Below the pieces are notes generated by a model that was not told the origin of the DNA, searched no databases, and saw only the letters and a list, made by a program, of their open reading frames with translations. A DNA stretch of 36,340 nucleotides, taken from positions 1 to 36,340 of IMG/VR virus record IMGVR_UViG_3300011128_000251, one strand, 5' to 3'. How positions within the stretch are numbered: the first letter of the stretch is position 1; every line of letters starts with the position of its first letter. This document shows positions 1 to 36,340 of this stretch, piece by piece. This DNA is from a virus. Position numbers and translations under genes: made by a program.

Positions 1-20
1 TAGTCTGCATCCTTTGCTAA
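1..20. repeat. Copy 1 of 20-bp direct repeat at the window edge
   Basis: The first 20 bases recur exactly at 35800-35819. Read on the minus strand the repeat is TTAGCAAAGGATGCAGACTA: it holds the VRR-NUC stop codon (17-19), then a Shine-Dalgarno-like AAAGG. In the second copy the same AAAGG serves the gene starting at 35800. Because the window ends here, the true repeat may be longer. Confidence 0.9.
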
Positions 21-400
21 GTGTGGGTCTTCTCTCTGATTGGAACGCCGAAGCCTCGCAGCGTCCCGCTTACGTCCTCGATTGATCTGCACACGGCATA
101 GAACCCACCGCAGCGTTCAACGTCAGCCTGCCAGTCCTTCTGATTCGCGCTCTGATATGTTCGTCGTGTTTTGCGGATCGGATTGTTGTCGGTCTTGAGT
201 TCGATCGCGATCAACCGGCCAGCGTGGAGAACCAGGAGATCCGCGACGCCAGACTTGCGCCCCATCCGGTTCACGTAGGCACCCGTTGACTTGGTAACAT
301 TCCGCTCGTTTAATGACGCCCAGTAGGTTGCGTCGCTGGGGAGAATTACGTCCAGGTGCTGACAGACGGAGATCTGCAGCTGTGCTTCTGGCTTTCCCAT
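17..400 (-). CDS. VRR-NUC domain nuclease
   Basis: A 127-residue protein of the VRR-NUC branch of the PD-(D/E)XK nuclease fold. The core is visible: the G-x-A-D motif at residues 51-54 (catalytic D54) followed by E67-x-K69 in IELKT, with a Q/K-rich stretch (YQSANQKDW, 82-90) behind it. Stand-alone phage VRR-NUC proteins of about 100-130 residues are common and are thought to resolve or nick branched DNA, which fits a phage that also carries a Rad52-type annealing protein. The start ATG overlaps the stop of the small upstream frame (TAATG), with GAGG five bases before it. It ends inside the 20-bp edge repeat. The domain call is firm; the exact substrate is not known. Confidence 0.88.
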   Translation of the reverse strand: MGKPEAQLQISVCQHLDVILPSDATYWASLNERNVTKSTGAYVNRMGRKSGVADLLVLHAGRLIAIELKTDNNPIRKTRRTYQSANQKDWQADVERCGGFYAVCRSIEDVSGTLRGFGVPIREKTHT

Positions 401-609
401 TACCTCAACCTAAAAGGACCGGGCCACGAAGGCCCGGCCAAGTCGGAGGGAGCATCCCGAAGGATGGCAATCTGGGCGGGAGGTCCCAGTTGCGAGTGAT
501 CCGGCTCAAACCGGAATTTCAGACCGTGCGCCAGCCCAAGACAAGCATTGCGCACGATCACCGCCTGGATCTGGGGGCAAGCCCAGGCGTTAGTTCTTTG
601 GGGCGTCAT
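400..609 (-). CDS. Small hypothetical protein between repressor and VRR-NUC
   Basis: A 69-codon frame starting MTPQRTNAW. It overlaps the 3' end of the repressor gene by 20 bases and its TAA stop overlaps the VRR-NUC ATG, the coupling arrangement seen across this genome. I do not recognise the family. The residues NACLGLAHGLKFRFEP look protein-like, but the C-terminus (PSWPGPFRLR) is encoded by a perfect hairpin (419-437), so part of the frame could be a terminator read as protein. The SD before the start is weak (CGAGA). Confidence 0.42.
   Translation of the reverse strand: MTPQRTNAWACPQIQAVIVRNACLGLAHGLKFRFEPDHSQLGPPAQIAILRDAPSDLAGPSWPGPFRLR
419..437 (-). terminator. Perfect hairpin with short U-run, possible terminator
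   Basis: CCGGGCC and GGCCCGG form a 7-bp perfect stem around a 5-base loop. On the minus strand TCCTTTT follows directly, as in a weak intrinsic terminator. It lies at the end of the small frame and 19 bases before the VRR-NUC start, so it could partly uncouple nuclease expression from the repressor transcript. Confidence 0.4.
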
Positions 610-793
610 TCTCGACCCACACATCAAGGGGAACCTTCCCACCGGTGGCGTCGCGAATCCGAGCAGCCAAGGAAAGGCTCGGTCCGCCCTTGTTCTCAAT
701 CTCGGACAAGTGGCTCTGGCTGGCTCCGACCGTTTCGGCGAAGTCTGCCTGCGTGACCTTGTTGGCCCGCCTCCATTGTTTCAACGTCATCAT
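590..793 (-). CDS. Cro/CI-type helix-turn-helix repressor
   Basis: A 67-residue single-domain HTH_3 (Cro/C1) DNA-binding protein. The helix-turn-helix spans about residues 13-33, with VTQADFAETVGAS as helix 2 plus turn and SQSHLSEIE as the recognition helix. There is no C-terminal dimerisation or self-cleavage domain, so in size it resembles Cro more than lambda CI. It is transcribed away from the plus-strand early operon and probably binds the shared 794-916 region. The start is ATG at 793, or at 790 because two ATGs are adjacent. No SD precedes either, and the inferred transcription start falls about one base upstream, so the mRNA looks leaderless. It may regulate its own promoter. Confidence 0.88.
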   Translation of the reverse strand: MMTLKQWRRANKVTQADFAETVGASQSHLSEIENKGGPSLSLAARIRDATGGKVPLDVWVENDAPKN

Positions 794-800
794 GGGTATC

Positions 801-829
801 GTTATCGGGCATTCCCATTAATGCGTCAA
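801..829 (-). promoter_or_regulatory. Sigma70-like promoter for the repressor (leaderless)
   Basis: On the minus strand, TTGACG (829-824) and GATAAC (806-801) are separated by 17 bases. The expected start of transcription is about position 794, one base before the ATG at 793, leaving no room for a ribosome binding site. A TATCGGGC box overlaps the -10. Confidence 0.6.
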
Positions 830-888
830 CTGGGTTGTGTATTTTTTATCGGCGGATTGCATTTCCTGCTTGACCATTCATATCGGGC
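803..888. promoter_or_regulatory. Candidate operator region with repeated TATCGG boxes
   Basis: TATCGGGC occurs at 803-810, over the minus-strand -10, and again at 881-888, inside the spacer of the plus-strand promoter. A one-base-swapped copy, TATCGGCG, lies at 847-854 between the promoters. The boxes are direct repeats and are placed to control both promoters. They are the best candidates for repressor sites, though no classical dyad is evident. Confidence 0.4.
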
Positions 889-898
889 GCGGTAATAA
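870..898 (+). promoter_or_regulatory. Early-operon promoter, plus strand
   Basis: TTGACC (870-875) and TAATAA (893-898) with a 17-base spacer match the sigma70 consensus well. Transcription would start near 905, giving a leader of about 20 bases that contains GGAG (913-916) before the ATG at 926. It is back to back with the repressor promoter, the two -35 boxes being about 40 bp apart. Confidence 0.68.
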
Positions 899-925
899 TG
901 GGGCATCAAAACGGAGATGCAGCCG

Positions 926-1183
926 ATGACGAACAAGACATTCACAGAGCAAGCGGAGGCCGCGCTGGCCCGAGCCAAGGCGATCGACGCCTATACGCCC
1001 AGGGAGCTCACAGACGAGCGTATCTGGGCAGAGCGCGCAGAGGAAGCCAAGGCGCTCTACCTCCTGGGCGCAGATCTTTCCGCAGACGCCGACGACCTGT
1101 CAGGCTTGCCGTTCGGGCAGGACGAAGACGGACCGTATGAGCAGATGATCAGCGATCAACTTCACGAGGATGCAGACTCATGA
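926..1183 (+). CDS. Acidic hypothetical protein, first early gene
   Basis: An 85-residue acidic, probably helical protein of unknown family, rich in Ala, Glu and Asp (for example EQAEAALARAKAI near the N-terminus, and an Asp/Glu-rich tail). An in-frame ATG at 917 exists, but GGAG at 913-916 sits nine bases before the ATG at 926, so 926 is preferred. It is the promoter-proximal gene of the early operon, a position where phages often place host-takeover or regulatory proteins; that role is inference only. The stop overlaps the next start (ATGA). Confidence 0.7.
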   Translation: MTNKTFTEQAEAALARAKAIDAYTPRELTDERIWAERAEEAKALYLLGADLSADADDLSGLPFGQDEDGPYEQMISDQLHEDADS

Positions 1184-1356
1184 AAGCCGTGCCTAACGAT
1201 TGGATCAATACGAAGACCCTTGAAGTAATGTATGGGATCGACGTTTTTCACGATGGGAAGTGGAAGCACTTTAGCCGGGGAGAGATGCGCTGGTGGCCTA
1301 CGCCTGAGGCGCGCGACGAAGAGGTAGCCCGGCTGAACGCGGGGGCCAAATCATGA
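1180..1356 (+). CDS. Small hypothetical protein
   Basis: A 58-residue frame starting MKAVPNDWINTKTLEVMYGI, with a Trp-rich centre (GEMRWWPTPEARDEE). It is joined by ATGA overlaps to both neighbours, and GAGG lies upstream of the start. The family is not recognised. Its short length and tight coupling are typical of phage accessory proteins. Confidence 0.6.
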   Translation: MKAVPNDWINTKTLEVMYGIDVFHDGKWKHFSRGEMRWWPTPEARDEEVARLNAGAKS

Positions 1357-1517
1357 GCGACTCATTAAGAGGCGGGATCTTCGCCACATTGGCCGCGTTT
1401 GAATTCTACGTCGGAGCAAAGAGCGACACGGAATTTCTGGGGCCGATCCTATTCTCTTCGGGAGGACTCTTCGCATACACCGCAATCCTTTGCCTGATCC
1501 GGGAGACTAAGTCATGA
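1353..1517 (+). CDS. Small membrane protein
   Basis: A 54-residue frame starting MSDSLRGGIF. It has a hydrophobic N-terminal part (IFATLAAFEFYV) and a stronger segment near the C-terminus (PILFSSGGLFAYTAILCLI), so one or two membrane passes are likely. ATGA overlaps on both sides make translation likely. Function unknown. Confidence 0.6.
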   Translation: MSDSLRGGIFATLAAFEFYVGAKSDTEFLGPILFSSGGLFAYTAILCLIRETKS

Positions 1518-1993
1518 AAGCCATTTCACTCATCGCAGCGGCTGCACTGGCCGGATGCTCCATGCACATCGGCGACAAGGGCGCGTCCTACGGATCGGAG
1601 GACATCTACACCGTCACGCATGACAACGGCGGAGAAGCCCAGACCGAATACCTCAAGTGGCAGGAGATAGCCAAGACGGCCAAGGGCTTCGTGATCGACG
1701 GACCCTGCATTTCGTCATGCGCCTATTTCCTGATGGGCGGCACGGTATGCTACACATCGAGCGCCACGATCGGCATGCACCCGGCGACATATGCCGGCGT
1801 TGTTCGCACCGAGTTCACGCGCAAGTTTGACCAGATGATCCTGGATAGCTGGCCCGAGGGCTTGCAGCGCCTCTGGCACGACAAGGTGCCGACCCCTGAT
1901 TTCGGCGCAGGTCTGATTGGCTATGACGCGACCGTTGACGTGTTGCGGGAATACTGGCCGGAAGGCGAGTGTCGCCCGGGGTTCTTCTCATGA
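1514..1993 (+). CDS. Lipoprotein with ClpP/crotonase-like (COG3904-type) fold
   Basis: A 159-residue predicted lipoprotein. The signal peptide MKAISLIAAAALAGC ends in the lipobox ALAG-C15. The body matches by eye the periplasmic ClpP-class proteins related to COG3904: the nucleophile motif CISSC (65-69, likely Ser67) is followed by a hydrophobic, Gly-rich stretch and then IGMHP with His89. Cys65, Cys69 and Cys79 could form disulfides outside the cytoplasm. A serine-hydrolase homologue anchored in the envelope and expressed early is unusual; superinfection exclusion or modification of an envelope protein are possible roles, neither shown. ATGA junctions link it to both neighbours and SD GGAG lies 8-9 bases before the start. 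Confidence 0.72.
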   Translation: MKAISLIAAAALAGCSMHIGDKGASYGSEDIYTVTHDNGGEAQTEYLKWQEIAKTAKGFVIDGPCISSCAYFLMGGTVCYTSSATIGMHPATYAGVVRTEFTRKFDQMILDSWPEGLQRLWHDKVPTPDFGAGLIGYDATVDVLREYWPEGECRPGFFS

Positions 1994-2184
1994 CCCTCCT
2001 GACCGGCACCGCAGCCGTGCAGCGCGGGATCCGCTGCGAGCTCGTCGCGATACGAAACAGCATCAGCGGCGCACTGAAGATGCCCGGCGCGCTGGACTCA
2101 CCCGAGGCAATGACGCTGGCATTTGTCCAGAAGATGGCGTCGCAAGCAATCGAAGCAATCGACAACCAGGAGGCCCAGTCATGA
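1990..2184 (+). CDS. Small hypothetical protein
   Basis: A 64-residue protein starting MTLLTGTAAVQRGIRCELVA and predicted to be helical. An upstream in-frame ATG at 1969 would lie inside the lipoprotein gene, so the ATGA-coupled start at 1990 is chosen. The family is not recognised. Confidence 0.6.
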   Translation: MTLLTGTAAVQRGIRCELVAIRNSISGALKMPGALDSPEAMTLAFVQKMASQAIEAIDNQEAQS

Positions 2185-2354
2185 CCGAGACAACCCAGAT
2201 CAGCTTGGCCCTGCGGCTGGTGAGAACGGCAGGGCTGGACCCGTACAACCAGGCGGCGGAACTGCTCAAACTCTGCCCGAAGTGCTGGGACCACCCCAAG
2301 CCATGCAACTGCCACGAGCACCCACTAATTGCAGCAGACGAGGAAAACGGATGA
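2181..2354 (+). CDS. Small putative zinc-binding protein
   Basis: A 57-residue protein whose C-terminal half carries CPKCWDHPKPCNCHEH, a cluster of four cysteines and three histidines that could bind one zinc ion. AGGAGG lies seven bases before the ATG and the start overlaps the upstream stop. Such mini zinc-ribbon proteins are common in phage early operons, but no specific function can be assigned. Confidence 0.65.
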   Translation: MTETTQISLALRLVRTAGLDPYNQAAELLKLCPKCWDHPKPCNCHEHPLIAADEENG

Positions 2355-2542
2355 AAACGATTCTGATGATTCTCAACCACATCTGGTTCGCACTGATGTC
2401 GATGATTTGCGCGATGTGTATCGTCGCAACGGCCAACGGAATGACCTCGTATGGCGGGGCCGAGCCGATCTTTGCCGGTGCTGCGGCCTTGACGGGCTTC
2501 CTGGCCTACCTGTCGTTCGGCGGTGTTCGGAGGAAGTCATGA
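2351..2542 (+). CDS. Small two-segment membrane protein
   Basis: A 63-residue protein with two hydrophobic stretches: residues about 4-26 (ILMILNHIWFALMSMICAMC) and about 38-57 (around FAGAAALTGFLAYLSF). The tail, RRKS, is basic and probably cytoplasmic. It resembles a small holin in topology but lies in the early operon, far from the endolysin, so a holin call is not made. Confidence 0.6.
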   Translation: MKTILMILNHIWFALMSMICAMCIVATANGMTSYGGAEPIFAGAAALTGFLAYLSFGGVRRKS

Positions 2543-2802
2543 GCGACATTGGGCGCAACGGCGGGCCAGCGTTCGCGCACGGAAATCCGGAACAGGGCGG
2601 CGATCCCGGCATGTCCCTTCGCGACTGGTTCGCAGGGCAGGCGCTGTCAAATCCGGCGATATGCACGGGGACTGCGCAGTATCAATACGAGATTGACGCA
2701 TGGTTCGGCCCGGGATGCACCGGAATAACACGATATCAAATCGCGGCGGCTCAGGCTGGCGACTACGCCGACGCCATGCTGGCAGAGAGGGGCAAGTCAT
2801 GA
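2539..2802 (+). CDS. Phage accessory protein of the MSLRDWFA type
   Basis: An 87-residue protein with the motif GMSLRDWFAGQAL near residue 25 and a C-terminal DYADAMLAER helix. This pair of motifs is common in short phage and prophage proteins of unknown function, usually near recombination genes as here. AGGAAG precedes the start; ATGA overlaps join both neighbours. Confidence 0.72.
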   Translation: MSDIGRNGGPAFAHGNPEQGGDPGMSLRDWFAGQALSNPAICTGTAQYQYEIDAWFGPGCTGITRYQIAAAQAGDYADAMLAERGKS

Positions 2803-3113
2803 GCCAATTCATGGAAAACGAGAACCGCCTGCGGGAACTGCTGAACCGCCAGCAGGGCGCACCCTGGCCGATCTACACTGATGAGGTTCGCAACCGTGAA
2901 CCGGCGATACAGACGGCCGCTGAAGATCAAGCCCGCGCCATGTCCGCAGACTACGTCGAAATGCACGAGCTGCGCCCACTGACCTCGGTCAAGCGCGATT
3001 GGCGCGGTCCCGGCCGGATCTGGAGGGCAGCCGCGTTCTGTGCTGCTGGCAGCGTGGCCTTCGCTATCCTCGTCCTCTTTTCACTGCAGGCGTTTTTCCC
3101 GGGAGCATTCTGA
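2799..3113 (+). CDS. C-terminally anchored membrane protein
   Basis: A 104-residue protein with a charged N-terminal part (MENENRLRELLNRQQGAPWP) and one hydrophobic C-terminal helix (about 78-100, around AGSVAFAILVLFSLQAFF). This is a tail-anchored topology with the soluble part in the cytoplasm. The start at 2799 overlaps the upstream stop and follows a GAGAGGGG SD. Function unknown. Confidence 0.65.
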   Translation: MSQFMENENRLRELLNRQQGAPWPIYTDEVRNREPAIQTAAEDQARAMSADYVEMHELRPLTSVKRDWRGPGRIWRAAAFCAAGSVAFAILVLFSLQAFFPGAF

Positions 3114-3340
3114 TGCAGGGCCTGCCGAAAACCAAACAGCTCACCCGCGCACGCCCGCCGCAGAGCTACTTCCTGTTCGGAGGGATCGAAAAGCTGACCT
3201 ACGACTTGCTGCGGGGCGACGAAATCAGTGCCGAAACCGTTCGAGATGCGCAGGCCCTAATTGCGCGCGTGGGTGCGATGCGTGATGCGCTGGAGCAGCG
3301 GGAAGCCATGCGGGTCCAGGAGCCAACTGATGACATTTGA
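3113..3340 (+). CDS. Small hypothetical protein
   Basis: A 75-residue charged protein starting MQGLPKTKQLTRARPPQSYF, predicted mostly helical after residue 25. It is coupled to the upstream gene by a one-base TGATG overlap. The family is not recognised. Confidence 0.6.
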   Translation: MQGLPKTKQLTRARPPQSYFLFGGIEKLTYDLLRGDEISAETVRDAQALIARVGAMRDALEQREAMRVQEPTDDI

Positions 3341-3497
3341 TGAAGCATATGAGCGCGCGCAGAAGCTGAAGCTGCGGGCCAGTTTCGCTCATGCTCGGGA
3401 AGCAGCCACACGGGGCGAGGAATCGGAGCAGCATAGGCAGCGCGCCGAACGCCTGGAAAACGAAGCACGGAAACTTATGGAGCCTGAGCATGCTTGA
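3330..3497 (+). CDS. Small coiled-coil protein
   Basis: A 55-residue, highly charged helix starting MTFDEAYERAQKLKLRASFA and continuing with a Glu/Arg-rich heptad-like stretch (EQHRQRAERLENEARKLMEP). It overlaps both neighbours. It lies directly before the annealing-protein gene and could be a partner of it, which is speculation from position. Confidence 0.6.
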   Translation: MTFDEAYERAQKLKLRASFAHAREAATRGEESEQHRQRAERLENEARKLMEPEHA

Positions 3498-4113
3498 CTG
3501 GGATGGAATTACAACGGAGCTGCAAAAGCCGCTCGACACGAAACACGTCAAGCCGCCCCCACAGGGCAAGTACGGCGAGTACGTCGAAGGCTGGCACGTC
3601 ATCGCAGAAGCCAATCGGATCTTCGGGTTCGCGGGCTGGTCCTACTCTCTCGACGCCTTGGTAAAGACAAACCAGGCCGAGAAGAGCGGGAAGCATTATG
3701 TCGGATACGCGGCGACCGTCACCGTTGCCGTGGATGCAGTCAGCAGAACGGACGTCGGGCACGGTCAAGGTCAGATGGGGAACGAAGGCGATTCCCACGA
3801 CAGCGCCATCAAGGAAGCTGTCACCGACGCTCTGAAGCGCGCGCTGCGAACGTTCGGCAATCAGTTCGGCCTGGCTCTTTACGACAAGACCAAGGCGAAC
3901 GTGTCGGATGTCACCGCGGAGCTCAAGGCCGACGAGGCGATCGCAGGCGACCGGGAGGCAATCGGCATGGTCGAAAGCATGGAAGAGCTCCAGACCACAT
4001 GGTCCACGATCAACCGGACATGGAAGGCCCAGTTCAACAGGTTGCCGCCACAGGCCCTGATCGACGCGAAAGACGCCAAGAAAACCGAAATTCAGGTAAA
4101 GGAAACAGCATGA
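3490..4113 (+). CDS. Rad52/22-family single-strand annealing protein
   Basis: A 207-residue recombinase of the Rad52/Rad22 family (Rad52_Rad22 domain). Family hallmarks are visible: [20 protein letters not shown] (31-50), the beta strands around [12 protein letters not shown] (73-84), a glycine-rich [11 protein letters not shown] loop (90-100) and the signature helix [20 protein letters not shown] (106-125). These proteins anneal complementary single strands as oligomeric rings and work with SSB and a phage nuclease. Here SSB is the next gene, joined by an ATGA overlap, and the VRR-NUC protein could supply resolution. The C-terminal third (after about 150) is variable and charged. Start 3490 lies eight bases inside the upstream gene, which is usual here. 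Confidence 0.9.
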
Positions 4114-4568
4114 GCAGCGTTAACAAGGTAATCTTAGTCGGCAATCTAGGTGCCGACCCCGAGGTTCGAAGCTTCCCGAACGGCGGTCAGGTTTGCAGCC
4201 TTTCTGTCGCTACGTCTGAAAGCTGGAAAGACAGGACGACCGGAGAGCGCAAGGAGAAATCCGAGTGGCACCGGGTGTCCATCTTCAGTGAACATCTCGT
4301 CGGATTGGCGCAACAGTATCTCCGCAAAGGCTCGAAAGTCTACTTAGAGGGGAAGCTTGAGACCCGCAAATGGCAGGACCAGAGTGGGCAGGATCGCTAC
4401 ACGACCGAGATTGCGCTGCGCCCGTTCGCTGGTGAAATGGTGTTTCTAGATGGCAAGGGAGGCCAGCAGCAGGGCAGCCAGCCTTACAACGCTGGATCGC
4501 AGCAGCAAGCACCGGCAGCCGGCGCTGGACTCGATGACGATATACCATTCGCACCAGAGGTCCGCTGA
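4110..4568 (+). CDS. ssb: Single-stranded DNA-binding protein
   Basis: A 152-residue SSB with a full OB-fold (residues 1-108): [20 protein letters not shown] at the N-terminus, then the SEWHRVSIF strand and [20 protein letters not shown] Gln/Gly-rich linker follows. The acidic tip is DDDIPF at about 142-147, but it is not terminal: APEVR follows, whereas bacterial SSB usually ends at the final Phe, so docking of partner proteins may be altered. It is coupled to the Rad52-type gene by ATGA and probably acts with it in replication and recombination. Confidence 0.95.
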
Positions 4569-4981
4569 TGCTTGGGGAGGTCTGGAAAAAGATTCCGTCT
4601 TTGCCGAGTCATATCGCTTCGTCGGAAGGGCGACTGATGGTTGTCCCTTATTTCGGAGATCTGCCGAATGGCGGCCAGAGACAGTATGGCGGCGAACCTA
4701 TTTTCGGCGTTTGGGCTAAAGACGCGGGCCGGTTCATCACTGTCTACAAGGGTAAATGCTACAAGGTGCACCGCTTGGTCTGTGAGGCATTCCACGGGAT
4801 CGCGCCGTTTGATGATGCCGTTGTTATGCATATCGATGAAAACGCAGCGAACAATCGCCCCGGCAACCTCAAGTGGGGCACGCAGAAGGAGAACCTGAAC
4901 GCCGACGGATTCAGGATGTACCGGAGCACAATGGACATGGGGCAAGTGCACATCGCCATCCATGATCTCGAAAGCGTCTAA
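4568..4981 (+). CDS. HNH endonuclease (NUMOD4/HNH_3 type)
   Basis: A 137-residue protein. The N-terminus [20 protein letters not shown] has the NUMOD4-like W-x-x-I-P pattern. The HNH core is KVHRLVCEAFHG (from about residue 65) followed by VVMHIDENAANNRPGNLKWG (about 86-105), giving the H...H-x-D...N-x-x-N-L metal-binding layout. It is of the free-standing homing or mobility nuclease type. The start overlaps the SSB stop by one base (TGATG). Confidence 0.88.
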   Translation: MLGEVWKKIPSLPSHIASSEGRLMVVPYFGDLPNGGQRQYGGEPIFGVWAKDAGRFITVYKGKCYKVHRLVCEAFHGIAPFDDAVVMHIDENAANNRPGNLKWGTQKENLNADGFRMYRSTMDMGQVHIAIHDLESV

Positions 4982-5301
4982 TGAACCCGCACGCATCACA
5001 CTTCACCGAGCGATGGAGGCTAGCCGCTGCGGAGTGGCTAGACCTTCAGGACGCGGCCGACTTCCTGGAGGGCTCCAAGAATGACGTGCTGGCCGAGATT
5101 GTATCCCGATCGCCGGGCAGCTCGCACGCAGAGAAGGACCGGAATGCGCGGATCTCGGATGAATGGGGCGAGCACAGGCGGAAGATCATCGAGGCGTCAG
5201 CAGCAGCGCGACGGGCAAAGTTGCGCGTGACATATGCGAAGATGCAGCGGGAGGACCACATGAACGGCGAAGCGAACAGACGGGCGGAGAGCAGGCTATG
5301 A
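4981..5301 (+). CDS. Hypothetical helical phage protein
   Basis: A 106-residue protein, largely helical and charged. The segment ISDEWGEHRRKIIEASAAAR followed by AKLRVTYAKMQ matches a pattern seen in small phage proteins located near recombination genes, function unknown. It starts one base inside the HNH stop (TAATG). Confidence 0.68.
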   Translation: MNPHASHFTERWRLAAAEWLDLQDAADFLEGSKNDVLAEIVSRSPGSSHAEKDRNARISDEWGEHRRKIIEASAAARRAKLRVTYAKMQREDHMNGEANRRAESRL

Positions 5302-5459
5302 CCCCCGAACGCAAGTTGCACCTGGAACTCCAGATCAGCACAATCCAGGACCCGGAGGAAATGGGCGGGTTCATCAAGGGGCTCAAGGAGTCCAACGAAT
5401 ACACCACCGATATTGCGCAGGCGTGTCGGGACCATGCAAAAGGGAAGGGATGGGAATGA
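5298..5459 (+). CDS. Small hypothetical protein
   Basis: A 53-residue charged protein starting MTPERKLHLELQISTIQDPE. ATGA overlaps with both neighbours support it. The family is not recognised. Confidence 0.58.
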   Translation: MTPERKLHLELQISTIQDPEEMGGFIKGLKESNEYTTDIAQACRDHAKGKGWE

Positions 5460-5659
5460 CCTGGCAACCAATCGAGACCGCGCCTAAAACTGTTCGTGAA
5501 ATTCTTTTGTGCCTTGGCCCAGAGAGATCTTTCACCAATCAGATATGGTTCGGACATTGGAACCCGTATTATTTTTGCTGGGTCATGCGGGACGGCGATA
5601 CGCTAATTGATGACGACGCCCCCACCCACTGGATGCCGCTGCCGGAGCCGCCGAAATGA
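5456..5659 (+). CDS. DUF551 family protein
   Basis: A 67-residue protein that opens with MTWQPIETAPK and closes with APTHWMPLPEPPK, the two diagnostic ends of DUF551, a short family found widely in phages and of unknown function. The ATG at 5456 follows AAGGGATGG and overlaps the upstream stop; an in-frame ATG at 5423 would lie inside the previous gene. Confidence 0.85.
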   Translation: MTWQPIETAPKTVREILLCLGPERSFTNQIWFGHWNPYYFCWVMRDGDTLIDDDAPTHWMPLPEPPK

Positions 5660-5997
5660 CCCGACGCCAATTCTCAGCCCGAGCCAAAGCGGCCCGCCTG
5701 CTTGAGTTTGACGGCAAGTGCGCGGACTGCGGCTGCAAGGTGGGCGGTTCTGCTGGTCTGGACTGGGACCACGTAATTCCGCTTGAGCTGCACGGTGACG
5801 ACGAGATCGAAAACCTGCAGCCGCTCTGCAAGGTCTGCCACAAGGCGAAGACGGCGGGCGATGTGAAGTCTATACGCAAGGCCGAGCGCATGCGCCAGCG
5901 TAGCTCAGGCATCAAGCGGACGACACGCAGCGTTATCCCCGGGTCCAAGGCGTCCGGGCTCAAACGGAAATTCGACGGCACGGTGGTGAAGCGATGA
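5656..5997 (+). CDS. HNH endonuclease, McrA-like
   Basis: A 113-residue classical HNH protein. Zinc ligands C22-x-x-C25 and C58-x-x-C61-H62 frame the active-site strand LDWDHVIPLELHG (D38, H39), with ENLQPLC (N53) completing the HNH motif. After residue 70 comes a very basic tail (RKAERMRQRSSGIKRTTRS) that should bind DNA. Small HNH proteins of this kind nick or cut DNA and in some phages support packaging; here it lies in the early operon away from terminase. Confidence 0.92.
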   Translation: MTRRQFSARAKAARLLEFDGKCADCGCKVGGSAGLDWDHVIPLELHGDDEIENLQPLCKVCHKAKTAGDVKSIRKAERMRQRSSGIKRTTRSVIPGSKASGLKRKFDGTVVKR

Positions 5998-6167
5998 AAC
6001 CCCTGGCCGTGGAACTTCGCGAGGTAGCCGACACGCTCCGGGCATCGGGTCTGGACAAGCTGGCCGCGGTTTGCGATCGGGCGACGTTGCGGCTGACGCT
6101 GGACGCCATCGAAATTGCGAATTTAAAGCGACCTGTTCACACATTAGATATTGACCGCCCCGATTAA
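5994..6167 (+). CDS. Small hypothetical protein
   Basis: A 57-residue protein starting MKPLAVELREVADTLRASGL, helical and amphipathic, coupled by ATGA to the HNH gene. It ends with a 41-base gap before the next gene, the first clear gap in the early operon; the gap contains a small perfect hairpin (CATGCT / AGCATG, 6174-6188). The family is not recognised. Confidence 0.58.
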   Translation: MKPLAVELREVADTLRASGLDKLAAVCDRATLRLTLDAIEIANLKRPVHTLDIDRPD

Positions 6168-6208
6168 ACCGCGCATGCTCGAAGCATGGAAATCATGGAG
6201 ATGCAGCT

Positions 6209-6493
6209 ATGACAAGCAACCCGACACTTTTGGACATCCGAATCGAGAGGCCGCCGTCTACGGCGCTCCAGATGCTTCGCGCGTTCGCGACATTGGGGAT
6301 GGCCATTTTTATTCCGGTGATCAACGAACTGGTGCTGAATGGGCACTGGTCGATCAATCTGATCGGGGCAGTGATGGGGCTTTTCATCATAGCTGCCGCG
6401 GCTCAGACGCTGCTTCCGACCAATAAACGGTTCGAGACCAAGGAAGAAGCCGCCGAGTGGGTTCTGTCCGGCCAGTGGGAGAAGCAGCCATGA
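6209..6493 (+). CDS. Small two-segment membrane protein
   Basis: A 94-residue protein with hydrophobic segments at about 21-43 (around FATLGMAIFIPVINELVL) and 50-68 (LIGAVMGLFIIAAAAQTLL), and a charged C-terminal region (KRFETKEEAAEWVLSGQWEK). GGAG lies nine bases before the ATG. The topology suggests an inner-membrane hairpin; function unknown. Confidence 0.68.
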   Translation: MTSNPTLLDIRIERPPSTALQMLRAFATLGMAIFIPVINELVLNGHWSINLIGAVMGLFIIAAAAQTLLPTNKRFETKEEAAEWVLSGQWEKQP

Positions 6494-6570
6494 CCGCCGA
6501 AGACATTGACCGCATTCTGGACGACGTATTCCGCAAGCACGTAGGGCGGCTGCAGGAGGCATCGGAGTGA
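6490..6570 (+). CDS. 26-residue peptide, coupled reading frame
   Basis: A tiny frame starting MTAEDIDRILDDVFRKHVGR, joined by ATGA to the gene before and by GTGA to the gene after. The amphipathic helix and the precise junctions argue for translation; nothing is known of its role. Confidence 0.45.
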   Translation: MTAEDIDRILDDVFRKHVGRLQEASE

Positions 6571-6827
6571 TAAAATTACCAGACTTAGCCCGTATCTACC
6601 CCGATCAATGCGGGTGGATGTGGGCGTGTGGCGGGCGGCGATACAGCAGCAGGATCGAAAGCATGGCTTATGAATTGGCTGGGGCTAAATTCGATGCCCG
6701 TTGTCCTGATTGCGGATTTGGCACGGTTTACGATTGCACCGGCGGCCGGGCCAAGATCGATGCACTGTCTGGAGCAGCGCGAAAAATCGCACTCGACATG
6801 CTGGGAAATCTGGATGCGCCGCTATGA
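6567..6827 (+). CDS. Small putative zinc-binding protein, GTG start
   Basis: An 86-residue protein with CPDCG in its middle (about 45-49) and other cysteines at about 15, 20 and 57, so a zinc site is possible. The GTG start overlaps the upstream TGA and has AGGAGG about ten bases before it. The family is not recognised. Confidence 0.55.
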   Translation: MIKLPDLARIYPDQCGWMWACGGRRYSSRIESMAYELAGAKFDARCPDCGFGTVYDCTGGRAKIDALSGAARKIALDMLGNLDAPL

Positions 6828-6994
6828 CGAAACTCGCTGTAATGTTCCTCCTTCTGTTGTCCGGTTATTCCTGGTTTCAGGACAGAACTGACGACGCTGC
6901 CATTGCCGCATTGTATGCGATTATCTGCCTTCTGGCGCGTATCATGGGAAACCAGCAGGCACCGGCCCCGGTTGAACCGGCAGAGGGGACGTGA
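6824..6994 (+). CDS. Small membrane protein
   Basis: A 56-residue protein with a short N-terminal hydrophobic stretch (LAVMFLLLLSGYSWF) and a second one (AAIAALYAIICLLARIM), then a Pro/Ala-rich tail. It is coupled by ATGA. Two membrane passes, or a signal peptide plus one pass, are possible. Confidence 0.55.
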   Translation: MTKLAVMFLLLLSGYSWFQDRTDDAAIAALYAIICLLARIMGNQQAPAPVEPAEGT

Positions 6995-7042
6995 CGACGG
7001 AATTGCCGGGGATGACCCTCACCGCAGTAAAGGAGAATTGCC

Positions 7043-7561
7043 ATGCAATGGTTCAACCCGCTTCCGCCTGCCGAGATGCTGCGTGAAATTTTGGATTACT
7101 GCCCGCTGACTGGGGATTTCCGCTGGAAGATCAGTCGGGGCGGTGTTCGCGTTGGGTCCATCGCTGGGTGCCAGACTCCCAGGGGGTATCGCCAGATCGG
7201 GATCAGTGGCGCGTACCACCTCTCGCATCGCCTGGCCTGGAAGATCATGACAGGATCAGACCCCGTCGAGCAGATAGACCACATCAATAATGACCGCGCC
7301 GACAATAGGTTCGCAAATCTCCGAGCAGCCACGGCATCCCAGCAGCGCATGAACCAGACTGGATTCGGATCGTCCAAATTCCTTGGGGTAAACTGGCACA
7401 GGGCTGCCCAGAAATGGCAGGCTAGCATCAAGGTGGACAGCAAGGCGCGCCACCTCGGATATTTCGTCTGTGAACTCGAAGCAGCACGCGCCTACGACGC
7501 CGCAGCCGAAAAGCATCACGGCGAGTTTGCAAATCTGAATTCACGAACTCCGGCGCAATGA
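7043..7561 (+). CDS. HNH homing-type endonuclease with AP2 DNA-binding domain
   Basis: A 172-residue protein in the HNH_3 plus AP2 arrangement typical of phage homing nucleases. HNH core: HLSHRLAWKIMTG (from about residue 59) and EQIDHINNDRADNRFANLRA (about 75-94). AP2 domain: from about residue 113, with FLGVNWHRAAQKWQASIKV and HLGYFVCELEAARAYDAAA, the three-strand plus helix pattern. AAAGGAG precedes the ATG with ideal spacing. It lies after a 48-base gap at the end of the early operon, a likely site for a mobile insertion. It may promote its own transfer between related phages. Confidence 0.93.
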   Translation: MQWFNPLPPAEMLREILDYCPLTGDFRWKISRGGVRVGSIAGCQTPRGYRQIGISGAYHLSHRLAWKIMTGSDPVEQIDHINNDRADNRFANLRAATASQQRMNQTGFGSSKFLGVNWHRAAQKWQASIKVDSKARHLGYFVCELEAARAYDAAAEKHHGEFANLNSRTPAQ

Positions 7562-7572
7562 TGCGCTTGGAT

Positions 7573-7613
7573 CGGTGGGCGGCGTCGGTTTGGATCGCAG
7601 GCGTTGCCCACCG
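7573..7613. terminator. Inverted repeat between convergent operons
   Basis: CGGTGGGC (7573-7580) pairs perfectly with GCCCACCG (7606-7613). It lies in the 70-bp gap where the plus-strand early operon and the minus-strand late operon converge. There is no T-run on either strand, so it is at best a Rho-assisted or bidirectional attenuating structure. Confidence 0.3.
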
Positions 7614-7631
7614 CAGAAAGGATGCGGACGC

Positions 7632-8120
7632 CTAAAGATCTGTCAGGGCTTCCGGCTTTGCTTTTTCCTGCGCGCGCGCCAGTCTCTGAAACGCCCGAGC
7701 AACACCTTTGCGGCTAGGCCCGTTATGCACAAGTCCAGCGCGATGAGAAGGCCCACTGCGCCAGGTAAGAATGCCTGACCCCATGAGGGCAAGTAGAAGA
7801 CCAATTCCGCATGCATCTGAGAGCCTGTACCAGTTCAGCGGGTGCGCCCCGAAGGCGACAACCGGAAGGTAGCACAGCGGAATGAGTATGGCGAATAGTA
7901 AAGCTATAATACTGGGCCTAGTAGAAATAACTATTAACGCTACGGCAACTGACCAAATAGTTAATGCTGCCAAGTCGTGAATTCTGGGTGGCCAGCCCGC
8001 CTGCGTCGCAAGCAAGCCAGCCAGGACGATGACCGCCCCAATCATTGCTGACCGATCGCGCACCCACCACAAGCCGACAATCATGACGGCCGCAGCGGAT
8101 GCCCAGATCGGCCACCACAT
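7632..8120 (-). CDS. Multi-pass membrane protein, end of late operon
   Basis: A protein of 162 residues from the ATG at 8120 (163 from a GTG at 8123). It has about five hydrophobic segments, including AAAVMIVGLWWV, MIGAVIVLAGLLA, IWSVAVALIVIS, IIALLFAILIPLCYLPVVAF and IGLLLALMGSGIL, and a basic cytoplasmic-type tail (around RKGVARAFQRLARAQEKAK). The ATG overlaps the stop of the upstream gene (TGATG). Being last in the lysis cluster it could be an extra holin-like or host-envelope protein; no family is recognised. Confidence 0.65.
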   Translation of the reverse strand: MWWPIWASAAAVMIVGLWWVRDRSAMIGAVIVLAGLLATQAGWPPRIHDLAALTIWSVAVALIVISTRPSIIALLFAILIPLCYLPVVAFGAHPLNWYRLSDACGIGLLLALMGSGILTWRSGPSHRAGLVHNGPSRKGVARAFQRLARAQEKAKPEALTDL

Positions 8121-8374
8121 CACTTGCTCCCGAAGTTCAGTTCAGGATCACCGCGCTCAGCGCAGGAGCGGACACTCCGATGCCAGTGCAGCTTGTCGAA
8201 GTACATCCGGGAGAATGCCTCGGTATGGTCGAGATAGTCCTTGTTGCAGTCGTCCTCTGCGAACGGCCTGATGTCGTTCAGCAGCATGATGAAAATCTCG
8301 CGATCGGCTTCCTCGCTCACGGCAAGCCGCTTCTCGATGCCTGACAGCACTTCCTGGTTGCTCAGTTTATCCAT
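8120..8374 (-). CDS. Hypothetical soluble protein in lysis cluster
   Basis: An 84-residue charged protein starting MDKLSNQEVLSGIEKRLAVS, with DIRPFAEDDCNKDYLDH in the middle. AAGGAC lies a few bases before the ATG. It is not related by eye to known lysis proteins; function unknown. Confidence 0.65.
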   Translation of the reverse strand: MDKLSNQEVLSGIEKRLAVSEEADREIFIMLLNDIRPFAEDDCNKDYLDHTEAFSRMYFDKLHWHRSVRSCAERGDPELNFGSK

Positions 8375-8393
8375 TTGTCCTTGATGTCCTTGG

Positions 8394-8660
8394 TTAGCGG
8401 CAGCTTGCCGTCATTGCGTTGTCCATCTCGAGAACGCGGCGCTTGACCCCGTCCGGAGTGGCTGGGGCGTCTGCCCCGATTAACCCACGCTTCTGCTCTG
8501 CGTAGGTCTGGCAACCAGGCTTATAGCCCCCGGTCGCGCAGCTCGCTGTCAAGCTCGTCAGAAGTAGCATCAGCAAGCCGCTCGCGAGTATCGCTGGCCG
8601 CCTGCCGTCCTTCTGCAACGCGCTTGTCCGTCTCTTTCCGCTGGTCCAGTTCCATGTCAT
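8394..8660 (-). CDS. Rz1-like outer-membrane spanin lipoprotein, nested in Rz
   Basis: An 88-residue frame that starts inside the Rz-like gene in another frame and runs past its end, the classical nested spanin layout. The N-terminal region is basic (around GKRRTSALQKDGRRP), followed by a hydrophobic core (AILASGLLMLLLTSL) and lipobox LTAS-C near residue 41. The mature part is short, with CATGGYKPGC and a basic middle. AAAGGA lies eight bases before the ATG at 8660, which supports this long start; starting at the inner ATG (8570) would leave too short a signal peptide. Role: bridges the periplasm with Rz to fuse inner and outer membranes at the end of lysis. Confidence 0.78.
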   Translation of the reverse strand: MTWNWTSGKRRTSALQKDGRRPAILASGLLMLLLTSLTASCATGGYKPGCQTYAEQKRGLIGADAPATPDGVKRRVLEMDNAMTASCR

Positions 8661-8769
8661 CCTGTGCGTCCTTTCGGATCTTCGCCCGGAGCGTGAGCGC
8701 GGCCAGGATCAACGCCCCGGCCACCGCAACCCATCGCCCGATCTTCGATGTCGCAAACCATGTGAACAT
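8521..8769 (-). CDS. Rz-like inner-membrane spanin
   Basis: An 82-residue protein with an N-terminal membrane anchor (RWVAVAGALILAALTL, about 12-27) and a long charged helix to the C-terminus (DDMELDQRKETDKRVAEGRQ and on), as in i-spanins. It directly follows the endolysin (TAATG overlap) and contains the start of the Rz1-like lipoprotein gene in another reading frame. The spanin call rests on topology and nesting rather than sequence identity. Confidence 0.8.
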   Translation of the reverse strand: MFTWFATSKIGRWVAVAGALILAALTLRAKIRKDAQDDMELDQRKETDKRVAEGRQAASDTRERLADATSDELDSELRDRGL

Positions 8770-9521
8770 TATCGGATCCCGTCAGCCCACTTCTTCAGCC
8801 GCTCGCGCATGATAAAGAACGCGGCCGCGATGATCAGCATCATACCAACTGCGAGGATCATCTGCACGTTTTCTGATGCACTTTCCCAGATCGCGGTCCC
8901 GAACGCACCCAAGGCGGCTAGAAGCTGAAAGAGCGTGGCCATGATCGTCTTGGACTGAATCGGGTGTTCCTTGGGCGGCGTGTCCGGCTTGTCGATCACC
9001 GGAGGCGTGACGGGTTCGTCATCCGTCACACCGTAGCCCTCAGCCAGCAGCGCCGCGTCGTAATCCTTGGCAATGCCTGCGATAGCCGCGGCCTTGTCCG
9101 TGCCGTTGACGATCCTGCGGGCGCCCTTGTAGTCCGACTGCTGCAGGGTGATGTAGTCCCGGAGCTTCTTCCCGGTAAACCAGCCTTCCTTGCAGCCAGC
9201 CACGAGGATCTCCGCGGCCGTGGTCGGTTCCATTGCCACCGCCGGGTTCGTCGTCAGATCCATGTGCAGTTCTTTGCCGGCGCGCACATAGTTGCGCTCC
9301 CACGTCAACTGAACGTAGCCGCGACCGTGCCATGGATAATAGCGGAGGTTGTTCTTACGCCATGTCTCGGACAGCCAGTAGGCCTCCTGCACGGGATGCA
9401 TTGTCCGGTTGGTTTCCCAGAATGCCGTGGCCAGCACATACGCCGCCTGGTTCCTGAGTAAGTCGAAGTCCTTGCATGTTTCGATGATCAACCTGGTATC
9501 GCCTAAATCCAGATCCGCCAT
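8769..9521 (-). CDS. GH19-type endolysin with C-terminal membrane segments
   Basis: A 250-residue wall hydrolase. Residues about 1-160 match the glycoside hydrolase 19 (chitinase class I-like) endolysins: ATAFWETNRTMHPVQEAYWL (31-50) with the likely catalytic Glu36 and Glu46, the GRGYVQLTWERNY hallmark (66-78) and ARRIVNGTDKA (134-144). A Pro-rich linker (170-186) is followed by two hydrophobic segments (about 194-211, and 220-238 around MILAVGMMLIIAAAFF) and a basic tail. This fuses a peptidoglycan-degrading domain to a holin-like hairpin, so the enzyme should be membrane-tethered. AAGGAC precedes the ATG. It is the first of three coupled lysis genes, ahead of Rz and Rz1. Confidence 0.88.
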   Translation of the reverse strand: MADLDLGDTRLIIETCKDFDLLRNQAAYVLATAFWETNRTMHPVQEAYWLSETWRKNNLRYYPWHGRGYVQLTWERNYVRAGKELHMDLTTNPAVAMEPTTAAEILVAGCKEGWFTGKKLRDYITLQQSDYKGARRIVNGTDKAAAIAGIAKDYDAALLAEGYGVTDDEPVTPPVIDKPDTPPKEHPIQSKTIMATLFQLLAALGAFGTAIWESASENVQMILAVGMMLIIAAAFFIMRERLKKWADGIR

Positions 9522-9534
9522 GTGTCCTTGTCCT

Positions 9535-9885
9535 TTATCGCCTCACGGAAACGACGTTCAATGTCACCCTGTTGCTCGTCGTCTCGATTTCAAACGTCTG
9601 CTCGAGCCTGTCACCGGAAAGGCTACCACACTTATCGCGCACCCACTCGGGAACGCTGGTTGCTGGCTCGCTGCTTAGATCGATCGTCCGGACGCAGATA
9701 GTCACGTCATCACGCATGAGCCTTTGCGTGGCTGTTCCTGACGGGCTGTCTCCGTTTACCAGGAATGAAGTCGTCTGGAAAATAGGGGTGGGCTTAGGCC
9801 CGCTCGCGACCTTCCACGTATCGACGGCGGTCCAGACGGATACTACCGCCAGAAACGCTGCCCCCAGTATGGTTGAAATGTGCAT
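9535..9885 (-). CDS. Membrane-anchored or exported hypothetical protein
   Basis: A 116-residue protein with an N-terminal hydrophobic segment (TILGAAFLAVVSVWTAVD) and a soluble region containing two cysteines (VTICVRTIDL and RDKCGSLSG) that could form a periplasmic disulfide. It sits next to the endolysin, with only a 13-base gap. Function unknown. Confidence 0.62.
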   Translation of the reverse strand: MHISTILGAAFLAVVSVWTAVDTWKVASGPKPTPIFQTTSFLVNGDSPSGTATQRLMRDDVTICVRTIDLSSEPATSVPEWVRDKCGSLSGDRLEQTFEIETTSNRVTLNVVSVRR

Positions 9886-9888
9886 TCG

Positions 9889-10095
9889 CTATTCCCAAAA
9901 CGCCTTGATCAAGTTCTTGCTGAATGCCACAACCAGGCCCGCCACCAGAAACGCGATCGCTTTGAACCACAGCCACATTTCAGCCTGACGCTCCTTCAAT
10001 ACGGTCGTCGTCTGCTTCAGATCGTTGACGTCGTCCTTAACGTGCTGAACGTCTGCTTTAATCTTACCACGCCACTCAGCATTTTCATCACTCAT
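9889..10095 (-). CDS. XhlA/hemolysin-like small holin candidate
   Basis: A 68-residue protein: an N-terminal coiled coil (about 8-40: KIKADVQHVKDDVNDLKQTT and on) followed by one membrane helix (AIAFLVAGLVVAF, about 46-58) and a short basic end. This is the topology of XhlA-type (haemolysin) phage proteins, which often assist or act as holins. Its place beside the endolysin agrees. The identification is by topology only. Confidence 0.65.
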   Translation of the reverse strand: MSDENAEWRGKIKADVQHVKDDVNDLKQTTTVLKERQAEMWLWFKAIAFLVAGLVVAFSKNLIKAFWE

Positions 10096-10232
10096 TTTCC
10101 TGAGTCCCCTCCAACATCAGGCAGAACCCCACGCCAAGGACGACGACGTGACAGCCGCTCACCACGGGTCCAGCCGGCGCAAGGGTGGTGCCCCCGAGCA
10201 GACGCGCCGACCTTCACCATGATTCCGGTCAT
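10092..10232 (-). CDS. Doubtful small frame, possibly frameshifted
   Basis: A 46-codon frame with AGGGA six bases before its ATG and an ATGA overlap with the next gene. Its product is rich in Arg, Gly and Trp and looks out of frame. A second frame, open from 10214 to 10088 without a conventional start, reads ARLLGGTTLAPAGPVVSGCH then VVVLGVGFCLMLEG, a much more protein-like small membrane sequence. Joining MTGIMVKVG to it would need a one-base shift near 10200. Either a mutation, a sequencing error or recoding could explain this. Confidence 0.3.
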   Translation of the reverse strand: MTGIMVKVGASARGHHPCAGWTRGERLSRRRPWRGVLPDVGGDSGK

Positions 10233-10248
10233 ACTGCTTCCCTACCAG

Positions 10249-10467
10249 TTAATTTGTCGGCACATCACGAACAACCATGCCAACCATCTTGTCCGGCCAG
10301 GAGGCAATCACATGCGGCGTTGGGTCTTCTGCGAACAGGAAGAACCGGCCGCCCCGGAATTCCATTTCGGTGATCTTCCTGCCCTCGATTTCATCGCCAA
10401 TCTCGACGGTGCCCCGGCCTAGAATGTTGGCCTTGCTGATCTGTCCGCGGGTGTATGTGTTCGGCAT
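10249..10467 (-). CDS. Small beta-rich hypothetical protein
   Basis: A 72-residue protein starting MPNTYTRGQISKANILGRGT, with alternating charged and hydrophobic residues (VEIGDEIEGRKITEMEFRGG) suggesting a small beta barrel. The downstream 150 bp holds only the doubtful frame described separately. Family not recognised. Confidence 0.62.
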   Translation of the reverse strand: MPNTYTRGQISKANILGRGTVEIGDEIEGRKITEMEFRGGRFFLFAEDPTPHVIASWPDKMVGMVVRDVPTN

Positions 10468-10475
10468 GGTGGTTC

Positions 10476-10892
10476 CTATTCGATTCTAAGCGTGCCAGAG
10501 AAGCGACGTTGCAGGCCATTCTCGTCGGTGTATTCCCAAGATGCCAGCGCAGCATCACCGGGCAGGATTTCGGGGCATTCGTCGTCTGTCCAGTAACTCG
10601 GGTCCATCGCCTGGCTGGGCTCCCCGTTGTAGGGGAACGTGCCGCCGCCAGCGCATAGCGGCACCAGCGTTTCGTCATCAAGTTCCCGCCAGATCCTGGC
10701 AGACCATTTGCCGTTGATCACCTGCGCGCCGCTCACTGAGACGTGCTGATAGAAATGCCCATTCTCGAAGCGCAGATATTCCAGTTCCATCCTGACCGGA
10801 TCGACGGTTGCAATCGTGCTGATCATCACCGTCGCAGCGTATCCCAGAAGCGCGAACAGCCCGACCGTGATCGTTGAATAGACGGTGGTCAT
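10476..10892 (-). CDS. Membrane-anchored hypothetical protein
   Basis: A 138-residue protein with an N-terminal hydrophobic helix (VGLFALLGYAATVMISTIA, about 10-28) and a soluble, aromatic and acidic C-terminal region with two cysteines (VPLCAGGG and DDECPEIL), likely periplasmic. The start at 10892 overlaps the upstream stop (ATGA). Function unknown. Confidence 0.65.
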   Translation of the reverse strand: MTTVYSTITVGLFALLGYAATVMISTIATVDPVRMELEYLRFENGHFYQHVSVSGAQVINGKWSARIWRELDDETLVPLCAGGGTFPYNGEPSQAMDPSYWTDDECPEILPGDAALASWEYTDENGLQRRFSGTLRIE

Positions 10893-11101
10893 GGCATTAA
10901 CCCCAGCGCGCTCAGGAGGTCCTTCCCCCCCATTGCGATTCCGGCCGCCAGCCCGATGGCGATACCCTTCCAGTTGTTGAAGATGGCGAGCAGCGCCGAC
11001 GTTACCGGCCATGCGTCGTGCGCCTTGCGGGCACCCTCCCATAGATAGGCATACTCCTCGGGAGTTTCAGGCGGCGTGCGCCTGTCTGATGGATTAACCA
11101 A
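10889..11101 (-). CDS. Small membrane protein, holin-like, TTG start
   Basis: A 70-residue protein. The N-terminal half is hydrophilic (NPSDRRTPPETPEEYAYLW); the C-terminal half is hydrophobic (around GIAIGLAAGIAMGGKDLLSALGL). The only upstream start in frame is TTG at 11101, seven bases after a good GGGAG SD. It is the first gene after the tail fibre, at the head of the lysis block, so it may be a holin component. Confidence 0.58.
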   Translation of the reverse strand: MVNPSDRRTPPETPEEYAYLWEGARKAHDAWPVTSALLAIFNNWKGIAIGLAAGIAMGGKDLLSALGLMP

Positions 11102-11172
11102 ATTATAACTCCCGCTCTAGCCCTTCCGCAACCACTTTGCCTTGCGCTCGGGCCACCCAATCAAAGAACCAA

Positions 11173-11200
11173 GACGGCGACCAACGCGGCACAAGCCGTC
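11173..11200 (-). terminator. Hairpin after the 1226-residue tail gene
   Basis: GACGGC and GCCGTC form the outer stem, with a nested CGGC-TTGT-GCCG alternative. On the minus strand TTGGTTCTTT follows. It starts two bases after the stop of the large tail gene and would separate tail and lysis transcripts, fully or partly. Confidence 0.45.
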
Positions 11201-11201
11201 C

Positions 11202-14200
11202 CTACGTGTAGTTCACCCGGATCTCCAACTGGTCGGTTGCCGCCAGGACAGGCGTTTCCGCTGTAGCGCCACACGAGAAGTGAATTCCGAAGTTGGTCCC
11301 GCGCACTTCACTATCTGTGATCGAGGTTCCCCAGACGTCGGTATCACCTCCAGTGGATGGGATGGTGATTGTGTCGCCTGTAGCAGAGGTCACAGTGTCA
11401 GACGTTGGACTTTTTGCAGTGCCGTCGTTGGTCGATCCGTCCACCGTGATGAATACGTTTGTGTAGTACCAAGGCCGCCCGCCGATATCACTTTGACTGT
11501 CTACAAACCTGACCTCAATTCCGTTGATGGTAGAAGATGCCGGAATCTCTCCAGTGGAGAACCCAAAGTTGGTTGCGAAGACGCCCTCCGCATACTCTGC
11601 GGTGCTGGACCCGATGAAGAGGTTGGCATTGCTGTTGTCTGCTGTGGCAAGCACCGAAACGCTCGGGGCCGGATCCCATTCGCCGCCAGCGTTGGCACCG
11701 TCGATCGCCACGGTGCCAGCGGTGCGCCAGGCAGTCCATTGGGAGCTTGCAGCCGCATCAGTGGTGAAGCCCGATGCACTCGACACCGCGGAATCGTTCC
11801 CAGCAGCATCGGCATGTTGGAAGTGGGTAGTGTAGGCCGTCGACGCCGTAAGCCCACTCGGGGCGGGGGTGATGGTCTGGACGCCCGTGCCTGAAACGGA
11901 TTGATTGCCGGAGGCTGTGGCGGCGGTGCCTGTGTTGTCCTGTCCCGCCTGGATTTGCGCCACGGACGGGGCTGTGCCGCTGGTTGTCACGACCCAGTAA
12001 AGCGTGCCGTTCCCCTCGTTGGTCGAGACGGAACCCGTAGACGCAGTCTCACCGTTTGAGGCATCAGTCGGCGAGGACAATGTTGGAGCAGTCACATCAG
12101 GTGCTGCGTCAGTGGTGAAGCCTGATGCGCTTGCCACGGTCGAGTCATTGCCAGACGCATCCGCATGCTGGAAGTGCGTTGTATAGGCGGTTGATGCAGA
12201 CAGGCCCGAGGGCGCAGGAGTGATCGTCTGCACGCCGGTTCCCGATACCGCCTGCGATGCCGAGAACGCTGCTGCCGCACCGGTGTTGTCCTGGCCTGCT
12301 TGGATCTGGGCAACGCTGGGTGCCGTCGCTGACGTCGTGACAACCGCGTACAATATGCCGTTGCCTTCGTTCGTGCTGACCGATGCGGTTGATGCAGTGT
12401 CGCCGTTAGCGTCGTCTGTAGGAACGGTCAGCGTCGGCGGGGTGACGTCAACACCTGCGTTTGAGGTAACGCGCCAGTGATTGTTATCATCGGAAGTGGA
12501 CACCCGACCGGTGCCGGTGGCGTTCGTGTAACGGAACATCATGTCGTAGACGTTGTTGCCCGCCGTTGCCGTGATGTCCTGGATGCCCGCCGTGGTCCGT
12601 CCGAGGTTTTGCCAGCCCGATCCGCCATCAAGGCTGTATTCGATGTTGGTCAGCACTTCCGGAACCGAGACGACCGTGACCTGGATGCCAGCGGCGCCCG
12701 TACCCGTGGCGACCGTGATTTCGTCCGTCTGCGGTGCGTTCGGCACAACCGGGATACCCTGCACCAGTTCCGAGAGGCGCGTGGCAACTGCTGCGGATTC
12801 GGCGATGAACGTGGCCGTGACCCCGGCTTCCCAGGTTACCGTTGCTGTGGGATACGGAACAGGCGTCACACCTTCCCGAACCATCATGATTGTCCAGATG
12901 GTCATACCCTGGATTGCGTACCAGTCCGGGTTGCCGTGCGGTGCCGCGTCCGAGTACCAGTCCGCGCAGGTGTAGTCGTTCAGGGCCGTGCCGCGGATGG
13001 CATCCCAGATGAACTCCATGACGTCGACCGAGCCGAACGTACCGGTTGGCTGGGCTGCAGAAGCACCGTTGACCAGCGTTGTGTTGAACCAGTCCCTGCG
13101 CGCGTTTCCCTTACAGTAGCTGGACCATTCGGTGAACTCCTGCCGCGTGGTTACCGCGGGAAGACCCGACCACGGTACAGACAGGACGCCGGGCTCCGGA
13201 ATGGATGTGAGGATCGAGACCTCGGGGTTCGTGCCCCACTGGGTGTTGAAGAAAGCCCAAGTGCCGGCCATGCCGTTGACCGCACCATCGTATGCGGTGC
13301 CGCTGGTGGGCTCCCCGATGAAGTTCTGCGCGTCCACGAAGATGTGATCGACGTTCGCGCCAACCGCTCCGGTGGTGTGCACGAAGTTGTTCGTCAGCGG
13401 GTTCGTCAGGTTCGGCAGCGTTGTGTAGTCAATGATGACGTCGCCCGAGGACCGCAGCGTTACGTTGCTCGAGACCTCAGATGCGTTGCCAACGTATGCG
13501 CCGCCATCTTCCGGGAGGTTGCCGTTGTGGGTCAGGCTGACAACATGCCAGTACCAGTCTTCATCGATCGTGGCCGTGCCAGCAGTGACTGTCAGGAAGA
13601 AGGAACTGTTCGCCGACCCGCCCGAGTTGGTATAGGTCGCCGTGATGTTCTCTGCGTTGATCGTGCCAGTCGCGACCGTGTCGACCGAGATAACGCCGGT
13701 TCCTGTGTCGATCGTCACGCCCGGGTCACTGGTTGCCAGAGAGAACGCACCGCCTGCACCTGTGAAGTCGCCAGCAGTTGCGATCGTCTGGACGCCCGTG
13801 TTGCCGGTATATGTCTGGTTAGGCAGCGCGCCAAGTGCGCTTGGTGGAACATACAGCGGAGTGTCGCCGATTGCGTCCGCCGTGGCCGAGCCCTGCGAGT
13901 TGGTGGCCGTTTCCTCGCAACTGATCAACTGCTGATCGTCAGCCGCAACGAGCGTGTATGTGCTGGACGTCGCGCCTGGGATGTTCACACCGGCGCGCGT
14001 CCACTGCGTTGTGATTGTCGGCGTCGGGTTGCCGGTCCATGTGCCAGGCTGACAAGATACCGTTTCGCCAATCTGGAACGTGCCAGCCACGATCGGCAGG
14101 ATCGTATTGACCGGAGCAACGAGCGCCGCGCCAACTGCGATCTGGAATGACGTTGCAGCCGATCCCGAGACGTTCGTCCCGGTGAACTCGACAACCTCGA

Positions 14201-14882
14201 TTTCTTCCGTGGTTGGCGTGCCGCTGAGAACGCCCAGTCCTGACAGAACCAGGCCATCCGGGATCTGGCCGGACGTCAGCGTGTACGTCATGCCGCCGCC
14301 AGTGAAGTCCGCAGCCACATCGATGGGCGTGATTGGAACGCCAGCAGTGAACACAACGTCAGGCAGCGCATTGGCAGCCACCGGCGCCGTGAGCTGGAAC
14401 CGCACGTTGTCAATCTCGGTGTTGAATGCCCCGTTCGCCCGGGTGCGCAGGAAGACCGTCACCGCCGTGTCAGATGCGCCGGTCGTCATCGTGCCGGTCG
14501 CGTTGACAATCGTATCGTCCGTCAACGTGTCTTCGCTGACAATATTGCCGGACACATCACCGTTTACCTGAAAGCGCAGATCGCCAGTGCTGATCGAATT
14601 GTAAACGGTGTAACTGTAATCGTAAGGTACGCCAGGCTCGACGGTAACGGTCTGCTGGACACCCCGGGCAGCGGTGTTCGTGAATTCAAAAGCCAGGACC
14701 GGTCCATCAAGGAACAGCGCTTCTCGCGTGACAACACCCGTGGCGCCTTCGCCAAACCCAAGAGCCGCCCAGTCGTTCAGTGCATCCTCAAACCCACCGT
14801 TGACGATGAGCCCCCCGTTGAAGGGGATGGGCGCACCGCCGCCAATGGCCCGGCCGCCTATCGAGAAATCGAACGTGAACAT
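11202..14882 (-). CDS. Giant modular tail fibre or receptor-binding protein
   Basis: A 1226-residue beta-rich protein with no long helices, probably on the virion surface. Visible modules: a carbohydrate-binding-like domain (about 25-165, LIVNGGFEDALNDWAALGFG), a putative Ig/cadherin-like domain of the He_PIG type (about 170-245, with GLGVLSGTPT), an Ig-like module with two cysteines (about 250-345), a second PIG-like module (about 350-430), a unique Trp- and Cys-containing region (about 440-735), an FN3-like segment (about 740-810), two near-identical 117-residue repeats (812-928, 929-1045) and a C-terminal jelly-roll-like domain. Such domain chains bind cell-surface polysaccharide in phage tails. 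It lies 10 bases after the tailspike-like gene, so the phage may carry two adhesins. The unique central region could be an enzyme; no known catalytic motif was recognised. Confidence 0.82.
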   Translation of the reverse strand: MFTFDFSIGGRAIGGGAPIPFNGGLIVNGGFEDALNDWAALGFGEGATGVVTREALFLDGPVLAFEFTNTAARGVQQTVTVEPGVPYDYSYTVYNSISTGDLRFQVNGDVSGNIVSEDTLTDDTIVNATGTMTTGASDTAVTVFLRTRANGAFNTEIDNVRFQLTAPVAANALPDVVFTAGVPITPIDVAADFTGGGMTYTLTSGQIPDGLVLSGLGVLSGTPTTEEIEVVEFTGTNVSGSAATSFQIAVGAALVAPVNTILPIVAGTFQIGETVSCQPGTWTGNPTPTITTQWTRAGVNIPGATSSTYTLVAADDQQLISCEETATNSQGSATADAIGDTPLYVPPSALGALPNQTYTGNTGVQTIATAGDFTGAGGAFSLATSDPGVTIDTGTGVISVDTVATGTINAENITATYTNSGGSANSSFFLTVTAGTATIDEDWYWHVVSLTHNGNLPEDGGAYVGNASEVSSNVTLRSSGDVIIDYTTLPNLTNPLTNNFVHTTGAVGANVDHIFVDAQNFIGEPTSGTAYDGAVNGMAGTWAFFNTQWGTNPEVSILTSIPEPGVLSVPWSGLPAVTTRQEFTEWSSYCKGNARRDWFNTTLVNGASAAQPTGTFGSVDVMEFIWDAIRGTALNDYTCADWYSDAAPHGNPDWYAIQGMTIWTIMMVREGVTPVPYPTATVTWEAGVTATFIAESAAVATRLSELVQGIPVVPNAPQTDEITVATGTGAAGIQVTVVSVPEVLTNIEYSLDGGSGWQNLGRTTAGIQDITATAGNNVYDMMFRYTNATGTGRVSTSDDNNHWRVTSNAGVDVTPPTLTVPTDDANGDTASTASVSTNEGNGILYAVVTTSATAPSVAQIQAGQDNTGAAAAFSASQAVSGTGVQTITPAPSGLSASTAYTTHFQHADASGNDSTVASASGFTTDAAPDVTAPTLSSPTDASNGETASTGSVSTNEGNGTLYWVVTTSGTAPSVAQIQAGQDNTGTAATASGNQSVSGTGVQTITPAPSGLTASTAYTTHFQHADAAGNDSAVSSASGFTTDAAASSQWTAWRTAGTVAIDGANAGGEWDPAPSVSVLATADNSNANLFIGSSTAEYAEGVFATNFGFSTGEIPASSTINGIEVRFVDSQSDIGGRPWYYTNVFITVDGSTNDGTAKSPTSDTVTSATGDTITIPSTGGDTDVWGTSITDSEVRGTNFGIHFSCGATAETPVLAATDQLEIRVNYT
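11748..12449 (-). repeat. Tandem 351-bp repeat within the tail gene
   Basis: Two direct repeats of 117 codons (12449-12099 and 12098-11748). Both begin with DVT-P/A-PTL and share long identical stretches such as SVAQIQAGQDNTG, SGTGVQTITPAPSGL and ASTAYTTHFQHAD. They look like a recent duplication of one FN3-type module and are prone to copy-number change by recombination. Confidence 0.92.
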
Positions 14883-14892
14883 GCGCCGCCCC

Positions 14893-16917
14893 CTAGAACT
14901 TGATGAACTGCCAGGTAATCCCGCTTGTTGGTATCGCTTCCAGCACCTGATTGGTATTGAAATCGAAGTTCGTGATCAGTCGCGCCGTGGTCGCGGAAGT
15001 CCGGAACATGCACGTACCGCTTGCCAGGCCGTCCCGATCCCGGATCAACGTATTGATGTTGTACGTCGTGAAATCAGGACCGCCTGTGAATGTCACGGTG
15101 TCGCCGACAACACTGGTGATAACGATCTGTGCCGTGGTGTTGGGCGAAGGCGCAGATGGCGTTACGAAGTCGGTGCCATCTGAAAGCTGCTGGTTCGTGA
15201 TCGGCGCAATCGTGTCAATGCTGCCGAAACCGAACATTGCCGCATATGCGTTGACTGCCACAGGGTCCGACGATTCCAGCTTCACATAGGCGCCTTCGTT
15301 GAACGTCACGTTGCTTGCATTGAAATTCAGGAACTCGCGCGATCCGGAAAGCGTTGTGCTGTTGAACGTCTTGAAGCCAGCGTTACGAACCACCGACCCG
15401 CCAGTTGTTAGCCCGCTCATGACCTCGCCCGGAACGACGTCCTGGCTTTCGTGGCGGAAGTTGATCGACCCGCCCTCGAAGACCAGGTGCCCCTCCTGCG
15501 CTGTGTTGCCGTTCAGATCGTACAGGCGGTGGATGCTCTCGAAGTCCGAATCAATGAACCGGATCGGACCCGGCTGCGACAGACCGCGCGCACTGACCAA
15601 CCGGCCAATGTAGCCCGCACCGTAGCAACCGTTGAGGCTGCCCAAGAAGCGACCGTTCTGGCGTCCGTGAATGTCCGTGGCGACGACCGTATGCACCCGG
15701 TTGAACGCGCATCGCGTCAGACGTGAGTTGCGCGACTGGCTGTTGCCGACCGACCATGCATCCCGCACGCAGGTAAACCGCGTATCCTCGGCCCCGGGGA
15801 AGTCACCATTGGCGTCGTAGTCACCCGGCTGGACAACCACGCCAGCGTCAACCGACATGATTTCGAGCCCGTTCATTTTCACGTCCGAGGACTGATGCCC
15901 GGATCCAAGGTAGGTCTTGCCAACGTAGCCGCCACCCGGAGGCGTGGGCCCTGCAATCGGATCGATCGCAATAGCGGAGGGAGGCGAGTACCGCTGACGA
16001 ACCCCAAAGATGCCTTCCCAGTATGCGTCGGTTGTGGGCGTCACGCCCGTGGCCACGAAGTTGCTGGTGTCGATCGCGACATTCCCGATCAGGCCAATGT
16101 CCGAGATCCGAGCTCTGCGCACGCCGTTGAATGAAACGATCGGCCATGCGTCGTTGAATGGCCTAAGGCGCGTGGATGCATCCGAATATGCCCCGTTGTA
16201 CGTGCAACCCAGACCGCGGACGAATGGCGGTGCTTCCAGCGTGCCCACACCGTCGCCGATGTCCAGGTTGCCGATCAGGTCGCCGATCAGCAGCACGTTG
16301 CACTTGAGCGCCGTCGCCGCAACAATGGTGCCGTTGAGAACCGCAGTGTCGTCGCCGCCGATGCCCGTCTCGCCACACTGCAGGTTGCTGATTTCGCCGT
16401 TCAGCGGCATGCCCTGCCAGAACTGACCGTCTGCAGATTGCGTGCTGAGCAGGTGCCCCGGATCCGTCGGGACGTTGGCGAAGTACGTGAACCCGCCGTC
16501 ATTGTTGGATGTACGGCCTTTGACCGCAACCTGTGGCGTCCCGGCTGGAACATAGGCAGCGGCCAGCGATGCGAAGTCCTCGAAGACCAGGATACTCGAC
16601 GTGACCGTGCCGCCCGAAACCGGGTTGACCGCAAACTGGAAGTGATCCTGGAACCCGTCCCAGTAGTAGATCACATGCACGTTGACGTCTGACGTATCCC
16701 GCCAGAAACGGTGCGCAATCAAGTCGGTAGGCCGCGTGGCCGCTGCAACGAAGCCACCCCATGCCGCCGCCTGGGACGCAGCCAGTGACCGCATTCCGTC
16801 GTTTACGTTGGAAGGCCGGCACCCCTCGCCAAGATTGAGGAACCCGCCCGCGCCATCCGGAAACGACGTGTTGTCGTCCGCGTTCCGGCTAAACTCATTC
16901 GGTAGGATGTCGACCAT
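14893..16917 (-). CDS. Tailspike-like protein with beta-helix fold
   Basis: A 674-residue protein. The N-terminal about 150 residues (MVDILPNEFSRNADDNTSFP and on, with a WRDTSDVNVHVIYYWDG strand pair) look like a virion-binding head domain. The middle (about 180-520) has short, repetitive turns rich in Asn, Gly and Asp, for example GNVAIDTSNFVATG and RFIDSDFESIHRLYDLNGN, as expected for a right-handed pectate-lyase-type beta helix. A beta-rich C-terminal region follows. Tailspikes of this type bind and often cleave host polysaccharide. No specific catalytic residues could be assigned. It starts 304 bp downstream of the SleB-like gene, across the opposite-strand membrane gene. Confidence 0.75.
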   Translation of the reverse strand: MVDILPNEFSRNADDNTSFPDGAGGFLNLGEGCRPSNVNDGMRSLAASQAAAWGGFVAAATRPTDLIAHRFWRDTSDVNVHVIYYWDGFQDHFQFAVNPVSGGTVTSSILVFEDFASLAAAYVPAGTPQVAVKGRTSNNDGGFTYFANVPTDPGHLLSTQSADGQFWQGMPLNGEISNLQCGETGIGGDDTAVLNGTIVAATALKCNVLLIGDLIGNLDIGDGVGTLEAPPFVRGLGCTYNGAYSDASTRLRPFNDAWPIVSFNGVRRARISDIGLIGNVAIDTSNFVATGVTPTTDAYWEGIFGVRQRYSPPSAIAIDPIAGPTPPGGGYVGKTYLGSGHQSSDVKMNGLEIMSVDAGVVVQPGDYDANGDFPGAEDTRFTCVRDAWSVGNSQSRNSRLTRCAFNRVHTVVATDIHGRQNGRFLGSLNGCYGAGYIGRLVSARGLSQPGPIRFIDSDFESIHRLYDLNGNTAQEGHLVFEGGSINFRHESQDVVPGEVMSGLTTGGSVVRNAGFKTFNSTTLSGSREFLNFNASNVTFNEGAYVKLESSDPVAVNAYAAMFGFGSIDTIAPITNQQLSDGTDFVTPSAPSPNTTAQIVITSVVGDTVTFTGGPDFTTYNINTLIRDRDGLASGTCMFRTSATTARLITNFDFNTNQVLEAIPTSGITWQFIKF

Positions 16918-16948
16918 GCTATTTAGCCCTATCTTTTATTGGCGGCGG

Positions 16949-16957
16949 TGATATAAT
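16949..16957 (+). promoter_or_regulatory. Extended -10 promoter for the antisense membrane gene
   Basis: TGATATAAT is a perfect extended -10 element (TG-n-TATAAT). No good -35 lies 17 bases upstream, as is usual for extended -10 promoters. Transcription should start at about 16964, one base before the ATG at 16965, so the mRNA would be leaderless. Confidence 0.6.
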
Positions 16958-16964
16958 GCCCCTC

Positions 16965-17216
16965 ATGGAACACGTATCCGGCTTGACGCCCCCGCAATTC
17001 GCCCTTGTTGTTTTCTCGGTTCTCGTGGCTATCAGGGTCATCGATTACATCGTCCAGATCATCACGGCATCGCTTGTTGACGCCCCTGTCGCACTGATCG
17101 CCGTTTTCATCTTCGCGCCCTGCCTGTACATCGGCCCGACCATCATCGGCTTTTCGTTCATCTTTCCCGAAACCCTCGGCTGGGTCCGTGAAATGGCGAT
17201 TGGCTGGATCTCGTAA
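16965..17216 (+). CDS. Plus-strand membrane protein, candidate moron
   Basis: An 83-residue protein starting MEHVSGLTPPQFALVVFSVL with about three hydrophobic segments (LVVFSVLVAIRVIDYIVQII, then VALIAVFIFAPCLYIGPTII, then a weaker IIGFSFIFPETLGW). Third codon positions are mostly G or C, as in true genes of this phage. It is the only plus-strand gene inside the minus-strand virion operon, ends four bases from the SleB-like stop, and has its own consensus promoter. That is the definition of a moron: an independently expressed cargo gene, often for lysogenic conversion or superinfection exclusion. The ATG at 16956 lies within the promoter, so 16965 is chosen. Confidence 0.7.
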   Translation: MEHVSGLTPPQFALVVFSVLVAIRVIDYIVQIITASLVDAPVALIAVFIFAPCLYIGPTIIGFSFIFPETLGWVREMAIGWIS

Positions 17217-17220
17217 GCCA

Positions 17221-19452
17221 TCACTGATCTGCAATCACGGGGGTCGCACTGGCCCCTATCTGCTGGAGGCGGCGCTGTAGCTCTGCTTCCAGCGCTTTTT
17301 GCGTAACAGTCTTGCCCACCGGTGCCCCTCCTGCTGCCATGTCCCGCACTGCCTGCGCGGCGTTACCGGTCATTCTTTTGCTGCCCGCCTGCGCCGCCTG
17401 ACCTGCCAGCGGAACAAGAATCGCCCCAAGAGGCCCGCCTACTGCTGCGCCGCCCGCGATACCTATGGACCCGCCAAGGAAGTTCGTTGAACCGCTCCTG
17501 TCGAATGATAGCTTGCCGAGCACCCGTAGTCCACGCTCGGTTAGGTTGCCCCCTCGCGTAATCTGGCGCATTGCCGCGATTTCATCCTTGCTGAAACCAC
17601 GCAGCTTTTTCTTGTTCTTCAGCAGCGCACGGAACCCAATCCGCACGCCGTTTTCAAACCCCGATGCAGCATCCCCAGCCTTCTCGATCACATCTTCAAT
17701 GATTTCCGCCCGGCGCATCTGCCCCCAAAGCGCGCGCCCCTCGGCCATCTGCTTGGGTGCGTCCCCGACAATGCCCCCGATAAGATCCTTGTCCTTCAGG
17801 TTCGCAACGAAATCATCCATCTCGTCAATCATCATACTGGCCAACCTACGCTCGTCAGGCTCCAGGCTCTTTGCAGCGGTTCCCACCACCCGGCGAAGTG
17901 TCTGGAGATTGCCCAGCGTCGGCGATCCCGTTGCCGCATCCTCAAGCACGCGCGTAAGTGCGGCATAGGCCTTGGGGTGAAGCGTCTTGTCGATGCCTTC
18001 CTTGGCGATCTTGGACTGCAGCTTCAGCGCCATATTGCCGAACGCTGTCGGTGATACCACCGCGCCATTCTGCTCAGCCGCCTTGAACAGCGCCCCGGCC
18101 TTGGTTTTCATCTCCTGGAGCGTCGGAGCAACCGCCTTGATCGTCGGGCTTCCTACTGCTGTCTTCGCAAGATCCAGAACCTTCTGGACGCCGCGGCCAG
18201 CGAACGGCAGCGCAGCACTCACCGCACCCGTTACCGTTGCCACATCTGCAGCGTTCTCCAGCCGGTTTTCCAGCCCGCCTTCACCCTCGCCAAATCCGTA
18301 AACGCCACCCTGCGCCGCGCCAGTCGCGCCGCCCACAGCGCCCTTCACCGGAAGACTTGCACCCTTGACCGCGCCCATCGCCGTACCAGCGGGAACGGCC
18401 AAAGACGCACCAGCACCCGCCATCTCAGCGGCACCAGTCAACAAGGGGTTGGTTTCACGCGCCTGCGCTTGCTGTCCTCGCTCTGCCTCAAGCGCCCGGT
18501 CATACCGTTCACCGATTGGCTGGCTGTAATCAAACAAACCACCCTCTGGCGTCTTGCCCAGAACTGCAGCCTCTGCGGCCGTGAGCTCGTCACCAAAGCC
18601 CGCCGCTGCGCCCTGTGTAAAGGCGTCAAGAACCGTACTGCCAATTCCCTGCCGATCGGGCGGTGCTGGCAATCCCTGCGGCCGCGGAGGCATCATCCCA
18701 TGCGCGGGGCCCTGCGGCATCTGTGGTGCCTGTGGCTGCGCTGGCTCAAGCTGGGCAAGCGCGTTCTGCACGTCTGCAGCGTCACGCGGGTCCGGCATCA
18801 TTTGTGGCTGCTGGCTTTGTCCTGCCTGTGGCTGCTGCACCTGTTCGGTCGGTGGCGTCATTCCACGCCGGCGCGCTTCCGCTTCAAGGTCATTCCGGTT
18901 GTACAACCCACGGCGACGGGCCTCTGCTTCCAATTCATCCCGAGACGGGCCACCCTGCAGCGCAGTCGCGCCACCGCCGCCCTTGACCATGCTGGCATCC
19001 ACGCCACCGCGGTCTGGGCCTTTCTGGACAACACGCCCCGCATCAGCGTTGCCAAATACATGGTTGCCGATCGCCCGAAACGGCTTGCCCTTGGCCCACT
19101 TCGGATTCGCAGCCTTGGGATTGAAATAGTGCGTAGCGCCCTCGGTCGGGTCTTCGTACTGACCGGCCAGAACAGCGTTGGCGATCGCCTGGCTTTCCTG
19201 GCTCGGTGGCCGCCAGAAGATATCGTTGGCACCCTGGCCTTTCGCGTAGCCGGTCACATCGTTGATTGCCGAGAACTGTCCGGGCTTCGTGATGACCCCT
19301 TTGATGCCATCGCCATAGCCGCCCGTTTTCGCGCGGTTCCGGATCACGGCGCCAACCGCGAGCTTGCCCATAACGCCTTCTTGCCCAGCCTCCGCATCCA
19401 TGATGCGCGCGAGCATGTCGGCTTCACTCATGCCTTCGAATGATTTTACCAC
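17221..19452 (-). CDS. Virion ejection protein with N-terminal SleB-like wall hydrolase
   Basis: A 743-residue protein. Residues about 10-135 match the Cell wall hydrolase SleB family: IMDAEAGQEGVMGKLAVGAV (17-36, likely catalytic Glu21), VIRNRAKTGGYGDGI, PGQFSAIND and THYFNPKAANPKWA (107-120). Then come low-complexity Pro/Gln-rich sequence (about 200-270), Gly/Ala-rich segments that could insert in membranes (about 350-400), and helical domains. This order (lytic domain, then long membrane-active region) is that of podovirus internal virion proteins that open the wall during DNA entry. The start is GTG, overlapping the upstream stop, with AAGG seven bases before it. It carries a nine-residue motif, QKGPDRGGV, shared with the 168-residue neighbour protein, and a duplicated LEAEARRRG motif (about 174-197). 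Confidence 0.85.
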   Translation of the reverse strand: MVKSFEGMSEADMLARIMDAEAGQEGVMGKLAVGAVIRNRAKTGGYGDGIKGVITKPGQFSAINDVTGYAKGQGANDIFWRPPSQESQAIANAVLAGQYEDPTEGATHYFNPKAANPKWAKGKPFRAIGNHVFGNADAGRVVQKGPDRGGVDASMVKGGGGATALQGGPSRDELEAEARRRGLYNRNDLEAEARRRGMTPPTEQVQQPQAGQSQQPQMMPDPRDAADVQNALAQLEPAQPQAPQMPQGPAHGMMPPRPQGLPAPPDRQGIGSTVLDAFTQGAAAGFGDELTAAEAAVLGKTPEGGLFDYSQPIGERYDRALEAERGQQAQARETNPLLTGAAEMAGAGASLAVPAGTAMGAVKGASLPVKGAVGGATGAAQGGVYGFGEGEGGLENRLENAADVATVTGAVSAALPFAGRGVQKVLDLAKTAVGSPTIKAVAPTLQEMKTKAGALFKAAEQNGAVVSPTAFGNMALKLQSKIAKEGIDKTLHPKAYAALTRVLEDAATGSPTLGNLQTLRRVVGTAAKSLEPDERRLASMMIDEMDDFVANLKDKDLIGGIVGDAPKQMAEGRALWGQMRRAEIIEDVIEKAGDAASGFENGVRIGFRALLKNKKKLRGFSKDEIAAMRQITRGGNLTERGLRVLGKLSFDRSGSTNFLGGSIGIAGGAAVGGPLGAILVPLAGQAAQAGSKRMTGNAAQAVRDMAAGGAPVGKTVTQKALEAELQRRLQQIGASATPVIADQ

Positions 19453-20558
19453 CCTAGAGCCTTCCTCAGTTCATCGTCGGACATATCCGTCGGTGCAGCC
19501 GGGGCGACGATTCCAGGTGAATTCGGATCGTTCGGATTGACCAACCCACCTGATGCCTGCTGCACGGCCGCAGCCGCTTCCTTACGCTGCTTCTGCTTGA
19601 ACTCGATCGTCCCAGGATCATCACCCGGCTGTGCGAAGTACGTTTGAAACAACCGGTCAATTTCCGGCTGCGTCGCTGCTGCCCCCGTCGCCAGCCTCAA
19701 GATCCCCTCAAGCCACATGTTGGCAGCGGACTTATAGGCCTTGTACTCGTCCGACTTCACGAAGTTTCCCGGCAGCCCCGCCTGTTCCGCAAGAGCGTCA
19801 GACAGGTTCGCCGGGTTGAATTCCGTTTCCAGCTTGTCGATCACCGGCATTGCTGACTTCATCATATTGCCGAATAGAGCGAGCTTGCTCTGTCCCTCAG
19901 TCAGCTTGACTACATCAGGCCCGCCGGTGTTGACGGTGACGCCGCCCTTGTTCTGCTTTTTCCAATCTTCGAATGTGCCCTGATAGCCCTGACCCACAGC
20001 ATAGTTGTACTCATTGACAGCACCCGGCAGATTGGGCTGTCCCTCAATCGCAACAGACGGACCACCCTCGGCCATCAGGTCAATCAACTGGCCATCGACC
20101 ACCTTGTAGCGCGCACCGATGCTTTCCTGCTTGGGCTCAGCGCCGATCGCGACAGACGGGCCACCCGGGCCAAGCAAGTCAACCAGACGGCCGCCGACAA
20201 CCTTGTAGCGCGCGGTCGGATCGCCCTGTTCCGGAAACTGCTGCTGGGCAATGATCTCCATGGCCGCTTGCGGGTTCGCCTCGTAGATCGCTTCGAGCGT
20301 TTGGCGCTGTCGTGGATCCATCTGCCCGAGAATGCCCGGTTGCGGCTGCTGACCCTGCTGACCCTGCTGCGGAGCCCCACCGCCAAAAATACGCTCTCGC
20401 GCCTTATCTGCCCGCCGCTGCTGCTGGATGTTTGCAGCGTTCGCCATATACGGAGCCTGGTTTGCAGCCCGGCCCTGCGACGCAGACTGCAAGCCTTCGC
20501 CAACGCTGCCAATGGCGTTCCAGAGGCCGGGATTCGAAAGAACGTCAAGAATGGCCAT
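19446..20558 (-). CDS. Internal virion/ejection-type protein
   Basis: A 370-residue protein starting MAILDVLSNPGLWNAIGSVG, with a Gln/Gly-rich segment (around 60-75) and helical stretches. Residues about 114-180 hold two copies of a 33-residue unit: ARYKVVGGRLVDLLGPGGPS and ARYKVVDGQLIDLMAEGGPS, each followed by VAI. The place between two other ejection-type genes and the composition suggest a DNA-ejection or internal head protein; sequence alone does not prove it. In-frame sequence upstream of 20558 is an overlap with the preceding gene and was excluded. Confidence 0.72.
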   Translation of the reverse strand: MAILDVLSNPGLWNAIGSVGEGLQSASQGRAANQAPYMANAANIQQQRRADKARERIFGGGAPQQGQQGQQPQPGILGQMDPRQRQTLEAIYEANPQAAMEIIAQQQFPEQGDPTARYKVVGGRLVDLLGPGGPSVAIGAEPKQESIGARYKVVDGQLIDLMAEGGPSVAIEGQPNLPGAVNEYNYAVGQGYQGTFEDWKKQNKGGVTVNTGGPDVVKLTEGQSKLALFGNMMKSAMPVIDKLETEFNPANLSDALAEQAGLPGNFVKSDEYKAYKSAANMWLEGILRLATGAAATQPEIDRLFQTYFAQPGDDPGTIEFKQKQRKEAAAAVQQASGGLVNPNDPNSPGIVAPAAPTDMSDDELRKALGW

Positions 20559-20559
20559 A

Positions 20560-21066
20560 TCAGCCTCCGTAAGGATTCGCCCGCGGCATCGGCGCCATTT
20601 GAATCGGACGCTGCGCTGGCATCGGTGGCAACTGTTGTAGAATGTTTCGCATCTGTGGCATCGGCTGCGACTGCTGAAGCGGTGCGGATGCCGGGTACTG
20701 CATCGATGGGTTATACGGCTGCGGCCCGTCGTTGCCCTCGCCACCGCCACCACCGCCAATCATCTGTCCGCCCTTGATCAGTCCCGGCAGCGCCTTTTCG
20801 ATCTGCGGCCCATACTGCTCAAGCAACTGCATGATGCCGTCAATGGTCAGGCCTTGCGCAGCACCTGCAGCAGCGTCCACGGCAGGAGAGCCAAGCGCGC
20901 CACCACCCAGAAGTTGCGAAAGCACCCCCGGCTGCATCGGGGCGGATCTCACCATGTCCGAAGTTACGCCGCCGACATCTGGGCCAGTGCGAAGCATGTC
21001 AGCAGTCACGCCACCACGATCCGGACCCTTCTGGATGAGATCTTCAAGCCCAATAGATGTCGCCAT
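20560..21066 (-). CDS. Small virion-associated protein sharing QKGPDRGGV motif
   Basis: A 168-residue low-complexity protein rich in Gly, Pro, Gln and Met. The N-terminus contains IQKGPDRGGVTADMLRTGPD, an internal duplication of GPD(R/V)GGVT. The nine residues QKGPDRGGV recur in the SleB-like protein two genes downstream. The C-terminal third is Pro/Gln-rich (QPMPQMRNILQQLPPMPAQR). It is probably a minor structural or ejection protein; function unknown. Confidence 0.68.
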   Translation of the reverse strand: MATSIGLEDLIQKGPDRGGVTADMLRTGPDVGGVTSDMVRSAPMQPGVLSQLLGGGALGSPAVDAAAGAAQGLTIDGIMQLLEQYGPQIEKALPGLIKGGQMIGGGGGGEGNDGPQPYNPSMQYPASAPLQQSQPMPQMRNILQQLPPMPAQRPIQMAPMPRANPYGG

Positions 21067-21075
21067 AGTCGTCTC

Positions 21076-21999
21076 CTAGAATAATCCGCCAAGCGCGCCG
21101 CCAGCGCTGAGCAATCCGCCGAGCGTGCCCATTACACCCGGCTTCTGTTTGCTTACGTCCATTGACGAGCCTGTCATATGCTGCGTTCCCGAACCCGTAT
21201 TCGTGCCATAGCTCGACCCGGACTGGTTGCCCATGCTCATGCCCGAAGACGTGGAGGTGCCGCCAATGCCCGCGGCCGGAAGCGAAAGCCCCATCAGCCG
21301 CTGGAGGTTCTCATAATTCCGATTCCCGGATTCGTAGTACTGCCTTGCCTCGTCATCCAGAAGCGCTTGCGTGCGTGCGTCCTGCATCTGCCCGACCTGG
21401 CCCAACATCATGTCGTCGGCATAGGACATCTGCTGCATCTGGGGCGCCATTGACATCGCCTGCAGCCGCCGGCTCTGGTCCTGGTTGTATGCGTCAAAGT
21501 GGATCGGAGCCACCGCACGCGCAGCAGCCTCGCCCATCCCCTCGCCCGCAACCGAGCTGTTCAGCATCCCCGAGTTGCCGAAATACGAAGCGGCGGAAGG
21601 CATCGCAGCCCGGAGCGCGTTCTCCTGCACCGCGTCAATTCCGGCATATGGGTCCGCGTTCAGCATTCCCGACCATGCGTCCTGAGCCTGCCCCGTGATC
21701 TGATTGTCTCGAGCCGTCCGCGCAAGACCTTCCTGAGCCTGCAGCGTATTCAGGCTCTGATCGCCGACCATCGACCCGAACACGCCGGGCGTTAGTCCAC
21801 CCTCCCGGAATCGAGCCATCGCAGTGGTCAACCCCAGTCGCGCATTATCCCCAGCCGCTGCATACGGGTCAAAGGACGACGTCTGCTGCTGCTGTTGGCG
21901 CTGTTGCTGGGTGTCGTTCTGGCGCTGCTGCTGGTTACTCGTATAGTTCGAATCCTGCGTCTGGTAGCCGGTAGACTTGTTCTGTGCTTTCTTCGCCAT
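21076..21999 (-). CDS. Ejection-type internal virion protein
   Basis: A 307-residue protein. The N-terminus is extremely Gln-rich (a long run around residues 23-40), followed by a helical core (AAAGDNARLGLTTAMARFRE, then GLARTARDNQITGQAQDAWS) with many Met and Gln residues, and a Gly/Ser-rich C-terminus ending in GGLLSAGGALGGLF. Proteins of this composition in this position, directly after the tail-completion genes, are typical of podovirus DNA-transfer proteins. Confidence 0.7.
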   Translation of the reverse strand: MAKKAQNKSTGYQTQDSNYTSNQQQRQNDTQQQRQQQQQTSSFDPYAAAGDNARLGLTTAMARFREGGLTPGVFGSMVGDQSLNTLQAQEGLARTARDNQITGQAQDAWSGMLNADPYAGIDAVQENALRAAMPSAASYFGNSGMLNSSVAGEGMGEAAARAVAPIHFDAYNQDQSRRLQAMSMAPQMQQMSYADDMMLGQVGQMQDARTQALLDDEARQYYESGNRNYENLQRLMGLSLPAAGIGGTSTSSGMSMGNQSGSSYGTNTGSGTQHMTGSSMDVSKQKPGVMGTLGGLLSAGGALGGLF

Positions 22000-22397
22000 C
22001 AGGCTGTCTCCAGTTCCAGGAATCGGTGCGTCTCGCGGAACCCGAATTCCTTTTTCAGCCAGGGTGCCCAGCCGGGACGGCAGAACACCTTCAGCGTCTT
22101 GCCGCGTGACTTGGCATATTCCTTGATCATCCTGACCATTTCAGTGCCCCACTTATCACGCTCAACGCCATTGCAGAAGTCTAGCCACACGCCGCCAACC
22201 GTTTCCTCAGTCAGCGCAACGGCATAGATGTCACCATCAACAGCGACCCAGCACATCCGGGTTCCGTCATCCACCATCTTCTTAAGCGCATCAACGGTCA
22301 GCTCGCCTTTGGACGATTCCGCAAAGTTGTCGAAATGAACCTTCAGCTTGTTCCAGTGCTCATCGAGAACCTCAGGCCTTACAGCGGCAACCATCAT
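21999..22397 (-). CDS. GNAT-like acetyltransferase-type phage protein
   Basis: A protein of about 132 residues with the layout of short phage GNAT-fold proteins: MCWVAVDGDIYAVALTEETV (beta strands), GGVWLDFCNG, a helix (DKWGTEMVRMIKEYAKSRGK), then LKVFCRPGWAPWLKKEFGFR with the terminal EFGFRETHRFLEL strand. The classical acetyl-CoA Q/RxxGxG/A loop is poorly kept, so activity is uncertain. The ATG at 22397 (with a second at 22394) overlaps the upstream stop. Homologues of this kind are often found in podovirus virion operons. Confidence 0.65.
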   Translation of the reverse strand: MMVAAVRPEVLDEHWNKLKVHFDNFAESSKGELTVDALKKMVDDGTRMCWVAVDGDIYAVALTEETVGGVWLDFCNGVERDKWGTEMVRMIKEYAKSRGKTLKVFCRPGWAPWLKKEFGFRETHRFLELETA

Positions 22398-22837
22398 AGC
22401 GGATCGCCCCCCTGCACCTGTGCGCCCCACAACCGGATATTCGCGGTTCCTGACGTCGTCTGCACCTGCACCGTGTCGCCCGGGTCCAGCATCTCATCCT
22501 TGTTGGAGAAGATAGTTGCGTTATCAACGATCACCCCCGAGAACGCCATGTTCTTCGCGTCCGCGATATCGCCTTCCGGTACGAAGTACACATGCAGCGT
22601 CGTGCTTGACGGCGCATATGCCTTCATTGTGTAGAGATGAATGAACCGATCAGCCTGGACCGTCAGGATCGTGGTCAGCGTGGTGTCAACCTGCGTTACG
22701 GGAATGGTCACGATTGAACGCTGCGCAGGCGTGCGCTCGTTCTCCTGGAATACACGGACGCCGCCCTCCGAAGAGAGCGAAGCTACCGACGCCCCGAAAC
22801 CCGACCCCGTAGCTGCACGCCTTGTGCCTTCGACCAT
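22394..22837 (-). CDS. Small beta-rich virion-associated protein
   Basis: A 147-residue protein starting MVEGTRRAATGSGFGASVAS, with alternating beta strands (SIVTIPVTQVDTTLTTILTV and STTLHVYFVPEGDI) and a terminal VQVQTTSGTANIRLWGAQVQ strand set. It overlaps the end of the stabilisation-like gene by 55 bases in another frame. A minor structural or fibre-type protein is likely; family not recognised. Confidence 0.6.
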   Translation of the reverse strand: MVEGTRRAATGSGFGASVASLSSEGGVRVFQENERTPAQRSIVTIPVTQVDTTLTTILTVQADRFIHLYTMKAYAPSSTTLHVYFVPEGDIADAKNMAFSGVIVDNATIFSNKDEMLDPGDTVQVQTTSGTANIRLWGAQVQGGDPL

Positions 22838-24246
22838 GACGTTCCCGCTCCTATGACTAGCCTTGCTGACATGTATAGCCCCTGACCGCGCACAGGGCAA
22901 AACCCTGCGTCGTTCACTGGCGCCTCTGGTGTAACAACCTGCTCGCCGCCCTTCAGTTTCCGGGTGATGAGCTGGCCAACGCTGTTTTCCGCGCTGTTCT
23001 CGACAATCGGATACATCTGGTTGATCATCGTTCGTTCGCTGGTCTGCATCTGGAATTCAGTCGTTTCAATCGTCGCCTCAAGCGGCAGCCCGTCGAGACC
23101 AGACAGCGTGGATCCCGTAGGCCCCGGCATGAACGCAGACAGTCGGCGGCCTCGTGGCTCAAAGACCACCGAGTCCAGGCTGATCGGGATAAGGTCCAGG
23201 TCCGGATAGATCGTATCGAGGTTGTCCAGCGTGATGCCGTCCGATGAGCCTTCAACCAGATAGTCGATCGGCAGCGTTGCCTCTGACCAGCGATCTTCAG
23301 ACCACGAGTAAATCAGATGCTGTTGGAAGTTCTCGGACTGCGCCGGGTAATAGGCCCAGATGACGCTCTGCGCCTCCCAGTTCACAACCCCGTGCGTTCG
23401 GAAGGCCTCTTGCGCCGATACCTTTTCCCGGAAGTGGTCGTTGATCTTCTGCGTGCCGATCCGTTGCGTTGCCGCGCCATTCGTAGCCCAGAAGCCATCG
23501 TGCGCCATGAAATACGTGATAAATCCAACACTTACAACGGAATTCGGAGCCAGACAGCCCCGCGCTTCCTCGATTGTTGACACGTTGAACACCGTGGGCG
23601 GTCCCACTGCGTCAATCCTTGACACGCCGTACTGCTGGAAGACCACCGGGTAGCGATCGCCCGCAATGGCAGTGATTGCGCCGTATTCGTGCTGCAATTC
23701 CGCATTTCCTGCGAGATTTGTTGCATCTGGCGTGAAATTGATCGGATCGTTCAGCCCGGACCACTGGATACGAAACGAATTCGACAGGAATCCGCCCAGC
23801 ATGAGGTGCTGACCAACCTGGCCGATCGCCGTGGCGCCCTGCGGTGCTCCCGCAACCTCGGTCCACGTCGTATCGCTATCGATGTTCTCAAGCTGAAACA
23901 GAGCGCCCCCGCCAACCGCAAAGATACGCCGGCCAAACTGGTGAAACTTCCAATAGCGGTTCGGTCCGATGTCAGGAACAACCGTTTCCGTAATGACACC
24001 GTTGATGACCACGAACAACGCCAGCCGGGTGCCGCCAACAGTGACAGCCACGCCGTCCTCCTGCTGGTACAGATGCCCACCGACAACCTGGCCCGATGCT
24101 GTGGCGGATTGGCTGCCAACGCCCGAGAAAGGCGCATAGCCGCCAGACACCGCAACCACGTTGTGCGCCACACGACAGCCGGGGTTCTTGTAGTCGGGAA
24201 AATCAGGGAGGAACTCCCCGAACGGGACCTCGAATGCACTAAGCAC
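22783..24246 (-). CDS. P22 gp10-like tail-completion (DNA stabilisation) protein
   Basis: A 487-residue beta-rich protein. MLSAFEVPFGEFLPDFPDYK with NPGCRVAHNVV at the N-terminus, then repeated strands (VGGHLYQQEDGVAVTVGGTR, RIFAVGGGALFQLEN), suggest a beta propeller. The segment DGFWATNGAATQRIGTQKIN is typical of podovirus tail-hub proteins. Length is close to P22 gp10 (about 470). It plugs the portal and carries the tailspikes. The GTG start overlaps the upstream stop. Confidence 0.72.
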   Translation of the reverse strand: MLSAFEVPFGEFLPDFPDYKNPGCRVAHNVVAVSGGYAPFSGVGSQSATASGQVVGGHLYQQEDGVAVTVGGTRLALFVVINGVITETVVPDIGPNRYWKFHQFGRRIFAVGGGALFQLENIDSDTTWTEVAGAPQGATAIGQVGQHLMLGGFLSNSFRIQWSGLNDPINFTPDATNLAGNAELQHEYGAITAIAGDRYPVVFQQYGVSRIDAVGPPTVFNVSTIEEARGCLAPNSVVSVGFITYFMAHDGFWATNGAATQRIGTQKINDHFREKVSAQEAFRTHGVVNWEAQSVIWAYYPAQSENFQQHLIYSWSEDRWSEATLPIDYLVEGSSDGITLDNLDTIYPDLDLIPISLDSVVFEPRGRRLSAFMPGPTGSTLSGLDGLPLEATIETTEFQMQTSERTMINQMYPIVENSAENSVGQLITRKLKGGEQVVTPEAPVNDAGFCPVRGQGLYMSARLVIGAGTSWSKAQGVQLRGRVSGRR

Positions 24247-24841
24247 TGTTCACCGGCACAGACTGCAGCGGCGCGCTATAGCGGTTCTGCGAGTATTCCT
24301 GGTTGGCAAGATCGATCTGCGTGGCCATGTTCTGCGAATGGATTGTCATTTGTTCAGTGTCTTGCATCCATCCGAAAGCATAGGCCAAACACGCCGATAA
24401 GTATATGTCGGGGAAGTCTTCCAGCACCAGATTCGTGTCAGCATCGTTGACCAGGTTAGCCAGCTTCGCAAAATACATGCCCGACAGCGGGTAAGGCCCA
24501 CTCGGCGCCGGGTTCAACCGCATCACGCGACCAGTCAGCCCGTTGGCGATCGAGTAGCCTTCCGGCACGCCTGACGGGTTGTCACCGCTGGCCATCGTGT
24601 AGGGCGTCACCGGATCGATCGGGAAGTCATACCCGCTGGTCGTGCCCTTCAGCTGATCAAACGCCAGGAAGTTCGTCGGGAGCGTGATCTCGCGCGCAGC
24701 AATCTCGCTGTACTGCTCAAGCATCTGCTGCACCCGGAGCGATCTGTTGATCCGAGCCGTCGCCAGGTTGTAGATGGACGTCGGAAAGTCGCTCCGGATT
24801 GCCCAGCTTTCAACGTCGGCCCTCAGATCAACGAACGCCAT
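24239..24841 (-). CDS. Head-tail adaptor (P22 gp4 / T7 gp11-like)
   Basis: A 200-residue, largely helical protein. DLRADVESWAIRSDFPTSIY near the N-terminus and FAKLANLVNDADTNLVLEDF then PDIYLSACLAYAFGWMQDTE toward the C-terminus match the podovirus connector/adaptor pattern. It would sit below the portal and carry the gp10-like hub, which is the next gene. Confidence 0.78.
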   Translation of the reverse strand: MAFVDLRADVESWAIRSDFPTSIYNLATARINRSLRVQQMLEQYSEIAAREITLPTNFLAFDQLKGTTSGYDFPIDPVTPYTMASGDNPSGVPEGYSIANGLTGRVMRLNPAPSGPYPLSGMYFAKLANLVNDADTNLVLEDFPDIYLSACLAYAFGWMQDTEQMTIHSQNMATQIDLANQEYSQNRYSAPLQSVPVNSA

Positions 24842-25131
24842 CAGAGTTTGCCCTCGCTCGTGCGGAATGCAGCATAGTCGCCGTCATTCAGCCGCTGGAT
24901 GATCTTTGGCGTGTCATTCGGATCGAAGATGTTGATACCCTCTTTCATCCATTCCTCGACGACCACCATCGGGATTGAACCAACGAACCGCGTGTCACCC
25001 GTTTCCGAATAGCCGTCCGTGTTCAGCCGCCGCAGCTTGTTGTTCTCGAGGATCGGCGCGACGTCCTGCTTGTGCTCCATGATGAGCTTGCCGTCTTCAA
25101 TCCAGGCGTCCGTGTACTCCAGGCCCGACAT
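24841..25131 (-). CDS. Conserved virion-region hypothetical protein
   Basis: A 96-residue acidic protein with IEDGKLIMEHKQDVAPILEN and an EEWMKEGINIFDPNDTPKII stretch. Proteins with this pattern lie between capsid and adaptor genes in related podoviruses, role unknown. It overlaps both neighbours. Confidence 0.68.
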   Translation of the reverse strand: MSGLEYTDAWIEDGKLIMEHKQDVAPILENNKLRRLNTDGYSETGDTRFVGSIPMVVVEEWMKEGINIFDPNDTPKIIQRLNDGDYAAFRTSEGKL

Positions 25132-25427
25132 CAGGTTGTCGCCTCCCAGATATGCACGTTGCCATTCGCCAGCCCGAGAACCGAGATCGTCTCCCCGCTA
25201 TAGGCGATGAACGAAAACGGCGCATTGGCCGGGATTGCCGCGGATCCAGCAGCGGCCACCGCTCCGCCAATCTCGAACCGAAACGCAACCTCGCCCCACA
25301 TCACGACGTGGCGCGCGTTGCCGCTCAGTACGTCCGAGACCACAGGCCCGCCCGTTGTCGCCGCGATTGTCTGTGCAGTATCAGCTACTGGCCGATATAC
25401 TGCCGTTGCTCCCGCACGGTTCCCCAT
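25131..25427 (-). CDS. Small beta-rich head protein, possible decoration
   Basis: A 98-residue Ala/Gly-rich beta protein starting MGNRAGATAVYRPVADTAQT, with VVMWGEVAFRFEIGG and SFIAYSGETISVLGL strands. The ATG at 25427 overlaps the upstream stop (ATGA). A capsid decoration or neck protein would fit the position; not proven. Confidence 0.6.
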   Translation of the reverse strand: MGNRAGATAVYRPVADTAQTIAATTGGPVVSDVLSGNARHVVMWGEVAFRFEIGGAVAAAGSAAIPANAPFSFIAYSGETISVLGLANGNVHIWEATT

Positions 25428-25804
25428 CACGCAACCGCCTTGATGGCGTCGAGCCCATCCAGCGTCTCGAAGTCGTCTTCCAGGAACATGTACTCATCTC
25501 CTTTGAAGTGCTTGCCCTCGCTCGAATGAACGTTGGCCCAAAGCACGCGGGCGTTCTTGCGCGGCCGGTCGTCGTCAGGCTCCGGGTCCTGCGCCTCCGT
25601 CGGTTCATGCGCGGTTGCCGGGTCGATCGGTTCCGGGACCGGATCGGGAATAACATCGCTGCCTTCGGGCAAGTCCAGAGACTCGTCGCCGTCCTGCGCA
25701 GCCTTGACCAGCGCGATCCGCTCGGCCAGCTTTTCGTCCGACAGCGTGCTCCGGAAGTTGATTCCCAGCGCAGTCGCCTCGGCTACCATTTCGTCTCTGT
25801 TCAT
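25427..25804 (-). CDS. Acidic head-region protein with SAP/HeH-like N-terminus
   Basis: A 125-residue protein. Residues 1-37 (EMVAEATALGINFRSTLSDE then KLAERIALVKAA) resemble the short helix-extended-helix (HeH/LEM/SAP-like) motif seen in phage head proteins. A Pro/Asp/Glu-rich linker (about 40-80) leads to a C-terminal region with KGDEYMFLEDDFETL. AGGAG lies before the ATG. It directly follows the capsid gene, separated by the cUUCGg hairpin. Confidence 0.65.
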   Translation of the reverse strand: MNRDEMVAEATALGINFRSTLSDEKLAERIALVKAAQDGDESLDLPEGSDVIPDPVPEPIDPATAHEPTEAQDPEPDDDRPRKNARVLWANVHSSEGKHFKGDEYMFLEDDFETLDGLDAIKAVA

Positions 25805-25826
25805 CTCAATCTCCTGTGCGGCAGAC

Positions 25827-25846
25827 GGGGAACCCGAAGGCTCCCC
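25827..25846 (-). terminator. cUUCGg tetraloop hairpin after the capsid gene
   Basis: On the minus strand GGGGAGCC-TTCG-GGTTCCCC folds into an 8-bp stem (one G-U pair) closed by the extra-stable C(UUCG)G loop. It lies 10 bases after the capsid stop. No T-run follows, so it is more likely an mRNA 3'-end stabiliser or partial attenuator that keeps capsid mRNA abundant. Confidence 0.6.
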
Positions 25847-25856
25847 ATCCTTATCA

Positions 25857-26801
25857 CTATGCGGTCGTCAAGTCAGCAATGATACCGCTTGCGGCCTCGT
25901 TGCATGCCTCGAGCGTGACTTCCATCTCCAGTTTGCGACGGACGCTCGAACCGGTCTTTGCCAGTTCGGTGTTCGCCAGGCCGCGGAGCTGGCTGACCTT
26001 CCACATGTCTTTCTGCAGGACCAGGCCATCACGCTCACGCTGGAACCGGTTCGGCACGATCTTCAGAACGCCGAAATCCGACACGTACACGTCAATCGCC
26101 GCGGTCAGCCGCTTGTCGCCGGCATCTTCCCGACGCTGCACGTTGCCCGAGAACCCGGACGCACGCTGCTTGTTGACCGGGCCGACCATCAGCGTTTCAG
26201 GATCACCACCGGACTGGTAGCACTGCTGAAGCACGTCGGTCATGAGCGCTTCGGTGAAAGCACGCTGGGTGCCGTCGGTCCGTGCGTTCGAACCATCGCC
26301 AACGGGATCCGCACCCGTCAGGCCTGCGCTCGTGTTCGTGGCGATCCATGCAGGAACACCCGCCATGCGCCGCGCAACGGTGTCGGAGCCGACGACCTTG
26401 GCCTGGTTGTCCAGAAGCGACGATTCCAGATCCCGCTTCAGTTCCTTGGTCCGCTTGCCGATCTGATAGGCCATCTCGTTCGAGCGACCCGCAGTGTTCA
26501 CGGCTTGCGAAGTCTCGGTAACCCGAGGCACCTTGACCAGGATCTGCGTCTGGTTGTTGCGACGAACGGTCGGGACTGCAGCATCGGTAACGCTGTCGTC
26601 GCCTTCGATCATCGCATTGTCTGCAGCGGCAGCCGCAAGTTCGTCGGTCTGCCATTCGTGCAGCGTTGCCGTGGCCTTGTTCTTGCCGCACATGGTGGAG
26701 AACGGAACCTCGGTGGGCGAGATGTCCCAGATCATGTCTGAAAGATCTTCGCGAATGCCGACCTGTCCGTAGGTCGAGAAGGTATTGGCTGGCTGTGCCA
26801 T
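25857..26801 (-). CDS. Major capsid protein, DUF5309/SU10-like
   Basis: A 314-residue protein of the SU10-type (DUF5309) HK97-fold capsid family. N-terminal IREDLSDMIWDISPTEVPFS is the family signature. It is followed by ATLHEWQTDELAAAA (the E-W-Q-x-D-x-L segment), VTETSQAVNTAGRSNEMAYQ, and a C-terminal RQRDG-like strand (here RERDGLVLQKDMWKVSQLRG). Length matches the family. It forms the procapsid with the scaffold encoded by the preceding gene. Confidence 0.93.
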   Translation of the reverse strand: MAQPANTFSTYGQVGIREDLSDMIWDISPTEVPFSTMCGKNKATATLHEWQTDELAAAAADNAMIEGDDSVTDAAVPTVRRNNQTQILVKVPRVTETSQAVNTAGRSNEMAYQIGKRTKELKRDLESSLLDNQAKVVGSDTVARRMAGVPAWIATNTSAGLTGADPVGDGSNARTDGTQRAFTEALMTDVLQQCYQSGGDPETLMVGPVNKQRASGFSGNVQRREDAGDKRLTAAIDVYVSDFGVLKIVPNRFQRERDGLVLQKDMWKVSQLRGLANTELAKTGSSVRRKLEMEVTLEACNEAASGIIADLTTA

Positions 26802-26805
26802 GGTG

Positions 26806-27756
26806 TTAGCTTTCCGGTATCATCAGGAGCGCCGCGAAATCATCGAGGCTCCCCGTCTTGCGAAGTTTTGCACGCACCGCCGCGGTTTCGTCGGCTTTGG
26901 CTGCACCGGCAGCAGGAGCAGCGCCAGGCTTGATCGCCTTCGGACGCTGGGGAACACGCTTGTCTGCTGGTTTCGCAGACTGTTGCTTGCGATACCGGGC
27001 AGCATCCCGAGCCATCAGGAGAATCCGGTGATCCGTCGCCTGCGCAAGCTCAGCCTCGTCAAACCCATACAGGTCCGTAACGGCTTTCACTTCAGCGCTG
27101 AACGCCTTCATGTCGTCTTCCGTCTTCAGGTTCGCAGCAGCGGCCAGCGCCTTCGCACCAGCAACCGCCTGTTCATGCTGCCGCTGTCCCGCAAGGAACT
27201 CGGCTTCCTGTTTTGCCTTCGCGTGGGCGGCTGATTCAGCTTCCCACTTGGCCTTGGCCTCAACCCAACCCAGCGGATCCTCGGACGCGAGCTTCACCCA
27301 GTCGGGCTCTGCAGGCGCTGTTGATGAGATCTCCGTCAGCTTGGCTTCAAGCTCAGTGCGCAGTTCATTGATCCTGGCGTGTTCAGCCTTGGCAGCTTCC
27401 CGCTGCTCGCTGAACTCGGCCATCTTCTGATCATAGTTGCCGGATTTCTGGAACCCAGCAATCAAGTCGTCGATCGGCACCTGGCTTTCCACCCCGTTGA
27501 TTTTCACGGTGTAAAGCGGCGTCTCGTCTTCCTGATCAGCGTCAGGATCAACCGGTTCATCGGCAGCCTCGACCTCGTCAGCCTGTTCGACTGGTTCGGC
27601 CGCTACCTCCTCGGTCTCCTGGTGCTCCCCTTGTGGAGCCTCAACAGCCGCCGCAGCCTCTGGGGATGGTGTTTCCTCCACAGGCTCCGTAATGGCTGCC
27701 ACAAACGCATCCATGCTCCCCGGTTCGCTCTGGTTTTCAGCGGTCTCGGTACTCAT
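26806..27756 (-). CDS. Scaffolding protein
   Basis: A 316-residue, very acidic and helical protein: an N-terminal Glu/Ala/Val-rich region (to about 90), a short conserved segment (YTVKINGVESQVPIDDLIAG, then FQKSGNYDQKMAEFSEQREA), long coiled coils, and a basic C-terminus. The segment resembling GVE.....E.I.G.....Y..K..E is typical of scaffolds next to DUF5309 capsid genes. It guides capsid assembly and leaves or is lost before DNA filling. Confidence 0.85.
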   Translation of the reverse strand: MSTETAENQSEPGSMDAFVAAITEPVEETPSPEAAAAVEAPQGEHQETEEVAAEPVEQADEVEAADEPVDPDADQEDETPLYTVKINGVESQVPIDDLIAGFQKSGNYDQKMAEFSEQREAAKAEHARINELRTELEAKLTEISSTAPAEPDWVKLASEDPLGWVEAKAKWEAESAAHAKAKQEAEFLAGQRQHEQAVAGAKALAAAANLKTEDDMKAFSAEVKAVTDLYGFDEAELAQATDHRILLMARDAARYRKQQSAKPADKRVPQRPKAIKPGAAPAAGAAKADETAAVRAKLRKTGSLDDFAALLMIPES

Positions 27757-28013
27757 ATTGCGTTGTCCTTTGCTTCTAGTTGCGCTTTCGCCACGTCGCC
27801 GTCATCAACCCAGTGCGCCATGCGCTGGATAACGGCCTTCAGTCCCTGAACCTGATGGTAAAGAGACTCACGCTTCTCGGCCTCATCCGGGCCAGTCATC
27901 ATCAGCATGCGCACCAGGTCTTCCTCGACCTCAATGCACGCAGCAACAAAGTGCTCGCCTTCCAGCACCTGCCGCACCCGGTCACCACGGGCTCTCACCT
28001 GCTCGGGCGTCAT
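27753..28013 (-). CDS. Hypothetical protein between portal and scaffold
   Basis: An 86-residue helical protein starting MTPEQVRARGDRVRQVLEGE. It overlaps both neighbours by four bases (ATGA). Small charged proteins are regularly found here in podovirus genomes; role unknown. Confidence 0.7.
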   Translation of the reverse strand: MTPEQVRARGDRVRQVLEGEHFVAACIEVEEDLVRMLMMTGPDEAEKRESLYHQVQGLKAVIQRMAHWVDDGDVAKAQLEAKDNAI

Positions 28014-30112
28014 TGGTTATATCCCGGAGGCGGTGCCATCAGGCCCTTCAGTGTTTCCATTTCCAACGAAACCTCGCCATTCTGCGCTGCCACCGCAAGT
28101 TTCGTGGCCGCCTCCAGAATAGCCTGATCTCGCGCCCTGTCATCCTCCAGCGTCATCTTCTCGATATCGAAGTTCAACCGGTTCGCTGCTTCCGCCGATG
28201 CCTGGGCGTCCTTCGCCTGCTGCGCCTGCAACCTCATCGTCTCCCGCTGCAGATCGCCTTGCACCTTGATATTCGCCTTGCCCATCTCAATCCGCTCCAT
28301 TGCCGCAAGTGACGGATCAGGGCCTTCTGGCTCAGGCGGTGCAGGTGGGATCGTGGCAGGATCAACGAAGAACTCCTCCGGGTTTTTGAATCCAGCATTC
28401 TCAACGAAGCGGCTATACGCGGCAAACAGGTTCTGTGGAGAAGCAAGCGGCGAACCTTGCATCAGGTTCTCTTTCTGCTCGGCAATGATGGCCGCCAGAC
28501 TCTGCGCCTTCTGGTTCCTGTCGCCCGTGCCAATGCCCACGTTGACCGTCATGTCAGACCGGTCGCGCCACTGCCGCGGGTCAACATCGATGTATTCACC
28601 ACGCAGGCGCAACTTCAGCTTGGCGCCAGCACCGTGCCGCAGATCCGCATGAATGCCACGGAACAGATGGCGCACGCCCGTTTCCGCAGCCACACGCGCA
28701 ATCAGCATCAGTTTCTTCTGGCCCTGGTTGAGCTGCATTTCCATGCCGGCCGCAGTCTTGTTCAGGCTGTCCGCCGATAGACCCTGATTGTGCCGGTTAA
28801 CCCCCGTTCGATTTTCCCGCACCGTGTCGATGTACTCAATCGCGCTAAGTGACTGCGTAACGATCTCGGGCGGATGGTGCTCCTGATAGTTGCCAATCAA
28901 CTTGGTGCGGACGATCTTGTTTGGCCGGTCAACGAGCAGGTCCTTGATCGTGTTTTCACCGTCAATGCCATCACGGGCGATTTCCCGCGTTGCGTTGTTA
29001 GCGCCATAGACGTTGTCCAGCATTTGCCGAACGAGCGTCGTCTTGATCCTCTGAACGTCGGTGACTGTCTCAGCAACCGAGCGACCGTAGTGCTTGTGCG
29101 GAATCGGGATCGGGCACCATGCCGAAATCGGAACACTGTGAACCTCTTCGTTGTCCTCGCCACCGTCTGCCCACTTCAGGATCTCATTGCTGCTGCCACC
29201 CACCGTGACCTTGCGACGCTCGGCAATCCCGTCGTCGTTGTAGTCGACCAGGATGTAGCACTCATGCACGAGCACCTTGCGCATTGTGCTGTCAGCGTCT
29301 TCCTGCTCTGTGCTTTCAACGTCGCCCTTGGTTGAGAAGCGATCGACCCGCTCTTCGTTCTCATAGTCGTCGTCAGTCACGGGCAGCCGCTCGACTTGCT
29401 TGCGGTCATAGCCCATCTCGACCAGATCGCTGATCGTCATGGTCCTGCGGTGCGCAACGAACGGGCATTGGTCCAGGTTGATCTGTTCCCACTGTGGAGA
29501 AACCAGAACCTCCTCGGGAGGCAGTGCCGCCACACGCAGCCACTCGGACTTGGACGACATCTTGATCTCGACGTCTATGCCGTCCTCGCCTTCCTCGATG
29601 TCGAATCTCTCGAACGTGGTCCCGTCCGCAAGCTCGCCCGCATACTTCTCCTGCAGGCTGGCCAGCTCTTCCGGGTCCAGCCCCTTGTATGCATCCGTCC
29701 AGGTCTCTTCCTTGGTCTCCCACCAGCGCTTCATGTAGCCGTTCTTGTAGATCAGCCCATCCTTGATGAACTCATACATGGCCATGAAGCCGTCGTTCTG
29801 GCGGTAAAACACGTAGTTGACCGCGTCCGTCTCCTGCTCGGCAACCGGCTCATCCTCGGGGCCGTTCGGCTCGAACTCGGCAACCTTGTCCCCAGACGTA
29901 AAGATTTCCATGATCTCCGGAAGCATCCACTCGACCACGTCGTACACGTCCGTTGACACGACCGAGCTGTAGTTTGCACGCTCGTTGCCATACGGCTCGC
30001 CCATGTACCGCTCGAACAGATTGGCCCGCGTGTTGGAGATCTCACTGTAGTGCGAGCCTGTCGCCTGGTTGATCTGGCGCCCGATCGCGCTCTGAAGTTC
30101 CAGCTTTTTCAT
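28010..30112 (-). CDS. Portal protein
   Basis: A 700-residue podovirus-type portal. Recognisable parts: VVSTDVYDVVEWMLPEIMEI near residue 51-70, YVFYRQNDGFMAMYEFIKDG, and a C-terminal Gln/Ala-rich coiled coil (after about 600: QGDLQRETMRLQAQQAKDAQ) corresponding to the barrel or core-side extension. It lies directly after terminase, separated only by a 26-codon frame, and before scaffold and capsid. Twelve copies form the DNA channel. Confidence 0.9.
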   Translation of the reverse strand: MKKLELQSAIGRQINQATGSHYSEISNTRANLFERYMGEPYGNERANYSSVVSTDVYDVVEWMLPEIMEIFTSGDKVAEFEPNGPEDEPVAEQETDAVNYVFYRQNDGFMAMYEFIKDGLIYKNGYMKRWWETKEETWTDAYKGLDPEELASLQEKYAGELADGTTFERFDIEEGEDGIDVEIKMSSKSEWLRVAALPPEEVLVSPQWEQINLDQCPFVAHRRTMTISDLVEMGYDRKQVERLPVTDDDYENEERVDRFSTKGDVESTEQEDADSTMRKVLVHECYILVDYNDDGIAERRKVTVGGSSNEILKWADGGEDNEEVHSVPISAWCPIPIPHKHYGRSVAETVTDVQRIKTTLVRQMLDNVYGANNATREIARDGIDGENTIKDLLVDRPNKIVRTKLIGNYQEHHPPEIVTQSLSAIEYIDTVRENRTGVNRHNQGLSADSLNKTAAGMEMQLNQGQKKLMLIARVAAETGVRHLFRGIHADLRHGAGAKLKLRLRGEYIDVDPRQWRDRSDMTVNVGIGTGDRNQKAQSLAAIIAEQKENLMQGSPLASPQNLFAAYSRFVENAGFKNPEEFFVDPATIPPAPPEPEGPDPSLAAMERIEMGKANIKVQGDLQRETMRLQAQQAKDAQASAEAANRLNFDIEKMTLEDDRARDQAILEAATKLAVAAQNGEVSLEMETLKGLMAPPPGYNQ

Positions 30113-30189
30113 GCGTATTCAACCTCAGGTAGCGTAATCCCCGGGATATCCGAGACATTCGCAGCATCGACACACGCGGAGGTTGTCAT
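30109..30189 (-). CDS. 26-residue frame between terminase and portal
   Basis: A tiny frame starting MTTSACVDAANVSDIPGITL. ATGA overlaps tie it to the terminase stop and to the portal start, the exact arrangement used by full genes here. It may serve translational coupling more than encode a functional peptide. Confidence 0.45.
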   Translation of the reverse strand: MTTSACVDAANVSDIPGITLPEVEYA

Positions 30190-31664
30190 GCGATCATTCC
30201 CAATTCAGGCAGTTTCAGCTCGACAGCCTTGACTGGAGCATCAAACCCGCTGCTGAACGTCATAAACGCATCAGCCGCGTTGCTGTTGTCGTCGTGCAGT
30301 GGGCGGTTCCGGAACGTCTCGCGCATGTCGTCCCATTCCTTGCGATAGTGCCGCAAACGCTGCAGCCCTTTGGCGCACTGTACCTCATCAAAGTCACAAG
30401 ATGCAAATATTGTGCGCGCAGTCTCTACCGCCTCCCACTTATCTGTGGGCCTACGCACAATCTCAGGCCTGAAACCGAGGTCATCCATCACTGCCATTCG
30501 CCCATTCTCCAGGAACAGATCCTGTCTGTTCGCGTCGTGAGGCAGGTAGTGATTGTCGAAGCTCGCATCGTGTTCCTTCTTCCAGTCACGGAGCCACCCC
30601 ACATAGTGCGCGATGAACTCCCCGCTGTTCTCGTAGTACCCAATGAACCGGTTCCTGCCCTTGACGTGCTGATGCAACCATATGCAGTTCAGGTCGTTGC
30701 GTCCAATGTCCCAGAACGAATTGACCGGATACAGCGGGTCATACGAATGCGGCCCGATATGCCCGTGCTTGTTGGCGTGCGCAATCTGACGTTCGAAGAT
30801 GGCGCCTTCAATGGCCTGCTCGAATGCCTCCGCCGGCGTTGACGGGTACTCCCGCTTCATGTCGCCGCCCTGGTCCTTCTCGGTCAGGACGTACCAGGCC
30901 TTCTGCGCATCATCCAGCTCGATGCCTTCAGCGGCCAGCCGTGCGAAGTATAGCTTGTCCTCGGCGGTGATGATGACCCCATCAGGATCCGCCCTGTATT
31001 CCTGCTGCTCGTGCCACGGGAAGAAATGGAACTTGTACTGCTTCTCCGCGATCGGCTTGTCACCATACGCCTGGGCCGTCTGGCACATCTCAAAGAACCG
31101 GCCTTCTTGCCCCTCTGCTGTAGATTCCACTGTGATCTGGCCGTTCTCAGCCGCGGGGAACGAACCCGTGATCACCTCGCGCGCCTTCTTGGGGTACTGC
31201 GCGCAGATCTTGCCGAACTCACTGATGTGCAGGCGTTGCAGCGTTCCCGACCGTGCCGATGATGTTACCTCGAACGTAGAGCCGTTGGAGAGCGAGAGCG
31301 TATCGGCGCTGTCCTTGATGGGGCGCACGCGGTCCTTGATGCCTTGGGGCAGGCTGTCATACGGCAGCTTTACCTTGGTCTCAAAGATCTTCTTGGCGTC
31401 GGCCAGCCGGTGGGCCACGATCGCGCATGACCAGTCAGGGTTAAACACGCATTCATCTGTGCCAACCACGCCCATCAGCGTGGTGAATCCCATCTGGCGC
31501 GCTTTCAGGATGATGTCCCGGCCGTGCAGTTCCTCAAGGAACGCAAGCTGGACGCCAGTCGGACGGAACGGCACCCGGTGGCCATCCTTGTCGATGATCT
31601 CATACAGGTTGCAGATCCGCCATACGGGGTCCAGGAACTGCTTTGGATCAATCGTTGCCGTCAC
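30186..31664 (-). CDS. Terminase large subunit
   Basis: A 492-residue packaging motor. ATPase: Walker A-like KARQMGFTT (54-62) and Walker B with catalytic Glu LHISEFGK (Glu149). The nuclease domain begins near SFWDIGRNDLN (about 316-326, Asp319) and has a late acidic motif HDDNSNAADAF near the C-terminus. EYPSTPAEAF (272-281) is the conserved interdomain segment. It cuts and translocates phage DNA with the small subunit encoded just upstream. The start is GTG, overlapping the upstream TGA. Confidence 0.95.
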   Translation of the reverse strand: MTATIDPKQFLDPVWRICNLYEIIDKDGHRVPFRPTGVQLAFLEELHGRDIILKARQMGFTTLMGVVGTDECVFNPDWSCAIVAHRLADAKKIFETKVKLPYDSLPQGIKDRVRPIKDSADTLSLSNGSTFEVTSSARSGTLQRLHISEFGKICAQYPKKAREVITGSFPAAENGQITVESTAEGQEGRFFEMCQTAQAYGDKPIAEKQYKFHFFPWHEQQEYRADPDGVIITAEDKLYFARLAAEGIELDDAQKAWYVLTEKDQGGDMKREYPSTPAEAFEQAIEGAIFERQIAHANKHGHIGPHSYDPLYPVNSFWDIGRNDLNCIWLHQHVKGRNRFIGYYENSGEFIAHYVGWLRDWKKEHDASFDNHYLPHDANRQDLFLENGRMAVMDDLGFRPEIVRRPTDKWEAVETARTIFASCDFDEVQCAKGLQRLRHYRKEWDDMRETFRNRPLHDDNSNAADAFMTFSSGFDAPVKAVELKLPELGMIA

Positions 31665-32092
31665 CCCTTGCCGATCCTTGCGCCCTTGCTGGCTACCTCA
31701 AGCAGCACAGCCTGCAGCGGATCCGACACGTCATGCTTGACCGCCTGCTTGTCAGTGATCAGCCCGTACAGCTTTGCCTTGCCCATGGTAGCGGATACTG
31801 CGGCGCCGGCCTGGCCTACGTCCTTGGCGAACTCACGGTCTTCAGCCAGCTCCTTGGCGATCGTATCGGCTGTCACCTCGTGCTTGGATTGGAGCGCATC
31901 CTGCAACTCTACAACCCTTTGTGCGACTTTAGCATTTGAAAGCGTCTGGCATGCATTGACCCAGATGGCTTCTTGCTTGGTCCCCTCCCTCACGTCATAC
32001 GCAGTCCTGTAAGCCTCTGACGCATTGCCTGTTTGCACATACACCTGGGCGAACTTTTCCTGTTTGGGTGTGAGTTTGCTGGGGGCTGCCAT
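31661..32092 (-). CDS. Terminase small subunit
   Basis: A 143-residue protein of the Terminase_2 type: KLTPKQEKFAQVYVQTGNAS followed by EAYRTAYDV is the diagnostic N-terminal HTH, then a helical oligomerisation core (AKVAQRVVELQDALQSKHEV) and a C-terminal tail. It recognises phage DNA and recruits the large subunit. It overlaps the large-subunit start. Confidence 0.9.
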   Translation of the reverse strand: MAAPSKLTPKQEKFAQVYVQTGNASEAYRTAYDVREGTKQEAIWVNACQTLSNAKVAQRVVELQDALQSKHEVTADTIAKELAEDREFAKDVGQAGAAVSATMGKAKLYGLITDKQAVKHDVSDPLQAVLLEVASKGARIGKG

Positions 32093-32151
32093 TACCTTGC
32101 CCTGCCTGCTTCTTGCATTGTTCGGATGATCGCGTCGAGAGGATCAGTCAT
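32092..32151 (-). CDS. 19-residue coupled frame before terminase
   Basis: A tiny frame starting MTDPLDAIIRTMQEAGRAR, with TAATG overlap into the small terminase and ATGA overlap with the 17-codon frame upstream. It may be a coupling leader; a functional peptide is unproven. Confidence 0.35.
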   Translation of the reverse strand: MTDPLDAIIRTMQEAGRAR

Positions 32152-32201
32152 GCTACCTCCCACGGGTTCTCTGGCTTCTTGCTGGGCTTGGTGCGTTTCA
32201 T
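32148..32201 (-). CDS. 17-residue coupled frame
   Basis: A tiny Lys-rich frame, MKRTKPSKKPENPWEVA, ending in ATGA with the next frame. GGGAGGTAGC at its 3' end supplies the SD for the 19-codon frame, suggesting a string of coupled minileaders ahead of terminase. Confidence 0.33.
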   Translation of the reverse strand: MKRTKPSKKPENPWEVA

Positions 32202-32356
32202 CAGTGCACCTTGTCCTGGAAGCTCTGATCGATGGACTGCGCTACCGTGGCGAATGCATCTACGACCTCGGTCCAGTCTATACCGTCGTTTAGCATTTCT
32301 GTGGCCTTCTCGCGCAAGTCCTCTTCGTGGTTGAGAAGTCTGGAAAGGTCGTTCAT
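32201..32356 (-). CDS. Small acidic helical protein
   Basis: A 51-residue protein starting MNDLSRLLNHEEDLREKATE, ending next to the 17-codon frame. An in-frame ATG at 32368 would add four residues; SD evidence is ambiguous. Family not recognised. Confidence 0.52.
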   Translation of the reverse strand: MNDLSRLLNHEEDLREKATEMLNDGIDWTEVVDAFATVAQSIDQSFQDKVH

Positions 32357-32390
32357 GGCTATCTGCATCCTGCCTGCATCTGGGAAAGTT

Positions 32391-32425
32391 GACCCGGGCT
32401 TCGGGATGCAGCCTCCACCCGGGTC
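32391..32425 (-). terminator. Strong hairpin in a 96-bp gap, possible attenuator
   Basis: GACCCGGG (32391-32398) and CCCGGGTC (32418-32425) form a perfect 8-bp stem with an extra inner pairing. On the minus strand AACTTTCC follows. It sits upstream of the terminase-leading genes, so it could modulate read-through into the packaging operon. Confidence 0.42.
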
Positions 32426-32452
32426 TGGCGATCCCCCTCGGGACCACGTTCA

Positions 32453-32725
32453 TTATGCCACGATTTTGCGTTGCGGCAAGGGGCGTGTCAAATATCTGTA
32501 ATGGTTCTTGCCATCAGGCACGCCGAACCGCTCCCAAGGATAGGGCACCCGGAGCGCCACGATGCTGCCCCGCTCATTCCGGAAAACAAGCCAGCCTGGA
32601 ACCGTCAAGGTCCATGCGTAGCCCGTAGGAGGGTTGCGCTTGAACGATATCTCGACCGGGCGAACGATCGGCCACCTTCTGCGGGTCAGGCTCGTTTTGT
32701 GGTAGTTCCAGCCCCACAGGATCAT
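32453..32725 (-). CDS. Small basic hypothetical protein
   Basis: A 90-residue basic protein starting MILWGWNYHKTSLTRRRWPI, beta-rich in its middle (TGYAWTLTVPGWLVFRNERG). GGAG lies eight bases before the ATG, which overlaps the upstream stop. Family not recognised. Confidence 0.62.
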   Translation of the reverse strand: MILWGWNYHKTSLTRRRWPIVRPVEISFKRNPPTGYAWTLTVPGWLVFRNERGSIVALRVPYPWERFGVPDGKNHYRYLTRPLPQRKIVA

Positions 32726-32907
32726 TTCCACACTCCCAGCTTCCACATCATAAACCCAGCGGCAATGCCGAGCTCGAAATCAGCTTCATACCCGGTCACC
32801 CCCTCGAGGATGTCACGTGTCAGCCAGAGCACAGCGCCAATCGCAACGCACGCCAGAATGAACTTTCCGAGATTGCCCGTCTTGCTCTCAGTGGTTGCCC
32901 TGATCAC
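32722..32907 (-). CDS. Small membrane protein, GTG start
   Basis: A 61-residue protein with two hydrophobic stretches (GKFILACVAIGAVLWLTRDI and FELGIAAGFMMWKLGVW). The GTG start overlaps the upstream TGA, and the gene ends in ATGA overlap. Function unknown. Confidence 0.58.
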   Translation of the reverse strand: MIRATTESKTGNLGKFILACVAIGAVLWLTRDILEGVTGYEADFELGIAAGFMMWKLGVWK

Positions 32908-33053
32908 CCCTCGTCCTCCAGTGTCTTGCCGCCCGTGCAGTTCACTATCTTGCCGACCATCTGACCTCGATCGACAAAGTGAACCTCATCCACGGGAACA
33001 TCCGTGCTCTCTTCGATCACAAACCCCCAGGTGCATTCTGGCTTGTCAGTCAT
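32904..33053 (-). CDS. Small acidic hypothetical protein
   Basis: A 49-residue protein starting MTDKPECTWGFVIEESTDVP with two cysteines. Its first 14 bases of start context (CCATGACTGACAAG) recur exactly at the start of the frame at 33258. It is coupled to the next gene. Family not recognised. Confidence 0.55.
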   Translation of the reverse strand: MTDKPECTWGFVIEESTDVPVDEVHFVDRGQMVGKIVNCTGGKTLEDEG

Positions 33054-33258
33054 GGTCTTGCTGCCCTGCGATTAAGCGAAATATCCAGTGACAATGCGTT
33101 AGCTTTTCTCTGTGAGTGCTCCCGTAGCAGCCGCACATATACCCATTGCAACAAAGCTGAGAATCAAGATCAACGCGCCAGACTTCATCGATCCACCATC
33201 CCCAAAAATGCGGTCTGAGGATCGGGAATATTAGGATTTTAGCGATCTTGTCAGTCAT
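33046..33258 (-). CDS. Doubtful 70-codon frame
   Basis: Opens with MTDKIAKILIFPILRPHFWG and keeps overlaps with both neighbours (ATGA upstream, 8 bases downstream), but its codon third positions and composition (many Trp, Cys and His) look unlike the rest. A different frame inside it (33188-33099) looks more like a real small membrane protein. At most one of the two is likely to be the main product. Confidence 0.35.
   Translation of the reverse strand: MTDKIAKILIFPILRPHFWGWWIDEVWRVDLDSQLCCNGYMCGCYGSTHREKLTHCHWIFRLIAGQQDHD
33099..33188 (-). CDS. 29-residue membrane or signal-like peptide
   Basis: Reads MKSGALILILSFVAMGICAA then ATGALTEKS: a Lys, a hydrophobic core and an Ala-rich end, i.e. 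a single membrane helix or short exported peptide. GGTGG lies about six bases before the ATG. It lies inside another frame; shape and SD favour it. Confidence 0.45.
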   Translation of the reverse strand: MKSGALILILSFVAMGICAAATGALTEKS

Positions 33259-33815
33259 GGCTTCGCCAGCGGGTTGCCGAGACAGTCCTTGCCCATCAGC
33301 TCAAACGTCGCCTTGACCCGCTCCAGATGCAGACACCCGTGAACCCTGGCTTCCTCGACCTGCTGCGTGTTGTGGAGAACCATGACTTCGTTGCGGACGG
33401 CGCAGTTCACGCCTTCCCAGGACAGCCCGAACGACAGGCCAAAGCCCGCGTTGCTCGTGCCGGCCGATGCGCTCTCAGTGCATGCACCACCACCGGCCAG
33501 CGCAGGTGCGTAGACGTCGGGAACCTGGTTCTTGAAGTCATACGTCACCGTCGTCGTGCTCGGCGCACCTGCCCCTGCCGCACCTTGCAGACCAAACAGG
33601 CCACCAGCGCCACCGCCATTGATCACGATCGAGGCGGCACCGCCTGCGCCACCTGCGCCACCTGCGCCGCCAGCGGACGTCGATACCGCCCCGGCAGCAG
33701 CACCAGCTACCGCAACGGATGCGCTCTTGGAATTGCTCTTGGACGAAATGCGATCCACCGCGAATGCAGGGGATACGATGGCGATCAGTGCTGCTGTTGT
33801 GAGAAGGGTTTTCAT
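33255..33815 (-). CDS. Exported Gly-rich phage protein of the conserved-Cys type
   Basis: A 186-residue protein with a clean signal peptide (MKTLLTTAALIAIVSPAFA, cleavage after AFA). A Ser/Ala/Gly-rich low-complexity region follows. The C-terminal half has the pattern VYAPALAGGGACTESAS, then AGFGLSFGLSWEGVNCAVRN and VHGCLH, which I recognise as a widespread but uncharacterised exported phage family with spaced cysteines. The start at 33815 overlaps the upstream stop (ATGA). It may act in the periplasm or outer membrane. DNA at about 33646-33672 has a 9-bp tandem repeat within the Gly codons. Confidence 0.7.
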   Translation of the reverse strand: MKTLLTTAALIAIVSPAFAVDRISSKSNSKSASVAVAGAAAGAVSTSAGGAGGAGGAGGAASIVINGGGAGGLFGLQGAAGAGAPSTTTVTYDFKNQVPDVYAPALAGGGACTESASAGTSNAGFGLSFGLSWEGVNCAVRNEVMVLHNTQQVEEARVHGCLHLERVKATFELMGKDCLGNPLAKP

Positions 33816-34084
33816 ACTCGGTTCTCCGTCATGAATTTCAACTTGCGCTGCGGTTTCGGTGCCAGTTTGCGCCACAGGATCCGCTTCCCGCTGATTTCAG
33901 CGCCGATAATGCCGAAATTCGCCTCGCGGTTGCTGGCACGCTCGAAGATCGCCCAGGAGTCACAGCCCGCCTTGCACATGACTTCCTTGCGGCCCACTGG
34001 GGCGTTGTCGATGAAATCCGCGATCTTCTTGTAGATCTCGCGGTCGTATCCTGCGTTCGGTCCGTTCATGATCTGCATCTCCAT
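33812..34084 (-). CDS. Small basic hypothetical protein
   Basis: A protein of 90 residues from 34084 (inner ATGs at 34078 and 34069 are possible). The body has KKIADFIDNAPVGRKEVMCK and a basic end (RILWRKLAPKPQRKLKF). It is predicted to bind nucleic acid from composition only. It overlaps the exported protein's start. Confidence 0.6.
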   Translation of the reverse strand: MEMQIMNGPNAGYDREIYKKIADFIDNAPVGRKEVMCKAGCDSWAIFERASNREANFGIIGAEISGKRILWRKLAPKPQRKLKFMTENRV

Positions 34085-34088
34085 GATT

Positions 34089-34415
34089 TCAAATTGTCGG
34101 CAGCCTCTTGCTACCCATCTCTACGATAGCAGATAAATCGGCGCTGTCCATATTTATTTCGCCGGGATGGTCCAGGAACTCGCACAAATTATCGAACGCG
34201 GCGCTTTTCTGTGGCCACTCGACCATCCCGACCGCAGCCTGAATAACCTCGGGCATGATCTGCGGATACGCCCCGCAAATGGTGCCGGCGCTTTTCCCGT
34301 CAGCCGCCAGCGCCCAGATGTCCGCAATCGGCACCACCGTGTCCGCCAGGCAGACTGCGCCGTTCATCACTTCCGGGTGGGACCATAGCACTGGAATTGG
34401 CTTGGCTTCGTGCAT
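34089..34415 (-). CDS. DUF433-like HTH protein
   Basis: A 108-residue protein. The segment ADTVVPIADIWALAADGKSA then GTICGAYPQIMPEVIQAAVG resembles by eye the DUF433 family of small HTH antitoxin-like proteins (V-x-I-x-x-I ... G-x-x-x-x-x-I-x-x-x-Y-P-x-I ... V-x-x-A). No PIN-type toxin is visible beside it. AAAGGA lies before the ATG. It is the first gene after the 464-bp gene-poor region, so it may be driven from there. Confidence 0.6.
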   Translation of the reverse strand: MHEAKPIPVLWSHPEVMNGAVCLADTVVPIADIWALAADGKSAGTICGAYPQIMPEVIQAAVGMVEWPQKSAAFDNLCEFLDHPGEINMDSADLSAIVEMGSKRLPTI

Positions 34416-34879
34416 GGGATTTCCTTTCGGTTTGCGTTGAGAAGCTGGATAGCGCGCGGGTCTCGTCTCGCGCGCGCGTGCGGGTATAAGTACTTAACTC
34501 AACCAACTGTATCTTACTTCTTCTATACGTTAACTACGCTGGTTGCGTAATAGGTACAGGACACCTTTCCCCAGCATATAGCTAGGGTCGGTCCCTGTAC
34601 CCGCTGATCTTGGCAGCCGTGAAAGCACGATACCACCCGCCAGCTATAGGTACCCAGCCACCCCAGGTTAGGGCTTCGAGCCTCCGCGATACTTCCGACA
34701 CCTAAGACCTGTGCCGCCTTCTTTGCGCTTCGCGAATTAGGACAACGCTTGGGCTTTGAAGGTTTCCCCCTGGTAGCCCGATAGTCTGCTGTGTCCGCCA
34801 GGTGTCATTCACCGTCCCGGAGGCAAAGCCCGCCTTTTACACAGCACCCGGGGATACGCCCCCCGATCGCGTCGCAGAG
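34416..34879. other. 464-bp gene-poor region with dense inverted repeats
   Basis: No confident gene. It holds: (a) an AT-rich stretch at 34485-34550 with TATAG/GATACA-like elements that may carry a minus-strand promoter; (b) nested inverted repeats at 34553-34601 (GGTACAGG...CCTGTACC with inner CCCAGC-ATATA-GCTAGGG), plus hairpins CGTG-CTTT-CACG and GCTG-CCAAGAT-CAGC to the right; (c) CAACCA / TGGTTG at 34500-34545; (d) an alternating CG tract (34468-34482) in a GC-only stem with 34452-34458; (e) a minus-strand frame open for 93 codons (34804-34523) with no ATG, containing an HTH-like SAKKAAQVLGVGSIAEARSP. Confidence 0.5.
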
Positions 34880-35170
34880 TTACGCCTCAGCGAGCGCCTT
34901 TCCTGCAAGGTACTGGGAAGCCGCTTTCACGCGTGCAGGAGAGGTACGCATCCAGCGCTGCACAATCGCGTCAAAGAAGATCGTGAGGGTCTTATCGTCA
35001 CATAGCGCGGCCCATGACTGGGCCTCCAGCCCGACATCCTCGAATGCTGGGATCGGAGCACAGGGTCCGACAATGTCATGGAGCGCATCGAGGAGACGGC
35101 ATTTGTCGGCGGCAGTCATGCCCTCGAACTGAGCAAGGATAAACTGGCCGGAATCAAAATCTCCATTCAT
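34880..35170 (-). CDS. Hypothetical helical protein
   Basis: A 96-residue protein starting MNGDFDSGQFILAQFEGMTA, mostly helical, acidic, with two cysteines (DKCRLLDALHDIVGPCAPIP). The ATG overlaps the upstream stop. It is the last gene before the gene-poor region. Family not recognised. Confidence 0.65.
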   Translation of the reverse strand: MNGDFDSGQFILAQFEGMTAADKCRLLDALHDIVGPCAPIPAFEDVGLEAQSWAALCDDKTLTIFFDAIVQRWMRTSPARVKAASQYLAGKALAEA

Positions 35171-35496
35171 CGGGCGATCTCCCCGTCGTCGGCGCCATCG
35201 AAAACGTTGTCCTCGACCGGGCGCAAGATCTCCCGCACGACAGCGCGATGTTTGCCCGTCAATTTGTATGCATTGCCCTGGGCTTTCGCAGCCTTGAAGA
35301 TCTGGAAGATCGTGTTTTTCTCGTGCTGGGACAGGATCTCGGGATCCTTCCGCGCCGCGTCGAGTTTCTGCCCGAGCCGCCATATCGTGAAGTCCAACCA
35401 ATCTGAGGTCGACATCCAGGAATAATCCGGGCCAGACTTGGCACCAGAAGGCTTGATCGTCGGGGCGGGGGGTGGTATTTCTGGGTCAGACGACAT
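35167..35496 (-). CDS. Hypothetical charged protein
   Basis: A 109-residue protein starting MSSDPEIPPPAPTIKPSGAK, with a Pro-rich N-terminus and a helical body (DWLDFTIWRLGQKLDAARKD, then HEKNTIFQIFKAAKAQGN). Function unknown. Confidence 0.65.
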   Translation of the reverse strand: MSSDPEIPPPAPTIKPSGAKSGPDYSWMSTSDWLDFTIWRLGQKLDAARKDPEILSQHEKNTIFQIFKAAKAQGNAYKLTGKHRAVVREILRPVEDNVFDGADDGEIAR

Positions 35497-35523
35497 GACA
35501 GGCTCACACTGTTGTTTCGTTCA

Positions 35524-35558
35524 GCACCGGGAGAGGTTGCGTAGACTTCTCTCGGTGC
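35524..35558 (-). other. Inverted repeat in the leader of the 109-residue gene
   Basis: GCACCGGGAGAG and CTCTCGGTGC pair with one bulge, in the 70-bp gap between two minus-strand genes. No T-run follows. It could be an attenuator or processing hairpin. Confidence 0.35.
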
Positions 35559-35566
35559 GGACCACT

Positions 35567-35800
35567 TTACACCGTTTTGCCGCTATCGCAAGCCTTTCTC
35601 CGGGCTTCCAAAATCAATCGCTCGAACTTCTTCAGCGTCTTCTTGGAAACACCACCGGTACGGCCGGCGCCATTCTTGCCGAGCTCGATGCTGGACGCGC
35701 CAGTCACGGCCCTGCGGTTCACCATCAGCGCGCTCAACGGAGCACACCATTCGCTGATCGGGGCGTCGTCGTCGGGGAATTCTGTCATCGGGGGCACCAT
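35567..35800 (-). CDS. Hypothetical basic protein
   Basis: A 77-residue protein starting MVPPMTEFPDDDAPISEWCA, with a basic C-terminal half (GGVSKKTLKKFERLILEARR). An ATG at 35809 is in frame but abuts the AAAGG SD, so the ATG at 35800, nine bases from the SD, is preferred. Its whole leader is the 20-bp repeat. Family not recognised. Confidence 0.62.
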   Translation of the reverse strand: MVPPMTEFPDDDAPISEWCAPLSALMVNRRAVTGASSIELGKNGAGRTGGVSKKTLKKFERLILEARRKACDSGKTV

Positions 35801-35819
35801 AGTCTGCATCCTTTGCTAA
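35800..35819. repeat. Copy 2 of the 20-bp direct repeat
   Basis: Identical to positions 1-20. On the minus strand it lies two bases after the methyltransferase stop and supplies AAAGG for the gene starting at 35800. The same 20 bases follow the VRR-NUC gene at the other end of the window. Confidence 0.9.
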
Positions 35820-35821
35820 AT

Positions 35822-36340
35822 TTATGCGTCTTCGTTCGTTCCGAATTTCGTGGTTTCATTGCCCCACGCGGTCCAGCCCTGCCGCCTTTCACGGGCGAAC
35901 ATCTCGACCTTGCGCGCGGCTGGCCATGCCGTGTTGACCCATTCGTGAATGTCGTCAGGCTTGCGGGAGTGTTCCCTGCGCCCGCCCCGGATCATGGACC
36001 CACGACGGAAGGCAGGATCGGGAGTCGGGAACTTGCCCCGGCGACAAATCAGAAGATGCTCATGCTCGCCCCGCACCCAGTACCCGGTTGCAATCCGCTG
36101 CTTGTCCCAGACGATGTTCGTTTTATACTTGAAGCCCCATGCGTCGATTACCTTGGCCGCTTCCATCAGAAACGGCGCAGTGGTCCAGAGCAGTAGAAGC
36201 GCGTCCTTGGCCATCATGTCCTTGACCGGCAGAGCCGCGACTTCTGCGACCTTCATGCAGTCATAGTGGCCGAATGCGTTCTTTCCCGGCTTCGCCTCAG
36301 AATTTGACGCAAACCGCCAGGGCGGGTCCGCCAAACAAAT
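35822..36340 (-). CDS. MT-A70 family adenine-N6 DNA methyltransferase, 5' end cut
   Basis: 172 visible codons; the frame is open to the window edge, so the start is missing. The visible sequence begins CLADPPWRF, i.e. catalytic motif IV DPPW (codons from about 36328), which in this family lies shortly after the N-terminus; about 5-20 residues are probably lost. Further family features are the helix DALLLLWTTAPFLMEAAKVI and NIVWDKQRIATGYWVRGEHE then HLLICRRGKF, and the HSRKPDDIHEW motif of the C-terminal part. Phage MT-A70 enzymes methylate adenine in phage DNA, most likely as protection from host restriction. An ATG-less TTG at 36334 is the only start-like codon in view and is unlikely. Confidence 0.92.
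   Translation of the reverse strand: MCLADPPWRFASNSEAKPGKNAFGHYDCMKVAEVAALPVKDMMAKDALLLLWTTAPFLMEAAKVIDAWGFKYKTNIVWDKQRIATGYWVRGEHEHLLICRRGKFPTPDPAFRRGSMIRGGRREHSRKPDDIHEWVNTAWPAARKVEMFARERRQGWTAWGNETTKFGTNEDA

Follow-up and report, generated by a model that had tools for sequence, protein, structure and literature searches.

An inverted gene for a putative membrane hairpin between the ejection-protein and fibre genes of a short-tailed phage, a candidate SieA-like moron

The DNA analyzed in the current work (here called the window) is the whole 36,340-nt IMG/VR virus record IMGVR_UViG_3300011128_000251, the ends of which may be missing. Matches to SU10-type families, which belong to short-tailed phages, were obtained for its portal, capsid and adaptor proteins. 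Minus-strand coding, corresponding to the late genes, extends from 8120 to 36334 (28.2 kb) and is interrupted by a plus-strand open reading frame (ORF) at 16956-17216, which specifies a hydrophobic protein of 86 aa (83 aa when begun at the ATG at 16965) and was delineated by means of codon use and GC3, hydropathy, an AlphaFold2 model and sequence shuffles. This ORF is convergent with a minus-strand gene (17221-19452) for an ejection or internal virion protein of 743 aa, 4 bp separating the two stops, and divergent from a minus-strand gene (14893-16917) for a 674-aa protein, with 38 bp between the starts. The ejection protein contains an N-terminal cell wall hydrolase domain (PF07486) and a C-terminal region in common with the injection protein of phage phiGT1, this region also matching proteins of NYA-2014a, EBPR podovirus 2, Vibrio phage 1.275.O and others; the matched proteins of these phages are annotated as injection or structural proteins. 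Family searches with the 674-aa protein gave no match, and its presumed role as a fibre is taken from its tail-fibre or tailspike position, the gene being syntenic with the tail fibres of phiGT1, NYA-2014a and pCB2047. The interval between the ejection-protein and fibre genes is referred to below as the slot, and the ORF located within it as the slot gene.

A probable lysis region occupies 8120-11101 of the minus strand, where a GH19-like endolysin gene (8769-9521) is accompanied by genes for small membrane proteins, to which holin and spanin roles may be ascribed from their sequence. A TATAAT at 11102-11107 (minus strand) represents a possible separate promoter: it immediately precedes a 70-aa ORF (10889-11101) that begins with TTG and heads this region.

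The preliminary description of this locus had presented the ORF as the only plus-strand gene in about 28 kb, and it is indeed the sole convincing one in the 28.2-kb block, with a coding score of 0.18 as compared to 0.088 for the runner-up plus-strand ORF. Its codon use, which had been called genuine-looking, was set against that of 43 antisense ORFs within long genes, which were 70 aa or longer and had been picked on length and containment only: the slot gene outscored all of them (synonymous codon score of 0.208, the maximum among the controls being 0.149), and its GC3 of 0.75 matches that of the other window genes. A 101-aa ORF opposite the slot gene was rejected, its codon score being -0.099. 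Among the 103 plus-strand ORFs of at least 50 aa located between 8.1 and 34.4 kb, a GRAVY value above 1 was obtained for the slot gene only. When the gap was subjected to dinucleotide shuffling, a plus-strand ORF of at least 83 aa was generated in 109 of 1000 shuffles, and comparable hydrophobicity in none. Judged by these properties the slot gene is real and protein-coding, and the earlier observation of an antisense membrane gene in the virion operon is confirmed.

The slot gene possesses its own putative expression signals, being an extended -10 for the ATG at 16965 and a Shine-Dalgarno sequence for the ATG at 16956. The extended -10-like TGATATAAT (16949-16957, plus strand) predicts a transcription start at 16964, so that the earlier reading of a start one base 5' of an ATG holds for the in-frame ATG at 16965. 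The sequence TGNTATAAT occurs once in the window and at least once in 21 of 100 window shuffles, and a scan for a -35 matching the extended -10 found none. The longest form of the slot ORF begins at the ATG at 16956, within the extended -10, and is preceded by the Shine-Dalgarno-like GGCGGTGAT (16944-16952, plus strand; duplex with the 16S 3' end), followed by ATA and then the ATG, which is an ideal spacing. The corresponding duplex of -12.3 kcal/mol ranks third among 52 scored start sites of the window, which were chosen by the analyst from the ORF list and not from annotation; random 20-mers reach -10.0 kcal/mol at the 5% level and -12.9 kcal/mol at the 1% level. Because the -10 and the Shine-Dalgarno sequence overlap in bases, each raises the chance of the other and the sequence cannot separate the two readings. 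The leaderless status earlier assigned to the gene is not established, since the same bases provide a strong Shine-Dalgarno sequence for the ATG at 16956.

A TTGACA located 35-36 nt 5' of the slot ATG is conserved in phiGT1, pCB2047-C and the contig L133, and was considered as support for a leaderless transcript; it was dropped as evidence because the phiGT1 copy adjoins the complement of the fibre gene's ribosome-binding site. Immediately 5' of their slot ORFs, phiGT1 (L083) and pCB2047-C (L129) have GCCGACATATACGGC in common, an imperfect dyad that is present in a diverged version 5' of the slot ORF of L133 and that might be an operator.

Of the three hydrophobic segments initially attributed to the slot protein, two correspond to long helices (residues 12-37 and 43-69), the third being only a short C-terminal helix (73-85), according to both hydropathy and a single-sequence AlphaFold2 model with a pLDDT of 71. 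With neither a signal peptide nor a lipobox, the modelled protein looks like an integral inner-membrane helical hairpin. Searches of the phage collection, IMG/VR, PHROGs, Pfam and PADLOC retrieved no homologue of the 86-aa protein, and a fold search with its model returned generic helical matches only (E of at least 0.66). No close relative of the whole window was found in the phage collection, single-protein scans of IMG/VR with the 743-aa and 674-aa proteins gave no matches, and the contigs reached through the capsid had head genes in common, none of them matching the ejection-protein alignment.

A slot gene is also carried by phiGT1, where gp20 is inverted and next after the ejection gene, and the GenBank note to gp20 mentions small inverted frames at this location in closely related phages. 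Unannotated two-helix ORFs, each inverted behind the ejection-protein gene, were found in the Sulfitobacter phages pCB2047-A (L128, 36803-37033, plus strand) and pCB2047-C (L129, 10303-10533, minus strand), and in EBPR podovirus 2 (L086, 12848-13051, minus strand). For recovery of further contigs from IMG/VR, a six-sequence ejection-protein alignment could not be used in pattern scans because of its divergence, and scans with the phiGT1 or the EBPR ejection protein alone gave no matches, while a closer three-sequence alignment retrieved 22 contigs. Among the closely matching ones, an inverted two-helix ORF is present in all ten slots of the phiGT1-like clade (L130, L131/L132, L133-L140). As a control, 184 antisense ORFs with a minimum length of 50 aa were taken from within the long genes of these contigs, and two helices were predicted for 3 of them; the contrast is strong without being a formal test, the slot ORFs having been picked by eye from the same listing.

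A profile hidden Markov model (HMM), constructed from twelve two-helix proteins from which the ejection-gene overlap had been trimmed off, identified 18 loci (near-identical ones counted), all of them slot ORFs inverted behind an ejection gene. Most of these loci are in the training set, and their E-values are therefore not independent; the unannotated ORFs of EBPR podovirus 2 and of a Paracoccus prophage, which are outside it, were matched at 6e-13 and 1e-9, respectively. Within the family, the proportion of comparisons showing a difference is 0.553, 0.440 and 0.659 at codon positions 1, 2 and 3, respectively, which is expected when the encoded protein is under constraint. The family, to which phiGT1 gp20 belongs, resembles the slot gene of the window in its location in the slot, inverted orientation and similar size (51-93 aa, depending on start choice), and the model of the member L137 (helices 3-29, 36-55 and 61-67; pLDDT of 82) has the same predicted order of long, long and short helices as the slot-protein model. 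It differs from it in that most members overlap with the ejection gene at its 3' end, which the window slot gene does not; moreover, the slot protein is not among the 18 loci retrieved by the family HMM (hmmsearch --max, E<=1), and its alignment to the family by hhalign had a probability of 0.1%. This two-helix membrane family is largely unannotated and is named here as a testable one.

Other envelope-directed proteins are encoded at the same location. An inverted lipoprotein gene occupies the slot of NYA-2014a (SUFP_017) and of EBPR podovirus 2 (gp30), the latter phage possessing both the lipoprotein and a two-helix protein; a homologue in RHph_I3_18 (EVC14_017) is inverted and flanked by an ejection-type gene and the late gene that follows, and another, in PBC5, is inverted and adjoins structural genes. 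These EBPR-type lipoproteins are like the slot gene in being inverted and envelope-directed, and in their slot position in NYA-2014a, EBPR podovirus 2 and RHph_I3_18, whereas they differ from the slot protein in being exported and unrelated in sequence. A Rap1a-domain protein is found in the slot of L139 besides the two-helix ORF, and the slot lipoproteins and Rap1a-domain proteins are exported, having signal peptides. In L134 (5104-5900, minus strand) and L135 (5100-5795, minus strand) inverted trios were observed, consisting of a lipoprotein, a membrane protein of approximately 120 aa and a two-helix protein; inverted Rap1a-domain (PF18602) genes near an ejection-protein gene were observed in L139 (5122-5445, minus strand) and L113 (6616-7032, minus strand).

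In relatives the slot is almost always, although not universally, occupied by an inverted gene for an envelope protein: no slot gene was found in G862 (L119), L144 and L147, and gene order differs in Octadecabacter DB virus 2. In G766, RHph_N3_2, Vibrio 1.275.O and L151, inverted ORFs that are very short and contain hydrophobic stretches are possible slot genes. Ejection-protein genes were also encountered in L113, L115, L164 and L165 (from the Rhodobacterales-group genomes G296, G052, G960 and G962); within the parts read, no portal, capsid or terminase gene appears to lie near them. An AAA-domain gene is located directly upstream of the ejection-protein gene in L113, and a phage-type integrase gene approximately 2.8 kb upstream of it in L115, and both L113 and L115 have HTH genes plus an inverted envelope-protein gene downstream; these four stretches are possibly satellite-like elements.

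The arrangement of the window can be compared to that of phage P22, in which gene 16 (plus strand) ends at 13313 and is followed, 22 bp further, by the inverted sieA (13336-13830, minus strand), which has its own promoter, with gene 9 (plus strand) downstream. This gene 16-gene 9 interval was described by Villafane and colleagues as the "ant moron", a variable and independently expressed slot (PMC2629481), and for SieA an exclusion mechanism and three predicted membrane segments have been reported (PMC10883804); a feature of SieA is a block of DNA injection, with escape mutations in ejection proteins. Like sieA, the slot gene lies in inverted orientation with an ejection-protein gene on one side, towards which it converges, and a receptor-binding gene on the other, and it encodes a small, presumably integral membrane protein. 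As in the P22-type ant moron, its neighbours are the ejection and fibre genes, and the content of the slot is variable and absent in some relatives. The moron-like character proposed earlier is supported by this position and by the inverted envelope-protein genes in relatives. The two systems nevertheless differ: SieA and the slot protein have no sequence similarity (best BLASTP score of 14 bits, E of 0.46), SieA (164 aa) is about twice as long as the 86-aa slot protein, and the slot of the window lacks mnt/arc/ant-like neighbours. In membrane topology, the three predicted segments of SieA may be set beside the two evident helices of the slot protein and its short third one.

The preliminary description had regarded the gene as a lysogeny or carrier-state factor, and had taken the presence of two leaderless genes to imply expression outside lytic growth. 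The window record gave no match to the integrase family PF00589, the only one searched for, in a record that may lack its ends, with positive controls in 14 of 14 genomes; pCB2047-A and pCB2047-C do carry integrase and repressor genes, and phiGT1, which has a slot gene, was described as lytic (PMC10386132). The lysogeny role is thus not established, and the argument from two leaderless genes does not stand because no integrase was found and the lytic phiGT1 carries a slot gene. By the same token, an exclusion role needs no lysogeny.

Coding capacity, orientation, slot position, a hydrophobic two-helix product and the recurrence of a class of inverted genes for envelope proteins in the slot are read directly from the sequences. 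With a rough probability of 0.45, the slot gene is considered to be a moron with its own expression, the product of which resides in the inner membrane and, acting like SieA, keeps competing phages from ejecting their DNA. According to this proposal, the slot gene would be an accessory gene located in the ejection-fibre insertion slot and expressed independently, its product would form a helical hairpin in the host inner membrane, as modelled, and, by analogy with P22 SieA, this hairpin would keep a second phage whose ejection proteins are similar from ejecting its DNA productively. Superinfection exclusion, a role raised in the preliminary description, thereby obtains strong positional support from the P22 sieA slot and from the slots of relatives; SieA-like activity, direct target and timing of expression are what we infer for the slot protein, the P22 mechanism being carried over by position and topology alone. 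Against the exclusion reading, helical hairpins are common, the slot protein is unlike SieA or the slot families in sequence, and some relatives lack a slot gene.

Considering that the EBPR-type lipoproteins and the Rap1a-domain proteins, which are other tenants of the slot, carry signal peptides and are exported, and that a receptor-blocking cargo would be sensible beside a fibre gene, the product could instead alter the host envelope, by receptor masking, periplasmic protection or an effect on host fitness, rather than act on DNA passage across the inner membrane; this appears unlikely for a protein that lacks a signal peptide or lipobox and resembles an integral inner-membrane hairpin. Distinctly unlikely is an accessory lysis component, such as an antiholin or second holin, encoded outside the lysis cassette. 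Small hydrophobic hairpins are often holins or antiholins, and lysis is the best-known phage context for them, but in the window the usual location for lysis genes on the minus strand is already taken up by those for an endolysin and several small membrane proteins, so that the slot gene is not required as the sole holin of the phage, and phiGT1 has an annotated holin and o-spanin besides its slot gene. Furthermore, inversion would cut the slot gene off from late transcription, and lipoprotein and Rap1a-type tenants suit envelope protection better than holin function.

It was also considered that the slot has a chiefly regulatory function, the ejection and fibre genes being tuned by plus-strand transcription or by a divergent promoter, with the protein itself mattering little. 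The tight spacing towards both neighbours is in line with such a function, as is the statement that the P22 ant moron affects tailspike levels (PMC2629481), but codon use and hydrophobicity of the slot gene point to protein-level constraint and the two-helix family varies most at codon position 3, which renders this explanation very improbable. That the ORF is a chance antisense frame from which nothing is made would accord with the frequency of ORFs of that length in gap shuffles and with the failure to find a homologue; it is nearly discounted by a codon score above that of 43 of 43 spurious antisense ORFs, by a hydrophobicity equalled in 0 of 1000 shuffles, by the strong Shine-Dalgarno sequence and by the genes of relatives in the same slot and orientation.

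Returning to the exclusion reading, a broader form of it, which is speculative and rather unlikely to hold, is that short-tailed phages of Alphaproteobacteria, whether lytic or temperate, generally use the ejection-fibre gap as an exclusion locus, where unrelated inverted envelope proteins are exchanged, each matched to the neighbouring ejection protein. Hairpins, lipoproteins and Rap1a-type proteins would then be alternative tenants, cells would exclude phages with similar ejection machinery, and the window slot gene would be one unmatched tenant. By the present findings the ant-moron/sieA arrangement of P22, familiar from phages of enterobacteria, is extended to distant podoviruses of Alphaproteobacteria. 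Should the genes in the slot be exclusion genes that are matched to the adjacent ejection proteins, new superinfection-exclusion proteins could be sought by genome position only, and many natural pairs would be available for studying the recognition of divergent ejection proteins by proteins of the SieA type.
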